Source: Gilvimarinus polysaccharolyticus (GTDB lineage: Bacteria > Pseudomonadota > Gammaproteobacteria > Pseudomonadales > Cellvibrionaceae). From it: DNA of 64,000 bases. The stretch spans positions 1,204,169 through 1,268,168 of the forward strand of contig NZ_LFIJ01000001.1 of assembly GCF_001187555.1 (NCBI RefSeq). Direction: 5' to 3'. A program made the position numbers and the translations under genes. Positions 1-64,000 of the stretch are shown here, in pieces (position 1 is the first letter of the stretch; the number at the start of each line of letters is the position of its first letter). Under the pieces are notes generated by a model. It was not told where the DNA came from. It searched no databases and saw nothing but the letters and a program-made list of their open reading frames with translations.

Positions 1-9
1 ACTCTTTTC

Positions 10-38
10 TTGGATTATTGCAGTAAAGTTTCTACAAT
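10..38 (+). promoter_or_regulatory. sigma70 promoter of tRNA-Arg
   Basis: A TTGGAT -35 element at 10-15 is followed by a 17-base spacer and a TACAAT -10 element at 33-38. A GC-rich discriminator (39-48) follows, typical of stable-RNA promoters under stringent control. The mature tRNA begins at 53, so the leader is only a few bases. Assigned by eye from spacing and similarity to the consensus. Confidence 0.65.
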
Positions 39-52
39 GGCGCCTCGCAAAA

Positions 53-129
53 GCCCCGGTAGCTCAGCTGGATAGAGCAGCCGCCTCCTAAGCGGCAGGT
101 CGGACGTTCGAATCGTCTCCGGGGCGCCA
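53..129 (+). tRNA. tRNA-Arg(CCT)
   Basis: A 77-base cloverleaf folds fully. The acceptor GCCCCGG (53-59) pairs with CCGGGGC (119-125), and the D stem is GCTC/GAGC. The anticodon stem GCCGC (80-84)/GCGGC (92-96) encloses the loop CTCCTAA with anticodon CCT at 87-89. The T loop is TTCGAAT and the CCA end is encoded (127-129). It reads AGG codons. It lies 17 bases before rsmE and could be co-transcribed with it. Confidence 0.97.
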
Positions 130-146
130 TTTATTACAGCCTATTT

Positions 147-860
147 ATGAACCTAATCCTATTATTTGCCGACGATTTTGACTCTCACGGTTTTGCCGTA
201 CTACGCGACCCTCGCCGTATAGAACATATTTGTCAGGTTCACCGCGCCAAACTGGGTGACACGTTACGTGTCGGTCAAGTAGATGGATTAATGGGCAACG
301 GTAAAATAGTACAACTACAATCGCAGCAAATCACTTTAGAGCTCAACCTAACCGAGCCACCGCCACCGCCGTCTAATATTCACCTGATTCTTGCTTTGCC
401 GCGTCCGCCAATGCTTAAACGGACGCTGCAAACCATCGCCACACTTGGTGTAAAGCAACTCACATTGCTACAAAGCGCACGGGTCGAGAAAAGCTATTGG
501 CAATCGCCACAACTGCAACCACAAAAAATACACTCCGAGTTGCTGCTTGGGCTTGAGCAGGGTTGCGACACTCAGTTTCCGGTTATTCATACCGCCAAAC
601 GTTTTCGACCGTTTGTCGAAGATCAGCTGCCTGAACTAATACGCGACCACGACGCCATACTGGCACACCCTTACGTAGATGCCCCCTGCCCCACAACCAC
701 CAGCCGGCCAACATTACTCGCGATTGGCCCAGAGGGCGGCTTTATTGATAACGAAATCAATATGCTAACTAAGGCTGGGTTTAAAGGTGTGACACTGGGA
801 CGGCGCATTATGCGAGTAGAAACTGTGGTGCCCTATTTACTGGGGCACCTTGGTGGCTAA
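147..860 (+). CDS. rsmE: 16S rRNA (uracil-1498-N3)-methyltransferase RsmE
   Basis: SPOUT-family methyltransferase that uses SAM to methylate N3 of U1498 in 16S rRNA of the small subunit. At 237 residues it has the normal length. An N-terminal PUA-like region (about 1-70) precedes the SPOUT fold. The knot signature IGPEGGF is at about 194-200 and LGRRIMRVETVVP lies near the C-terminus, as in known RsmE proteins. No good ribosome-binding site precedes the ATG, which sits 17 bases after the tRNA-Arg CCA end, so read-through from the tRNA promoter is plausible. The gene converges on the GGDEF/EAL gene with 18 bases between stops and no obvious terminator. Confidence 0.95.
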   Translation: MNLILLFADDFDSHGFAVLRDPRRIEHICQVHRAKLGDTLRVGQVDGLMGNGKIVQLQSQQITLELNLTEPPPPPSNIHLILALPRPPMLKRTLQTIATLGVKQLTLLQSARVEKSYWQSPQLQPQKIHSELLLGLEQGCDTQFPVIHTAKRFRPFVEDQLPELIRDHDAILAHPYVDAPCPTTTSRPTLLAIGPEGGFIDNEINMLTKAGFKGVTLGRRIMRVETVVPYLLGHLGG

Positions 861-878
861 AAGACAAGGCATCTAAAC

Positions 879-3374
879 TTAGCTTTTGGGCTTTAAGAAA
901 GCTTCAAACTGAACCGCCGGCACGGCCGGGCTGAAGTAAAATCCTTGGTAGGTGTGGCAATTATAAATATTCAGTATTTCCAATTGCTCGGCCGTTTCAA
1001 CGCCTTCAGCCACCACATTTAAATCAAGCAAACGGGCCATGGTAATAATCGTTTCCACCAGCACTCTATCGTTGCGGTCATGGCTTAAATCTTGGACAAA
1101 GCTTTTATCTATTTTTAAGGTCGATACCGGCAGGCGCTTTAAGTAACTAATAGATGAATAACCGGTACCAAAATCATCCAACGAAAAGCTCACATGATGC
1201 GCAGCTAAGGTCGACATAATATCAATCGCCTCATCAACACGCTGAATAATAATACCTTCTGTAATTTCAATATCGAGTGCACCGGCAGGCACATCATAAC
1301 GCTGCAAAGCGCTTATGACGTCGGGCACAAAGCTCGCACCGCGAAATTGACGCGGGCTAACATTAACACTCAACGTCATCGCAGGCCCCCACAAACCTTT
1401 AGCGGTCCAGTCTTTTAAACTTTGACACGCCTGTTCGATAACCCACCGGCCGACTTCAATGATTAACCCCGATGTTTCTAGCACAGGAATAAAATCCATC
1501 GGCGAAACCTGCCCTTTTTCTGGGTGCATCCAGCGCAACAATGCCTCAGCCCCCACAACTTCACCGCTAGCGACATCAAGTTTTGGCTGGTAATACAGCA
1601 CAAATTGTTGCTGCTCTAATGCCTTGTGTAAATCAGCCTCCATTATCAGCTGTGCACTAACCTTGTCGGCCATATCTTTATTAAAAAACTCGATAGAATC
1701 TCGACCTTTCTCTTTTACGTGGTACATGGCCGTATCGGCATAACGTAACAATTCGTCTACGATATTATTTTTATCGGGATAAACCACCACACCAACACTA
1801 CAGGTAATACGCAACTCCATTTTATCGTGCTTAATTGGCTGCGATACCACCGTGCGTATTTTTTCTCCCACTTCCCCGGCTTTAAGTGCCGCCACATCAA
1901 GGGTGTGGTCAAGCACCGTGAGCACCACAATGAATTCATCACCACTTAACCTTGCCACTAAGTCTTCTTCGCGCACCGTGTGCTTCAAACGTCGAGCAAC
2001 TTCTTGCAAGACTAAGTCGCCCACTGGGTGACCAAGTGAATCATTAATATTTTTGAATTTATCAAGATCAATAAACAATACGGCACCAAAGTAGCCATGG
2101 CGCTTGGCGCGGCGCACCTCGTGCTCTAACCGCTCGACCAACTGGAGCCGGTTGGGCAAACTAGTTAAGGCGTCGTGATGTGCCATATACTGCATTTTTT
2201 CTTGAGCGGTTTTACGCTCAGTAACATCAACAGACAGAACTAACGACACCACCTCGTCATAATAATCCAGTGGAATCATATGAGTTTGTAAAAACAGCTG
2301 ATTACCATCGGCACGCACAAAACCCTCTTCAATCAGATCCAACTCTTCACAGTTATCGATTACCCGCGCATCGTTGGCAAGTACTTGATCAATATTATCA
2401 ACTGAGTGTTTTAGTAAACTGCGCACATGAGTAGTACACATTTGCTCTGGGGTATAACCTAACGCATCGGCCAATGCATGATTGGCAAACAGGTAATAGC
2501 CCTGTTTATTACGGGCACCAATAAGTACTGGCAGGCTATCGACAATTTGTCGCAAATGTTCTTCACTTTTACGTAATGTCAGCTCTATCGCGCGGCGCTT
2601 GGTCAAAGACAATTCGACAACATCAAGCAACTGGTTGGCACTACTGATAACCCTAGCCAGCTCATCTTTACGCGGCCCGGGTAATGGCGTTAAACGTTTT
2701 ACGCCAGGTTGGTCAGGGTCGATTGTATTAATTTCTTGAGATAGACGAGCAAGAGGCTTAGTAAGCTTTACGTAAAAAGCAATAAACAATAAAACAACCA
2801 GCGCCAAATTGCGCAGCACCCCCGTCACTAAGTTCAGCTCTGAGCGGCTGTAAAAGCTCTGCAATGCCTGACGCTTATCAACCCGCAACGATATCTTACC
2901 CGTAGAGTATTGTATCCCCCCCGGAACGACTAGCTCTGCAGTATATTGAAGTAGGTTGTTATCGATGGTTTTGATAAGCCAGCCAGATGTATGCTCGATA
3001 GGGGTTCGTATCGATTCGGCTAAAATATTGCCTCGCTCATCGTGAATGGCTACCTCGTAGATAAAGTCGTAATTGAACAAGCCATTTACCACCTCGGCTG
3101 CTAGATCATCATCAAGAGTGTGTACTGCACGTGCAGCCGGAGGAGTGGCGACTTGAATCACACGATCAACAAGCTTATCAAACTCACGCGATTGGGCATG
3201 ATAATCAAGGTAAATCTGCCCTAAGCTCATGGAGAAGCTTAATACAAATACGAGAATAATCCCGATCTTTGCAAGCTGGAATGAAATCCCTTCGGAGAAG
3301 GTTGGTCCTTTATTATGCATTCGTCGATAATTCCCCAGCGGGGTTTTTATTATCACTCGATAAAATAGGCGCAT
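879..3374 (-). CDS. Membrane-bound PAS-GGDEF-EAL cyclic-di-GMP enzyme
   Basis: Protein of 831 residues from the ATG at 3374 (a GTG lies one codon upstream). A membrane helix at about 34-54, a periplasmic sensor of about 130 residues, a second helix near 185-205 and a HAMP-like linker lead to PAS (about 270-390), GGDEF (about 400-560) and EAL (about 580-830). The GGDEF motif reads SGDEF, a variant that is often active, and the inhibitory RxxD site is kept as REED five residues upstream. The EAL half looks catalytically intact: EALLRW, EITEG, DDFGTGYSS, LKIDKSF and AEGVET. It could therefore make or degrade c-di-GMP, with periplasmic input setting the balance. The substrate sensed is not visible. 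It is a single gene with no operon partner. Confidence 0.92.
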   Translation of the reverse strand: MRLFYRVIIKTPLGNYRRMHNKGPTFSEGISFQLAKIGIILVFVLSFSMSLGQIYLDYHAQSREFDKLVDRVIQVATPPAARAVHTLDDDLAAEVVNGLFNYDFIYEVAIHDERGNILAESIRTPIEHTSGWLIKTIDNNLLQYTAELVVPGGIQYSTGKISLRVDKRQALQSFYSRSELNLVTGVLRNLALVVLLFIAFYVKLTKPLARLSQEINTIDPDQPGVKRLTPLPGPRKDELARVISSANQLLDVVELSLTKRRAIELTLRKSEEHLRQIVDSLPVLIGARNKQGYYLFANHALADALGYTPEQMCTTHVRSLLKHSVDNIDQVLANDARVIDNCEELDLIEEGFVRADGNQLFLQTHMIPLDYYDEVVSLVLSVDVTERKTAQEKMQYMAHHDALTSLPNRLQLVERLEHEVRRAKRHGYFGAVLFIDLDKFKNINDSLGHPVGDLVLQEVARRLKHTVREEDLVARLSGDEFIVVLTVLDHTLDVAALKAGEVGEKIRTVVSQPIKHDKMELRITCSVGVVVYPDKNNIVDELLRYADTAMYHVKEKGRDSIEFFNKDMADKVSAQLIMEADLHKALEQQQFVLYYQPKLDVASGEVVGAEALLRWMHPEKGQVSPMDFIPVLETSGLIIEVGRWVIEQACQSLKDWTAKGLWGPAMTLSVNVSPRQFRGASFVPDVISALQRYDVPAGALDIEITEGIIIQRVDEAIDIMSTLAAHHVSFSLDDFGTGYSSISYLKRLPVSTLKIDKSFVQDLSHDRNDRVLVETIITMARLLDLNVVAEGVETAEQLEILNIYNCHTYQGFYFSPAVPAVQFEAFLKPKS

Positions 3375-3621
3375 CACGCTTGCAGTGCGTCATTTAACCG
3401 ACCACCCTTTCAACTACTGTAGTGCTTTTTGGCTGATGCCGCCACCGCTAGATGTATAATTTTAAGGCTATTTTGCACAAGAAAATGGCTCTGATGCCTC
3501 CATTGGCATCAACACCTCTGCCGCCGAGCGCTGACGAATAACATCTGTATTTAACGTAGCATTAGTACTTTCAGGCTCCGCCAAACTAAACCAAGCTTAA
3601 ATGTAAGAGCTAAACTGAACG

Positions 3622-4533
3622 TTAAATCTCGTAAGCTTGAATCGTATTGTTAGAGTTTTGCGTTTCTAGTTTGGGGGTTAGCGCCATAAAATCGAACAAA
3701 TTTCGATCAGCCAATTGCGAAGGGGCAACATTACAAATAGCCGAGAAAATAGTCTCTAAGCGACCCGGATGTGATTGATCCCACCCCTGTAGCATATCTT
3801 TAATAACCTGGCGTTGGAGGTTATCTTGCGAGCCGCATAAATTACACGGAATAATAGGAAAGCCGCGGTGTTCAGCATACGCCGCTAAGTCTTTTTCTTT
3901 GCAATAAGCCATTGGCCGGATAAGTACATTACGGCCATTATCGGCCAGTAATTTAGGTGGCATCGCTTTGAGCTTGCCGCCATAGAACATATTAAGAAAC
4001 AAAGTTTCAATAATGTCGTCGCGATGATGACCCAAGGCGATTTTAGTGGCTCCAATTTCGTCGGCAAAACTGTAGAGCGTGCCGCGCCGTAGACGTGAGC
4101 AAAGCCCGCAGGTGGTTTTCCCCTCAGGGACTAACTCAGTGACAATGCTGTAGGTGTCTTTTTCGACAACATGATACGCGACACCAAGCTTCTCCAAGTA
4201 CTCTGGCAACACATGCTCAGGAAACCCAGGTTGCTTCTGATCCATATTTACTGCGACTAGATCAAACTTAATAGGGGCCGTTTTTTGCAAACCCAGTAAA
4301 ACATCAAGCATACCGTAAGAATCTTTACCGCCCGATAGGCACACCATGACCTTATCGCCTTCGACAATCATATCGAAATCGGCAATCGCAGTCCCCACTT
4401 GACGACGCAGCCTTTTTTGCAGTTTATTCAACTCCAACTTTTGCTTGCGTGCGGGGGTTATATCTTGCTCACCAGTTACCTGCTTTACAGTGCTCGTCGC
4501 TGTGCCGGGGTAAATAGATACCGAATCATTCAT
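3622..4533 (-). CDS. ttcA: tRNA 2-thiocytidine(32) synthetase TtcA
   Basis: ATP-dependent enzyme that thiolates C32 of certain tRNAs using a labile Fe-S cluster. The PP-loop SGGKDS lies at about residues 69-74. Two CxxC pairs, CGLC and CNLC, supply the cluster cysteines, and the GHHRDD motif is present. The length (303) is usual for the family. The N-terminus carries about 30 variable residues before the conserved core. Its need for an Fe-S cluster links it functionally to the suf operon in this window. Transcription would start in the region shared with the PilZ gene. Confidence 0.95.
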
Positions 4534-4867
4534 GCTTACAACCTACCAATTATGACTTGAGCCCAACGAATTTATTTTTCATTCAATATAGCGCCCATTA
4601 AAAGAACCAAGGCCGACACACACAAGGCCTAGATAACCGTTAGCTAATCGGGCGCTATTGTACGGATATTAAGCAGCTATGCGAAGTCTTTTGCCGTTTA
4701 CCGGCAGTGCTTTGCCGCTCGTCAACAGAAGCTGCCACGGCAGTACCCTAGCCTTTCGATAGAGACCTCGTATTTAAAGGGTTAGCCGACAACACTAGTA
4801 GTGGCACGAGGATTGCTCTGATCACGATGAAAACTGAATTTTATAACTACTTTTAGAGGATGATATC
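4534..4867. other. Divergent intergenic region, ttcA / PilZ gene
   Basis: These 334 bases separate two divergently transcribed genes. The near-identical boxes AATATAGCGCCC (around 4585-4596) and GGGCGCTATTG (4650-4660) face each other about 53 bases apart, and AAGGCC occurs twice between them. They resemble paired operator half-sites, but I cannot name a regulator. No open reading frame or RNA gene stands out. Confidence 0.4.
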
Positions 4868-5650
4868 GTGAAGCAGAACTTATGGCGCCAGCTCACTCGC
4901 CCGTTCAAGGAGCTTACGCGTAAATCACCTCTCTCTGCCCCCCACGAGCCCACTCAAAATCAGGCGAGTGCAGCCTGCATTGAAACCCTCGCGCAATGGC
5001 AGCAAGCACGTCGCATCTTAAATGTAGAATCCAACCAGTGGCCGAATTTAGGGCAAAGTTTAATCTTAGCCATAGACGCCAAACGTGAACTGCTTTGGTT
5101 GGATGATGTATTCCCCGCACAGGATTCATTAGCTGAAGGGCAATCACTGCGCGTCAGCTTACGTCAAGGCTTTGAGCGCTGCTATTTTACCTCTACGGTT
5201 ATCGCTATTGTCCACAAAACCCAAGGACGTATGATTGCCCTGTATATACCTGCTGAAATACATCGCGCCCCGCGACGTATTCAACCGCGATTTATTCTGC
5301 CGGGTCCAACCCTCAACGCTAAAATTCGCGCCGCCGGTTTGCACCCAGAAAGCTGTCAGGTAATTAATATTAGTGCAGGAGGAATGCGCGTCGCCCTTAA
5401 TGGCAATTTACTTAAGCATTACCGACCAGGCAGCGTATTACCTTATTGTCATTTTGCCTTAAGTCCCGATATTATAATTACCTGTAGCGGTATCATAAAA
5501 GCCGCCACTCTCGATAAAAGCATAGGACGTAAGACTAAAGTTAGCCTTAGTTTTGCCGATATAACTTTTGGACAACGTCAACAAATTACTGCCTACCTGC
5601 ATAAGCTACAAATACTTGATGACTACCGCGAGGTTGCCATCGGCGCTTAA
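4868..5650 (+). CDS. PilZ-domain cyclic-di-GMP-binding protein
   Basis: The GTG start at 4868 is chosen because AGAGGA ends eight bases upstream. The 260-residue cytosolic protein has a variable N-terminal half resembling the flagellar-brake (YcgR) N-domain, then a PilZ domain from about residue 135. The c-di-GMP-binding RxxxR is visible in RRIQPRF, followed by NISAGGMRV, matching the (D/N)xSxxG motif. By family knowledge such proteins slow the flagellar motor or otherwise tune motility when c-di-GMP is high. It lies 31 bases upstream of an Aer-like receptor, probably in one operon, which supports a role in motility. Confidence 0.85.
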   Translation: MKQNLWRQLTRPFKELTRKSPLSAPHEPTQNQASAACIETLAQWQQARRILNVESNQWPNLGQSLILAIDAKRELLWLDDVFPAQDSLAEGQSLRVSLRQGFERCYFTSTVIAIVHKTQGRMIALYIPAEIHRAPRRIQPRFILPGPTLNAKIRAAGLHPESCQVINISAGGMRVALNGNLLKHYRPGSVLPYCHFALSPDIIITCSGIIKAATLDKSIGRKTKVSLSFADITFGQRQQITAYLHKLQILDDYREVAIGA

Positions 5651-5681
5651 GCTCGGCAGCAAAGCCTAAGAGATCTTTTAA

Positions 5682-7250
5682 ATGCGCAATAATGGTCACG
5701 TCACCAATAGGGAAGTCCCAGTTCAGCCAAAGGAAGAAATCGTTTCATCAACTGACACCCAAGGTAAACTGACATATTGCAATGAAACCTTTTGTAAAAT
5801 ATCAGGCTATTCACTTGATGAGTTAATTGGCCAGCCTCATAACATCCTGCGCCACCCCGACATGCCCGCCGAAGCGTTTGCACAGCTTTGGCAAGCGCTA
5901 AAGCAAGGTAAACCTTGGTTAGGAATGGTTAAAAATCGCTGCAAAAATGGCGATTATTATTGGGTTAGCGCTTACGTCACCCCAGTAGGTAAACATGGCA
6001 CGACTCACGGCTATGAATCAGTCCGAGTACGCGCCGATGCAGAAGTGACCAAACGTGCTGAGGCTGCTTATAAGCGCTTAAATGCAGGAAAGTCTGCTTG
6101 CCCTCCGCTTACTGCATTGTATCAACGCAATCAAACTGCATTATTTATCACCTTGGCATTGTTGCTGGTAACAACCATTTATGGTTTGCTGACAGCACAT
6201 CAATTACAGAGTTACATTGCCGGTGGTGTGTTATCCGTTTTTGCTGGCGCGCTCGCGCAATGGGGCCACAAAATAACACTAAAATCAGCTCTTGAGCGAG
6301 CTCATGCCAGCCATTATGACCCAGTGGCAACTTATATATATACCGGACGAGCAGATGACACCGGAGATGTGGAGCTAGCGCAAATAGCATTAGCAGCACG
6401 TTTGCGCACAGCGTTAGGGCGTTTTCAGGAGTCGGCAGCAGACCTTAAAAGTCAGGCGATTTCCGCGCAGCAGCAAGCTGACACTACACTGCACCGAATG
6501 GCCAAACAGCAAACAGAAACAACTCACGTTGCTCATGCAATGAGCCAAATGTCACAGGCGGTACAAGAGATCGCACAAGGGGCGAGCGATACATCGATCA
6601 GCACCCAAGAAGCCATAAAAGAAGTAGACCGCGGCAATCAGGTGATCGAGCATGCCAACAATGCTATCAATGAACTATCAAGCACGGTCACCTCACTTAA
6701 TAATGTAATGACACGTTTAACCGAAGGCAGCGGTAAAATTGCCAACGTTGCCGAAGTCATCCGAGCCGTTGCCGAACAAACCAACTTACTTGCCCTCAAT
6801 GCGGCCATCGAAGCCGCTCGTGCTGGCGAGCAAGGACGAGGTTTTGCGGTAGTTGCCGATGAGGTTAGAACCCTCGCACAGCGCACCCAGCATTCGACCG
6901 AGGACATTCAAGCCATTATTGGCGAGCTATCGCAGAGCACACAACTTGCCGGCGACAATATGACACGTTGCCAAAATCTTGTGGATCGCAGTGTTAGCGA
7001 AATGGTTAATGTCAGCGATGCCTTGGCGGCCATCACCGGCGCCGTTAACGCCATCGATAGCTTATCGCAGCAAATAGCCGCAGCGGCAGAAGAACAATCG
7101 GTCACCGCTGCCGACATTGATAACAACACCCGCACTATTATTCAGATCAGCGACGAAACCAAGTCTGTCACCGAGGCAACCAGTCGTGCAAATAAAAGCA
7201 TGGCCGAGAGCGCCGGACAGCAATTTGAGCTGGTGGAGCGGTTTAGCTAA
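5682..7250 (+). CDS. Aer-type PAS methyl-accepting chemotaxis (aerotaxis) receptor
   Basis: 522 residues. An N-terminal PAS domain (about 15-125) carries the Aer-like block [11 protein letters not shown] and [12 protein letters not shown], which in E. coli Aer forms the FAD pocket. Hydrophobic segments at about 153-169 and 177-195 anchor it without a periplasmic domain, as in Aer. The C-terminal half is the coiled-coil signalling domain, with the near-invariant hairpin tip around [19 protein letters not shown]. It should report redox or oxygen status to CheA/CheW. No che genes are in the window. The preceding gene is a PilZ protein. Confidence 0.9.
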
Positions 7251-7383
7251 TCACACCTATAAATTGCCAAATTTAATGCTGCGTTGGCTGATATTCATCT
7301 GCGCATAAGCCTCAAGACTTGCTAAAAGTGATCAAAACCCGTAGCTTTGGCCGCTTTTAGCAAGTACAGACAAGGGGTACAAC

Positions 7384-8670
7384 ATGGCGCTTAGCAACGA
7401 TGATATTTTGGCCGGTGATCGCGCTCACGTTTGGCACCCCTACTCTTCGTTTTTAACACCATCACCCATTTACGCTGTGCGCAGCGCCAAGGGCGTAACC
7501 ATCACCCTTGCCGATGGGCGTGAGTTGCTCGATGGCATGTCATCTTGGTGGAGTGTCTTACACGGCTACAATCACCCGCGCATGAATGCCGCACTTATGG
7601 CACAAGCCGAGCAAGTCAGTCATGTTATGTTCGGCGGTTTAACCCATGAGCCCGCAGTGACTTTATGTCAAAAACTGGTCGAGTTAACACCGGCAGGACT
7701 CAACAAAGTCTTTTTATCCGATTCGGGCTCTGTCAGTGTCGAAGTGGCCATGAAAATGGCACTGCAATACTGGCACTCGCAAGGACGGCCAGAAAAGCAT
7801 CAGTTTTTAGCGTTAAAAAAAGGCTATCACGGTGACACTTTTGGGGCGATGAGTGTATGTGACCCGGTCACCGGCATGCACCATTTATTTCGTGATAATT
7901 TAATGCAGCAGCGCTTTGCTGAGCCGCCCAATAGCGATTTTTTTGGTGAGTTTAAGGAATCAGACTTAGACAGCATAACCGCACACCTACAACACCACGA
8001 GCAACTGGCGGCGATTATCTTAGAGCCGATTGTCCAAGGCACCGGCGGCATGCGCTTTTACTCACCGGTGTACTTACAAAAAGTACGCGAGCTGTGCGAC
8101 GAGTACAATGTGCTGCTGATCGCCGATGAAATCGCCACCGGCTTTGGTCGCACCGGAAAACTGTTTGCCTGTGAGCACGCCGGCATCAGTCCAGATATTT
8201 TATGCTTAGGTAAAACCCTCACCGGCGGCTATATGACGCTCGCCGCCACTTTGTGTAATGACAAAATTAGCAACGGCATTTGTCAGGGCGAAGCCGGTGT
8301 TTTTATGCACGGCCCAACCTTTATGGGCAACCCACTAGCGTGCGCTATGGCCAACACCAGTATCGACTTACTGCTGGAAAACAACTGGCAACAACAAGTC
8401 GCGGCACTAGAGATAGGTCTAACACAAGGGCTTGAGCCCTGCCGTCAACTGCCCGCGGTAGCCGACGTAAGAGTGCTTGGCGGTATTGGTGTAGTTGAGC
8501 TGCATAAAGCGCAAACACTCGATGATTTACAACCGGCCTTTGTCGCCGAAGGTATTTGGGTGCGGCCGTTTGGTAAGCTCGTGTATGTGATGCCGCCGTA
8601 TATTATGTCAGCGGCCGAGCTGAAAAAGCTCACCCAAGGGATTTTTAATGTGGTCGCGGGACTGTCGTAA
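7384..8670 (+). CDS. bioA: Adenosylmethionine-8-amino-7-oxononanoate aminotransferase
   Basis: PLP-dependent class III aminotransferase of biotin synthesis. It converts 8-amino-7-oxononanoate to 7,8-diaminopelargonate with SAM as amino donor. At 428 residues it has the standard length. MSSWWSVLHGYNHP at the substrate entrance is BioA-specific, IADEIATGFGRTG holds the PLP-binding Asp, and the Schiff-base Lys is in LGKTLTGGY. AGGGG precedes the ATG. It stands alone, without bioF, bioC, bioD or bioB nearby, and is followed by a hairpin. I see no BirA-like operator upstream. Confidence 0.95.
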   Translation: MALSNDDILAGDRAHVWHPYSSFLTPSPIYAVRSAKGVTITLADGRELLDGMSSWWSVLHGYNHPRMNAALMAQAEQVSHVMFGGLTHEPAVTLCQKLVELTPAGLNKVFLSDSGSVSVEVAMKMALQYWHSQGRPEKHQFLALKKGYHGDTFGAMSVCDPVTGMHHLFRDNLMQQRFAEPPNSDFFGEFKESDLDSITAHLQHHEQLAAIILEPIVQGTGGMRFYSPVYLQKVRELCDEYNVLLIADEIATGFGRTGKLFACEHAGISPDILCLGKTLTGGYMTLAATLCNDKISNGICQGEAGVFMHGPTFMGNPLACAMANTSIDLLLENNWQQQVAALEIGLTQGLEPCRQLPAVADVRVLGGIGVVELHKAQTLDDLQPAFVAEGIWVRPFGKLVYVMPPYIMSAAELKKLTQGIFNVVAGLS

Positions 8671-8700
8671 AACGGGACGAATTTAACCTAACTGACTTAC

Positions 8701-8735
8701 GCAACAGCCGGCGCATCATCGACACCGGCTGTTGC
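8701..8735 (+). terminator. Hairpin downstream of bioA
   Basis: Perfect 11-bp inverted repeat GCAACAGCCGG (8701-8711) / CCGGCTGTTGC (8725-8735) with a 13-base loop, 30 bases after the bioA stop. No strong T-run follows, so termination would be inefficient or Rho-assisted. It also faces the end of trpS. Confidence 0.5.
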
Positions 8736-8752
8736 GCTTACTTACTTTCAAA

Positions 8753-8794
8753 TAAGTTTTAACTCATAGGTTTTAACCCATAAGTTTTAACCCA
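8753..8794 (-). repeat. Three tandem 14-bp repeats across the trpS stop codon
   Basis: Copies at 8753-8766, 8767-8780 and 8781-8794 differ by one or two bases (minus-strand unit TGGGTTAAAACTTA). The trpS stop (8787-8789) falls in the first copy read on the minus strand. Because 14 is not a multiple of three, copy-number change would move downstream copies relative to the frame but leave the first stop in place. Confidence 0.9.
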
Positions 8795-9794
8795 TGGCCT
8801 TTAAGCCAACGGCCGAGCGCAACTGCTCGATAGCAGGTTTGCTATACTCCCGCGCACGACTTGCGCCCTGCTGTAGAATCTCTTCGATATCCGCAGGCCG
8901 CGCCATTAAATCCTCATAGGATTCACGCGCCTCTCCAAGCTGGCCGTTAACCAACTCAAACAATTGACGCTTAGCCTCGCCCCAAGCGATACCTTCGGCA
9001 AATTGACTGCGCATGGTTTCGACTTGCTCTTTAGAGGCAAACGCTTCCCATATTTGAAACACAGTCGAGGTGTCGGGATCTTTTGGCTCGCCCGGCTCTA
9101 ACAAATTTGTTTTGATTTTATTGATGTGTTTTTTTAATTGTTTTTCGGGCAAAAATAACGGGATAGTATTGTTGTAACTCTTGCTCATTTTACGACCATC
9201 AAGGCCCTGCAATACGGCAACTTTGTCATCCACTTGTGCCTTTGGTAAAACAAAGTGCTCGCCATAATGATGATTAAAGCGGCCAGCAATATCGCGCGCC
9301 ATCTCGACGTGTTGAATCTGATCTTTACCGACCGGAACGATATTCGCGTTAAACATAAGGATATCGGCAGCCATCAGCACCGGATAACCATACAAACCCA
9401 TGGTTACTCCGTAATCCGCGTCTTCACCGGCTTCGATGTTCGCTGCGACCGCCGCTTTATAAGCGTGGGCTCGATTCATTAGCCCTTTGGCCGCCATACA
9501 GGTAAGCAACCAACATAGCTCCGGTATTTCGGGGATATCCGATTGACGATAAAACACTGCTTTATCGGTATCGAGCCCCAAAGCTAGCCAAGTGGCGGCG
9601 ATTTCACGGCGGGATTGTTCTATGCGCGCGGGATCATCGCACTTTATCAGCGCGTGGTAATCGGCCAAAAAGTAAAACGATTGCAGCTCGGGATCTTGAC
9701 TTGCGGCAATAGCTGGCCGAATCGCGCCGACATAATTACCCAAATGGGGCGTTCCAGTGGTGGTAATACCGGTTAAAACACGTTGTTTGCTCAT
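8787..9794 (-). CDS. trpS: Tryptophanyl-tRNA synthetase
   Basis: Class I aminoacyl-tRNA synthetase charging tRNA-Trp, cytosolic, 335 residues as usual for bacterial TrpRS. The HIGH-type motif appears as GTPHLGNY near the N-terminus and the KMSKS loop as GRKMSKS at about 192-198. [15 protein letters not shown] and VGKDQIQH are family signatures. It is last in a minus-strand run, 72 bases after the mannosyltransferase-like gene. The 3' end runs into a short tandem repeat. Confidence 0.97.
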
Positions 9795-9866
9795 GGATAC
9801 TGGCTCATGAAGGATTCTTTAATGTTAATACTGAGAGGTGCTTAGGTGCCTATGATACAGGTTCAC

Positions 9867-10988
9867 TTAATGCCTGTGTAGCGCGCTAAGCTCACGCAAT
9901 AGTTGTTGGTATTGCGAGCCACCTGCGGCCCACTGCAAAGCAGACAAATCTACTGTCGCTGGTCTTTTGATTGGATCTAGGCGTGCTTTGATCGCTGTCG
10001 CAAACGCTTCGGCATCAGCATTCAGCTCACCGCTTAGCGGATAACAAGCCGATGCACCAAACCACTCGGGATACGCCTGGTGATTAGGCACCACCGGCAC
10101 AGCGCCGGCAGCCACAGCTTCGAGTACCGAGAGTCCCTGAAAATCGTGGTTAGCGCTGGAGAGCACGAGATCACAACTTGCGAGTAGCTGACGATATTCT
10201 GTACCGGATAAATACCCCCACTGCCCTAGCCCACCGGCATCGGACAACAGTTGTTTTATCGCCGCGAACTCGACCGGCACCTGACGAAATGATTGCCCCA
10301 CCACGTGCAGGGTAAACGGCAACTCAGCACCATACTCGGCACACAACAACTGTAGCGCGCGCAATAAAAGTGCAGGGTTTTTATCGTACTCCCAGCGATG
10401 ATTCCAGATTAATTGCGCGCGTCCATTACACTTAGGCACCGCCTCGCGAGGTAAAAAACAGGTGTCTTCCAACAGTACTGGAATCACACTCGCGCGGCTT
10501 TGTAGTTGTTTAATGATTCCCGCTGGCACTAAGTCCGGCAGCTTGCGCAGTAATTGCTCTGCTCCGGTAAAAAACGAATCGTGATTGAACGCTGTATTAA
10601 ACACCAACCGATCGGCGCATAGCGCGCTGTAAAGCGTTACAATTTGTGGCTCAACCGAGGCATACGCGGTGCGACTTTTAGGGTAGGAAAATTGGTTTTC
10701 ATGAAAATATAATACCGTGGGCAAGCGCGCTAACGCCGGCACCATACCGCGCAGGGCTGACAAATCCACCATGCTAGTCGCCAGCAATACATCGTAGTCC
10801 GCCTCAAGCGTCTCGCGATGCAACCCAGCAAAACTTAAACTATTGCCCCGAATACGCCAGCTAAAGTGTCGCGGCGGCAGTGCTAACTGAGTAAAGTCAA
10901 ACTCTGACAAATGCTCGGCCAGTCCTTTGCGCCAGCGCTGGTGGCTGGCGGCATCGTAACCGGACAAGAGTAAAACACGGTGGTTCAA
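9867..10988 (-). CDS. DUF3524 / tRNA-queuosine alpha-mannosyltransferase-like glycosyltransferase
   Basis: 373 residues. The N-terminus ([14 protein letters not shown], then [11 protein letters not shown]) matches the DUF3524 domain found in vertebrate GTDC1/QTMAN, the enzyme that mannosylates queuosine in tRNA-Asp. The C-terminal half is a GT4-type Rossmann fold with [17 protein letters not shown] as the nucleotide-sugar site. Translation begins at a TTG that overlaps the TGA of the aminopeptidase gene (TTGA), so the two are translationally coupled. Neighbours are tsaB, an M18 peptidase and trpS; tgt and queA, which make the queuosine substrate, are elsewhere in the window. The family match is good. 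The mannosyl-queuosine role in bacteria is inference. Confidence 0.8.
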
Positions 10989-12310
10989 ACGCTACTGCCA
11001 AGACGCAATGGGCGGCGATAAAAAAGCTCTAACACTTGTTTTAACGCAACAGCATCATCACTACCAGCCAGCTCGCGAATAGAGTGCATAGCAAACGTCG
11101 GCACGCCAACATCAATAGTGCGCACACCCACTTCAGCGGCACTAATAGGGCCGATAGTGCTACCGCACTCCATGTCCGTGCGCGAAACAAAACTCTGCAC
11201 CGCAACACCGGCCTCCTCACATAACAATCGAAACATGCCACTGGTTTCGCTGTTGGTGGCGTAGCGCTGATTGGCATTCACTTTAATCACCGGGCCGCCG
11301 TTTAACATCGGGCGATGCTGCGCATCGTGCTTTTGTACAAAATTTGGATGAACACCATGAGCGTTATCAGCAGATACCATAATAGAGCGCTCCAAGGTGC
11401 GCATCCGATCGTTAACATCTGGAATCAAGCGTTGCAGAAATTGATCGAGCATTGGGCCTTTTGCACCACACGCCGAAGCACTGCCGACCTCTTCGTGGTC
11501 GGTACAGATTAGCAGCCGATGTTGATCGCCGTCAGCGGCCAATAACGCTTGTAAACCCACATAACAACTCAGCAAGTTATCGAGTCGTGCACTGGCAATA
11601 AATTCACGTTTTAAACCCACCAAGGCAGGCTTTTGAGTGTCGTACAAACACAGCTCATAATCGAGTATGTCGCTAGCATTAATAGTCGCCCCCTGCTCGG
11701 CCAACTGTTCACTCAGCAGTTGTTTAAACGTCGTGGTTTGATCATTTTTTGGGGTCAGCATTAACAGCGGCCGGATATCTTCTTGCGCGTTAATGGAGCT
11801 ATTGCGGTTAGCCTCGCGATCGAGGTGGATAGCCAAACTCGGCACCACGGCAACCGGAGTGGTAAAGTCTATCAAGCGGCTGCACGGCTCAGAGGCTGTG
11901 TCTTTATAAGTGATTCGGCCGGCGATCGATAAATCTCGGTCGAACCAAGTGTTAAGCAAGACACCGCCATACACCTCCACGCCAACTTGGCTATACCCGA
12001 CGCTCTGCACATCGGCGTGGGGTTTTACCTTTAAGCAAGGGCTATCGGTATGCGCGCCCACCATACGAATACCGCTTTCGGCAAGTGCTTCGCCGGTATA
12101 TACAAAAGCTAAAATAGAGGAGTCGTTACGAGTAACAAAATAACGCCCACCGGCTTGCAACTGCCACGAGTCAGCCTCATGTATGCGCTCAAAGCCAGCC
12201 TCAGTCAACCGACGTGCCATTTCGGCGGTAGCGTGAAACGGCGTTGGACTGGCTGCGATAAACTGTAATAAGTCGTCGTTAAATGGTCTTGTTACTGCAT
12301 CATTCATCAT
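10985..12310 (-). CDS. apeB: M18-family aspartyl aminopeptidase
   Basis: 441-residue dinuclear-zinc aminopeptidase releasing N-terminal acidic residues from peptides. Metal ligands are visible in [14 protein letters not shown], in [16 protein letters not shown] and in [12 protein letters not shown], and the last His is in a [11 protein letters not shown]-type tail. Length and motif order match the bacterial PepM18/ApeB group. Coding begins with two Met codons preceded by GAGAG. It overlaps the start of the downstream glycosyltransferase by four bases and follows tsaB by about 60 bases, indicating one transcript. The annotation by name is family-level; the substrate is not proven by sequence. 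Confidence 0.92.
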
Positions 12311-12369
12311 TTTGCTCTCGCGTAATCAACTTTTATAGGCGATCTTTTACTGTGCTTCGAGCCGATGCC

Positions 12370-13074
12370 CTATACCTGCGAGCGAATTCGCTGGCGCTTT
12401 TTCCAGGTAATTTCGTTGCGTAAATACACCGGCTGTACCTGATCGACCGGTAATGCGGCTCCGGTTTCGTAATACATCGCAGCCAATTGCACGATATCTC
12501 GGGCGCTGGGATAAACATCTATTTGAAACTGATCCGTCAGTGCCGCTAATGGCTCATAACTCCAACCACTACCGACCCCCACAAACGGTGAATCTTGCGG
12601 TACAAAGTCAGCTACAGAGTCCGGTGCAGCCACACGATCGGCACAAACAGCAAGCGGGATACTGGTAGGACTTGTACATTGGTATAAACCCCAATAGACC
12701 TCGCCCATTCTTGCATCAAGCGCACTCAGCACCTGGGTTACTGGGGCCGTTGCATCACGGAATGTGCGGCCATACGCCATAGCCATTAAGGTGGACACCG
12801 GCAACACCGGTACATCAGCACCAAAGGCTAACCCTTGCACCACACCCAAACCAATTCTCAGCCCCGTAAAAGAGCCCGGGCCCGCGCCAAAGGCAATGGC
12901 ATCAAGTTGCTTTACCTTAACTCCAACATCGGCCAGCAGCTCTGCCACCATCGGCAAGACCCGCTGAGTATGGCTTTTAGCCGCAAGCTCATAGCGATCA
13001 ATCAGTTGCTTGCCATCGCTATAGGCAACCGAGCAGGCATCGCTCGAGGTGTCCAGCGCAAGAATTTTAGCCAT
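12370..13074 (-). CDS. tsaB: tRNA threonylcarbamoyladenosine synthesis protein TsaB
   Basis: Inactive ASKHA-fold partner that scaffolds TsaD and TsaE in making t6A37 on ANN-decoding tRNAs. The sequence MAKILALDTSSDACSV and the block DAIAFGAGPGSFTGLRIG are diagnostic. I start it at 13074 (234 residues) because family members begin with this MxxILALDTS sequence. An upstream in-frame extension to 13125 would cross a plausible -10 element. First gene of the probable operon tsaB - apeB - QTMAN-like - trpS. Confidence 0.93.
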   Translation of the reverse strand: MAKILALDTSSDACSVAYSDGKQLIDRYELAAKSHTQRVLPMVAELLADVGVKVKQLDAIAFGAGPGSFTGLRIGLGVVQGLAFGADVPVLPVSTLMAMAYGRTFRDATAPVTQVLSALDARMGEVYWGLYQCTSPTSIPLAVCADRVAAPDSVADFVPQDSPFVGVGSGWSYEPLAALTDQFQIDVYPSARDIVQLAAMYYETGAALPVDQVQPVYLRNEITWKKRQRIRSQV

Positions 13075-13108
13075 AGGGATCATCACAGCAGAGTTATAAG
13101 AGGCGCCT

Positions 13109-13137
13109 ATTTTGACAGCTGTCACCTATCGCCTCAA
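13109..13137 (-). promoter_or_regulatory. Putative tsaB-operon promoter with internal palindrome
   Basis: Reading the minus strand, TTGAGG (13137-13132) is a -35 candidate, followed by 17 bases and CAAAAT (13114-13109) as a weak -10. The perfect 12-bp palindrome TGACAGCTGTCA (13113-13124) lies between them, where a repressor would act. Proposed from pattern only. Confidence 0.4.
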
Positions 13138-13429
13138 CTATCTTCTGTAGCGCGGGCACTGTCAGCACATAGATCAAGCTTAAGCACTTTATGCACTTAG
13201 GCATTTACGTGCTATTTTCCACAACTTATAGCGATAAAACTCTCTTAAATTTTATGTAAAAGCAGGCATATTTTTCAGTTACAACAAACCATAAAAGCTG
13301 ATTATTTTTATTATTAGATTTTTAAATATGCCGAGGTAACGGTGGGGTTTAAATTGTAATAGCCCGTATCTGTTGATGCTTTATTTAACCGACCAAATAT
13401 GGCAAGGCGAACTAAACACCTTACTAAAA
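13138..13429. other. AT-rich intergenic region, tsaB / adk
   Basis: About 290 bases between the tsaB promoter candidate and the adk terminator. The stretch is clearly more AT-rich than neighbouring coding DNA. I see no convincing ORF, tRNA-like fold or strong hairpin. TTATTTAACCGA at about 13381-13392 recurs near 14571-14582, on the far side of adk. Confidence 0.5.
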
Positions 13430-13481
13430 ACTATCTGGCAACAAAAAAGGCCCCAAAGGACCTTTTTTGTTGCCAGATAGT
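13430..13481. terminator. Long bidirectional terminator downstream of adk
   Basis: Perfect 21-bp inverted repeat (13430-13450 / 13461-13481) with a 10-base loop. The stem embeds an A6...T6 segment flanking GGCCCC/GGACC, so on either strand a shorter GC hairpin is followed by TTTTTT. It ends 12 bases before the adk stop codon on the minus strand. The extra GTTGCCAGATAGT outer stem is unusually long for a simple intrinsic terminator. Confidence 0.88.
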
Positions 13482-13493
13482 AGCTACATAGAA

Positions 13494-14147
<654 letters not shown>

Positions 14148-14609
14148 TTACAACACTCCTGAATAAAAAATAATAGACCCAATGGGGCCCGAACGGTCAC
14201 TTGGCGTTCTATACCGCCTTAGTACAGCACTGCTTATTAATCACAGTTGCCGCCCGTATACCGTTACGATTAGCGCTCACCATAGCCCGTCCCGCGAGCC
14301 GACACTTACGCCGGAAAGCCTCTAAATCGAAAACCTATAATGAATAAATATTGTCCATAAAAAAGGCGATACAATACACCCCTGCCCCGACAATCACAAG
14401 ACAGCCCCATTTTTGGGCCAGAAGAAAACCATAAGCTATTGTTTTACATGAAGTTAATGATCTAGCAGGAAGGCCCGCACCATTTAAAGGCATCCCGCTG
14501 GACACCTACAGACACAAGCAGACAGACAAACGAGGAAGCAAAAAGCAGGGCCTACCTAGATCTTTTGTATTTTATTTAACCGATAAAGATACATGAGATA
14601 GGCTTAGCT
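14148..14609. other. Intergenic region, adk / shikimate-kinase-like gene
   Basis: 462 bases without a supported gene. It must hold the adk promoter on the minus strand and the 3' end of the shikimate-kinase-like transcript. A TACAAT box on the plus strand (14370-14375) with a CG-rich stretch after it could start a short RNA, but no matching -35 or clear terminator was found, so I do not call an RNA gene. Confidence 0.5.
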
Positions 14610-15140
14610 CTAAGCGTCTTTATCCGCGTACTGACCGCCCTCTTCGTAAATAACCTCACTCACTATTTGTGCAGGTGTTTTACCACGACAGTCGATCGTT
14701 ATATTGGCATGGCGCTGATATAGCGGCTGCCGCTCCGCGTATATATCGGCCAAATTTTGACCTTCGGGACTTGCTATACCACGGGTTGAAAAGTTTTCTA
14801 CTCGCGTCTCCACATCAGCCAAAGGCAAGTCAAGAAAGACCACCTGCCCGAGCGACTTAAGATGCTGCATCGCGGTATCGCTATAAATCACGCTACCGCC
14901 GGTGGCAATAACATGACGGTCACAGTTCAAGGTAAGTATTGTCGCCTCTTCGAGCTGACGCAGGTGGCGGTAGTCCGATTCGTACACAATGTCTTGCAGT
15001 GTTTTTCCGGCATCAACCTGAATAAGCAAATCAGTATCAACAAACTCACGCGCCAGCTCTTTTGCCAACAAAACCCCAATTGTGCTTTTCCCGGCACCAG
15101 GCATGCCAATAAAAACAATACTTTCACCATGTACGGTCAC
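14610..15140 (-). CDS. Shikimate-kinase-family protein, divergent
   Basis: 176 residues with a P-loop GMPGAGKST, the DTD motif of shikimate kinases and an RQPLYQRHA segment matching the LID/R-PLY region. Two conserved spots differ from typical AroK/AroL. The GGG of the shikimate pocket reads GGS (ATGGSVIYS), and the usual FR of the FRxxE motif appears as LRQLEE, keeping the Arg and a Glu. It may still phosphorylate shikimate, or be a paralogue with another small-molecule substrate. The start is GTG with AGGAG six bases upstream, only 11 bases behind a chemoreceptor gene, so the two are probably co-transcribed. It is not beside aroB, the usual partner of aroK. Confidence 0.75.
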   Translation of the reverse strand: MTVHGESIVFIGMPGAGKSTIGVLLAKELAREFVDTDLLIQVDAGKTLQDIVYESDYRHLRQLEEATILTLNCDRHVIATGGSVIYSDTAMQHLKSLGQVVFLDLPLADVETRVENFSTRGIASPEGQNLADIYAERQPLYQRHANITIDCRGKTPAQIVSEVIYEEGGQYADKDA

Positions 15141-15151
15141 AACAACTCCTA

Positions 15152-16798
15152 TTAAACTTTGAAGCTACCCACCAACTGACGTAAATTGCCGGACAACCGA
15201 CTTAACTCAGCACTCGCTTCCGCCGTTTTACTCGCACCATCTGACGTATTCATCGCCAGCTCATTAATTTCTACTAAGTTTTTATCAATTTCGGCAGTCA
15301 CCGAGCTTTGCTCTTCAGCTGCAGTAGCAATTTGAATCGCCATATTGGTAATGGTGACAACCGCCTCGCTAATGCTCGTCAATGATTCACCACCGGCATT
15401 GGCCGAGGCCACAGCCTCACCGGTCATATCATTTGCGTGCGCCATCGCTTGTACCGCCCCCTGCACACCGGTTTGCAACTGCACCAACATCTGCTGAATA
15501 TCCTCAGTAGACTCTTGAGTGCGGCTTGCCAAGGTGCGCACTTCGTCGGCCACTACCGCAAAACCGCGGCCTTGCTCACCAGCTCGGGCGGCTTCAATAG
15601 CGGCGTTTAGTGCCAGCAAGTTAGTCTGCTCCGCGACTCCCCGAATAACATCAATCACAGAGGTGACGTTTTTAGCTTCATTTTCGAGCTTACTCATCAC
15701 CTCGGCAGTATCTTTAATACGCGCCGACAGCTCCTCTACCCGTGCAACCGCAGTACGAATACGCGCCTGACCGGTCTCGGTAACAGTGCTGGCATTCTTA
15801 GCACTTTCAGCCGTCTCGTTAGTGTTTTGCGCAACCTCTTGAATCGCCATCGTCAATTCATTTACCGCCGTCACCACCATCGTAATCGCATGACATTGCT
15901 CATCGGCAGCCGTTTGACCACCACTGGAAACGTTTAATAGCAAGTTGGCCGACACCGCAACGTCTTCGGTATTCGTTCGAATTTGACTTATCAGTGACTG
16001 CAATTTGTCCATAAAGGTATTGACATGGGCTGCCAGCTCTCCAAGTTCATCATGGTGATCGGCCTCTAAGCGAATGGTCAAATCGCCATCCCCCTCCGCA
16101 ATATTATGGATCCGGTTACCAATCGCTTTTAACGGACGAATGACCATCATAGGCAGCAACAGCGCCACCGCCAAAGTAATCAGTAAGCAAATAACGGCTA
16201 TAACAATGAGCTTGGTCGCGATTGTTTGCGCGTCAGATTCGATTTGCTGGGTGAAGTTATCGACATGAACTAAGCGTCGCTCACCGACTAAATCTAAATG
16301 CGATCGTACCGCATCAAAATACCGAAAGCTTGTTTCAAATCCATCGATTTCAATGGCATCAATCGCCATTGGGTCGCCTAAGCTTGCTTGCTGTAAAAGA
16401 TTGCGACTGTATTGATACCAAGTATCGTATAAACGCAAAAACTCTTCGCGCTCGGCAGAGGTATTGCTGTTTGATAACTCTAATGACTGTAGAAAACGCG
16501 TTTTTGCTTGTGACGCGTTCTCTTCAAACTCGCGCTCTAGCTCCGCAATGCTGGCACCACTAACGCCGCTAATAAACATGGTTCGTTCGGCGGTCAACGC
16601 CTGATACAAGTCACGGTCGGCCTGCAGAATAAGCTGTAGCTCTTGAAGGTTAACTTTAGCAATGGTGCTGGCATGAGAAGACAACTGATTGGCCGAACGC
16701 ACCGAATACCAGCTTGAATACAAAAACAACAGTGCCAGCAACAATAACGGTAAGGTGAGTTTCCAGCGAAAACTCATATTGTGAAACCAAGCAAACAT
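15152..16798 (-). CDS. Methyl-accepting chemotaxis protein
   Basis: 548 residues when started at 16798, where GAGAGG lies seven bases upstream. A membrane helix at about 14-34 and a periplasmic ligand domain of about 150 residues (four-helix-bundle type, rich in E/S/N) come first. A second helix near 200-222 and HAMP (about 222-275) precede the cytoplasmic methylation/signalling coiled coil with the conserved hairpin tip [19 protein letters not shown]. It should couple to CheA/CheW. Ligand unknown. Followed after 11 bases by a shikimate-kinase-like gene. Confidence 0.92.
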
Positions 16799-16951
16799 GT
16801 GCATCCCTCTCAATATTGCCGGCGCCACCTTTGGCGGTAGCACCTTATTATTTTTGTATCGGCCGCAAACCAGTTCTCTTAAATTATCTTTTGTGTTGAA
16901 CCGCTACAGCACGGCCTTGTGGAAAGGCGACAAGAGCGAGCTTGGGGTGCA

Positions 16952-18667
16952 TTAACGATCAAGTTTCAAGCTCACCTTGGTGACTTTTGCATCACGCATA
17001 TCCAGCACCACAAATTCAACATTGCCCAGCCGTACGCGGTCACCGACTACAGGTTGCTTATAACGCTTATAAATATAGCGGCCAATACTCCAATTCGCCA
17101 TTTCATCGGGCACATCAAAGTTGTACAGCATGCCCAAATCGGCAAGCTTTGCCAGAGGTGAAAAGACAAAATCGCCAAAAAACGCCTGAGCATTAAGTCG
17201 ATCTGGCTCAAGCTCACCCACTAAGGTTTTATCTAAGGCTTTTAAGTCCGTCGGCCTAGCCAAGAAATACACATGATCATTAGCCAACAGCGCTGGAGTG
17301 TCTTGCAGCGGTACCGGCACCTCCTCACGCATTATGCACAACAACTGGGCTTGATCCGGCAAGAGCAAACTTGCCAGATCCATTTTTAACGCCGGCGACC
17401 CTTGCGACAGCTTATAGCCGACAAACTCAAATCCGGCCTGCCCCGGCACGCCCAGCTCAACCCGCTGCACCCGAGATGAGCTGGTAGGTACATCTAACTT
17501 TAGCCAGCGCGCCAAAGGGGCAACTGTCCAGCCCTGCAGCACCAGTGATATTAGGACGATAAAAAATGCAATATTAAAAAAGAATGGCCAGTGATCAAGC
17601 CCTGCCAGCCAAGGGAACATCGCCAACACGATGGGAACCGCGCCGCGCAACCCAACCCAGGAAATAAACAGTGTCTCACGCCAAGAGAACTGAAAAGGCA
17701 GCAGTGAAATCGTCACAGCTAAGGGACGAGCAATAAAGATTAAAAACAACCCCACCAGCAGTGCACTAGAGGCGTAAGAAACTAACTCGATCGGCGATAC
17801 CAACAACCCCAGCATCAAGAACAAACTTATTTGCGCCAACCAAGCAATACCGTCGTGAAAGCGCTGAATATTGTATAGACCGCGTGAAACCCGATTGCCG
17901 ACCATGAGGCCGCCCAAATACACGGCTAAAAAACCACTCGAATGCAGAACTGCTGCCACACCAAAGATCGAGATACCGCCAAACAAAGCGAGCAATGGAT
18001 AAAGCCCTGGACTCAGCTCGAGCTTGGTAACCCCCCAAGCTAATACTCGCCCGCCAATCAAACCGACAGCAGCCCCAACACCCATCTGCCAAACAAAAGC
18101 CAACAGCATAGATGCGTGGAAACCGGATTCACCTAAGCGAATAAACTCGACTACGGTAATGGTTAAAAAGATAGCCATCGGGTCGTTTAGGCCCGATTCG
18201 ATCTCAAGGGTGGCACCAACTCTTGTTTTAAGTGCCAGGCCTTGCATATTGAGTACTGAGAATACAGCCGCGGCATCGGTGGAGCCAACAATAGCGCCTA
18301 TCAACATGCCGTCAATCCAGGGTAAATCCAGCATCCACGAGGCAAATGCGCCGCAAATAGCGGCGGTCAGAATCACGCCAAACGATGCCAACACTAAGGC
18401 CGGACGCAACCCCACCCGAAAGCTGGCAATATCGGTACGCAAACCACCATCAAACAAAATGACCGCAAGTGCGAGTGTGCCTAAAAAAAGCGCCGACTGG
18501 ACATCGTCATAGGCGATTTTGCCAATGCCGTCCTCTCCCCCGAGCATACCGACCAATAAAAACACCAACAATAGTGGCATTCCTACTCGCGGAGAGAGGG
18601 CGCTGGCCAAAATGCTGATCAAAAATAAAACAGCACCAAACAATATTAACTGATTAAGTAAATCCAT
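16952..18667 (-). CDS. K+/H+ antiporter, CPA1/NhaP2 type
   Basis: 571 residues from the ATG at 18667; a GTG five codons earlier is possible, but related proteins start MD-. About 12 membrane segments fill residues 1-395, with the family blocks ILFDGGLRT and GAIVGSTDAAAVFS...ESGLNDPMA that hold the ion-binding Asp residues. The cytosolic tail has an RCK_C-like domain (about 410-490) and a CorC/HlyC-type module at the end, the same order as E. coli CvrA/NhaP2. Expected function is K+ (or Na+) efflux in exchange for protons, for pH and volume control. Transcribed alone. Confidence 0.9.
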   Translation of the reverse strand: MDLLNQLILFGAVLFLISILASALSPRVGMPLLLVFLLVGMLGGEDGIGKIAYDDVQSALFLGTLALAVILFDGGLRTDIASFRVGLRPALVLASFGVILTAAICGAFASWMLDLPWIDGMLIGAIVGSTDAAAVFSVLNMQGLALKTRVGATLEIESGLNDPMAIFLTITVVEFIRLGESGFHASMLLAFVWQMGVGAAVGLIGGRVLAWGVTKLELSPGLYPLLALFGGISIFGVAAVLHSSGFLAVYLGGLMVGNRVSRGLYNIQRFHDGIAWLAQISLFLMLGLLVSPIELVSYASSALLVGLFLIFIARPLAVTISLLPFQFSWRETLFISWVGLRGAVPIVLAMFPWLAGLDHWPFFFNIAFFIVLISLVLQGWTVAPLARWLKLDVPTSSSRVQRVELGVPGQAGFEFVGYKLSQGSPALKMDLASLLLPDQAQLLCIMREEVPVPLQDTPALLANDHVYFLARPTDLKALDKTLVGELEPDRLNAQAFFGDFVFSPLAKLADLGMLYNFDVPDEMANWSIGRYIYKRYKQPVVGDRVRLGNVEFVVLDMRDAKVTKVSLKLDR

Positions 18668-18800
18668 GAGGTAATAATACACCAGCTAAGCATGCAAATA
18701 GACGGCTCAAGCAAAAATAGTTAAACCAGCCACTACAGCGCGAGCCATTAATTCCTGTTATCATGCGCCCTATTCTCATGCCCAGATCAAGTTGTCATTC

Positions 18801-20804
18801 ATGCTCAGTAAAGATGCTATCTCTCAGCTTTCGCAGTTAAAGTCATCCATTGTCTCTGATAAAACCTACGCCGAGGGCACAGTTCGCCCCACCGCCAAAC
18901 GCTTTGGCTTTGTGCGCTTAGACGACGGTCGTGACGCCTTTCTTAACCCTGATCAGATGCTCCGAGTTCTGCCTGGCGACCGCGTAAAGGTCAGCCTGAC
19001 CGAGAACAGTAAAAAACAACTAGAAGCAACACTGGATACCCTACTTGAAACACCACTAACAACATTTGTTGGCCGCTATGTCCGCAAAGGGCCTGCACAT
19101 TTTGTCGAGCCCGACTTGCCACCGTTTAACCGCTGGCTATTTATCCCGCCCCACGAGCGCACCAATTGTACAGAAGGCGATCTGGTCGCCTGCGAATTGG
19201 TCAGGCACCCTTTTAAACACGAAGGCAAAGCGCAAATTCGCGTTATTAATCGTATTGGCCGACCCGATGAAATCGGTATAGAAGGCCGCTATATTGCAGC
19301 CAAATTTAATTTGCCTAGCGAGTGGAGTGAAGCTGCACTTGAGCAAAGCCAAAACATCAAAATAGATAATCTGGACGACACTAACCGCATAGATCTAACA
19401 CAACTGCCACTGGTCACCATCGATTCGGAGTTTACCCGAGACATGGATGATGCCGTGCATGCGGTAGGTACCGGCGAAGGCTGGACGCTTACCACTGCCA
19501 TCGCCGACCCAAGTGCCTTTATCCGTTACGGCTCAGCGCTTGATGATACTGCGCGCACCCGTGGCAGCACGCTTTATTTACTAGGCCACCCTATCACCAT
19601 GCTGCCCACCGAGCTGTCCCATGACACCTTCTCGCTGATGCCAGACGAAGTGCGGCCGGCCTTAGTGTGTGAGATACAGGTAGATAGCAGTGGCAACATT
19701 ACCGACTATCGCTTCCAGCAAGCTCTTATTAAATCGCATCATAAATTAAGTTATCAAGCCGTAAGTGACCTGCTGGACCAAACGGAAGGGAGCGACGACA
19801 GCTACGCAACACTCCCCGATACTGTCCGTGAGAGCCTTAACGCATTACGTGAATGTGCGGCTGCGCGGCTTAATTATCGCCGCGAACATGCATTGGTCAT
19901 GGAGGATCGTGCCGACTATCAATACTGGTTAAACGATCAGAAAAAAATAGAACGTATTGAGATGCGCCAGCGCAATATTGCGCAAAAGATTGTCGAAGAG
20001 GCGATGCTGGCCACCAACATTTGTGCTGGGAATTTGTTCAAAGAGCACCCCAATACTGGCCTATACTCCGGCCATGTGGGCTTTCGGCCCGAGCGCTTAG
20101 AAGATGCTAAGCAATTAACCTGTGAGCATTTACCCGAGTTTTCTGCGCAGGATCTTGCGCAATTGCCACACTTTCAGGCTCTATTTAAACATTTACGCGA
20201 TCAAGCACCACAAAGCCCAGAGCTGAATGTATTGCTATCACTGCTTCAACGCCTGCAGCAAGCGGGTAGCTTAAGCGCTGAGCATCAAAGTCATTTCGGC
20301 TTAGGCTTTGATGCCTACGCAACCGTAACCTCGCCCATTCGTCGCTATCAAGACTTGTTTAATCACTACGCACTCAAAGCTATTTTAAACAATCACGAGC
20401 TAGCTGTTGCCCCAAGCGAGCTTGCCGAGCAACAACAAAAAATATTAATTCGTGGCCGCCAAGCCAGCCGCCAATTAGAGCATTGGCTACTCTGTCAGTA
20501 CTTGGCCGAACAAGTCGGAACTGTACATTTTGGCACCATCACAGGGGTTAGCCCTAACGGCATAAACGTTCGACTAAACGACATCGGCTGCGATGGCTTT
20601 GTATTGCTGTCTGAAAAAGGTAAACCACGACCTAAGTTTGACAGTAGACGCCTGCAGTTGACGACTGAAACAACTGTCTACACCCTAGATGAAACCATCG
20701 CAGTAAAAATATCGGCGGTAGATGTAGACACACGGCGTATTAGCTTAGAGTTGGTCAACCCCGCAATTGCTGAACGCTTACAAGCGTTTGAGCCAGCGCC
20801 ATAA
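18801..20804 (+). CDS. rnb: Exoribonuclease II
   Basis: 3'-to-5' processive hydrolytic RNase, 667 residues from the ATG at 18801 (a TTG three codons upstream also exists). Order: cold-shock-like domain (TAKRFGFVRLDDGRDAF), second OB domain, RNB catalytic domain and C-terminal S1 domain. Active-site aspartates are in TRDMDDAV, LPTELSHDTFSLMPDE is the RNB signature, and the catalytic Arg region is SPIRRYQDL. It differs from RNase R by its shorter length and lack of a basic tail. It is followed 39 bases later by the EVE gene on the same strand. Confidence 0.93.
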   Translation: MLSKDAISQLSQLKSSIVSDKTYAEGTVRPTAKRFGFVRLDDGRDAFLNPDQMLRVLPGDRVKVSLTENSKKQLEATLDTLLETPLTTFVGRYVRKGPAHFVEPDLPPFNRWLFIPPHERTNCTEGDLVACELVRHPFKHEGKAQIRVINRIGRPDEIGIEGRYIAAKFNLPSEWSEAALEQSQNIKIDNLDDTNRIDLTQLPLVTIDSEFTRDMDDAVHAVGTGEGWTLTTAIADPSAFIRYGSALDDTARTRGSTLYLLGHPITMLPTELSHDTFSLMPDEVRPALVCEIQVDSSGNITDYRFQQALIKSHHKLSYQAVSDLLDQTEGSDDSYATLPDTVRESLNALRECAAARLNYRREHALVMEDRADYQYWLNDQKKIERIEMRQRNIAQKIVEEAMLATNICAGNLFKEHPNTGLYSGHVGFRPERLEDAKQLTCEHLPEFSAQDLAQLPHFQALFKHLRDQAPQSPELNVLLSLLQRLQQAGSLSAEHQSHFGLGFDAYATVTSPIRRYQDLFNHYALKAILNNHELAVAPSELAEQQQKILIRGRQASRQLEHWLLCQYLAEQVGTVHFGTITGVSPNGINVRLNDIGCDGFVLLSEKGKPRPKFDSRRLQLTTETTVYTLDETIAVKISAVDVDTRRISLELVNPAIAERLQAFEPAP

Positions 20805-20843
20805 CCCAAAGCTAAAAGCAGCAAGTAAGCTCGAGATTGACCG

Positions 20844-21308
20844 ATGACTCAATACTGGTTATTTAAAACTGAGCCTGACTGTTACAGCATTGACGATCTT
20901 GCGCGCGAATCCCATCAAACCACTCGCTGGGATGGGATTCGTAACTATCAGGCACGTAATTTCTTACGCGACCAAGTCGCAATGGCCGACAGAGTATTTA
21001 TCTATCACAGCCGCTGTAAACCGATGGGGATTGTCGGCACCGCCACCATCAGCCGCGCCAGTTACCCCGACCCGCAACAATTTAACCCGCAAAACCCCTA
21101 CTTTGATGACAAAGCCAGCATGGATACCCCGCGCTGGTTTTGTGTTGATGTGACCCTGACCGAAAAATTTCCGCATATCATTACGCTTGAACAAATAAAA
21201 CACATACAAGCATTAGACACTATGATCTTACGCAAACAAGGCCGCCTATCGATTCAGCCGGTAACAGAATACGAATGGAAGACAATCACACAACTTTCAC
21301 GCATGTAG
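20844..21308 (+). CDS. EVE-domain protein
   Basis: 154-residue single-domain protein of the EVE/PUA-YTH superfamily, whose members bind modified bases in nucleic acids. Conserved features are YWLFKTEPDCYSIDDL at the N-terminus, TRWDGIRNYQARNFLRD, and VFIYHSRCKPMGIVG in the core. Length is typical for stand-alone EVE proteins in gammaproteobacteria. Ligand and role are unknown. Stand-alone EVE genes of this kind are common housekeeping neighbours, so no defence role should be inferred from context. Confidence 0.88.
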   Translation: MTQYWLFKTEPDCYSIDDLARESHQTTRWDGIRNYQARNFLRDQVAMADRVFIYHSRCKPMGIVGTATISRASYPDPQQFNPQNPYFDDKASMDTPRWFCVDVTLTEKFPHIITLEQIKHIQALDTMILRKQGRLSIQPVTEYEWKTITQLSRM

Positions 21309-21694
21309 CTGATAGCACGCCACAGCTAAAAACTCATAACCATGCATCAAAATGCCTGGGACATTATTAATATGGTTGTGACACTATTAAAACCTAATAC
21401 AATTTCACGCCGTGCGCGCCGCATAAATCAAACCTTTGCTTGAGCATTAAAATAAAACTTTAAACCCCGCCCCTAGCTTTAATTTCTATTCTTAATTACA
21501 CAACAGCGCTGTAAAATCTACACAGCTAAGCGCGAGCACCGATCATTTCCTAAGCCACATTAATACAAAACCGAGCTTTATGTGCGACACCGCACATAAG
21601 TTTGCAAGAGCACCCTATTTGGCAAAATAATTGCAACACTCCAAACAGCGTTTTATCAGTCCGTTTGCACAAACATCCACAGGAGTATAAAAAC
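21309..21694 (+). other. Intergenic region upstream of outer-membrane protein gene
   Basis: 386 bases, AT-rich. It contains a hairpin/dyad at 21578-21599 (listed separately) and the TTGCAA...TATCAG pair at about 21631-21659, a weak candidate promoter with a 17-base spacer. No ORF in this stretch has coding character. Confidence 0.45.
21578..21599 (+). promoter_or_regulatory. CRP/Vfr-like dyad upstream of the outer-membrane protein gene
   Basis: TTATGTGCG (21578-21586) and CGCACATAA (21591-21599) form a perfect 9-bp dyad with a 4-base centre. It contains TGTG-N8-CACA, the spacing of CRP-family sites (consensus TGTGA-N6-TCACA), with C/G replacing A/T at the fifth position. It lies 96 bases before the start codon. 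It could alternatively act as an RNA hairpin. Confidence 0.4.
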
Positions 21695-22285
21695 ATGGCT
21701 TTACCTGTTAACACTACACGCTTGGCTATAGCCGCCGTTGTTTTTTCAGTCGCCAGCGGCAATGCTTATGCCGATCGCAGTGCCGCATTAAAAGACGCCT
21801 ACGTAAGCTATAACAACGCCGGCTTACACTATATCGAGCAAGATTTAGACGACTACAACTGCAACCAAGATGGACTGCGCGCATACGCTAGCGTCGATAT
21901 TGATGGGCATTGGTACGCTCTAGGCTCGGTAACCGATGTCAGCGGCAATCATGGCTGCGGCTCAAGCACACTGGCAGCTGGGGCTGGTTATCGCACGGCA
22001 TTTAGCCCGAGCTTTGATTTGTATGGTACGTTAAGCGTTGAACATACCTCCCCCGACAACGGCTCAAATGACACAGGGCTTATTGCCGCAGCGGGCCTGC
22101 GCGGCATCATCTACAACAACATTGAAGGTAAAGCCGAAATTGCCCATCACACCGCCTTTAGAGACACTACGGCATTAAATCTGGGCGCCAATTACTGGTT
22201 TACTCGGACGATCGCCGCGACATTGGACACATCACTCTCAGACGAAGGTAACTCAATTGCCGCAGGGGCTCGTATAAACTTCTAA
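21695..22285 (+). CDS. Small outer-membrane beta-barrel protein (hypothetical)
   Basis: 196 residues from the ATG at 21695, set by AGGAG eight bases upstream and by the signal peptide that begins there (hydrophobic core AIAAVVFSVASG, likely cleavage after NAYA). The mature part alternates polar and hydrophobic residues and is rich in G, Y, N and D. It ends in ARINF, a C-terminal Phe typical of barrels inserted by the Bam complex. Two cysteines (in YNCNQDG and HGCGSS) could form a loop disulfide. I do not recognise a named family. It stands alone, with a strong terminator and a dyad-bearing upstream region, suggesting regulated expression. Confidence 0.75.
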   Translation: MALPVNTTRLAIAAVVFSVASGNAYADRSAALKDAYVSYNNAGLHYIEQDLDDYNCNQDGLRAYASVDIDGHWYALGSVTDVSGNHGCGSSTLAAGAGYRTAFSPSFDLYGTLSVEHTSPDNGSNDTGLIAAAGLRGIIYNNIEGKAEIAHHTAFRDTTALNLGANYWFTRTIAATLDTSLSDEGNSIAAGARINF

Positions 22286-22307
22286 CCACGCAGTATTTAG
22301 CTCGACA

Positions 22308-22358
22308 AAAGCAGGCGGTGCTTAGGATATTAACTAAGCACCGCCTGCTTTATTTTTA
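22308..22358 (+). terminator. Intrinsic terminator after the outer-membrane protein gene
   Basis: Perfect 18-bp stem (22308-22325 / 22334-22351), 8-base loop, then ATTTTTAT. One of the strongest terminators in the window, 22 bases after the stop codon. Confidence 0.93.
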
Positions 22359-22367
22359 TAGACGCGT

Positions 22368-22373
22368 TACAAT
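22368..22373 (+). promoter_or_regulatory. -10 element for the CvfB-like gene
   Basis: GTTACAATCGCC places a TACAAT box at 22368-22373, 28 bases before the ATG. The same GTTACAATCGCC context precedes xseA at 27256-27267. No clear -35 element was found. Confidence 0.45.
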
Positions 22374-22401
22374 CGCCTTTTTTGCTTAAGGCGACTTAAC
22401 T

Positions 22402-23235
22402 ATGGCCCACATTGGCCGCTATGCGACCCTTCCCATTGTTAAACTGGTAGATTTTGGCGCTTATCTTGATGCCGGTGAGCTGGAAACTGTATTGCTCCCC
22501 AAGCGCTACCTGACTCCCGAGATGACTATCGGCACCGAGGTAGATGTATTTCTTTACCTCGACTCCGACGATATTCCGGTTGCCACCACCCTCAAACCAT
22601 TTACCCAAGTAGGCGAAACCGCCCTGCTAAAAGTAGTTGATATTAACGACGCTGGAGCCTTTTTAGAATGGGGACTACCCAAACACCTATTGGTGCCCTA
22701 TAAAGAGCAGCACAAGCGTTACGAGCTAGATAAATCTTACGTAGTCACTCTGTATCTAGACCAATACTCGCAACGCATTGTCGGCTCTTCTCGTCTTAGC
22801 CGTCACCTAGAAGAGGACGGCCGCCACCTTAAGGTAGGCGAAAAAGTCGACCTGTTAATTTGCGGCAAAAGTGATATGGGCTTTAAAGCGGTTATAAACC
22901 AAGAGTATCTCGGTTTAATTTTTCGCGATGATGCTTTTAAGCCGCTGCGCTACGGGCAAAAAACAGATGGCTATATTAAGGCCATTAGGCCCGACGGAAA
23001 AATAGATTTATCGCTGCAACCGATGGGCGACAAAGGCCGAGATCGCCTACAACAAAAGATTCTGGATCATTTACAGCAGTCAGGGGGGAGCTCTACCCTT
23101 GGCGACAAGTCTGACCCGGCCGAGATCACCAAACAGTTTGGGGTAAGCAAAGGAGCTTACAAAAAAGCATTGGGTACATTATACAAGCAACGTGCAATTA
23201 GCATTACGCCAGATGGTATTCACCTGACAAAATAA
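22402..23235 (+). CDS. CvfB/YitL-family S1-like RNA-binding protein
   Basis: 277 residues. Repeated S1-like OB folds (about 5-60, 70-130 and 145-215) are followed by a winged-helix C-terminus (ITKQFGVSKGAYKKALGTLYK). This is the CvfB architecture, in which the first two S1-like repeats, a third S1 and the WH domain bind RNA. In Staphylococcus the family affects virulence gene expression; the role in gammaproteobacteria is unclear. It converges on yceI with a six-base gap. Confidence 0.88.
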   Translation: MAHIGRYATLPIVKLVDFGAYLDAGELETVLLPKRYLTPEMTIGTEVDVFLYLDSDDIPVATTLKPFTQVGETALLKVVDINDAGAFLEWGLPKHLLVPYKEQHKRYELDKSYVVTLYLDQYSQRIVGSSRLSRHLEEDGRHLKVGEKVDLLICGKSDMGFKAVINQEYLGLIFRDDAFKPLRYGQKTDGYIKAIRPDGKIDLSLQPMGDKGRDRLQQKILDHLQQSGGSSTLGDKSDPAEITKQFGVSKGAYKKALGTLYKQRAISITPDGIHLTK

Positions 23236-23241
23236 GACGAA

Positions 23242-23859
23242 TTATTTACGCCGAATAAATTCGGCGTAAACTTCAATAACAACGGCATCGCCAATCAGAG
23301 GGATGTAACTATCCATTCCAAATTCAGAACGCTGAAAGTGTAGCTTGGCATCAAACCCAATCACCTCATCCCCCGTTAAACGATTGGTCGTACTCCCACG
23401 TAACGTAACCTGCAATTGGGCATCAGCGGTTACTCCACGAAATTGCAGTTTGCCAGGAAATCTTAGCTCTTGCCCTGTCACCTCGGCATTGGCACTAGAA
23501 CTGAAGTAAGCCTTAGGGTATTTTTTAGCACACAGCCAATCGCAGCTGGTTAAAGTGTCGGCAAAGTCTGGCCGATTGACATCTAAAGAGGCTAATTCCA
23601 CTTCGGCACGAATCTCACTAGCCGCCGGATTTTGCGCGTTATAATCCAGTTGCGCATCTGCGCGATTAAAACGCCCGACAAAGGATGACACACCTAAATG
23701 ATCCACTTTAAACAGAACAGTCGTGTGGTGAGGGTCGAGCTGATAATTACCGGGGGTAAAGCGATGAATATCGGTTTGAACGGGAGCGGACAGCAGCTGG
23801 CCGCAAGCGGCCAGCGTCAAACAAGTCAACAATAATCCAAAGCGAATAAGGTAAGCCAT
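23242..23859 (-). CDS. YceI-family lipoprotein
   Basis: 205 residues when started at 23859, where a lipoprotein signal begins (hydrophobic LLLTCLTLAACGQ with lipobox LAAC). The rest is the YceI lipocalin-like barrel: YQLDPHHTTVLFKVDHLG, FVGRFNRADA, and DSYIPLIGDAVVIEVYAEF at the end. YceI proteins bind isoprenoid or amide lipids in the periplasm; the ligand here is unknown. It starts 13 bases after guaA and is probably co-transcribed with it. The final codons form an 11-bp palindrome (23245-23270). Confidence 0.9.
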   Translation of the reverse strand: MAYLIRFGLLLTCLTLAACGQLLSAPVQTDIHRFTPGNYQLDPHHTTVLFKVDHLGVSSFVGRFNRADAQLDYNAQNPAASEIRAEVELASLDVNRPDFADTLTSCDWLCAKKYPKAYFSSSANAEVTGQELRFPGKLQFRGVTADAQLQVTLRGSTTNRLTGDEVIGFDAKLHFQRSEFGMDSYIPLIGDAVVIEVYAEFIRRK

Positions 23860-23872
23860 ATAGCCTACAAGC

Positions 23873-25450
23873 TTATTCCCACTCGATGGTGGCAGGCGGC
23901 TTACTGGATACATCGTAGGTTACACGAGACACACCGGAGATTTCATTGATAATACGATTAGAGGTTTTCTCTAGTAACTCATAGGGCAAATGCGCCCAGC
24001 GAGCTGTCATAAAGTCAACGGTCTCTACCGCGCGCAGAGCAATAACCCACTCATAACGACGGCCATCACCGACCACGCCAACGGATTTAACCGGCAAAAA
24101 TACCGCAAATGCCTGACTGGTTTTATGATACCAATCGGCCGCGCGCAACTCTTCTAAGAAAATCGCATCGGCTTCGCGCAAGATATCGGCATACTCTTTT
24201 TTCACTTCACCTAAAATGCGTACCCCCAAGCCTGGTCCTGGGAACGGATGGCGATACACCATATCGTAAGGTAATCCCAACTCTAAACCGATAGCTCGCA
24301 CTTCATCTTTAAATAATTCACGCAGTGGCTCTACCAACTCTAGCGCCATATCATCGGGTAAGCCGCCAACATTATGGTGTGACTTAATGACGTGCGCCTT
24401 GCCAGTTTTACCTGCCGCCGACTCGATAACATCGGGGTAAATGGTGCCTTGTGCCAACCACTTAACATCGCGAATTTTAGTCGCTTCTTCATCGAACACT
24501 TCGATAAAGCTATTGCCAATAATTTTACGCTTTTTCTCTGGGTCATTTTCGCCACCTAGACGCGACAAAAATAACTCTTCACGATCAGCACGAATCACTT
24601 TAACGCCCATGTTTTTAGCAAACATGTCCATTACTTGATCGCCCTCAAACTTACGCAGCAAGCCGTTGTCGACAAACACACAGGTAAGCTGATCGCCAAT
24701 CGCTTTATGCAGTAGCGCGGCAACTACAGAGGAGTCCACCCCGCCCGACAAACCTAGTAAGACTTTATCGGTGCCTACTTGTTCACGAATTTTTACCAGC
24801 GCATCATCGACAATATTAGCCGGTGTCCACAGTGCTTTACAGCCGCACAATTTAAGCACGAAGTGCTCAAAAATACGCTTGCCTTGCAAGGTGTGGGTCA
24901 CCTCAGGATGAAACTGCAAACCGTAAAAATCTTTCTCATCGCAGTACATACCAGCAATCGGACATGACGGCGTAGATGCCATGACCTTAAAGCCTTCGGG
25001 CAAAGAGATCACTTTATCGCCGTGACTCATCCAGACATCTAACAGGGTATTACCTTCGGCGTCGACGTGATCTTTAATATCGTCGATCAACGGGCCTTTG
25101 CTATCAATTTTAACTTGGGCGTAACCAAATTCTTGTATCGCCGAGCCCTGCACCGCACCGCCTAATTGCTCGGCCATGGTTTGCATCCCGTAGCAGATAC
25201 CCAACACCGGCACACCCAGTGTAAATACCACCTCGGGCGCACGTGGCGAGTTGGCCGCAGTAACCGACTCGGGCCCCCCCGCGAGAATAATACCACTGGG
25301 GTCAAACTCACGAATTTCTTCCTCGCTCATATCAAAAGCGCGAATGATGGAGTAAACCCCCACCTCCCGCACACGGCGAGCAATCAACTGAGTGTATTGA
25401 GAGCCAAAATCGAGAATAAGAATACGCTGAGCGTGAATATCCTGGGTCAT
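23873..25450 (-). CDS. guaA: GMP synthase (glutamine-hydrolysing)
   Basis: Converts XMP to GMP with glutamine and ATP. The 525-residue form starting at 25450 has the same length as E. coli GuaA; longer upstream readings add only non-conserved residues. Class I amidotransferase domain: [13 protein letters not shown], nucleophile Cys in GICYGMQ, and the His-Glu dyad in QFHPEVTHT. The ATP-pyrophosphatase loop is [10 protein letters not shown], and the dimerisation domain ends PPATIEWE. It lies downstream of guaB with a hairpin terminator between them. Confidence 0.98.
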
Positions 25451-25484
25451 AGGGTTTCCGCAAACGGTTAAAGTAAAAATGAAA

Positions 25485-25510
25485 AACCCCTGCACATTGT
25501 GGCAGGGGTT
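25485..25510 (-). terminator. Intergenic hairpin between guaB and guaA
   Basis: AACCCCTGC (25485-25493) pairs with GCAGGGGTT (25502-25510); on the minus strand the stem is followed by TTTTTCATTTTT. It is an intrinsic terminator or attenuator 35 bases before guaA, so guaA may be partly uncoupled from guaB. Confidence 0.75.
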
Positions 25511-25575
25511 CTTTGCCTGGCTGCCGGGTTAAGGCGGCCTAGGCAAGCGTTATCGGGTCAAGAGCGCCGAAAAAA

Positions 25576-27051
25576 CTAATGCCCGCTAATGGGGTAATTA
25601 GGTGCTTCTTTGGTGATCTGCACATCGTGCACATGGCTTTCGCCCATACCTGCCGAAGTGACTCGAACAAATTTTGGCTGGGTGCGCATTTCATCGATAT
25701 TTTGACTACCGGTATAACCCATCGCCGAGCGCAAGCCACCCATCATCTGATGCACAATAACATGCAATGGACCTTTGTAAGGTACACGACCTTCAATGCC
25801 TTCTGGTACTAATTTCTCAGCGCCAGCACTGGCATCCTGAAAATAACGATCAGACGAACCTTGAGTTTGCGCCATGGCACCCAACGAGCCCATACCGCGA
25901 TACGCTTTATAAGTACGTCCTTGGTACAGCTCAACCTCACCTGGCGCCTCTTCTGTACCAGCAAACATCGAGCCCATCATAACGCAATGCGCACCAGCCA
26001 CCATGGCTTTGGCAACATCGCCAGAAAAGCGCACACCGCCATCAGCGATAACAGGTACACCTGTATCTTTTAACGCCTCGGCAACATTGGCAATGGCGGA
26101 CACTTGCGGCACACCCACGCCACTGACTATACGAGTGGTGCAAATAGAACCTGGCCCAATACCTACTTTAACGCCATCAGCGCCGGCGTCTACCAACGCA
26201 AGTGCAGCCTCTGCAGTCGCGATATTGCCGCCAATAACCTGTAGGTCTGGGTGCTGTTGTTTAATGGCACGAATACGATCGAGGACATTTTTTGAGTGCC
26301 CATGAGCGGTATCTACCACCAACACATCAACACCGGCCTCTATTAATGCCGCCACCCGAAGATCAGTATCGGCGCTGGTGCCAATGCTCGCACCTACCCG
26401 CAAACGCCCTTCTGGATCTTTACTGGCGCTAGGAAACTGCTCAGCTTTGTTTATATCTTTAACGGTAATCATACCGGTCAATTCGAACTTATCGTTCACA
26501 ATCAACACTTTCTCAATTCGGTGCTTATGCAGCAACGCGCGTATATCGGCGGCCGAGGTACCCTCAAGCGCGGTAACAAGCTTTGCTTTAGGTGTCATAA
26601 TACTGGCTACAGTCGCATCAAAGTTGCTTTCAAAGCGAACATCTCGGCGGGTCACAATACCCACCAAATCGCCGTTTTCCAGTACCGGAACACCCGATAT
26701 ATTGTGGGCTTGGGTCAATTGCAGCAGCTGACTAATAGTCGCGTTCGCCTCGATAGTGATGGGATCTTTCACCACCCCAGCTTCGTACTTTTTAACAGCG
26801 CGAACTTGCTGCGCCTGATTTTCAATTGACATACTTTTGTGGATAATACCAATACCGCCCTCTTGAGCTATCGCAATAGCCAAGCGCGCTTCTGTAACAG
26901 TATCCATCGCCGCAGAGATCAACGGGATATTGAGCGAAATCGTGCGTGTTAAGCGAGTTTTTAAAGACACGTCTTTAGGGGTAACCTCGGAGTAACCGGG
27001 CACCAGCAAAACGTCGTCAAACGTGAGAGCCTCTTCAGCGATCCGCAACAT
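25576..27051 (-). CDS. guaB: Inosine-5'-monophosphate dehydrogenase
   Basis: Oxidises IMP to XMP with NAD+, the first step toward GMP. 491 residues from the ATG at 27051, matching the [18 protein letters not shown] start of known GuaB. A TIM barrel is interrupted by two CBS domains at about 95-205. The catalytic Cys loop is [17 protein letters not shown], and the flap [10 protein letters not shown] is present. An AAAGGT sequence precedes the start. Upstream is a well-formed promoter. Confidence 0.98.
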
Positions 27052-27089
27052 AGCTATCCAACCTTTGGCCATTAGAAAATAAGCGCGGC

Positions 27090-27119
27090 ATTATACCTTA
27101 TAATTGGCCCGTCAGTAAA
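27090..27119 (-). promoter_or_regulatory. sigma70 promoter of guaB
   Basis: On the minus strand TATAAT (27095-27090) is followed by the GC-rich discriminator GCCGCGC. TTTACT (27119-27114) fits a -35 with an 18-base spacer. Start of transcription would be near 27083, about 30 bases before guaB. Confidence 0.6.
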
Positions 27120-27257
27120 CTAAGGCAAGCCCCCGCCGGCCCCCTAACCGCCTGATATTCTTTTATATTTACGACTAAAAAAACACAGCCTTACAATAAA
27201 GCTTATCGGGCGCCTAACGTAGCCAGCATTAACCCCCCGTTTTTAACGTAGCTTTGT

Positions 27258-27263
27258 TACAAT
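27258..27263 (+). promoter_or_regulatory. -10 element directly upstream of xseA
   Basis: TACAAT lies six bases before the xseA ATG, so transcription would begin at or within one or two bases of the start codon. No -35 match was found. Confidence 0.45.
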
Positions 27264-27269
27264 CGCCCC

Positions 27270-28616
27270 ATGACCAATACCCTAACCAACACCGCAAACA
27301 ATCCCACCCGTAAAATCCACAGCGTCACAGCCCTTAATCGCCTGAGTCGCCAACTGCTGGAACCCCACCTGCCAATGGTGTGGGTCGAGGGTGAGATCTC
27401 TAACTTTGCCAAGCCAAGCTCTGGGCACTGGTACTTCACCCTAAAGGACGATGCCGCTCAAGTGCGCTGCGCTATGTTTCGCTCGCGCAGCAGCGGCCTG
27501 CGTTTTACTCCACAACAAGGCGAACAAGTGCTGTTGCGTGCGCGGGTTAGCTTGTACGAAGGTCGCGGCGACTATCAGCTGATCGCCGAACACATGGAGC
27601 CGGCCGGCCACGGCGCGCTACAACGTGCCTACGAACAACTTAAAAACAAACTCGCCAGCGAAGGCTTGTTTGAGCCCGAACGCAAACAAACATTGCCCGA
27701 GTTACCGCGCCATATTGGCGTGATCACCTCACCCACCGGCGCCGCGATTCGCGATGTGCTATCGGTACTGCAACGGCGCTACCCAGCCATTCCCGTCACG
27801 GTTATTCCAGTGCCGGTGCAAGGCACCGAGGCTGCGCCCGCGATTGTTCGCGCGCTCGCATTAGCGGCGCGCAGCAAACTATTTGATGTATTGCTGGTAA
27901 CCCGAGGGGGCGGCTCCTTAGAGGATTTATGGCCCTTTAACGACGAGCGTGTGGCGCGGGCGATTTCACTCTGCCCTATCCCCATTATTAGCGCCGTGGG
28001 GCACGAGGTCGACACCACCATTGCCGATTACGTCGCCGATGTACGCGCGCCAACCCCATCGGCCGCCGCCGAACTGGTCGTGCCCGACATGGCCGAGCAA
28101 CTCACCCGCTTGCAAGTGCGAGAACACCACCTAGGGCAAGCCATCCAGCGCCGCCTACTAAGCTACAGTGAGCAACTAAAGCACCTTCAAAAACGCTTGC
28201 GTCATCCAGGCGACAACCTTAAGCAACAAGCGCAGCGACTCGATCAGCTAGAGTTACGACTCAATCATATTATGGCTCGGCAGCTAGAACGAAACCGCCA
28301 AAAACTAGCCAACCTAAAGGCCCGCCAACCAAACCCGAGCCGCGCCTTGCAAGAAATAAAAACGCGGCTAACTTGGGCCAATAGCGCATTATTACAACAA
28401 TGGCAAACAAGCCATCAACGCGCCTCGCAACGGCTGAGCGAAAATGCCCACCTACTGCAAAGCGTCAGCCCGCTTAGCACCTTAGGCCGTGGCTACGCTT
28501 TAATCACCGATGCCCAAGGCGTAATTGTGCGCGACAGCAACGACGTGCAAAGCGGCGATACCGTGACGGCAAAGTTAGCCCAGGGTGAGCTGCGCTGTCG
28601 GGTGCTTGAGCGATAG
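27270..28616 (+). CDS. xseA: Exodeoxyribonuclease VII large subunit
   Basis: 448 residues. It degrades single-stranded DNA from both ends together with XseB, which is not in the window. N-terminal OB fold (VEGEISNFAKPSSGHWYFTLKD), catalytic domain with IGVITSPTGAAIRDVL and VTRGGGSLEDLWPFNDE, then a long coiled coil (about 270-400) and a short C-terminal segment LGRGYALI. Divergent from guaB. No Shine-Dalgarno site and a -10 box immediately upstream suggest a leaderless mRNA. It converges on der. Confidence 0.97.
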   Translation: MTNTLTNTANNPTRKIHSVTALNRLSRQLLEPHLPMVWVEGEISNFAKPSSGHWYFTLKDDAAQVRCAMFRSRSSGLRFTPQQGEQVLLRARVSLYEGRGDYQLIAEHMEPAGHGALQRAYEQLKNKLASEGLFEPERKQTLPELPRHIGVITSPTGAAIRDVLSVLQRRYPAIPVTVIPVPVQGTEAAPAIVRALALAARSKLFDVLLVTRGGGSLEDLWPFNDERVARAISLCPIPIISAVGHEVDTTIADYVADVRAPTPSAAAELVVPDMAEQLTRLQVREHHLGQAIQRRLLSYSEQLKHLQKRLRHPGDNLKQQAQRLDQLELRLNHIMARQLERNRQKLANLKARQPNPSRALQEIKTRLTWANSALLQQWQTSHQRASQRLSENAHLLQSVSPLSTLGRGYALITDAQGVIVRDSNDVQSGDTVTAKLAQGELRCRVLER

Positions 28617-28701
28617 CAGTAGACGAGTATTGTTCTGGCGATACGGTAAGACACTGTATTTAAATGTGGCGGCAAACAAACAACACAGCGATATCAAACA
28701 A

Positions 28702-28730
28702 AAAAAGCCTCAACGCAAAACGCTGAGGCT
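28702..28730 (-). terminator. Terminator at the end of the ndk-to-der block
   Basis: AGCCTCA (28706-28712) pairs with TGAGGCT (28724-28730), with a CG extension after one mismatch. On the minus strand the stem is followed by TTTTTT. It lies 18 bases after the der stop and faces xseA. Confidence 0.8.
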
Positions 28731-28747
28731 ATTTAATAATGTTGCAG

Positions 28748-30133
28748 CTAGCTGCCTTTGCGCGGCGAGTGGCGCACACGTGTACTGCGTGGCGCCGATG
28801 GATTAGGTTTTTTACGATCGGAGAATGGATTTTCACCCGACTTAAATTCAACCCGTACCGGTGTGCCGCGCAACTTTAACGCGGTGCGGTAGGTTTTCTC
28901 TAAGTAGCGTACATAGTGCGCTGGTATTTTGGTGGTTTGATTGCCATGAATAATAATAACCGGCGGATTGCTACCACCTGCGTGAGCATAGCGCAGCTTA
29001 ATACGGCGGCCATTAAACATGGGCGGCTGATGCTCGCTAACAGCGGCTTGTAACACTTGGGTTAAAAAGCTGGTCGAGAGCTTATCGGTTGCCGAGGAGT
29101 AGGCCTGCTCAATCGACTTATACAAATCACCTACGCCGGTACCATGCAGTGCCGAGATAAAATGAATGTTAGCAAAGTCGATAAAACGCAAGCGACGCTC
29201 TAGCTCATTTTTAACATATTGTTTATGGCTATCTTCTAGACCATCCCATTTATTAAGGGCAACCACCAACGCACGGCCGGCATCAATAATAGAGCCAAGC
29301 AAGTGCAAATCTTGATCGACCACACCTTCGCTGGCGTCCATCACCAAGATGGCAACGTTGGCATCATCGATCGCCTGCAAGGTTTTCACAATCGAGAACT
29401 TCTCAACTGTCTCTGATACGTTTTTACGGCGTCTAACACCTGCGGTATCGATAATGGTGTAAGGCTTATCAAAACGTTCGTACTGTATATAAACGCTGTC
29501 TCGAGTGGTACCTGGCAAGTCGTACACCACAACTCGGTCTTCACCCAACATACGATTTACCAATGTCGACTTACCCACATTGGGGCGCCCAACTATGGCC
29601 ATTTTAATGCCAGTTGAGGTGGCGATAGGCTCTTCTTCGGCCTCGGGCAAGTCCTCAAACACTGTTTCCATTAAACTTTTCACACCGCGCCCGTGGGTCG
29701 CGGTAGTGGCATAAACCTCACCAACGCCCAGCTCGTAAAATTGCGAGGCGACCATATCTGGGTCCATACCGTCAATTTTATTGGCAACCAAGTAAACTTT
29801 TTTGCCCCCCGTACGCAAATGGTTGGCAATGGCAAAATCACCGCTGGTTACGCCATCGCGACTCGACACCATAAATAACACAATATCGGCTTCCTCAATC
29901 GCCTGCAGCGATTGCTCGGCCATGGCTTTATCAATACTGACTTCTTCGCCGGTAATACCACCGGTGTCGATCACCATAAAGCGACGACCATCGTACTTTC
30001 CCTCGCCGTATTTACGGTCGCGGGTAAGACCCTCGTAATTGGCCACGATGGCATCTCGAGTGCGTGTCAGGCGGTTAAACATCGTGGACTTGCCCACATT
30101 GGGTCGTCCGACAAGGGCGATGACTGGAATCAT
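28748..30133 (-). CDS. der: Ribosome-associated GTPase Der (EngA)
   Basis: Essential 50S assembly factor with two tandem G domains and a C-terminal KH-like domain. GRPNVGKST occurs twice (near the N-terminus and at about 184-192), with matching DTGG/DTAG switch motifs and NKxD sequences. The basic tail ([14 protein letters not shown]) is typical. Length 461 from the ATG at 30133; the longer reading would need a TTG and adds non-conserved residues. Last gene of the long minus-strand block. Confidence 0.98.
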
Positions 30134-30192
30134 AATTTTGAATCTTGTGTCCGGGGTGCGGCCCAATAAGGGCCACAGGGGTATGGGTGCAA

Positions 30193-31335
30193 TCAGTGCT
30201 TGGCGATCGCGTAGGCCGCCAGTGTACCATCATTGGCCAAAACGTATAGAAGTTCGCCATCGCTCCACAGCGGTACACGAACACCCGACCTGTCGATACG
30301 TACGCGCGCCGCAAAACGACCGTCGCTAGTGTTTAAAAAGTGTACATAGCCATCTTCATCTGCCACCGCGGCATAATCACCCAACACGGCTGGCCCTGTG
30401 AGCTGGCGGCGTAGCATTAGCTCATTGCGCCACAATTCAGCACCACTTGCAGCGTTGTATGCGGCAACCGCGCTGTTGTCCTTGGCAAGGTACAAAGTAT
30501 CGCCGAACAAGCCAATCTCTTGGTAACTGGACGAGTCAACAGCCCACAACGGACGGCCATTAGAACGACTGATAGCAAGCAAACGACCCTGATACCCACT
30601 AAGGTACAAAATACCATCACGCAGCAACGGCGAGGCGTGAATATCGACCATTTTTTCTAGGTCCGAGCGACCTTTTGGCATCGCGACCCGCTGCTCCCAT
30701 AAAATAAGACCATTTTGTGGGTTAAACGCCATCAACCGACCGCTGGAAAAACCCGCATAAACGGCGGCATTAGTAATAACCGGCGATGGTCGACCACGTA
30801 AGGTCAACTTAGGAGGCGGGTTATCGTAAAACCATAGCACCTCACCATTCGTCGCATTTAGCACGGTTAGACGGCCATCAAGTGTTTGCGCCGCCACAAT
30901 GTTTTCATCACCGGTAGGAACCGACATCACTTCGCCGCTTAGCTGTGTGCGCCATAACTCACGACCATCTTCGGAATTAAGAGCTAACACCTCGCCCTCA
31001 TCGGTGCCAAGCAGCAGTTGCTCGTGTCCTAGACCAACCCCACCCGATAAGGTGATATCTAACGCTTTAGTCCACTGCACTTTACCCGTCCGACGATTTA
31101 GCGCATAAAGCTCGCCCTGATAATCGGCGGCGTACAATGTATCGCCGTTAACAACTGGGGTGATTCGGGTATAGCCATCACCTTGACCACTGCCAATACT
31201 GCGCCGCCAAACCTGCTCGATCTTAACGGTAGGTTCAAAATCAACCAACTCCATCGGCTCGGTGCCATCATCTTTGCTAAACAAAGAGCAACCAGACAGA
31301 CCAATCACCAGCCACAGCAGTGCTAGATATCTCAT
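30193..31335 (-). CDS. bamB: Outer-membrane assembly lipoprotein BamB
   Basis: 380-residue lipoprotein of the Bam complex that inserts beta-barrel proteins. Signal peptide with lipobox GLSGC (Cys16) followed by an eight-bladed propeller made of PQQ-like repeats (for example [14 protein letters not shown] and [15 protein letters not shown]). The ATG overlaps the TGA of the upstream yfgM gene (ATGA), so translation is coupled. Position between yfgM and der matches the conserved gammaproteobacterial order. Confidence 0.97.
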
Positions 31336-32009
31336 GCAGAGGGCTCCTCGCTATTGTTAGCCGGTTTGAGATTATCAATTTTCATTTGCAACACTAACTG
31401 ACGTTGCTGCTGCTCGGGTCCAACTTTTTCAATGGCACTTTGATAAGCGGTCAAGGCCGCGGCACTGTCGCCGTTTTGACGCAAAATATCACCACGCACT
31501 TCAGCTTGCTCAGCGGCAAAACCGCTAGCAGGCTGATTAGCCACTAACGATAAAGCTTTGTCGTAATTGCCCTCTGCGGCCAACACTCGCGCCAAACGCA
31601 AGCGTGCTATCTCCTGCAACGCGGGGCTATCGCTGGTATCGATCACCCAGCTAAGCTGGCCTTTAGCGGTTTCTAAATCGTTGGCAGATAGCGCAGCTTG
31701 GGCTGCATACAACGCGGCTTGTGCGGCATAAGCGCTGTTTTTGTCTACGTCTTTAATCTGTTGCGCCAAATGGCCAATAGTGGCCCGGTGCGCCTCATCG
31801 GCCAAATCGCCCTCGCCTGCAGCTGTTACCAGCTGCTCGTAAAAATCTGAGGCCATTTCGGCCTTAGCCTGCTGCTGATCTTGCCAAAAATTCCAGCCAA
31901 AATAGCCGCTAGTCGCGACTGCGACACTGACGATAATAGTCGAACCGTACTCTTTCCAGAGGCGTTTTAAATTTTCTATTTGTTCTTCTTCGGTTAGATG
32001 TTCGCTCAC
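31332..32009 (-). CDS. yfgM: YfgM-family periplasmic TPR protein (SecYEG ancillary)
   Basis: 225 residues. A cytosolic N-terminus (LTEEEQIENLKRLWKEYGS) is followed by one membrane helix at about 22-40. A periplasmic domain of TPR-like helices rich in Ala and Gln follows. E. coli YfgM associates with SecYEG and PpiD and helps periplasmic chaperones. The GTG start is preceded by GGAG six bases away. It overlaps bamB by four bases. Confidence 0.92.
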   Translation of the reverse strand: MSEHLTEEEQIENLKRLWKEYGSTIIVSVAVATSGYFGWNFWQDQQQAKAEMASDFYEQLVTAAGEGDLADEAHRATIGHLAQQIKDVDKNSAYAAQAALYAAQAALSANDLETAKGQLSWVIDTSDSPALQEIARLRLARVLAAEGNYDKALSLVANQPASGFAAEQAEVRGDILRQNGDSAAALTAYQSAIEKVGPEQQQRQLVLQMKIDNLKPANNSEEPSA

Positions 32010-32067
32010 GAGTTGCTCCTAACGGGTCTGTCTTATGTTTTGTCTAAAATAAATTCCACCGCGCCAA

Positions 32068-33348
32068 TTAGCGCGGCGGACAGTAATCTGCCAATACAGC
32101 AGCCAGCTCAGTACGAGCCAGACTTTGCTGGGGTTTATCTTCGCGCAAGTACTTTACCACGACACAATCGTTAGCGGCTTCATTCTCACCCAAAATCAAC
32201 GCCACAGCAGCACCGCTTTTATCGGCCTTTTTAAGCTGGCTTTTAAAACTGCCAGCACCGCAATGCATCATCAGGCGCAAATTGGGTAATGCTTCACGTA
32301 AAAATTGCGCTAAAGTTAAGGCGCTGACCTGAACCTCACCTACCGCAGCTAAATAGACATCAAGCGGCTTCTCGGCTTCAGCCGGCACTACCTCTTGCGC
32401 CTGCAGCAACAACACCAAACGCTCTAGGCCCATAGCAAAACCCACCGCAGGGGTTGGCTTGCCACCTAATTGCTCGACTAAGTTGTCGTACCGGCCACCG
32501 GCACACACGGCACTTTGAGCACCCAGTTTATCGGTCACCCACTCAAAGGCGGTGCGGCCATAGTAATCTAGCCCGCGCACCAAGCGTGGGTTGACCCGGT
32601 ATGGGACACCAACGGCGTCCAACAGTTGCTTTAATGTATCAAAATGCGTTTTAGATTCGTCATCAAGAAAATCCAGTAACGAGGGGCCACCATCCAGTAA
32701 CGCTTGTGTGGCCGCCACCTTGCTGTCTAAAATCCGCAGCGGATTGCTACCAAGGCGACGCAAACTATCCTCATCTAACGCCTCTTGGTGCTCGCTAAGA
32801 TAACTAACCAAAGCCTCTCTAAAGCTTGCCCGCGCGACATCGCTACCTAAAGAGTTAATCTCAAGGGTAACGCAATCGTCTAACTTCAGCGCCTTAAACA
32901 AGCTGTGACTTAGCAGCAACAGCTCAGCATCAATATCTGGGCCGTCCAAACCATAGGTCTCAATACCTATTTGGTGGAATTGGCGGTAGCGTCCTTTTTG
33001 TGGCCGCTCGTAACGAAACATGGGCCCCATATACCACAAACGCTGAGTTTGGTTGTAAAGCAAGCCGTGTTGCTCGCAGGCGCGCACACAGCTGGCGGTA
33101 CCTTCTGGACGTAAGGTGACACTCTCACCACTGCGGTCATCAAAGGTGTACATCTCTTTTTCAACAATATCGGTCACTTCACCAATAGAGCGTTTAAACA
33201 GATGGGTTTGCTCCATAATGGGAAAGCGGATTTCCCGATAACCAAAGCGCGCCAAGGTTTCTGTGACGGTTTTTTCTAAATATTGCCAAGCGGCGATATT
33301 ATCGGGAAGAAGATCATTCATCCCCCGGATTGCTTGAATTTTTTTCAA
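32068..33348 (-). CDS. hisS: Histidyl-tRNA synthetase
   Basis: Class II synthetase charging tRNA-His, 426 residues. Motif 2 is in [18 protein letters not shown], the histidine-specific signature is [14 protein letters not shown], and [15 protein letters not shown] precedes motif 3. A C-terminal anticodon-binding domain follows from about 325. Translation begins at a TTG, and AAGG lies seven bases upstream. The sequence after it ([14 protein letters not shown]) matches the N-terminus of HisS, so the TTG is well supported. Confidence 0.97.
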
Positions 33349-33398
33349 TGGTTTGCCTTACATTTATCTAAATGACAGCCAAAGCACACAGCGTATGC

Positions 33399-34511
33399 TT
33401 AACTTTTGGCGATAATATTTTTTTCGGCGCGCAGCTTTTCATCAGCTTTAGCTCGGATCAAGCGCTCAAGGTTGTCGACTAAATTGTCATTGCCAAATTT
33501 GGTACTGGGCTGACCGTCGACATAAACTAAGTTACTCGGTGATCCCCCCGCCAAACCAAGATCGGCTTCTTTGGCTTCGCCGGGACCATTCACCACACAA
33601 CCAATAACTGCAACATCGAGAGGAACGGTAATGTCTTCAACCCGCATTTCCAGCTCGTTCATGGTTTTAATAACATCAAAGTTTTGTCGCGAGCAACTTG
33701 GGCAGGCAATAAAGTTTACGCCTTTACTGCGCAATCTTAAGCTGCGCAGTAAATCCCACCCCACTTTAACTTCTTCTACCGGATCGGCCGCCAAAGAAAT
33801 ACGAATAGTATCCCCAATGCCATCAAGCAGCAGCGCGCCCAATCCCACCGATGACTTTACCGTGCCCGAGCGCAAGCCACCGGCTTCGGTAATACCCAAG
33901 TGCAACGGTTGATCAATTTTTGTTGCCAGTAATCGGTACGCCGCAACCGCCATAAAAACATCCGACGCTTTTACACTGACTTTAAAGTCGTGGAAGTTTA
34001 GCTTGTCGAGAATATCCACATGACGCATAGCCGATTCGACTAAAGCCTCGGGGGTTGGCTCACCGTATTTTTTTTGTATCTCTTTCTCTAACGAACCGGC
34101 ATTAACACCGATACGAATCGGAATGCCTAAGTCGCGGGCTTTATCGACAACCGCGCGAATACGCTTATCACGACCGATGTTACCCGGATTTATACGCAGG
34201 CAGTCTACGCCTAAATCGGCAACTTTAAGTGCGATACGATAATCAAAATGAATGTCTGCCACTAACGGCACGGTGACAAGCTTACGAATCTCACCAAAGG
34301 CATCAGCCGCCTCTAAAGTGGGCACCGATACCCGCACAATATCGGCTCCGGCATTTTGCAGCCGCGTCACTTGTTCAACGGTAGCTGCGACATCATTGGT
34401 ATCGGTGTTAGTCATGCTTTGCACAGCAATCGGGGCATCGCCGCCCACAGGTACATTGCCCACCATAATTTGGCGTGATTTACGCCGTACAATAGGAGAT
34501 TCACTGTGCAT
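33399..34511 (-). CDS. ispG: 4-hydroxy-3-methylbut-2-en-1-yl diphosphate synthase
   Basis: Fe-S enzyme of the MEP isoprenoid pathway that reduces the cyclic diphosphate MEcPP to HMBPP. 370 residues with TIM-barrel N-terminus and a ferredoxin-like C-terminus. The three cluster cysteines are visible in ACPSCSRQ and in GCVVNGPGE. It starts two bases after the rodZ stop, hence is tightly co-transcribed. It depends on Fe-S assembly, encoded in the suf operon upstream. Confidence 0.98.
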
Positions 34512-34513
34512 AA

Positions 34514-35392
34514 CTAGGTCTCGGTGTTAACGTCAAAACGAACCACTTTGTCGGCGCCCGCGGCTTCTGGGATATTCACGCTGTCGCCATTAAGAGCTAT
34601 CTCAACGCCTTCAGGGTTGCCCAGTTTGACATCGAATGGTGCCACACCATGCAGAGTAACGCTGGTGCCTTGACGCTGTAAGTCGGCGGCCAGAGAATCC
34701 CCATTGGCATCGTGAACCTCTAACCAACACTCGCCATCAAAGCTAATCACTAGCTCATCCAGCATCGGCTCAGCAGCCATAGCGCTGCTTGCCACATCAA
34801 CCTCGACTGAGCTGACGTCACCAATCGTCAAGTCACTAACAACCTTGCTCGACTCTGCATCGCCCTCAGGCTCGCTCATAGTGGAGCTCAAGCCAAGCGC
34901 TACTGATTGCTTTATTTCAGCGATTGGCGCGTTATCGTTTTGCTCACTAATATCAGAGCGAGTCTCGTTAGCCGGCGTTTTATGCGCGGCAAAATACCAA
35001 TATAAAACCCCTAGCAACAGCAACAACACTATCGCCATGGCAATACGGGCAGGCCAAACAGGTCGACTGCTGTTGATTTTCACATTAAGCGATTCACTCT
35101 GCGTTAGCGGGTCTTCTGCAGGCGCAAAATTAGCATCAAAATCGCGCACCAACATATCCTCATCTAAGCCAAGGTATTTACCATAACTGCGCAAATACCC
35201 TCGAGCAAAAACAGGCGAAAACAACTTTTGATACTGGTCAGTCTCAAGTGCAACAATTTTATCTAGCTGAATATTTAACACGCTAGCAATTTGTTCGCGG
35301 GATTTTCCTTGCCGCTCTCTGGCCTCAACCAATTTGGCACCAATGCTTTGATTTGGGCTTAACGTTGAATCCATATTTGTTTCATCAGACAT
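34514..35392 (-). CDS. rodZ: RodZ-like cell-shape protein
   Basis: 292 residues. A cytosolic helix-turn-helix of the HTH_25 type (about 17-80, [20 protein letters not shown]) is followed by a linker and one membrane helix at about 118-138. An acidic, low-complexity region comes next, then a C-terminal beta domain (DUF4115, about 215-290). RodZ links MreB to the elongation machinery. It sits between pilW and ispG as in other gammaproteobacteria, with 11 and 2-base gaps. Confidence 0.93.
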
Positions 35393-35403
35393 AAATAACT
35401 CGT

Positions 35404-36282
35404 CTACTCTTGCTCTTGCGTTATTTGCTTGTACTCGAGATATTCTTGCGAGTACGGATATTTATTTTTTAGCGCCATTACATAGCTAGCTTCGCGGTCT
35501 TTGTTGCCAAAAATTCGCTCAAGTTTAATCCCCAGCAATAACGTTTGTGGCGCAGGACGGGCGATTTGCCCGTAAGCATCTAAATAGCGTTTAGCCGAAG
35601 CATAATCGCCCTGCTCAAAATAAAGCGCCGCCAGTTCATACTTAACAGCGGGCATACCGGCATTAATACGGTTCGCGCGTTCGAAGGCCTCTTTGGCTTT
35701 TTCAGGCTCGTTTAACTTAAGCGCGGTACGCCCTAAATTAACCATAACCTCAGCCCGATTGTCATAATCAAGCGCCTCAGACGCCCTATAAAATTGATCA
35801 TAAGCTTCAGCATAACGCTCGCGCCCAAACAAAAAAGCACCATAGTTATTGCGCGCACGGGTGTAGCCGCTATCTTGCCGCAAGGTTTTTTTAAAGTACT
35901 CCTCTGCAAGTTTAGGCTCGCCCTCCAGCTGATAAAGCATCGCCGTTGCAAAAGTTGCGTCCAACGAGTTACTGTCTAATTCAAAGGCTTTACGCAGATG
36001 ATGACGCGCCGACTCACGGTTTTTACTTTCTATATATTTAAGCGCTAACTCCACATGACTGCTTAGGGCTTTATCTTCATCAACCTGATACTTTGATGCG
36101 GGCACTGTACTCACGCAGGCAGAAAGCACTAGGGCACATAAAACACCTATAAACACACTCAGCAATCGTCGCACCGCACACAAGGCCGTCATGGTAGAGG
36201 ACACATTGAGGGCCTCAGCTTTGGCTATCATTTGTTTGATCGTATTTAACGTAAACATGCTATGTTCATCGGAGCCTTGCAT
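35404..36282 (-). CDS. pilW: Type IV pilus biogenesis/stability lipoprotein PilW (PilF)
   Basis: Outer-membrane TPR lipoprotein that helps PilQ secretin assembly. The start at 36282 is set by AGAGGTG six bases upstream, giving 292 residues. However, the lipoprotein signal (RRLLSVFIGVLCALVLSAC) begins about 30 residues later, and an internal ATG at 36192 would give a standard 26-residue signal peptide but has no ribosome-binding site. The mature part is a run of six or so TPR units such as ARNNYGAFLFGRERYAEAY. Position between rlmN and rodZ is the conserved one. Confidence 0.88.
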   Translation of the reverse strand: MQGSDEHSMFTLNTIKQMIAKAEALNVSSTMTALCAVRRLLSVFIGVLCALVLSACVSTVPASKYQVDEDKALSSHVELALKYIESKNRESARHHLRKAFELDSNSLDATFATAMLYQLEGEPKLAEEYFKKTLRQDSGYTRARNNYGAFLFGRERYAEAYDQFYRASEALDYDNRAEVMVNLGRTALKLNEPEKAKEAFERANRINAGMPAVKYELAALYFEQGDYASAKRYLDAYGQIARPAPQTLLLGIKLERIFGNKDREASYVMALKNKYPYSQEYLEYKQITQEQE

Positions 36283-36397
36283 CAAAACACCTCTTTGATT
36301 ACTTACGATTCGCTTACATTCCTTCGAAGCTTTCAATATTAACGCCACTCGATTAAAGAGTATTTAAGCTTTAGCCACTTGAAAACTGAACAGGCAG

Positions 36398-37555
36398 TTA
36401 ACTTACAAAAGTCACTGGCTCGTCTTTTACAAAATTAGCTCGGTATCGCTCTGAGCGTTTAGTGAGATCGTTTACGGTGCCAGCCAACTGACCACAAGCC
36501 GCGTCAATATCATCACCACGAGTCGTCCGCACGGTGGTAATAAAACCCTCTTCAATCAAAATATCCTGAAAACGCCGCAAGGCGTTATTACTAACACGTT
36601 TATAGTTAGACAGATTAAAAGGATTAAAAGGAATTAAGTTGATTTTTACTGGCACTTCGCGCAGCAACTGTGCCAGCTCACGAGCGTGTTCGGGCCGATC
36701 ATTAACGTGATCGATCAAGGTGTACTCAATCGTAATTTTACGGTGAGTATCAGGCAAACCGGCAATGTAACGCTGAGCGGACTCGAGCAACATGGCGATA
36801 GGATACTTGCGATTAATGGGTACTAACTCGTTACGCAGCGCATCGTTTGGAGCATGCAGTGAAATGGCCAAGCAGGCGTCAGTGTATTCACCCAGACGAT
36901 CTAACTGTGGTACTACGCCCGATGTACTTAAAGTGACACGGCGCTTAGAAATCCCATAAGCGTTGTCGTGCATCATCAGGTTCATTGAATCAACAACGTT
37001 GTCGAAGTTCATCAACGGCTCGCCCATGCCCATCAGCACTACGTTGGTAACTCGGCGCGGCGCACCGGCTACCGTTTGGCCAAACGACTTAGCCGCGATC
37101 CATACTTGGCCAATAATTTCGGCAGCGGTTAGATCGCGGTTAAAGCCTTGCTTACCCGTCGCACAAAAGCTGCAGTCGAGTGAGCAACCCACTTGCGAGG
37201 AGACACACAAAGTGCCGCGCTCGCCCTCGGGAATAAATACAGTCTCGACCACACTGCCGCCGGTTACGCGAATCAAAAACTTGCGGGTGCCGTCACTCGA
37301 GTCGAGTTGTTCTAACACTTCGGGCGCAACAATCTCACAGCGTTCTTTGAGTTTTTCACGCAGAGGCTTGCTGATGTTGGTCATCTCATCAAAATTATCA
37401 ACACCTAATTGATGAACCCACTTGAGCACTTGAGCGGCGCGAAAGCGCTTCTCACCCATGGATTCAAAAAAAGCAATCAGCTTAGACTCAGGTAACCCCA
37501 AGAGGTTGATCTTGTCTATTTGGGGAGCACTTATCTCTACGCTTTCGTCTGACAT
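36398..37555 (-). CDS. rlmN: Dual-specificity RNA methyltransferase RlmN
   Basis: Radical-SAM enzyme making m2A at 23S A2503 and at position 37 of some tRNAs. 385 residues. The cluster motif CxxxCxxC is CSLDCSFC, the methyl-carrying Cys is near AACGQLAG at the C-terminus, and [12 protein letters not shown] is a family signature. The 4Fe-4S cluster again ties it to the suf genes. It follows ndk by 17 bases. Confidence 0.98.
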
Positions 37556-37572
37556 AACCTTACCTGCGCTAA

Positions 37573-37998
37573 TTAGCGCGAATGAATTTCCTCGGCGGAA
37601 AAGAAGTACGCAATTTCACGTGCCGCAGCTTCCGGCGAATCAGAACCGTGTACCGCATTAGCGCTAACCGCTTGGGCAAAATCGGCACGGATTGTCCCGG
37701 GGGCCGCATCAGCTGGATTAGTGGCACCCATCAGTTCGCGATTTTTAGCAATCGCGTTGTCGCCTTCTAGCACCTGTACACAGACAGGGCCCTGCACCAT
37801 AAACTCTACTAATGAGGCAAAAAAGGGTCGCTCTTTATGCTCGGCGTAAAAACCTTCCGCTTGCTCTTGCGTCAGTTGAATGAGCTTAAGCGCCGCAATT
37901 TTTAACCCAGCCGCTTCAAATCTTTGGATAATCGCGCCAATGTGGTTATCACCAACCGCATCGGGCTTAATAATTGACAGTGTCCGCTCTTTACTCAT
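37573..37998 (-). CDS. ndk: Nucleoside-diphosphate kinase
   Basis: 141-residue enzyme transferring the gamma phosphate between nucleoside triphosphates. The catalytic His is in [12 protein letters not shown], and [13 protein letters not shown] starts the ferredoxin-like fold. First gene of the ndk-to-der transcript. Its upstream region carries a perfect palindrome around a -10 box (separate entry). Confidence 0.98.
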
Positions 37999-38044
37999 GC
38001 ATTACTCCATTCGCTCAACTTGTGGGCAATTAAGCCCCTCTTAT

Positions 38045-38079
38045 ACCCAAAACCCGCGAATTATACGCGGGTTTTGGGT
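38045..38079 (-). promoter_or_regulatory. Palindrome enclosing a -10 box upstream of ndk
   Basis: A perfect 14-bp inverted repeat (38045-38058 / 38066-38079) has a 7-base loop that reads TATAATT on the minus strand. This is a consensus -10 hexamer placed for ndk, with the right arm as the GC-rich discriminator and early leader. It also lies 29 bases after the sufE stop, so the same DNA may form the suf terminator hairpin. No good -35 at 16-18 bases was found. Confidence 0.6.
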
Positions 38080-38107
38080 TATTTTATATCAATACCTAAT
38101 GGGCTGC

Positions 38108-38530
38108 TTAGCTCGCCTCGTGCGCGGTACGCTGAATACGCTGCACCATAGATTTCAAACCGTTGCCTCGAGTCGCGCTGAGGTGATTTAACAAGTTTAA
38201 CTCAGCAAAATAGCCGTCAATATCAAATGCAGCTACCTCGGCCGGAGTTTTACCATTGTAAGCCGCCAGCACTACAGCCAACAGCCCCTTAACAATAAAG
38301 GCGTCGCTGTCGGCGACAAAAAATAGCGCGCCATCGCGTGACTCGCTGCGCAACCACACCGGGCTCTGGCAGCCCCGCACGATGTTCTCATCGGTTTTGT
38401 AGCGTTCATCCAGTGCTGGCAGCTCTTTGCCCAGATCGATAATATACTTGTAACGCTCTTCCCAGCCATCAAAAAAACTCAGCGTATCGATAATATCGGC
38501 GCTAGTGATCTCTGTACCAAATTCACTCAT
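38108..38530 (-). CDS. sufE: SufE-type sulfur-transfer protein
   Basis: 140 residues. Accepts persulfide sulfur from SufS and stimulates its activity. The acceptor Cys is in VRGCQSPVWL at about residue 50, and the N-terminus DIIDTLSFFDGWEERYKYI is typical. Last gene of the suf operon, 29 bases after sufT. Confidence 0.95.
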   Translation of the reverse strand: MSEFGTEITSADIIDTLSFFDGWEERYKYIIDLGKELPALDERYKTDENIVRGCQSPVWLRSESRDGALFFVADSDAFIVKGLLAVVLAAYNGKTPAEVAAFDIDGYFAELNLLNHLSATRGNGLKSMVQRIQRTAHEAS

Positions 38531-38559
38531 TTACTGTCCTAATGTGTTTACCGCCACAA

Positions 38560-39099
38560 TCAAAAAAACATGCCGGTTTCTAGCTGTGCCTCTTCGCTCA
38601 TCATATCGCGGCTCCAAGGTGGATCAAACACCAGCTCAACCTCAACTTCCTGGACATTGGGCACCTTGCTGACCCGATATTCTACGTCGCCCACCAATAC
38701 CGGCCCCATGCCGCAAGCCGGTGCTGTCAATGTCATGGTAATGCCCACATGACCACGAGCTTGATCTATATCTAGGGTATAGATTAGGCCCAAATTAACC
38801 AAGTCAACTGGGATTTCGGGGTCAAAGACAGTTTTTAACGCCTCCCACACCTGCTGGTCACTGATCTGGCCATCACCTGCGTCAGTAAAGTGCAGCGCCT
38901 CGGGCTCTTTGCCCAGCGCAGCGGCATCTAAGCCATCTACCCGCACCATTTGGCCGTGATAGCTGAGAGTATAATTCCCCCCCAGCGCTTGGGTGATAGT
39001 TACAAAAGTATCTTTAGGGATGGTTACCGGGGTGCCATCAGGCACTCGCCGAGCAGGACAATCGGCCTGCATCACCACCATTTCACGCTCTGTTGCCAT
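38560..39099 (-). CDS. sufT: Fe-S assembly protein SufT (MIP18/DUF59 family)
   Basis: 179 residues with a C-terminal DUF59 domain (VWEALKTVFDPEIPVDLVNLGL, then TAPACGMGPVL with the conserved Cys) and an N-terminal extension of about 80 residues (DCPARRVPDG...TQALGGNYT) that distinguishes SufT. It is thought to aid cluster transfer to apoproteins. Encoded between the A-type carrier and sufE, as in many suf operons. Confidence 0.92.
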   Translation of the reverse strand: MATEREMVVMQADCPARRVPDGTPVTIPKDTFVTITQALGGNYTLSYHGQMVRVDGLDAAALGKEPEALHFTDAGDGQISDQQVWEALKTVFDPEIPVDLVNLGLIYTLDIDQARGHVGITMTLTAPACGMGPVLVGDVEYRVSKVPNVQEVEVELVFDPPWSRDMMSEEAQLETGMFF

Positions 39100-39122
39100 A
39101 ATAAACGCTCGAGTGTGCGGGC

Positions 39123-39485
39123 TTAACCCACGTTAAAGCTTTCACCACAGCCACAGTGATCTTTGGCGTTGGGGTTTAAGAAGGATAGCTGCCGATTAAC
39201 ACCCTCGGTGACGTAATCGATCTTGGTGCCTCGAATTACGTTTTCACTCGCTTCAGCAACATACAAAGTCACGTCGTCTTGCAGCACAATCTCACGATCA
39301 TCTGCCGTACCTTTAGCCACTAAGTCCAACACATACATAAAACCCGTGCAGCCACTTTCTTTAACCGACAAGCGCACAGCTGTCGCCGTTTTGTCAGCCG
39401 CTAACTGTTGACTAAAATGCTTAATCGCGGCCGGTGTCACCTCAACCAACGCAGTTTGAGCGGGATTAAATTGTTCAACACTCAT
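39123..39485 (-). CDS. A-type Fe-S carrier (SufA/IscA family)
   Basis: 120 residues from the ATG at 39485, which has GGAG seven bases upstream. Three conserved cysteines: one in KESGCTGFMYVL and two in DHCGCGESF at the C-terminus. The first 12 residues of the longer reading are not conserved. It should pass clusters made on SufBCD to target proteins. Whether it is closer to SufA or IscA cannot be told without alignment. Confidence 0.92.
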   Translation of the reverse strand: MSVEQFNPAQTALVEVTPAAIKHFSQQLAADKTATAVRLSVKESGCTGFMYVLDLVAKGTADDREIVLQDDVTLYVAEASENVIRGTKIDYVTEGVNRQLSFLNPNAKDHCGCGESFNVG

Positions 39486-39547
39486 GCTATTCTCCAAAGG
39501 TAATGCGTGTACTGCGTACATAGCATTACGGTCTAGTTGCGCGTTTA

Positions 39548-40777
39548 TTAAGCTAAAAACATTTTGGCTTTTTTTAGGGCGGCCATGAGCTTGGCAACAT
39601 CGTCTTGATTATTGTACAAGCTAAAGCTGGCGCGCACTGTGCCAGGTATTGCAAATTGATCCATAATCGGCTGCGCGCAATGATTACCCGTGCGCACGGC
39701 AACCCCCTGCTGGTCAAGAAGCATACCGACGTCTTGCGGGTGCGCAAAATCACACACAAAACTCATCACCGCTGTTTTATTTGCCGAGGTGCCAACCAAC
39801 TGATAACCACCCAACTCAAGCAACTGCAGTTGAGCGCTGTTTAATAACTGTTGCTCGTGGGCATCGGCGGCACTGCGATCAAACGATTGCAAAAAATCCA
39901 CCGCCGCCGCTAAGCCAATGGCACCGGCGATATTGGGTGTGCCCGCCTCAAATTTATACGGCAGCTGGTTGTAGACTGTACCGGTAAAACTTACCGACTC
40001 GATCATCTCGCCGCCACCTTGATACGGCGACATTGCTTCTAGCAGATCACGCTTACCGTACAGTGCACCAATTCCTGTGGGACCAAACATTTTGTGGCCA
40101 GAGAACACTAAAAAATCACAATCCAGCGCTTGTACATCAATTGGCAAATGGGCAATCGACTGCGCGGCATCTATCAACACCTGTGCGCCCTGCGCGTGGG
40201 CTAAAGCAATAATTTCTTTGATCGGGTTGATACTACCCAACGCATTAGACACATGGCCCACAGCCACCATCTTCACGCGGGCATCTAGCTGCGCGGCAAA
40301 AGCATCCATATCAATAGTACCGCTCGCATTAACAGCGATTGGCTCTACCGTCGCACCGGTCAACTCTGCCACCATTTGCCAAGGCACGATGTTCGAGTGG
40401 TGCTCCATGGCTGACACCAGTACGCGATCACCCGATTTAAGGTTGGCGCGCCCCCAACTGGCAGCGACTAAATTTATCCCCTCCGTGGTGCCTCGTGTCC
40501 ACAGCAACTGCTCTTTTGTCGGCGCGTTAATAAACGCTGCCAACTGAGCGCGAGCGAGCTCAAATTTCTCCGTCGCACGATCACTTAACGCATGCGCGCC
40601 ACGGTGTACATTACTGTTGTCATAGCGATAATAATTAGCAATCGCGTCAATCACCGAGTTGGGCTTTTGGGTAGTCGCCGCATTATCAAGGTAAACCAAT
40701 GGATGGCCGTTTACCTCTTGCGCCAATATCGGAAACTGAGCGCGAATACTCGCCGCATCAAATTGAGTCAAGATCAT
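39548..40777 (-). CDS. sufS: Cysteine desulfurase SufS
   Basis: Type II PLP-dependent desulfurase, 409 residues from the ATG at 40777, which lies inside the 3' end of sufD (20-base overlap, different frame). The PLP Lys is in FSGHKMFGPTG and the persulfide-forming Cys in RTGNHCAQP, with the short active-site loop of group II enzymes. N-terminus VYLDNAATTQKP is typical. It works with SufE, the last gene of the operon. Confidence 0.96.
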   Translation of the reverse strand: MILTQFDAASIRAQFPILAQEVNGHPLVYLDNAATTQKPNSVIDAIANYYRYDNSNVHRGAHALSDRATEKFELARAQLAAFINAPTKEQLLWTRGTTEGINLVAASWGRANLKSGDRVLVSAMEHHSNIVPWQMVAELTGATVEPIAVNASGTIDMDAFAAQLDARVKMVAVGHVSNALGSINPIKEIIALAHAQGAQVLIDAAQSIAHLPIDVQALDCDFLVFSGHKMFGPTGIGALYGKRDLLEAMSPYQGGGEMIESVSFTGTVYNQLPYKFEAGTPNIAGAIGLAAAVDFLQSFDRSAADAHEQQLLNSAQLQLLELGGYQLVGTSANKTAVMSFVCDFAHPQDVGMLLDQQGVAVRTGNHCAQPIMDQFAIPGTVRASFSLYNNQDDVAKLMAALKKAKMFLA

Positions 40778-42089
40778 CTCCATCAAACAACAACAAATCG
40801 ACATCGCGACCAAACTGATGCGCCAGCTCGGGCAGCAAATAGCCAAGCACTGCTTGATTTTCAAGCTGTTGAATCAACTCATTAATAAAACCAAAACTCA
40901 ACATTATTCGCGCTTGATCTTTGTCGACACCGCGAGCTTGCAGATAATACAAGGCATCATCGTTAATTTGACTAACAGTGGCGCCATGGGCGCAGCGTAC
41001 GTCATCGGCGTAGATTTCAAGCTCAGGCTTGGTGTCTATCTCGGCTTTATTTGAGGTTAAAAGATTTTTATTGCTAAGCTGGGCCAAAGTTTTTTGCGCA
41101 TCTTTGTGGATATGGATACGACCATTAAACACAGCCCGAGCCCGATCGCCGATAATGCCGCGAAACACCTCATTGGTGGTGCAATGCGGTACGCAATGTT
41201 GCACATTGGTGTGGTAATCAACCAATTGTTTATTGCGCGGTAGATACACACCATTTAGCTCAACATGAGCGCCGGCACCGCGGTGCATCAAACCGTAATC
41301 GATCCGAATCAACTCAGCGCCTTTAGCAATAGCAAAGCCGTCAAAATTAGCGTCGCGATTAAGCTCGACAAACACACCACCTACGTGATGAATCGCCTCG
41401 CCTTCTAGGTTTAAACGGTAGTGCTTAAAGCGTGCGTTATCGCCAATAACCACTTCGGTCTGGGCATTAACAAAACCTTTCGTAGCGTCGGTCGCGGTTG
41501 CGTAATGCTCAACCACCTCAGCTTCGGCACCCTGCTCTAGCACCACCAACAAGCGAGTGTTGACTAATGGTGCAGCCGTCTCGCTGATTCGATTAACAAG
41601 ATACAACGGTTTATCAAGCTTAACGCCTGCCGCCACATGCAGTAGTACGCCCTGCTGCAACAGTGCTTCACTCATGGCCGCAAACAGGTGCTGTTCGCTA
41701 TCAGCTAAACGACCTAAATGCGCCTCAATAATCTTGCTTTGCGCATCGTCAGCATCGGCAAACAGAGTCAAGGCTGCGGGCAACTCACCGCAAGCTGCCG
41801 TATCAATAACGCCATCGGTAATCACTAATCGGTAGGCGTCGGCATCAATCCAGGCATCGACCGGAAAACTCGCTGGGTCGCCCTGATTGGCCGCCCCAAA
41901 AGATGCCACCTTGCCTAACGCGGCAAGTGATGTGTACTTCCAGCTCTCGGTACGGCGACTAGGCCAATCAACGGCCTGAAACCGTTGGCTGCCGCGCTCG
42001 CGCAGGTTTTGAAGCCATTGCGGCGTCGTTAAATCTTGCTCAGGCAGCTCTTTGGCCAGCGACAAAGCTTGCCGCTTAAAATCATTCAT
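40758..42089 (-). CDS. sufD: Fe-S scaffold component SufD
   Basis: 443 residues from the ATG at 42089, which shares its A with the sufC stop (TAATG), giving translational coupling. The right-handed beta-helix core ends with EIYADDVRCAHGATVS, containing the Cys/His pair that in E. coli SufD joins the cluster-assembly site with SufB. The C-terminal helices (ARIMLSFGFINELI) bind SufC. Part of the SufBC2D complex. Confidence 0.96.
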   Translation of the reverse strand: MNDFKRQALSLAKELPEQDLTTPQWLQNLRERGSQRFQAVDWPSRRTESWKYTSLAALGKVASFGAANQGDPASFPVDAWIDADAYRLVITDGVIDTAACGELPAALTLFADADDAQSKIIEAHLGRLADSEQHLFAAMSEALLQQGVLLHVAAGVKLDKPLYLVNRISETAAPLVNTRLLVVLEQGAEAEVVEHYATATDATKGFVNAQTEVVIGDNARFKHYRLNLEGEAIHHVGGVFVELNRDANFDGFAIAKGAELIRIDYGLMHRGAGAHVELNGVYLPRNKQLVDYHTNVQHCVPHCTTNEVFRGIIGDRARAVFNGRIHIHKDAQKTLAQLSNKNLLTSNKAEIDTKPELEIYADDVRCAHGATVSQINDDALYYLQARGVDKDQARIMLSFGFINELIQQLENQAVLGYLLPELAHQFGRDVDLLLFDGDDLDSI

Positions 42090-42838
42090 TACGCCACCCC
42101 GCCTTCCAGCCAACCGTAACCTTTAGCCTCTAACTCTTTCGCTAAGCTTTTATCGCCCGACTTAACAATTTTTCCGTCGGCTAAAACATGTACGTAATCT
42201 GGCACAATATAATCAAGCAAACGCTGGTAGTGTGTAACCACAATAAAGCTGCGATCTTTGTTGCGCATAGCATTTACACCATCGGCAACAGTTTGCAGCG
42301 CATCAATATCTAGGCCCGAGTCTGTTTCATCCAAAATGCATAAGCTAGGCTCAAGCAGCATCATTTGTAAAATTTCGTTGCGTTTTTTCTCGCCCCCCGA
42401 AAAGCCTTCGTTAACACCGCGTTTTAAAAACGCTTGATCCAGTTTCACTTTTTGGCTGGTAGTACGTGCCAGCTTCATAAACTCTACCGATGACAGTGCA
42501 GGCAACCCTTTGTGTTTACGCACAGTGTCAACCGAGACTTTTAAAAATTCCATATTGCTGACGCCGGGTATTTCTACCGGGTACTGAAACGCCAAAAACA
42601 CCCCCTCACGTGCCCGCTCTTCAACCGCAAGGTCAAATAAGTTTGCGCCTTTAAATTCAACTGTTCCGCTACTGACCTCATAACCATCGCGCCCCGACAA
42701 CACATTGCCTAGGGTGCTTTTACCGGCGCCATTAGGCCCCATAATGGCGTGCACTTCACCAGGCTTTATCTCAAGGCTTAGGCCTTTAAGAATTTCTTTG
42801 TCTTCAACGCTGGCGTGGAGATTGTTTATGCGTAACAT
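42089..42838 (-). CDS. sufC: Fe-S assembly ATPase SufC
   Basis: 249-residue ABC-type ATPase. Walker A GPNGAGKST, signature EGFSGGEKKRNEI and Walker B LCILDETDSGLDID are all intact. It drives conformational changes in SufBC2D. GAGAG lies about eight bases before the ATG. Confidence 0.98.
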   Translation of the reverse strand: MLRINNLHASVEDKEILKGLSLEIKPGEVHAIMGPNGAGKSTLGNVLSGRDGYEVSSGTVEFKGANLFDLAVEERAREGVFLAFQYPVEIPGVSNMEFLKVSVDTVRKHKGLPALSSVEFMKLARTTSQKVKLDQAFLKRGVNEGFSGGEKKRNEILQMMLLEPSLCILDETDSGLDIDALQTVADGVNAMRNKDRSFIVVTHYQRLLDYIVPDYVHVLADGKIVKSGDKSLAKELEAKGYGWLEGGVA

Positions 42839-42895
42839 AGTTCGGTTCTCTCAATCATTAAATTTTGTGGCGGTTAAGCGATACGTCGACCGTCA

Positions 42896-44332
42896 TTAAC
42901 CTACCGAGCCTTCAAGGCTAACCTCGAGCAGCTTGCCGGCCTCAACCGCAAACTCCATCGGCAACTCTTTAAACACCTCACGACAAAAGCCGTTGACGAT
43001 CATCGACACTGCCTTTTCAGGATCTAGGCCGCGCTGTGCGCACAAAAACATTTGATCGTCGCTAACTTTTGAGGTGGTCGCCTCGTGCTCGATAACCGCA
43101 CTGGGGTTTTTGCTTTCAATATAGGGGAAGGTATGGGCACCGCAGCGATCGCCAATAAGCAGCGAGTCACACTGAGTAAAGTTACGCGCCCCATCGGCGC
43201 CGGGATTCATCCGCACTAAGCCGCGGTAGCTGCTATCGCTACGCCCTGCCGAAATACCTTTAGCAATTATAGTAGAGCGCGTATTTTTACCAATGTGGAT
43301 CATTTTAGTACCGGTATCGGCTTGCTGAAGATTATTAGTCAACGCCACCGAATAAAACTCACCAACACTGTTGTCGCCACGCAATATGCAACTGGGGTAT
43401 TTCCACGTTATCGCTGAGCCTGTCTCAACTTGGGTCCAGCTAATTTTTGCACTTTCGTGACAAACACCACGCTTAGTCACAAAATTATAAATACCGCCTT
43501 TGCCCTCGGCGTCACCAGGATACCAATTTTGTACGGTCGAATATTTGATTTCTGCGTTGTCGCAAGCAACCAGTTCAACCACCGCTGCGTGCAATTGATT
43601 TTCATCACGCATCGGGGCAGTACAACCTTCAAGATAGCTCACGTGAGAGCCCTCTTCTGCGACAATCAAGGTACGTTCAAACTGTCCGGTGTTTTGCTCA
43701 TTAATTCGAAAATAGGTTGACAGCTCCATCGGGCAGCGTACACCTTTAGGAATAAATACAAACGATCCATCCGAGAATACGGCTGAGTTGAGCGCGGCAA
43801 AATAATTATCTTTTTGCGGCACAACCGAGCCTAAATATTTTTTAATAAGCTCAGGGTATTTTTCAATCGCTTCGCTAATACTGCAAAATATCACTCCAGC
43901 CTCAAGTAACTTTTCCCGAAAGGTGGTTACCACGCTGACCGAATCGAATACCACATCCATTGCGACACCGGCAAGTACCGCCTGCTCATGCAGGGGAATG
44001 CCAAGTTTTTCATAAGTGGCGAGCAGCTCGGGATCGACCTCATCTAAACTTTGTGGGCGCTCATCCATACTTTTAGGGGCGCTGTAGTAGGAGATAGATT
44101 GAAAGTCTACCGGCGGGTATTTAACTTTTGCCCAATCGGGAGATTCCATTTCTTGCCAAGCGCGAAACGCTTGCAGACGCCAGTCGAGCATCCACTCGGG
44201 CTCATCTTTTTTAGCCGAAATAAAACGCACCACATCTTCGTTAAGACCGGGTGGCAACGTTTCAGATTCAATAGCGGTATGAAACCCCGCGGCATACTCT
44301 TTACTGATTAGGTGCTCTACCTGTTCAGACAT
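42896..44332 (-). CDS. sufB: Fe-S scaffold component SufB
   Basis: 478 residues, the main scaffold of the SufBC2D complex. Landmarks: [16 protein letters not shown], the beta-helix core with [14 protein letters not shown], and the Cys in [12 protein letters not shown] corresponding to the essential Cys of E. coli SufB. The C-terminus [13 protein letters not shown] matches. It is 109 bases after the iscS-type gene, the largest gap inside the operon. Confidence 0.98.
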
Positions 44333-44441
44333 TTCTCACCTCTTTCTTCGCTGTGGCGAAGTGCTCAGGAATTACCCGAATGACTAATCACATGCCGCCA
44401 TAGCGACATTCGATGCGGCTTGGGCGCCGTCTTGTTTGTAC

Positions 44442-45614
44442 TTAACTGACTTTTGCTGTGAGCTTACCGACCACCGTATTAATGTGAGCAATCGTGCGTT
44501 CGACTTCGTGCTCGGTGGTGTAGCGCCCCAGTGAAATACGCAAAGTCGCCAACGCCTCGGCATCACTTAAACCAATCGCCTTTAAAACGTAACTGGGCGC
44601 CATGCTGGCTGAGGTGCAGGCAGAGCCCGTCGACAAAGCCAGCTCTCGTAGTGACAACAACAACAGCTCGCCATCGAGCTCACCAAATGTCACGCTTAAA
44701 TGGCCACAGGCACGCGCGCTCGGATGACCATTGACACGAACACCCGGCAAACCCGCAATACCAGCCCAAAGTCGATCGCGCAATTGTGCAACCTGCTCTG
44801 GGCTGTTTTTTTGTTCGGAGCCTCGCTCCAGCTCAGCGCGAGCTAAATCGGCGGCCACACCAAAACCCACGCACTGATGAGTCGCCAAGGTGCCAGAGCG
44901 CATACCGCGCTCGTGGCCACCTCCGTGGATTTGCGCGGCCAGCTTGAGCGCCGGACTACGACGCACATACAAGGCGCCCACACCTTTGGGACCATAGAAT
45001 TTATGCGCCGACAGTGACAGCAAATCGGCGCCTAACTCGGTAACGTTTACCGGCATTTTACCCAGCGCCTGCGCGGCATCGACATGCAATAAACAGCCGT
45101 GCTCGCGGCACAATTGGGCTATCTCGGCAATTGGGTTAATGGTGCCCAGCTCGTTATTAACCAACATCACGCTCACCAAGCGAGTATTGCTACGCAAGAC
45201 ACTCGCAACCGCTTGAGCTGTAATCCTGCCGCTGCTATCGGGGGCAATCAAACTCAACTCATGCCCCTGCTCGGCCAGCCATTGAGCTGGGTCGAGCACA
45301 GACTTATGCTCTATGGCACTTACCGCCAAATGCCCTACATCTTTGCCCGCCGACTCAAACACTCCCTTTAATGCCAAATTGTTTGATTCGGTCGCACCAC
45401 TCGTCCAAACGATCTCGCGAGCATCGGCGCCAATAAGCTCAGCAATCTGCCCGCGCGCCGTCTCAACGGCCTCTTCGGCTTGCCAACCGTACCGGTGTGA
45501 ACGTGATGCAGGGTTGGCAAAGTTACCATCAAGCGTCAGGCACTGCGCCATGGCCTCTGCAACCTCGGGGGCAACCGGCGTGGTCGCAGCGTAGTCTAGG
45601 TAGATGGGTGTCAT
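44442..45614 (-). CDS. IscS-type cysteine desulfurase
   Basis: Type I PLP desulfurase, 390 residues. The start IYLDYAATTPVAPEVAEAM and GNFANPASRSHRYGWQAEEAV closely match IscS. The PLP Lys is in SAHKFYGPKG and the mobile-loop Cys in TGSACTSASM. Its C-terminus stops soon after the SLGRYTTEHEVE block, about 20 residues before the end of E. coli IscS, and so lacks the tail that helps bind IscU. No iscU is in the window. It probably supplies sulfur for tRNA thiolation (for example TtcA) or to SufBCD. Encoded 27 bases after iscR. Confidence 0.93.
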   Translation of the reverse strand: MTPIYLDYAATTPVAPEVAEAMAQCLTLDGNFANPASRSHRYGWQAEEAVETARGQIAELIGADAREIVWTSGATESNNLALKGVFESAGKDVGHLAVSAIEHKSVLDPAQWLAEQGHELSLIAPDSSGRITAQAVASVLRSNTRLVSVMLVNNELGTINPIAEIAQLCREHGCLLHVDAAQALGKMPVNVTELGADLLSLSAHKFYGPKGVGALYVRRSPALKLAAQIHGGGHERGMRSGTLATHQCVGFGVAADLARAELERGSEQKNSPEQVAQLRDRLWAGIAGLPGVRVNGHPSARACGHLSVTFGELDGELLLLSLRELALSTGSACTSASMAPSYVLKAIGLSDAEALATLRISLGRYTTEHEVERTIAHINTVVGKLTAKVS

Positions 45615-45641
45615 ACTACTGATCTCAATCCCAAGCGACGC

Positions 45642-46139
45642 CTAATGGCGGTCACTGCAAACAATGTGTTTTGGCAGAGGCTCGGGTTCTAAATTGGCGC
45701 CACGGCGCTCATCTTGACGTTTACAAACCACTTGAATATCTCGCCGCTCCACTAGGTCGGCTAGCGTGATACCACTTAAAAACTGATGGATTTGACCACT
45801 TAGGTCCTGCCACAGATGATGGGTAATGCAGATTTCACCGTCCTGACAATCGCCTTTGCCTTTGCAGCGAGTCGCATCCAGCGACTCGCTTACGGCATCA
45901 ACAACCTGCACGATGGAGATTTCGTTAGCCGTGCCGGCCAAGCAATAACCACCGCCTGGGCCGCGCACGCTGCGCACCAAAGTTTCACGGCGCAGCTTGG
46001 CAAACAACTGCTCTAAATACGATAACGAGATTCCCTGACGCTCGGAGATGTCAGCAAGACTCACAGGCCCACACTCACCATGAAGTGCAAGATCCAGCAT
46101 AGCGGTTACCGCATAGCGGCCCTTGGTGGTCAATCTCAT
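45642..46139 (-). CDS. iscR: Fe-S-sensing transcription regulator IscR
   Basis: Rrf2-family repressor, 165 residues. N-terminal winged helix ([19 protein letters not shown]), wing residues in [11 protein letters not shown], and the cluster ligands in [21 protein letters not shown] (three Cys and a His, spaced as in E. coli IscR). Holo-IscR should repress this operon through the type 1-like site at 46239-46263, with derepression when Fe-S demand rises. It heads the suf operon. Confidence 0.97.
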
Positions 46140-46238
46140 TTGCTTACGGCTGCCCCCAATGCTGGTTAAATCGTCGATCGGTACTCGTCAATATCGCTAA
46201 TCGTGCCCAGTTGCGCGTAAAAAATAACGCCAAACCAA

Positions 46239-46263
46239 ATGTCCGACCATTTTACTCAACTAT
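46239..46263 (-). promoter_or_regulatory. IscR type 1-like operator upstream of iscR
   Basis: On the minus strand these 25 bases match the E. coli IscR type 1 consensus (ATASYYGACTR, WWW, YAGTCRRSTAT) at about 21 positions. Both half-sites (ATAGTTGAGT and GGTCGG) are recognisable. It lies 100 bases before the iscR start, a suitable place to control the operon. The consensus is recalled from memory. Confidence 0.65.
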
Positions 46264-46321
46264 TGCACATATTCCAAGCACCGTAAGGCGGCGGGCGACT
46301 TAAGCGCAAGGATTCTCGCAC

Positions 46322-47110
46322 TTAGGCCTCAGAATCATCAGCTGACAACGCTTTAATTTCATTGCGAGAGCGAAAGATGTAGTTCTGGGTACTGGTAAGT
46401 ACACCGCGCAAAATACTCAGCTCCATTTCATCCATACGAATACGCCCGTACAAGCGGCGTAAACGTGTCATAGTTTGGCGCGGGTTGTCCGGCTCTAAAA
46501 AGCCCAACTCTTCTAGTGTTTGCTGTAGGTGGTCGTAGTAGCGCTCAAGGCCGTCCACCTTGGCTGGCGGTACATCCCAATCATCGAAGGTTGGTGCTTT
46601 ACCTTCCTGCCACGTTAAGTGGGCCATGCGCAACTCATAGGCAATCACCTGTACTGCGCACGCTAAATTAAGCGAGCTGTAATCATCGTTGGCCGGTATG
46701 TGTACATGGTAATGGCACTTGTGCAGCTCTTCGTTGGTGAGGCCACGATCCTCGCGACCAAAAATTACCGCCACTTCGTGCTCGCCCGCCTCGGCGATAG
46801 CTTTGGTGCCACACTCACGTGGGTTGACCAACGGCCAGGGGATTCTACGCTCGCGAGCACTGGTGCCAACCACTAAGCCACAATCGGCAATAGCCTCATC
46901 CAATGTCTCCACCACAATCGCATTGTCTAGAATATCTTGGGCGCCAGCAGCGCGCCAAACAGCTTTTTCGGCGGGAAAATCTTTAGGTGCAACTAGGTAT
47001 AGCTTTGTCAAACCCATGTTTTTCATGGCGCGTGCAGCACCACCTATATTGCCTGGGTGGGAGGTATTCACCAGCACAATACGCAGGTTATTTAATCGGT
47101 TTTCGCTCAT
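46322..47110 (-). CDS. trmJ: tRNA (Cm32/Um32) methyltransferase TrmJ
   Basis: SPOUT methyltransferase adding 2'-O-methyl to position 32 of several tRNAs. 262 residues from the ATG at 47110. Knot motifs: NTSHPGNIGGAARAMKNMGL at the N-terminus, VIFGREDRGLTNEEL, and NLACAVQVIAYELR. A C-terminal helical extension (RLRRLYGRIRMDEMELSILRG) is typical of TrmJ. Its usual neighbour cysE is absent between it and iscR. Divergent from suhB. Confidence 0.96.
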   Translation of the reverse strand: MSENRLNNLRIVLVNTSHPGNIGGAARAMKNMGLTKLYLVAPKDFPAEKAVWRAAGAQDILDNAIVVETLDEAIADCGLVVGTSARERRIPWPLVNPRECGTKAIAEAGEHEVAVIFGREDRGLTNEELHKCHYHVHIPANDDYSSLNLACAVQVIAYELRMAHLTWQEGKAPTFDDWDVPPAKVDGLERYYDHLQQTLEELGFLEPDNPRQTMTRLRRLYGRIRMDEMELSILRGVLTSTQNYIFRSRNEIKALSADDSEA

Positions 47111-47173
47111 CAACGCACCCTTGGATAAGATTGCCCATGCACTGGGCTAACTAAAAGGGCGGCATTCTAACAA

Positions 47174-47207
47174 AATCAGCCGCAAAGGAGTACATTTGCG
47201 GCTGATT
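47174..47207. promoter_or_regulatory. Inverted repeat in the trmJ-suhB divergent region
   Basis: Perfect 13-bp inverted repeat AATCAGCCGCAAA (47174-47186) / TTTGCGGCTGATT (47195-47207), 8-base loop. It lies 64 bases from trmJ and 28 bases before the suhB -10 box. There is no clear T-run, so an operator is as likely as a terminator. Confidence 0.5.
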
Positions 47208-47234
47208 GTACTGGTTTAGCCGGTATGTGGTTGC

Positions 47235-47240
47235 TATAAT
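47235..47240 (+). promoter_or_regulatory. -10 element of suhB
   Basis: TATAAT followed by the GC-rich CGCCGG discriminator, 72 bases before the suhB ATG. The -35 is not convincing. Confidence 0.5.
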
Positions 47241-47312
47241 CGCCGGTTCTGGCCACTCCCCTTCGCGGTGACGCTCCGTTCTTTACTGACTCTGACTTGT
47301 TGATGGTGCCCC

Positions 47313-48116
47313 ATGGAACCCATGCTGAATATTGCTTTGCGTGCTGCGCGCAAGGCCGGCGAACTGATCGAGCGCGCATCTGAGCGCGTTGACCTTGTTT
47401 CTATCGAGGAAAAAGATCGCAATGATTTCGTTACCGAGGTGGATAAAGCCGCCGAGAAAGAAATCATCTACCACCTAAGAAAGGCTTTTCCAGATCACAG
47501 CATCATCGGCGAAGAAGGCGGCTCTCAGCCGGGCAGCAACACCGATGTTGAGTGGATTATTGACCCTCTGGACGGCACCACTAACTTTATTCACGGCATC
47601 CCACACTACTCAGTTTCTATCGCCTGCCGCATCAAAGGCCAGCTAGAGCACGCGGTAGTATACGACCCCATCAAGCGCGAAGAATTTACCGCCAGTCGCG
47701 GCCGTGGCGCAACCCTTAATGGTCGCCGTATGCGCGTTAGTAATCGTCGTGGCTTAGCCGGCGCCCTTATCGGCACTGGGATTCCTTTTAACGGTTACGC
47801 GCTAGAGAACATCTCCCCCTATTTAGCCGCACTGCAAGAAATTGCTGGGCAAACAGCGGGCATTCGTCGCGCCGGATCGGCCGCACTCGACTTAGCTTAC
47901 GTGGCTGCAGGCCGCTTTGATGCCTTTTGGGAAATGAACCTAAATAGCTGGGATATGGCTGCAGGCATCTTATTGGTAAAAGAAGCCGGTGGTCTGGTGA
48001 GCGATTTCCATGGCGCACACAATTACATGGATAACGGCAATATTATTTGCGGCGGCCCTAAAGTGTTTAAGCCAGTATTACAAATTGTGAAAAAACATAT
48101 GGAACACATCCGCTAG
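47313..48116 (+). CDS. suhB: Inositol-1-monophosphatase SuhB
   Basis: 267 residues, Mg2+-dependent phosphatase of the IMPase fold; in E. coli SuhB also joins rRNA antitermination complexes. Metal ligands in IGEEGG and in DPLDGTTNFIHGIPHYSVSIA, and the C-terminal motif WDMAAGILLVKEAGG. Followed by a strong hairpin terminator. It is usually next to secF; here a histidine kinase gene lies between. Confidence 0.96.
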   Translation: MEPMLNIALRAARKAGELIERASERVDLVSIEEKDRNDFVTEVDKAAEKEIIYHLRKAFPDHSIIGEEGGSQPGSNTDVEWIIDPLDGTTNFIHGIPHYSVSIACRIKGQLEHAVVYDPIKREEFTASRGRGATLNGRRMRVSNRRGLAGALIGTGIPFNGYALENISPYLAALQEIAGQTAGIRRAGSAALDLAYVAAGRFDAFWEMNLNSWDMAAGILLVKEAGGLVSDFHGAHNYMDNGNIICGGPKVFKPVLQIVKKHMEHIR

Positions 48117-48155
48117 CACGCAACAGCCAAGCTCCAAGCATTAAGTTACAACTAT

Positions 48156-48189
48156 AAAAAGGCGGATGAGTTTACTCATCCGCCTTTTT
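48156..48189. terminator. Bidirectional terminator suhB / hybrid kinase
   Basis: Perfect 15-bp stem AAAAAGGCGGATGAG (48156-48170) / CTCATCCGCCTTTTT (48175-48189) with a TTTA loop. T-runs occur on both strands, serving the two converging genes. Confidence 0.93.
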
Positions 48190-48236
48190 ATTATTAACCG
48201 CCAGGCACTTACTCTTAGGCACGTAGGTGTTGACCA

Positions 48237-50300
48237 CTAACCCTCAGGCTGCGCTGGTACACTCGGGGAAATCAAAGCCGCCGCTTCGGTTTCGCCAGCC
48301 AATTGATTTAACGCCAACACCAACTGATTAATTTGCAACGGCTTGCTTAAGTATTGATAAAAGCCCGCAGTACGGCCTTTTTGCTCATCAATACACATAA
48401 TATTAGCCGACAAACCGATAATCGGGATTAATGCCGTAGCCGGATCCTTTTGTAAAACCTTCAGTACCTCATAACCGTCCAAGCCGGGCATATCAATATC
48501 CAACAAAATAACATCCGGTCGACTGTTGCGCGCGTGATAAATCCCCAAAAATGGCTCTTCTGCCACCTCGAGCAAGTAGTTATCGTAACGACTTAAAAAC
48601 TGTTGTATTAATCGAATATTGGCGAGATTATCTTCGATATAAAGCATTCGGCACGAACGCTTATTGATCAGCGTATCTGCGCTAGCTAAATCAACCTCCA
48701 CTACATTTTTAGGGGTCTTATTAACCGCTTTACCGCAGTGCTCTAAATCCAACCAAAAGCAGGTACCCGAATCTACCTCACTGGTAAAACCGATGCGACC
48801 GCGCATAATTTCAACCAACTGCTTAGTAATTGCCAGCCCTACTCCCGTCCCTTCAACACCGCTCAACTCGGCGTGTAAACGATTAAAAGGTTGAAACACA
48901 CTGTCGTATAAATGCGGCGCAATACCAACACCGGTATCGCGCACACTTATACGTAAAAAATGATCCTCACGCGCGGAAAGACTTACCTCCACCTCACCAC
49001 CTACGCGATTATATTTTATCGAGTTACTGAGCAAATTAAGCAGTGCTTGCTTAAGCCTTCCTGGATCGGCAGTCACGCAGGCATCATCTAAGTTTTGATA
49101 CTTGGCATGCAAAAAGATACCGCGCGCGTCGGCCTGATGCCGCACCAACGTAAAACAGTCGGCGATCACTCGCGTCACCAGCACTGGCTGCAACTCAGCA
49201 TCTATATTGCCCGATTCAATTTTCGCCAAATCGAGAACATCATTAATCAAACGCAATAAATGAGCTCCGGCCGAGCGAATCTCTCGTAAATTGTCTTTTT
49301 GCACCGCATGGAGATTATCATCGTATTCAAACAGCTGGGTGTAACCCAATATAGCGTTTAGCGGAGTGCGCAGTTCGTGACTCATGCTGGATAAGAAATC
49401 ACTTTTTGCACGATTGGCTTTTTCAGCGTCTTCTTTTGCCTGCATCACCCGCTCTTCGGCGCGCTTAATGCTGGTAATATCCATATTGGTACCCGACATT
49501 CGAGTCGGTTGACCTTGCTCATCAAAACAAGCCCGACCACGGGCACGTATCCAGCGAGTTTCACCCTGTTTAGTATTAACTCGATATTCGATATCAAAAG
49601 CGCCCCGCCCCAACATATGTTTGCGTAGGGTGTGATCAAACTTAGGCAAGTCTTCTATATGAATATGGTCACGCCACTGCGACAATCGATCCTGTCCGCG
49701 AGTGACTATATCGTCGTTTTCGTTGTAACCTAGATGCTCCCAACAACGATTAGAAAAATGAAAACTATCATCCTCAGCATACCACTCCCAAATACCATCT
49801 TTTGAGGCTTGAATAATACGCACTTGGCGCGCTTCGCTTTCGCGCAGCGCCTGCTCGACATTTTTTAATTCGGTAATATCAAAATTGAGACCCGAGATAT
49901 AACGCGCGCGACCTTGATCATCGCGAATTGAGTCCGCGAGCACTTGAACCCAAATGTACTTACCGGCTTTATTGCGAATCCGATAACAAATGCGCAAAGG
50001 CTCAGATGAGCGTAGATGTTCCCGCACCGCCTCGAACATAATGTTGCGATCATCAGGGTGAATATAACTTGGCAGCTGATTGGCATCGTAAAAGACCTCT
50101 TTATCAAGCTCGGCATAACCAAGCTGCTGCCAAAAAGCCCCCGACCAATTGATGTGGTTTGTCTCAAGATCCCACTCCCAAAAACCGTAACCACAGCCAC
50201 AAAATATACGCTGGTAGCGGTAGGCTATCTCGCGCAATTGATCGGTTGTTAAGTTGGTCAGATCTTGGGTAATACTGACATTAGGTTCTTTAATAATCAT
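48237..50300 (-). CDS. Soluble PAS-PAS hybrid histidine kinase
   Basis: 687 residues with no membrane segment. Two PAS/PAC repeats (about 30-150 and 155-280) share GFWEWDLET/GIWEWYAED and are followed by a HisKA domain with SHELRTPLNAILGYTQ holding the phospho-His. The HATPase is next (NLLSNSIKYN, RDTGVGIAPH, GTGVGLAI), then a C-terminal receiver (about 555-680) with the Asp in LLDIDMPGLDGYE and Lys in SKPLQ. No output domain or Hpt, so it must signal through another protein. PAS ligands unknown. It sits alone between secF and suhB, genes normally adjacent in relatives. Confidence 0.93.
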   Translation of the reverse strand: MIIKEPNVSITQDLTNLTTDQLREIAYRYQRIFCGCGYGFWEWDLETNHINWSGAFWQQLGYAELDKEVFYDANQLPSYIHPDDRNIMFEAVREHLRSSEPLRICYRIRNKAGKYIWVQVLADSIRDDQGRARYISGLNFDITELKNVEQALRESEARQVRIIQASKDGIWEWYAEDDSFHFSNRCWEHLGYNENDDIVTRGQDRLSQWRDHIHIEDLPKFDHTLRKHMLGRGAFDIEYRVNTKQGETRWIRARGRACFDEQGQPTRMSGTNMDITSIKRAEERVMQAKEDAEKANRAKSDFLSSMSHELRTPLNAILGYTQLFEYDDNLHAVQKDNLREIRSAGAHLLRLINDVLDLAKIESGNIDAELQPVLVTRVIADCFTLVRHQADARGIFLHAKYQNLDDACVTADPGRLKQALLNLLSNSIKYNRVGGEVEVSLSAREDHFLRISVRDTGVGIAPHLYDSVFQPFNRLHAELSGVEGTGVGLAITKQLVEIMRGRIGFTSEVDSGTCFWLDLEHCGKAVNKTPKNVVEVDLASADTLINKRSCRMLYIEDNLANIRLIQQFLSRYDNYLLEVAEEPFLGIYHARNSRPDVILLDIDMPGLDGYEVLKVLQKDPATALIPIIGLSANIMCIDEQKGRTAGFYQYLSKPLQINQLVLALNQLAGETEAAALISPSVPAQPEG

Positions 50301-50351
50301 GCGGCTCTCATAGCGGCTTGCTTAACGACAGCATACCCTGCTTTTATCACA

Positions 50352-50384
50352 AAAAAAAAGCCCACCGGAGTCCGGTAGGCTTTT
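50352..50384 (-). terminator. Intrinsic terminator of the secDF transcript
   Basis: Stem of 13 pairs with one mismatch (50356-50368 / 50372-50384) and a 3-base loop, followed on the minus strand by nine T residues. It lies 33 bases after the secF stop. Confidence 0.92.
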
Positions 50385-50416
50385 CGTCAACAATGCCAGC
50401 TAATTGCAACAAAAGC

Positions 50417-51595
50417 TTAAGGCATTTCGTCTATCTCACTGCCCTCTTTGACCGGCGGCATCAAATCTTCCTTCACGATACGCAGCCACATCAGGGTATT
50501 ACACGATACATAAATAGATGAGTATGTACCCACGACAATACCGACGATTAATGCCAAAGCAAAACCGCTAATCAGCTCACCGCCAAAAATAAACAACATC
50601 ATCAATACCAACAACGTTGTTAACGAGGTAATCAGCGTTCGCTCTAAAGATTGCGTTAATGAGGTGTTGATTACCTCAACAGGCGAGCTTTTACGCATTC
50701 TGGGAAAGTTTTCCCGAACACGGTCAAACACCACAATGGTATCGTTAAGCGAGTAACCGATAACAGCCAGTACAGCCGCTAATACGGTCAAATCAAAGTC
50801 TATTTGAAACAGTGCAAAGAACCCCAACACGATAATAACATCGTGCACCAAGGCCAGCACCGCTCCCACAGAGAACTTAAACTGGAACCGCACCGCCACA
50901 TACATCATGACCACAGCCAACGCCAAAAGCATGCCCAGGCCGCCTTCATCACGTAGCTCTGCGCCAATCTGCGGGCCCACAAACTCGCTGCGACGCAGCT
51001 CTACATCGGTGCCAGTTTTGGCCGCCAACACATCTAAAAGCTCGTCCGTGTATGCGGTATCCAGCGAGTTTTCTGTCAATGCGACAACATTGCTTCCGGC
51101 ACTGCTTACCTCGATCGAGCCAAAATACTTAGCCGGCAGGACTGAATCGTTAATATCGGCAGCGCTAACGCCACTAAACGTTAACGATTGCGCGTAGTTA
51201 CCACGATCGCGCGGAGCGCGATCTACAGACACTAACGCCGCATTCGCCGACACACCGGCTAAACGGCGAGCCAAAGACGTCTCGCCGCCATCGGACATAG
51301 CACCTTGCGAGCGAATTAACACTTCGCTATCAGAGCCAAACAATACCGCTACGGGATTTACCAAGCCTTCATCGTTTAAAATTTTGCGTATTTCGGGGAT
51401 ATCGGCAGGCTGTGAGAAGCTCACCTCGACCTGCGCACCACCGGTAAAATCTAAACCAAATTTTAAACCGTTCACGGTCAGTGCCGTGATGGATGCTATC
51501 AGCAAAACAACAGACAACACTGTTGCTGGCAAATAAGCGCCCATAAAGTTAATTGTTTTGTTTCCTGCTTGTTCGCTAGACATCGTTGACCCCAT
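50417..51595 (-). CDS. secF: Protein translocase subunit SecF
   Basis: 392 residues. Six membrane helices and a periplasmic P1-like domain; partner of SecD in proton-driven pulling of secreted proteins. GLKFGLDFTGGAQVEV follows the first helix, and GYSLNDTIVVFDRVREN is the conserved fourth-helix motif. The ATG at 51595 shares a base with the secD stop (TAATG). A second ATG at 51583 with GGGG upstream is also possible. Confidence 0.96.
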   Translation of the reverse strand: MGSTMSSEQAGNKTINFMGAYLPATVLSVVLLIASITALTVNGLKFGLDFTGGAQVEVSFSQPADIPEIRKILNDEGLVNPVAVLFGSDSEVLIRSQGAMSDGGETSLARRLAGVSANAALVSVDRAPRDRGNYAQSLTFSGVSAADINDSVLPAKYFGSIEVSSAGSNVVALTENSLDTAYTDELLDVLAAKTGTDVELRRSEFVGPQIGAELRDEGGLGMLLALAVVMMYVAVRFQFKFSVGAVLALVHDVIIVLGFFALFQIDFDLTVLAAVLAVIGYSLNDTIVVFDRVRENFPRMRKSSPVEVINTSLTQSLERTLITSLTTLLVLMMLFIFGGELISGFALALIVGIVVGTYSSIYVSCNTLMWLRIVKEDLMPPVKEGSEIDEMP

Positions 51596-53451
51596 TAGAT
51601 CCAAAGCTTCTTGAGATTTTTACGACGGCCGTAAACCAGATTGACCAGCGCGCGTGTACCCATGATGGCAGTAAACATGGACGTTAAAATACCGATAGAC
51701 AGGGTAACGGCAAAACCTTTGACCGGGCCGGTGCCGATCGCGTAAAGAATAACCGCCACAATTAAGGTGGTTAGGTTGGCATCTAAAATAGTGGTGAAAG
51801 CACGATCGTACCCAGCCGAGATTGCCGTATGCGGACTAGCTCCAGCTTTTAGCTCCTCTCGTATTCGGGCAAAAATCAGCACGTTGGCATCCACCGCCAT
51901 ACCCACGGTAAGTACAATACCGGCTATACCGGGCAACGTTAAGGTAGCGCCCAGCAGCGACATAACCGCCACCAGTACTAATACGTTAACGGCCAACGCA
52001 ATATTGGCAAACACGCCAAACAAGCGGTAGTAAATGATCATAAACAACAACACTAGGCCCATGCCCCACTGCACCGACTTAACACCCAACTGGATGTTTT
52101 CGGCACCTAGCGATGGCCCAATAGTGCGCTCTTCGACAAAATACATAGGGGCGGCAAGTGCTCCCGAGCGCAACATCAACGCAAGCTCAGACGCTTCACC
52201 TGGGGCATTCAGACCGGTAATCCGAAACTGTACACCCAACGCGCCCTGAATGGTCGCCAAGCTAATCACTTTGTTTTCTGTGTATTGCTCCGGCACTTCG
52301 ATCTGCTCACCCTGAGCATCAATCTCTGTATTCATGCGGGTTTTGTATTCGATAAACAACACCGCCATGCGACGCCCTATATTAGAGCGAGTGGCGTGAT
52401 TCATCTTAGTGCCGCCCAGGCTATCAAGGGTGATATTCACTTGCGGTGTATTAGTGTCTGGGTCCAAAGAAGTGGTGGCATTAGCCACATGGTCGCCAGT
52501 CAAAATTACTTTGCGCTCCAGCCACGCAAGACGACCTTGATAGTCAAACCGCTCTTTAGCCGCGGCCAATGCGTCGGGCGCGGCCTCTAAACGAAACTCT
52601 AAGTTGGCGGTTTTACCAATAACACGTTTTGCTTCGGCGGTATCTTGTACCCCTGGCAGTTGCACAATAATACGGTTGCGCCCTTGGCTTTGCACAATTG
52701 GCTCGGACACACCCAGCTCGTTTACCCGCTTGCGCAAGGTCGTTAAGTTTTGGCCTAGTGCGTACTGCTCGATCTCACGCACCGCAGCGTCACTTAACAC
52801 CGCATGAAACGCAACATCGGCGGTATCGTTTGGCAGATCGGTATTAAACAACATTTGCGGATATTCACCGCGCAACTCTCTCAGTGCGGCATCACGTAAT
52901 TCAGTCTCACGAAACTCGGCAATAATGGTAGTGCTTTCTACCTCGACCGAACTATAGCGGATACGCGCATCACGCAGCTTATCCTTCATTTCATCGGCGC
53001 TGGTTTCTTGGCGTTTTTTAATCGCTGAATCGGTGTCTACTTCAAGTAAGAAGTGCACCCCGCCACGCAAATCCAAACCCAGCTTCATGGGCGCACCGCC
53101 CATCGAGACTAACCAATCGGGGGTTGTGGGCGCTTGGTTAAGGGCAACCACGTAATCACTGCCAAGAGTCTCGGCAATCACGCTTTTACCGTGCAACTGA
53201 GCCTCGCCATCGTTAAAGCGTAACTTGGCAGACGAACCGTCTTGCTCGGCAGAAAAGTAGCTAATGCCGGCATTGTCGAGCGCTTGCTCGACTTTTTTGA
53301 GCACTTTTTCATCGACGGTCATACCGCTAGATGAGCCAGATATCTGTACTGCATCATCGGGCGGGTACAAATTAGGCACAGCGTAAACAAAGCCTAAAAT
53401 TGCCACGGCGATAATCAGCAGATACTTCCAAAGGGGATAGCGGTTTAACAT
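51595..53451 (-). CDS. secD: Protein translocase subunit SecD
   Basis: 618 residues from the ATG at 53451, just before the first membrane helix (LLIIAVAILGFVYAVPNLYP). Large periplasmic region with MKLGLDLRGGVHFLLEVD (the conserved D1-type segment), then five helices with GIAGIVLTVGMAVDANVLIFARIREE. The tgt-yajC-secD order is expected, but the 184 bases between tgt and secD cannot encode YajC (about 110 residues). Confidence 0.97.
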   Translation of the reverse strand: MLNRYPLWKYLLIIAVAILGFVYAVPNLYPPDDAVQISGSSSGMTVDEKVLKKVEQALDNAGISYFSAEQDGSSAKLRFNDGEAQLHGKSVIAETLGSDYVVALNQAPTTPDWLVSMGGAPMKLGLDLRGGVHFLLEVDTDSAIKKRQETSADEMKDKLRDARIRYSSVEVESTTIIAEFRETELRDAALRELRGEYPQMLFNTDLPNDTADVAFHAVLSDAAVREIEQYALGQNLTTLRKRVNELGVSEPIVQSQGRNRIIVQLPGVQDTAEAKRVIGKTANLEFRLEAAPDALAAAKERFDYQGRLAWLERKVILTGDHVANATTSLDPDTNTPQVNITLDSLGGTKMNHATRSNIGRRMAVLFIEYKTRMNTEIDAQGEQIEVPEQYTENKVISLATIQGALGVQFRITGLNAPGEASELALMLRSGALAAPMYFVEERTIGPSLGAENIQLGVKSVQWGMGLVLLFMIIYYRLFGVFANIALAVNVLVLVAVMSLLGATLTLPGIAGIVLTVGMAVDANVLIFARIREELKAGASPHTAISAGYDRAFTTILDANLTTLIVAVILYAIGTGPVKGFAVTLSIGILTSMFTAIMGTRALVNLVYGRRKNLKKLWI

Positions 53452-53635
53452 ACGATCATCCGAAACTGGGCCCTGACTTACCACGAAGGCAGGCATCAGG
53501 CGTGTTATACATTTATGTCCCGTGCCTATATGGGTCCAAATCCGAACAACTCAAGTGTCCGAGCCTTAATTAAGACGGCAAAAGGCAAACAGGGGCGGAT
53601 TATACCGAAACTGAGGCCAACAACAATGCGCGCAC

Positions 53636-54859
<1,224 letters not shown>

Positions 54860-55927
54860 TTAAGGAGTGGCGCCGGGCAAGTCATCGCCGGCACTAAGAT
54901 TTTGGGTAATAAACATTGCATCACCGTAACTAAAAAAGCGGTAGTGCTCGGCGACCGCAGCACGGTACGCCGCCATGGTGTGCTGATAACCTGCAAAGGC
55001 CGATACCAGCATCAACAACGTAGATTCAGGCAAATGAAAGTTAGTGAGCAACGCATCAATAACCTTAAATTTACAGCCGGGGTAAATAAAAATATCGGTA
55101 TCGCCCTGCATCGGCGCAATCAGCTCACCCGCCGGCGCTTGTCGCGCGGCACTTTCTAGGCTGCGCACACTGGTGGTGCCTACCGCGATCACTCGCGAGC
55201 CACGGGCTTTGGCGGCGCGTACCGCTTGGCACACAGACTCATCGACATCAATCACTTCGCTGTGCATTTTATGATCGGCAATATTATCAACTCGAACCGG
55301 CTGAAAAGTCCCCGCGCCTACGTGTAATGTTACAAATGCCAGTTCAACGCCGCGCTCACGCAACTGCGCTAATAGTGCATCGTCAAAATGTAACCCAGCC
55401 GTTGGCGCCGCTACTGCACCCTGCTTTTCGCCATAGACGGTTTGATAGCGCTCACGGTCAAGCGCATCGTCTGCGCGATCGATATAAGGTGGCAATGGCA
55501 TATGGCCGTGCTGCTCTAGTACTTGTAGTACTGGTTCAGGAAAGGTGATCTCAAACAATGCATCTTGCCGTCCGGTCACCTGCAAACGCGTGCCGTCATC
55601 CAACACTAATTCAGAGCCGGCCTTGGGCGATTTACTGGCGCGAGTGTGGGCCAATACGTTGAACTCCCCTAGTACCCGCTCGATAAGCACTTCAACCCGT
55701 CCGCCGCTGGGCTTATGTGCAAACATCCGCGCGGGGATAACGCGAGTATTGTTAAACACCATTAAGTCTCCCGTTTGCAGCTTATCCAGCAGATCGGGGA
55801 ATTGCCGATGCTCTAGGCTACCGGTGGGTCCATCCAGACACAGCAAACGGCTACCGCGCCGTTCAATAGCGGGAGTGCGGGCGATTAATTCGTCGGGTAA
55901 GACGTAGTCAAAGTCTTGGCGCTGCAT
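54860..55927 (-). CDS. queA: SAM:tRNA ribosyltransferase-isomerase QueA
   Basis: Transfers the ribosyl group of SAM to preQ1-tRNA, giving epoxyqueuosine. 355 residues from the ATG at 55927, where conserved sequence begins ([15 protein letters not shown]). Family blocks include [25 protein letters not shown] and [19 protein letters not shown]. Upstream readings add non-conserved residues. Co-transcribed with tgt, the preceding step in queuosine synthesis. Confidence 0.97.
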
Positions 55928-56039
55928 AACAGAGAGATCAGAGTTTTTGAAGGCCGGCAAGGTTAGCCCAAAATGCGTTAATTTGCCAGTCAGAGCAAAG
56001 CACAATCCAAAGACAACAATAAAAATTTTGCATCAGTGG

Positions 56040-56067
56040 TTGACGATGGCAAACTCGCTGCTATAAT
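56040..56067 (+). promoter_or_regulatory. sigma70 promoter of tRNA-Leu
   Basis: TTGACG (56040-56045), 16-base spacer, TATAAT (56062-56067), then a C-rich discriminator. The tRNA starts 12 bases after the -10. One of the best promoter matches in the window. Confidence 0.82.
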
Positions 56068-56079
56068 CACGCCCTCTTG

Positions 56080-56166
56080 GCCAGTGTGGTGAAATTGGTA
56101 TACACAGGGGATTCAAAATCCCCCGCCCTTAAAAGCGTGCCGGTTCGAGTCCGGCCACTGGTACCA
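56080..56166 (+). tRNA. tRNA-Leu(CAA)
   Basis: 87-base class II tRNA with long variable arm. Acceptor GCCAGTG (56080-56086) pairs with CACTGGT (one G-U). Anticodon stem GGGGA/TCCCC encloses TTCAAAA with anticodon CAA at 56114-56116. T loop TTCGAGT, and ACCA at 56163-56166. It reads UUG codons. Confidence 0.97.
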
Positions 56167-56204
56167 TTATTGTTAAACTCGCTGATTATCACCGATCAGA
56201 GAGT

Positions 56205-56236
56205 AAAAAAGCGCAGCTAAACACTGCGCTTTTTTT
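56205..56236 (+). terminator. Intrinsic terminator of tRNA-Leu
   Basis: AAAAAAGCGCAG (56205-56216) / CTGCGCTTTTTT (56224-56235), 7-base loop, 39 bases after the tRNA. T-rich on both strands. Confidence 0.9.
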
Positions 56237-56266
56237 GTGGGCGCTCTTTTTGTTTGTGGGCGCTCT
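56237..56266 (+). repeat. 19-bp-period direct repeat of GTGGGCGCTCT
   Basis: GTGGGCGCTCT occurs at 56237-56247 and again at 56256-56266, embedded in T-rich sequence directly after the terminator. Looks like a local slippage duplication. Confidence 0.75.
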
Positions 56267-56487
56267 ATTACCTCAGACAGCCTATTTCAAGATCATTCTT
56301 AAATAATGCCGCGCTGCACTTGGTATCGCATCAAGTATCACCCGCCTTACTTACCCCAGCCCACACAAGACGATCACCGCAAACTTTTGCACTTGTTAAC
56401 AACAAAAGTACTCGCCAGATCACAGCCACGCCTTTAAATAGACTTAAACCTGTCCTATGCTGATCACTTAGATGTCGGGGAAACTCT

Positions 56488-57759
56488 ATGCTGCATGAGC
56501 AACAAACATTAACAAACACCGAACTGCTGCAATGGTATGACGCGGTTCGCCAGCGCACCGTGGCTCTGACCCATGGTTTGAGCGCCGAGGATATGATGCT
56601 GCAGTCTATGTCCGACGCCAGCCCCACCAAATGGCACTTAGCTCATACCAGCTGGTTTTTTGAAACTTTTGTACTAAAACCCTACGCCGCAAACTACCGC
56701 GTTTATAATGCGAGCTTTGAATACCTGTTTAACTCTTACTACGATAGCATTGGCGAGCGTCACCCACGCCCTGTGCGCGGCTTACTCTCTCGCCCCTCAC
56801 TCGAGCAAGTTTTAGCCTATCGCCGTTATATTGATGACGCCATGCAAACGTTTATAGATACGCAGCCAACAGGCGCGTCTATTACAAGCGTGATTACCAC
56901 CGGCCTGCACCACGAGATGCAACACCAAGAACTGATCCTTACCGATATCAAACACGCGCTGGCGCAAAACCGCGCCGCGTTCAAAGCAGACTGCCGATCT
57001 GTCAGCTCTGCGGCACCTGAAGCTCAAGCCAGCCACACAACACCAATGTTCAGCTCCTTTCCAGAAGGCACTTATTGGATTGGCGCCGAGCCTAACGGCT
57101 TTAGCTACGATTGCGAGCGCAGCCGTCACCGTGTGTTTTGCAACGCTTTTGCTTTAAGCAACTGCCCGGTTAGTAATGCTCAGTGGCTTGAATTTATGGC
57201 GGCCGGCGGCTACCAAGACCCCACCTGGTGGTTATCCGATGGCTGGAGTTACCAGCAACAACACCAATGGCAAGCACCGTTGTACTGGCAAAAGATCGAC
57301 AACGAATGGTTTGAATTGCGTTTTGATGGCTACCACCGGGTCAACCTATCTGCCCCCGTTTGCCACATTAGTTACTTTGAGGCCGACGCCTTTGCCCGCT
57401 GGGCAAATTGTCGTCTGCCCACCGAGTTTGAGCTGGAAGTGGCGGCCGCGCAAAATCCGCTGCAAGGTAACTTTGCCGAGTCGAATCACTGGCACCCACA
57501 ACCCAAAACACCGCACACCGGCTTACAACAGATTTACGGTGACGTTTGGGAGTGGACCTCGAGCAGTTATGCCCCCTACCCTGACTTTAATCCAGAGCAA
57601 GGCGCGCTGGGCGAGTACAACGGCAAATTCATGGTTAATCAGTACGTGTTGCGCGGTGGCTCTTGCGCTACGGCTCAGGCACAGATGCGCCCGAGTTATC
57701 GCAACTTTTTTTACCCTCACCAGCGCTGGCAATTTAGCGGCTTGCGTCTTGCCCATTAA
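56488..57759 (+). CDS. egtB: Ergothioneine sulfoxide synthase EgtB
   Basis: Non-heme iron enzyme forming the C-S bond between trimethylhistidine (hercynine) and a thiol donor. 423 residues: DinB-like N-domain (about 15-150) with the iron ligands in KWHLAHTSWFFE and HHEMQHQE (HxxxHxE), then an FGE-sulfatase/C-type-lectin-like domain (about 185-423) ending in GGSCATAQAQMRPSYRNFF. No egtA, egtC or egtE follows, so the donor is either cysteine directly or a thiol processed by enzymes elsewhere. GGGG precedes the ATG. Next gene is egtD. Confidence 0.93.
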   Translation: MLHEQQTLTNTELLQWYDAVRQRTVALTHGLSAEDMMLQSMSDASPTKWHLAHTSWFFETFVLKPYAANYRVYNASFEYLFNSYYDSIGERHPRPVRGLLSRPSLEQVLAYRRYIDDAMQTFIDTQPTGASITSVITTGLHHEMQHQELILTDIKHALAQNRAAFKADCRSVSSAAPEAQASHTTPMFSSFPEGTYWIGAEPNGFSYDCERSRHRVFCNAFALSNCPVSNAQWLEFMAAGGYQDPTWWLSDGWSYQQQHQWQAPLYWQKIDNEWFELRFDGYHRVNLSAPVCHISYFEADAFARWANCRLPTEFELEVAAAQNPLQGNFAESNHWHPQPKTPHTGLQQIYGDVWEWTSSSYAPYPDFNPEQGALGEYNGKFMVNQYVLRGGSCATAQAQMRPSYRNFFYPHQRWQFSGLRLAH

Positions 57760-57784
57760 CATCACTCACAAGGAGAGCTGAGTT

Positions 57785-58789
57785 ATGACTACCGCACTAG
57801 CAACGGACAAAACCAAGCCCGCAACCGCGCCACAAAATCAAGAATTTCTTGCCGATGTACTCAGCGGCTTGGCGCTACAACAAAAACAGCTAGCCCCAAA
57901 ATATTTTTACGATGAGAGAGGTTCGCAGCTGTTTGACGACATCTGCGCACTCGATGAATATTACCCTTATCATGTCGAGCTTGATCTGTTACCCAAAGTG
58001 GCTGCAGAGCTAAGTCATTTTTTTCACACCGAACAAGCGGGCGATTTATCCGTGGTTGAGTTTGGCGCGGGCTCGTTACGTAAAATCACCCCTTTGCTGA
58101 AGCGCATCAACACCGTTAAAAACCTTACCGCCATCGATATCAGCCAAGAGCATCTGTTAAATTCTTGCGCAGAGCTACGCCATCAATTTAAACATCTAGA
58201 CGTCACCGCTAAGGTCCATGATTTCACCCAGCCGCTAAGTCTAGACAAAACCGGCTTAACTCGCATGGGCTTTTTCCCAGGCTCCACCATTGGTAATTTT
58301 GACCGCATCCAAGCACTGGATTTTTTACGCAGTGCTGGGCAAACCTTGGGTAACGGCGCTTACTTACTGATTGGTGTCGACACCAAAAAACCTAACGATA
58401 TCCTGCACCATGCCTATAACGATGCTCAGGGCGTGACCGCGCAATTTAACAAAAACATTTTAACGCGTATTAATCGCGAGCTTGAGGGCAACTTTGAGCT
58501 CCAACATTTTGCCCATCACGCGTTCTATAACCCCGATCAGGGACGTATTGAAATGCATCTACGCAGCTTGCGTGAGCAGCATGTCCGAGTGGCTGACCAC
58601 GAGTTTTACTTTGCCAAAAACGAAAGCATACACACCGAAAACTCTTACAAATATCACGCTGCAGAATTTACAGACTTAGCTCAAAAAGCCCACTGGTATA
58701 CTCGTCAGGTATGGATGGCGCCCAACGATTTATTTGCCATTAGCTTACTGCAGCACCAACCGAGTAACGCAAGCAACAATGATTGTTGA
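57785..58789 (+). CDS. egtD: L-histidine N(alpha)-methyltransferase EgtD
   Basis: SAM-dependent enzyme that trimethylates histidine to hercynine, the substrate of EgtB. 334 residues. FDDICALDEYYPYHVELDLL holds the substrate-binding Tyr region, EFGAGSLRKITPLL is the SAM-binding motif I, and FFPGSTIGNFD is diagnostic. GGAG lies ten bases before the ATG and 25 bases separate it from egtB. The last four codons overlap the PhzF-like start. Confidence 0.95.
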   Translation: MTTALATDKTKPATAPQNQEFLADVLSGLALQQKQLAPKYFYDERGSQLFDDICALDEYYPYHVELDLLPKVAAELSHFFHTEQAGDLSVVEFGAGSLRKITPLLKRINTVKNLTAIDISQEHLLNSCAELRHQFKHLDVTAKVHDFTQPLSLDKTGLTRMGFFPGSTIGNFDRIQALDFLRSAGQTLGNGAYLLIGVDTKKPNDILHHAYNDAQGVTAQFNKNILTRINRELEGNFELQHFAHHAFYNPDQGRIEMHLRSLREQHVRVADHEFYFAKNESIHTENSYKYHAAEFTDLAQKAHWYTRQVWMAPNDLFAISLLQHQPSNASNNDC

Positions 58790-59540
58790 TAGTTTTTGCG
58801 GGCCGCGTGCGTTAGGTAACCGACACTATATTGTTGTTCTTGAAAAGTTCACATTAGCGCAAAACGCCGATCATATTCCACAGCAAGTCATTCAGCCGCA
58901 AGCCAACACAGTCGTCTTATGGCAACAACGCGGCTCTTGGCATGTACGATTTTTTGATAAAGGCCAACCAGTACGGCGTTGCGGCTCTGGCAATATCGCC
59001 ATCGCTGCTTACATGCATAACCGATATCAACGACCGTTTACTCAAACACTGCAAACTATCGCTGGCACTGTGGTTTTAGGCGTAGATACTACCGGTGCCT
59101 ATTACCGCGACCGCCCCGGCCAGATAATACCAATAAAAAATCTGGCGCACTGGGAGCACTTATGCCAAACCCCGCTAACAAGTGCCGCACAAATAGGCGG
59201 CCGACAAGATTACACTCTGGTATTGCTGCCCAACAGCGAGGCATTATTACGCTTAAAGCTACGCAGTCATGCACTTAAGTTGTACAGCGCCCGCTCGGTG
59301 ATCGCCCTAGCACCCGCTCCGCGGCACTGGCAATTACGCTATTTTGCACCGCAATATGGCGTACCCGAGGATGCCGCTACCGGCTCTGCCTGCGTGCAGG
59401 CCAGTGGTTATTTGGCCAAGAAAACCAATAAGCACCATTTTAACTTTATCCAACGCTCACCCGCCGGCGGTATTATTCACACCGAGCATCGCTCGCAACA
59501 CACTATCGTCCGTGGAAACTATCAATTAATCAGCGATTAG
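58779..59540 (+). CDS. PhzF-family epimerase/isomerase-like protein
   Basis: 253 residues from the ATG at 58779, which lies 11 bases inside egtD in another frame. The two-lobed PhzF/DapF fold is indicated by a first-lobe glycine motif RRCGSGNIAIAA (Cys68) and a second-lobe YFAPQYGVPEDAATGSACVQASGYLA. A final QRSPAGGIIHT matches the family. Typical PhzF proteins have CGHAT at the first site; CGSGN is closer to the CGNG of diaminopimelate epimerase, where Cys is catalytic. The DapF partner Cys in the second lobe may correspond to the one in TGSACVQ. Substrate unknown. Coupling to egtD points to small-thiol or histidine metabolism, but this is inference. Confidence 0.75.
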   Translation: MIVDSFCGPRALGNRHYIVVLEKFTLAQNADHIPQQVIQPQANTVVLWQQRGSWHVRFFDKGQPVRRCGSGNIAIAAYMHNRYQRPFTQTLQTIAGTVVLGVDTTGAYYRDRPGQIIPIKNLAHWEHLCQTPLTSAAQIGGRQDYTLVLLPNSEALLRLKLRSHALKLYSARSVIALAPAPRHWQLRYFAPQYGVPEDAATGSACVQASGYLAKKTNKHHFNFIQRSPAGGIIHTEHRSQHTIVRGNYQLISD

Positions 59541-59657
59541 CGGCCCCAATTTAGTTCTGACAAGTAAAAATCTGCCAACACACATAAACCCGCTGACTGC
59601 CGGACAACACGGCACTAAAGCTTGTGTTTAGCAGTGCCGCCTAAGCTCCCCAATGTG

Positions 59658-59663
59658 TATAAT
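59658..59663 (+). promoter_or_regulatory. -10 element of the cyclase-FHA gene
   Basis: TATAAT at 59658-59663 lies 28 bases before the ATG at 59692 and inside the longer possible reading from 59653, arguing for the shorter start. No -35 recognised. Confidence 0.4.
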
Positions 59664-59691
59664 TGCCAAAACCCCGAACCAGAGTGCCGCA

Positions 59692-60609
59692 ATGTCTGCC
59701 CAGCGCGAAATACAAGCCGTGATGTTTGCCGATGTGTCTGGCAGCTCCCGCCTCTATAAAAAGCAAGGTAACACTCAAGCTAAAGACCTTATTGATCAGA
59801 CCTTAAGTATGAGTCGCCGTGTGATCGAGCGCCACGCAGGGGTGGTCGTTAAAAATATTGGCGACGAAGTTATGGCACGTTTTTCCAGCGCTACCGACGC
59901 CTGCCAAGCAGCCCTTGAGTTACAGCGTCAATCGCGCAACTTAAAACTGCAGGCATTGCGCATTGGTATTGCTTACGGCGCCACCTTACTCGATTCACAA
60001 GGCGACGTTTTTGGTGACGTGGTGAACGAGGCCGCCGAGGTTTCGCACATCGCTCGCGCTCGTCAAATTGTGATTAGCCACGCGGTAATAGAACAACTTA
60101 GCCCACTTATGGCGCAACAATGCGACGCGTTTGATCATGTGGTTTTAAAAGGGGCCGAGCAAACTTGCACAGTGTATCGCCTGCACTGGGAAGCCCCCAG
60201 CGTTACTCACAGCGCCACTGCGGTAATGGATGTTCGCGAGCTGCACAAAGAGCTCGAGCGCCATCGGTTATATTTGCGCGCCATTGAGCGCGACAGCAAC
60301 TACACTCCCGAGCAACTACCACTAACCTTTGGTCGCGAGCATAGCCGTGTACACTGGCCGATCAACTCCGTCCGCGCCTCACGTGAGCACGGCAACATTA
60401 TGTTTCGGCGCGGAAAATATATTTTAGTCGATCACAGCACTAACGGCACTTATATGCAAAATGATGATCAAGCAGAGATAATTTATTTACGCCGCGAAGA
60501 GATTCCGTTAACCGGCAGCGGCCGCATTAGCTTTGGCTTACCACTCGATGCAGCAGACAGTTACGTTATCGAGTTCTCTATCGGTGGCGGCACTAATTTG
60601 CAGAATTAA
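59692..60609 (+). CDS. Class III nucleotide cyclase-like domain fused to FHA domain
   Basis: 305 residues, cytosolic. The cyclase homology domain (about 5-165) has both metal aspartates (FADVSGSS and NIGDEVMARF), the Lys before NIGD, and the Asp and Asn of GDVFGDVVNEAAE. The Arg expected four residues after that Asn (VNxAAR) is Glu, which would weaken transition-state stabilisation. A helical linker (about 180-205) leads to an FHA domain (about 215-290) with FGRE, RASREHGN and DHSTNGTY, which binds phosphothreonine. It may be a degenerate cyclase used as a signalling platform, or bind nucleotide without turnover. No kinase is nearby. Confidence 0.85.
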   Translation: MSAQREIQAVMFADVSGSSRLYKKQGNTQAKDLIDQTLSMSRRVIERHAGVVVKNIGDEVMARFSSATDACQAALELQRQSRNLKLQALRIGIAYGATLLDSQGDVFGDVVNEAAEVSHIARARQIVISHAVIEQLSPLMAQQCDAFDHVVLKGAEQTCTVYRLHWEAPSVTHSATAVMDVRELHKELERHRLYLRAIERDSNYTPEQLPLTFGREHSRVHWPINSVRASREHGNIMFRRGKYILVDHSTNGTYMQNDDQAEIIYLRREEIPLTGSGRISFGLPLDAADSYVIEFSIGGGTNLQN

Positions 60610-60700
60610 TCGCTCCGACATCAAACCAGCGAAACATTTCACGGCATTTATTCTTAATCGATAAATACCCACACAACGATATTAAAACCGGTAACGCTAC

Positions 60701-61189
60701 ATGTCCCGCTCAAAAACACCCACACAACCGACGACTAAAAAACTTGTTGTTACCACCGCAGGCGTACTAAAGCGCTTAGCCGCCGGAGTTTACGACAGCC
60801 TATTAATTATGGCGCTAAGCCTTGCTTATAGTGCCGCCGTGCTGGCAGTAAATACTCTACTGCTAGGCGATACGCTAGCGCCTGGAGAAAAGGCCAACAT
60901 GGGGGTTTTAGGGTTTATCGGCTGGGTGGCTATTTGGATTGGGTTTTACATTGTGTTTTGGCAGCGTTTTGGACAAACATTAGGCATGAAAGCTTGGCGC
61001 CTAAAACTAACCAATGCCGATGGTGGAAAACCCAGTATTAAACAATGCTTATTACGATGCTTGTTTGGCAGCTTATCACTTGCACTTTTTGGCTTGGGGT
61101 ACTTTTGGCTATGGTTCGACTCCGAGCGCCTTACGCTGCACGATCGGCTCTCGGGAACCCGCGTGGTACAGCTGCCTAAAGGCCACTAA
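60701..61189 (+). CDS. RDD-family membrane protein
   Basis: 162 residues with three or four hydrophobic segments (about 30-52, 66-88, 125-145). The RDD signature is KRLAAGVYDSLLIM, where the Arg-Asp pair is replaced by Tyr-Asp. FGQTLGMKAWRLKL and LHDRLSGTRVV are the other conserved blocks. RDD proteins are small integral membrane proteins, some of which act in cation transport; the role here is unknown. It converges on lptG with 46 bases between. Confidence 0.88.
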   Translation: MSRSKTPTQPTTKKLVVTTAGVLKRLAAGVYDSLLIMALSLAYSAAVLAVNTLLLGDTLAPGEKANMGVLGFIGWVAIWIGFYIVFWQRFGQTLGMKAWRLKLTNADGGKPSIKQCLLRCLFGSLSLALFGLGYFWLWFDSERLTLHDRLSGTRVVQLPKGH

Positions 61190-61235
61190 GTGGTGGCCTT
61201 AGCAGAATAAAATATTGTTAAAGCAAGCGCTCGAA

Positions 61236-62294
61236 CTATGCAGCACGACGCAACAGCACTACCCCGAGCAAAAAGCATATAGCAATTGGCACCAAAACCG
61301 CCACTAACGGCGGAAAACCAAACACAATACTGGAAGGCCCCAATAAACTTTGCACCAACCTAAAGACAATACCAAAAGCCACACCGGTAAAAATTCGCTG
61401 CCCCATTGTTACCTCGCGCAGCGGACCAAACACAAACGAGATAGCAATTAACACCAAGCTTGCGGTTGCTAACGGTTGTAACAATTTTTGCCAAAATGCC
61501 AAAGTATATTCACTGCTTTCTAGGTTTTGCTCATTCAAATACTCTACATATTCGTGCAAGCTTTCTATCGACTGCGCCTCGGGCGGGACCGCCACAATGT
61601 CTAACAACTTAGGTGTCAGCTCGGTGTGCCATTCACGCTCAGGCAATCGCCGAGTAGTTAATGTATCGCCAGTAAAGTTAGTAATCAATACCGTTTCTTC
61701 GTGCCATACGCCGTCACGATACTCAACGTTTTGAGTGAAACTTGCCTCTTCGAGCTTGCCGTCAGCAAATCGATAACGACTAACCCCACGCAGATTTCCG
61801 CCCGGCTGGACAACATTAAACTGTATAAACTCATTGGATTCCCGATGCCAGACACCGCGTCGAGTTTGTCCTTCATCACTGTAACCTAAAGCAATGGCGC
61901 GACGGCTTTCAGAAACTTGATCGGCGTAAGGAATAACATACTCACCCAGTGCAATGCCCATTAAAATAAACAACAACACCGGCTTAAGTACCATCCAAAC
62001 AATGCGGCCAACCGACACACCCGCTGCCCGCATTACCACCAACTCACTCGATCCGGCCAAGTTGCCAAGACCGATTAAGCAACCAATTAAAACCGCGTAA
62101 GGCAAGTATTCATAAGCGCTGCGAGGCAAGCCCCATAAAATATAAATCAGCGCCTCGACCAAGGTATAGCCCTGCCTTAACTTATCCAACTGATCAACGA
62201 GCTTGCCAATAAAATCAAGCCCCAACACCAGCAGTAAAACCATTGCCACCGCGCCAACGACCGCACGCGTCACATAACGATTAAGCTTTGACAC
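61236..62294 (-). CDS. lptG: LPS export ABC permease LptG
   Basis: 352 residues. Six membrane helices, three on each side of a periplasmic beta-jellyroll domain (about 125-265). LYILWGLPRSAYEYLPYAVLIG and GSSELVVMRAAGVS form the cytoplasmic coupling helix region contacting LptB. It extracts lipopolysaccharide from the inner membrane with LptF and LptB. The start overlaps lptF by 14 bases. Confidence 0.96.
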   Translation of the reverse strand: MSKLNRYVTRAVVGAVAMVLLLVLGLDFIGKLVDQLDKLRQGYTLVEALIYILWGLPRSAYEYLPYAVLIGCLIGLGNLAGSSELVVMRAAGVSVGRIVWMVLKPVLLFILMGIALGEYVIPYADQVSESRRAIALGYSDEGQTRRGVWHRESNEFIQFNVVQPGGNLRGVSRYRFADGKLEEASFTQNVEYRDGVWHEETVLITNFTGDTLTTRRLPEREWHTELTPKLLDIVAVPPEAQSIESLHEYVEYLNEQNLESSEYTLAFWQKLLQPLATASLVLIAISFVFGPLREVTMGQRIFTGVAFGIVFRLVQSLLGPSSIVFGFPPLVAVLVPIAICFLLGVVLLRRAA

Positions 62295-63372
62295 GCTTAC
62301 TCCCCAACCGATTTATCAAGTTGCTAGGCCCAACAAAGATTAACCACGCTATGGCAATAAATACAGCATGTACAGACCACAGCCCCGGTAAAATAGGAAA
62401 CTTGCCCGCCTCCATCTCGGAGCGTACCGAGCTGAGCGCCGCCAAATAAACGAGGTACAGAATAATCGCGGGCAACATTTTTAAATATCGACCTTGGCGC
62501 GGATTAGTATGACTAAGAGGCACCGACATAAACGCCACGACTAATACCAGTAAGGGCATCGACAACCGCCACTGTAGCGTTGCCCTGGCCGATAGGCTTT
62601 CGTCCTTTAATAAGTCGCGAGTTGGCCGGGCATCGGCCTCTATGTCGTAAGCGGCCGACACCTCGGGCTCAGGAATGTGCTGAGCCAGCTGGTCAAACTC
62701 GGTAATTTGATAATTGGCAGAACCCGGCCGGCCTTGATAACGAATTCCATTGTGCAGCTCAAGGTAACGCTCACCAAATTCGCTGTTGTAGCGCTGTTTA
62801 CCTACCTCGGCAATCGCCACCGAGGTGGGAGTACCTATTTGGGTAAGAAACAATTGGTTCAGTTGAGTTCGGTTGTCACTAATAGACTCAACGTAAGCCA
62901 CCACCTTACCGCCGTTGAATGGCTGAAAATGACCGGATCTTAATGTGGTAAATTCACTGCGTGAACGCTGCTCGGCAAAAAGCTTTTGCGTTTTAGCCGC
63001 GCCCCAAGGACTTACCCACAAACTCATCGCACCAACGATTAACGCCACCATCAATGCTGGAACAGCGGTAATAAGCAGTAATTTCTTTTGGCTCATACCA
63101 CAGGCACTAAGCACTACCATCTCACTGTCCATATGCAGGCGACCATAGGCCAGTAATATGGCGATAAAAAATCCCAGCGGTACAATCAGCTCTAAAAAGC
63201 CTGGTAACCGATAGGCCATAATCGTAAACAGTAAATCAACGGCGATTTTGCCCGAGGCGGCATCGCCTAAGTACTTTACAAAGCGGCCGCTCATAATAAT
63301 CAGCAGTAAAGTCGTGCTGACGGCGAGCGTCGTCACTAACACTTCACGCGACAAATAGCGAAATACGATCAA
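62281..63372 (-). CDS. lptF: LPS export ABC permease LptF
   Basis: 363 residues, same fold as LptG, and its partner. RYLSREVLVTTLAVSTTLL opens the first helix and DSEMVVLSACGMSQKKLL is the coupling helix. Translation begins at a TTG, supported by AAGGATGG seven bases upstream. Divergent from pepA, the common arrangement in gammaproteobacteria. Confidence 0.96.
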   Translation of the reverse strand: MIVFRYLSREVLVTTLAVSTTLLLIIMSGRFVKYLGDAASGKIAVDLLFTIMAYRLPGFLELIVPLGFFIAILLAYGRLHMDSEMVVLSACGMSQKKLLLITAVPALMVALIVGAMSLWVSPWGAAKTQKLFAEQRSRSEFTTLRSGHFQPFNGGKVVAYVESISDNRTQLNQLFLTQIGTPTSVAIAEVGKQRYNSEFGERYLELHNGIRYQGRPGSANYQITEFDQLAQHIPEPEVSAAYDIEADARPTRDLLKDESLSARATLQWRLSMPLLVLVVAFMSVPLSHTNPRQGRYLKMLPAIILYLVYLAALSSVRSEMEAGKFPILPGLWSVHAVFIAIAWLIFVGPSNLINRLGSKRVKA

Positions 63373-63486
63373 AATACAACCATCCTTACAAATTGAGGCG
63401 GTTTAACAGACCCTTAATGGGGGCACATGCACGGTAACAACCAAAGATTTTGGCTCCTCGCCCGCTGATGACGTAAACTAGGCGGC

Positions 63487-63515
63487 ATTATCCCGTAACC
63501 GAGGCCATTTGTCTC
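63487..63515 (-). promoter_or_regulatory. Putative promoter of lptFG
   Basis: On the minus strand GAGACA (63515-63510), 17-base spacer and GATAAT (63492-63487) followed by GCCGCC. Transcription would start near 63480, leaving a leader of about 108 bases. In the remaining part of the 296-base lptF-pepA interval I see no other gene. Confidence 0.45.
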
Positions 63516-63668
63516 GATATCTGGTTAAGCCAAGCGATAGACCGTACCGCGGCGCTGTTCGTTCCAAGATCTGTAGGCCGACTTCCATAAGCCTGTTGCC
63601 TCAGACCCGTATAGCGCACATCGATTATCGCTAACTGCTCGCAATACAAAATCTATTAGGGGTCATAC

Positions 63669-64000
63669 ATGCAATTTCAAGCTAAGTCATTCGATGCTGC
63701 CAGCCATCGCAGCCCGCTTCTTGTGGTAGGCGTATTTTCCAATACAACTCTAACCCCCGGAGCCCATCTGATCGACCAAGCAGGCAAAGGCCAGCTAAGC
63801 AAGTTACTAACCCGCGAGAAATTCACCGGCGCTCGCGGCACCAGCCTAATGCTGCATCACAGTGTGGGCCAAACCGCCGAGCGGCTATTAATTATCGGCT
63901 TAGGCCCGCTCGAAAAAAGCTCGATTGAACCTGCAGCGATAAATGCCGCCCTTAATGCACTGCAAAACGTAGCAAAAAGTGCCACATACAAAAGCCTCAG
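63669..64000 (+). CDS. pepA: Leucyl aminopeptidase PepA, 5' part (runs off the window)
   Basis: The ATG at 63669 is preceded by AGGGG. The first 110 residues are visible: the N-terminal alpha/beta domain of M17 leucine aminopeptidase, with LIDQAGKGQLSKLL and LLIIGLGPLEKSS as in PepA. The metal-binding catalytic domain lies beyond the end. PepA is a cytosolic hexameric manganese/zinc peptidase that in E. coli also binds DNA. The location divergent from lptF supports the name. Confidence 0.93.
   Translation, partial: MQFQAKSFDAASHRSPLLVVGVFSNTTLTPGAHLIDQAGKGQLSKLLTREKFTGARGTSLMLHHSVGQTAERLLIIGLGPLEKSSIEPAAINAALNALQNVAKSATYKSL

Follow-up and report, generated by a model that had tools for sequence, protein, structure and literature searches.

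A suf gene block in the isc slot of Gilvimarinus polysaccharolyticus and the partner surfaces of its tail-less IscS

The Fe-S assembly locus of Gilvimarinus polysaccharolyticus raises the question of how a suf gene block came to stand behind iscR and iscS, with two desulfurases in one operon. The window (the whole 64,000-nucleotide stretch of contig NZ_LFIJ01000001.1 that was analyzed) has the gene order trmJ-iscR-iscS-sufB-C-D-S-A-T-E-ndk-rlmN, all on the minus strand, with iscR to sufE at 46139-38108. The first-pass annotation had put a suf block at the isc position, flanked by trmJ and ndk, with iscR and one tail-less iscS kept; open reading frames (ORFs) and family models agree with this assignment. 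We take the Pseudomonas-type order to be suhB-trmJ-cysE-iscR-iscS-iscU-iscA-hscB-hscA-fdx-iscX-ndk-rlmN-pilW. The trmJ-iscR gap of the window is only 182 bp, so there is no cysE there, and a scan of the locus found no iscU-iscA-hscB-hscA-fdx-iscX. It is likely that ISC was lost here, that SUF took its slot behind IscR, and that IscS was kept to supply sulfur to tRNA and to other pathways.

Gene content and candidate regulatory sites

On the conserved left flank, suhB (47313-48116, plus strand) lies beyond trmJ (46322-47113, minus strand, as are all genes that follow), the latter identified from the matching gene order of relatives and from E. coli trmJ rather than from family models. The iscR gene (45642-46139, 165 aa) scores 211.7 bits against TIGR02010, above the cut-off of 207.55, and its product reads with a C-x5-C-x5-C-x2-H spacing, the residues of which are presumably ligands. 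The 390-aa IscS (44442-45614) lacks the C-terminal IscU-binding tail: its best model is PRK14012 (IscS; 496 bits, below the cut-off of 548), with a match ending at position 383 of 406, and alignment with E. coli IscS extends no further than residue 385 of the window protein (residue 380 of the E. coli one). As in an isc-suf hybrid, sufB (42896-44332; PRK11814, 914.9 bits), the ATPase gene sufC (42089-42838; TIGR01978), sufD (40758-42089; TIGR01981), and the desulfurase gene sufS (39548-40804; TIGR01979; start codon uncertain, overlapping sufD), all over cut-off, follow directly after iscR and iscS on one strand. Next come an A-type carrier gene (39123-39521; over the TIGR00049 cut-off and nearest to SufA models, SufA being best among the equivalogs and under its cut-off), a long form of sufT (38560-39099; TIGR03406, 249 bits, above the cut-off of 202.6), and a gene for a sufE/csdE-type sulfur acceptor (38108-38530), which is below equivalog cut-offs and with sufBCDS makes up a SUF system. 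The right flank consists of ndk (37573-37998; conserved, family model), rlmN (36398-37555), and a pilW-like gene (35404-36348), the last two by ORF reading. Intergenic gaps are short (27 bp between iscR and iscS, 109 bp between iscS and sufB).

An IscR type-1 operator-like site lies upstream of iscR (46239..46263, minus strand) and matches 21 of 25 positions of the consensus; it overlaps a -10-like hexamer. The same scan gives 24 of 25 for the E. coli iscR promoter and 19 for the best shuffle of the window stretch. Scores of at least 19 are found in 57 of 59 suf-locus rows; in 9 of the 59, the top score among 20 shuffles is also at least 19. The promoter-like hexamers (46277..46249) belong to a class near chance overall (13 sites found, 8.8 expected, sd 3.3). 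Between sufE and ndk, a 14-pair inverted repeat (38045..38079) may mark the operon end; the terminator-like call is on the plus strand only, and such sites are at chance overall (11 found versus 11.1 expected).

The first-pass annotation had called for a genome-wide look for iscU and hscA. There is no NifU_N/IscU match in the genome (0 matches, with the control search positive in 12 of 14 genomes), which speaks against an intact ISC cluster elsewhere; the HscA model matches only below its cut-off (614 versus 708 bits). Aminotran_5 has four matches, of which the two strong ones (484 and 274 bits) are the iscS and sufS of this operon, as that annotation had it, and two are weak (38 and 29 bits). 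The genome has ThiI and no match to frataxin. SUF is therefore the one general machinery for Fe-S assembly that was detected in this genome. The gene layout, the absence of IscU, and the operator-like site are observed; that the iscR promoter, with its type-1 IscR operator, drives suf is a probable reading of them. Judging from the known families, sulfur for SufBCD would come from SufS with the SufE-type protein.

The same slot in relatives

Relatives came from two sources. The named loci were the top 80 among 587 candidates and so lean to near relatives. Of the 145 order genomes, 100 gave loci in addition to that of the window, the set leaving out 44. For residue, tail, and slot counts, 12 of 202 rows were dropped (three duplicates, Cupriavidus L167, and eight outside or not placed in the gammaproteobacteria); some rows come from the same genome (e.g., L148 and L184), so these counts are not all independent. 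A row was called ISC when iscU was present in the sequence stretch examined.

What fills the slot in gammaproteobacteria varies: isc, a suf block in line or inverted, suf placed before iscS, or iscS with neither. Tail-less IscS stands without an adjoining suf gene in 48 of 190 gammaproteobacterial rows (57 including rows that keep an A-type carrier gene). Halopseudomonas xiamenensis (L154) has iscS and then ndk after trmJ; its locus carries no suf, and the scan gave no match for iscR. ISC state changes 14 times on the flank-gene tree (128 of 202 rows, those with three or all four flank genes, three duplicates dropped). Even inside one family, the slot is occupied by suf cassettes that differ in ancestry. 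The in-place swap first proposed thus holds insofar as suf occupies the isc slot behind iscR and iscS, but it was not a single event, given the 14 changes and the several suf orders, orientations, and ancestries. A quick tree rooted with outgroups makes isc with a tailed IscS the older state, contrary to the possibility, raised at the outset, that the isc form is derived; isc may have been regained in single lineages. A SufB search of a plasmid collection gave one examined match, from Azospirillum, with sufU and without iscS, which was used only as outgroup. SufB matches were weak in three genomes (G011, G091, and G108).

Frataxin, encoded elsewhere than the locus, is present in 36 of 67 genomes with IscU versus 1 of 78 without (in a 75%-complete assembly), counts that ignore kinship. 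It was not found in the other 31 of the 67, or in any of the 70 IscU-less genomes of at least 90% completeness. The 67 were hand-sorted from 78, long frames being assigned to NifU, weak matches to SufU-like proteins, and two contig-end fragments (G041) to IscU. The TusA family is present in all 78 genomes without IscU.

IscS partner surfaces and competing histories

The C-terminal tail of IscS binds IscU, according to the passages available from PMC2854127. It is kept in 76 of 76 gammaproteobacterial IscS encoded beside iscU and in 0 of 114 without iscU, 6 of which retain a stub; over all loci the figures are 79 of 79 and 1 of 123. On the flank tree, starred branches provide 11 independent contrasts, and all 11 agree (p 0.00098). 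The window IscS, 52% identical to that of E. coli, keeps the PLP lysine K206, the active-site cysteine C328, and H104. Among non-ISC gammaproteobacterial rows, H104, K206, C328, and W45 are kept in 100% and R220 in 97%.

Contact positions were those named in the same source up to residue 375, as far as its passages give them; for IscU only 309-316 and 347 were tested, the tail, the end of helix 11, and A327 being omitted. Non-ISC rows keep 58% of IscU-contact invariants (P 0.004) and 59% of CyaY/IscX invariants (P 0.002), versus 86% over all 130 invariant positions, and 99% of the TusA-contact invariants W45 and R220 (P 0.77); these residue-draw P values ignore kinship. Among TusA positions, just these two had the invariance needed for the comparison, and R220 is shared with other partners. 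R220, G234, R237, and A327, which are also named for CyaY/IscX, are kept in 97 to 100%. F89, R223, and R340 follow ISC, not ThiI: they are at 100% in ISC rows with (21) or without (9) ThiI, and at 10 to 28% in non-ISC rows with (39) or without (32) it. A nine-position "ISC face" score was dropped, since its positions had been picked after the residue survey, and its P value was not used.

The TusA face is not wholly kept on residue comparison. E49 is E in 71 of 76 ISC rows versus 82 of 114 non-ISC rows. The four ISC rows without TusA all have A at this position, as do 0 of the 72 other ISC rows (one, L186, has Q). Because it is also non-E in 32 of 114 non-ISC rows, E49 is a weak TusA marker. 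Since IscS has lost IscU and CyaY/IscX contacts and kept W45 and R220, the pairing of IscS and SufS in one operon is probably not redundancy.

These observations fit the likely course of ISC loss with IscS retained. The gammaproteobacterial isc locus would repeatedly have lost iscUA-hscBA-fdx-iscX, and in many lineages a sufBCDSATE cassette would have come to occupy that slot. IscS probably stayed because tRNA thiolation and other cofactors also draw their sulfur from it. Once released from IscU, frataxin, and IscX, it would have lost the tail and their contacts while keeping its catalytic residues and main TusA contact.

Alternatively, the iscS-suf block may have moved as one unit, by homologous replacement across conserved flanks, tail-less IscS being mostly one old lineage that spread; we regard this as possible, if doubtful. 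The LG+G4 IscS tree (173 rows) puts most tail-less IscS together, with 3 changes versus 9 to 16 for five other locus genes (94 rows with all six genes), which suggests shared descent or co-transfer rather than repeated in-place decay. With a mixture model and distant outgroups, a tree in which L190 joined the Alteromonadales, tail-less IscS still forms a starred set of 66 rows. The IscS of L290, L291, and L293 groups with family f47, as does their suf. In an identity map whose groups were picked after the SufB+SufC tree, all seven suf genes, iscS, iscR, and ndk of L290-L295 resemble f47 more than they do the subgroup of the window, whereas suhB, trmJ, rlmN, and pilW do not; the closeness of iscR says little, since f47 iscR is equally close to all three subgroups (74 to 75%).

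Against a single lineage, tail stubs occur in several separate places (L192, L208, L299, L251, and Lonsdalea), with L251 and Lonsdalea L155/L157 grouping with tailed relatives in the IscS tree, and several contact positions show a wide range of amino acids instead of a single common replacement. Removal of the five distant outgroups and of L190, L195, and L212 dissolves the tail-less set only in part. On this set reduced by eight rows, the tail-less Alteromonadales join Vibrio, Shewanella, and E. coli in one clade (support 93, not starred). Three constrained groupings are not rejected, and the likelihood rises when Halopseudomonas is constrained to group with Pseudomonas. Row removal weakens the reading of a single tail-less lineage and does not remove it.

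That IscS and SufS both feed SufBCD, as a two-desulfurase SUF machine, is improbable: both genes do lie in one run behind one operator-like site, but sufS and a sufE-type gene both accompany iscS, and tail-less IscS occurs in the rows counted above that have no adjoining suf gene.

Returning to ISC loss with IscS kept, a tentative extension, on which we are about evenly divided, is that the gammaproteobacterial isc locus acts as a module slot. IscR and IscS would be resident between fixed flanks, and whole machines (ISC, several distinct SUF cassettes, or none) would be exchanged next to them by recombination. Each exchange would scar IscS, its partner surfaces decaying according to the partners still present (the tail and IscU face, the frataxin/IscX face, and perhaps E49 where TusA was lost). 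The matching of IscS hub faces to partners is usually worked out with mutants; here a natural experiment offers 11 independent contrasts and predicts that IscS of SUF-only gammaproteobacteria should serve TusA and not IscU. Replacement of an essential pathway behind an apparently unchanged regulator is relevant to the tendency of bacteria to retain either ISC or SUF and seldom the two together, as is the lack of frataxin in the more complete IscU-less genomes.

Comparison with known isc-suf and ISC systems

Both isc-suf operons in Alphaproteobacteria and ISC/SUF exclusion in gammaproteobacteria are already known. Halopseudomonas and P. phragmitis, basal lineages of Pseudomonas, have SUF in place of ISC according to PMC11559095, a study that maps presence and absence and, in its available passages, does not give the position of suf or the fate of IscS. 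The open-licence PubMed Central literature yielded no account of a repeated swap or of IscS erosion. As described in the available passages, the operons of Rhodobacter sphaeroides (PMC4618611), which has no IscU, and Caulobacter crescentus (PMC11475020) share with the window iscR-iscS followed by sufB, C, D, and S, with two desulfurases, but both have an extra ORF after sufB. Acquisition of the whole operon from Alphaproteobacteria, to which this common start might point, is very improbable and was set aside, since by those descriptions Caulobacter IscS is 34.9% identical to that of E. coli (window, 52%), and the window flanks are those of gammaproteobacterial isc loci, with relatives carrying isc in the slot. 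Compared with the E. coli ISC operon, the window locus is without iscU-iscA-hscB-hscA-fdx-iscX and the IscS tail, and its genome without a frataxin match, but it shares the suhB-trmJ-iscR-iscS flank, the operator-like site, and the IscS catalytic residues.

Suf genes in the isc slot of Gilvimarinus

The minus strand of the window carries trmJ, iscR, iscS, sufB, sufC, sufD, sufS, an A-type carrier gene, sufT, a sufE/csdE-type gene, ndk, rlmN, and a pilW-like gene, in this order; window ORFs and family assignments confirm the gene list of the first-pass annotation. That annotation had also proposed a search of the whole genome (3.74 Mb, 7 contigs, 99.98% complete) for iscU and hscA, and this returned no IscU/NifU_N match and only below-cut-off matches to the HscA model. 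Frataxin had no match in this genome either, while two TusA-family genes and ThiI are present. The two strong desulfurase matches both lie within the suf operon, and two weak ones lie elsewhere. A type-1 IscR operator-like site (46239-46263, minus strand) matches 21 of 25 positions of what we take to be the operator consensus and contains a -10-like hexamer. With this presumed consensus, 57 of 59 suf-locus rows (a row being one iscS locus), 70 of 75 ISC rows (iscU present in the stretch examined), and 28 of 39 remaining rows score 19 or higher at their best match; among 20 shuffles per row, the best reached 19 in 9, 20, and 4 rows, respectively. This distribution suggests that suf may have taken over the isc promoter.

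Gene content at and away from the iscS locus

The first-pass annotation had called for a comparison of the locus across relatives. Loci reached through IscS in named genomes (the best 80 of 587 candidates) and a further 120 stretches (100 from the same order, 20 from the same family), all scored for gene order, gave 202 rows including the window and E. coli; leaving out three duplicates, an extra Cupriavidus copy, and eight rows from other groups or without a placement in the Gammaproteobacteria left 190. Isc genes adjoin iscS in 76 of these, suf follows iscS on the same strand in 47, is inverted after it in 4, and lies ahead of it in 5, and one row reads iscS-iscR-suf (L190; G009, family f10), with the regulator behind iscS. 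Neither isc nor suf adjoins iscS in 48 rows, and an additional 9 keep only an A-type carrier gene there. The flank gene trmJ is seen in 158/190 stretches and ndk in 145/190, some stretches ending short of them. Carriers of in-line suf among these best 80 of 587 are Cellvibrionaceae, Oceanicoccus, an OM182 bacterium, a Saccharospirillaceae bacterium, and Alteromonas genovensis. Suf is inverted at the slot in Lacimicrobium, and IscS has neither system adjoining in Idiomarina, Thalassolituus, Halopseudomonas, Parahaliea, Marinospirillum (with iscA), and Lonsdalea. Six rows (L201, L220, L236, L247, L144, and L158) read iscR-iscS-iscA-ndk with no iscU, hscBA, or fdx adjoining; this iscA is one ISC part left after loss of the others. 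In L205 and L226 (G042 and G079, family f42) iscS stands alone next to trmJ, and an iscR match precedes suf elsewhere (L008, L020). In L294 (G209) a ferredoxin match separates sufE from ndk; the isc-suf run is otherwise in line.

In the order, 80 of 145 genomes have a SufB match (77 above cut-off) and 78 have a NifU_N match, 67 of the latter being counted as ISC-type IscU; four genomes have both systems and two have neither. Of 100 genomes from the family of the window, 40 have a NifU_N match; sorted by frame length, 28 of these are IscU-like and 10 NifU-like, and 2 are weak. The frataxin gene, far from isc wherever both share a contig, is present in 36/67 ISC genomes versus 1/78 others, the latter 75% complete and with neither IscU nor SufB found. 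In genomes at least 90% complete the counts are 35/58 and 0/70 (Fisher p 2.7e-16, uncorrected for phylogeny). The TusA family occurs in 138/145 genomes, and all seven without a match are ISC genomes from two families (G024, G064, G096, and G124 in f24; G041, G078, and G135 in f41); the TusA contact E49 (E. coli IscS numbering) is replaced by A in 4/4 IscS examined from these seven.

IscS tail and partner surfaces

Passages of PMC2854127 describe contact of the IscS C-terminal segment with IscU and the absence of IscU binding in E. coli IscS without residues 376-404. Across all 202 rows this tail is present in 79/79 with iscU and 1/123 without, the sole exception being the Cupriavidus copy; among Gammaproteobacteria the counts are 76/76 and 0/114, with a decayed stub in 6 of the 114 (L155, L157, L192, L208, L251, and L299). 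A quick tree built from the flank genes suhB, trmJ, ndk, and rlmN in 128 rows has 14 changes of ISC state and 14 of the tail; on its starred branches, 11/11 independent contrasts are concordant (p 0.00098). Since genomes G004 and G078 have both SUF and ISC and a tailed IscS, the tail goes with ISC and not with the absence of SUF. In Lonsdalea quercina (L155 and L157; Enterobacterales), iscR-iscS has no isc genes adjoining (ndk is next in L157; the L155 stretch ends before it), the tail is half decayed, and 6/9 picked ISC-face residues are retained, which looks like a recent ISC loss.

H104, K206, C328, and W45 are 100% conserved in the 114 non-ISC IscS, all of which have D or E at position 52; R220 and R237 stand at 97%. 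R223 falls from 100% to 15%, and R225 (to 29%), F89 (to 8%), E347 (to 29%), and S312 (to 25%) fall likewise. Up to residue 375, 130 positions show no variation among the 76 ISC rows, and non-ISC rows retain these at a mean of 86%. Against random draws, uncorrected for relatedness, named contacts of IscU (58%, P 0.004), CyaY/IscX (59%, P 0.002), and ThiI (68%, P 0.027) are kept less; the two TusA contacts W45 and R220 are kept at 99% (P 0.77). Family weighting leaves these means nearly unchanged. R220, G234, R237, and A327 are on the CyaY/IscX list yet retained, and the ThiI and CyaY lists overlap. F89, R223, and R340 are at 100% in both sets of ISC rows (21 with ThiI, 9 without) and at 10% to 28% in both sets of non-ISC rows (39 with ThiI; 32 without, where F89 is at 9%), and therefore track ISC, not ThiI. 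Position 49, E in 71/76 ISC versus 82/114 non-ISC rows, is weaker evidence.

Ancestry of IscS and of the suf cassettes

In an outgroup-rooted tree tailed IscS is basal. Under LG+G4, IscS groups by state with only 3 changes (94 rows), compared with 11 for suhB, 9 for trmJ, 14 for iscR, 16 for ndk, and 10 for rlmN, a grouping consistent with joint transfer of iscS and the block. The greater variability of tail-less sequences (mean entropy 1.32 bits versus 0.73) could also produce it as an artefact. A mixture model with distant outgroups gave 66 non-ISC rows as a starred set, with only Lonsdalea and L251 outside it among the Gammaproteobacteria. When L190, L195, and L212 were left out together with five distant outgroups, tail-less Alteromonadales grouped with Vibrio, Shewanella, and E. 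coli at a support of 93 (not starred); p-AU values of 0.62, 0.47, and 0.49 did not reject the three mixed groups tested. We tentatively take repeated decay of IscS in place, plus some co-transfer, as the likelier history.

The suf genes do not track their flanks: in the SufB+SufC tree, sequences from the family of the window occupy at least three positions. In L290-L295, compared with subgroups picked after the SufB+SufC tree, sufD (65% versus 43%) and sufS (75% versus 55%) are closer in identity to family f47 than to the window's subgroup, whereas trmJ (59% versus 70%) and rlmN (65% versus 78%) are closer to the latter; iscR (74% versus 69%) and ndk (75% versus 68%) side with suf. Because suf ancestry is discordant with the flanks, the slot was filled more than once, by different cassettes. 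The in-place swap of the first-pass annotation stands as to suf in the isc slot, and a single swap does not.

We consider it probable that ISC was lost, that SUF came to lie in the same slot behind IscR, and that IscS was retained as sulfur donor. More tentatively, the isc locus may be a module slot in which Fe-S machines are exchanged beside resident IscR and IscS. Two points slightly lower the confidence in both: the weakness of E49, and a tree result contingent on the removed rows. We found no account of same-slot swaps or IscS face erosion in the open-licence literature. For Gammaproteobacteria, a passage of PMC10631705, citing another paper, states mutual exclusion of ISC and SUF, and part of PMC11559095 reports Halopseudomonas as SUF-only. 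An isc-suf operon is described in passages on Rhodobacter and Caulobacter (PMC4618611, PMC11475020).
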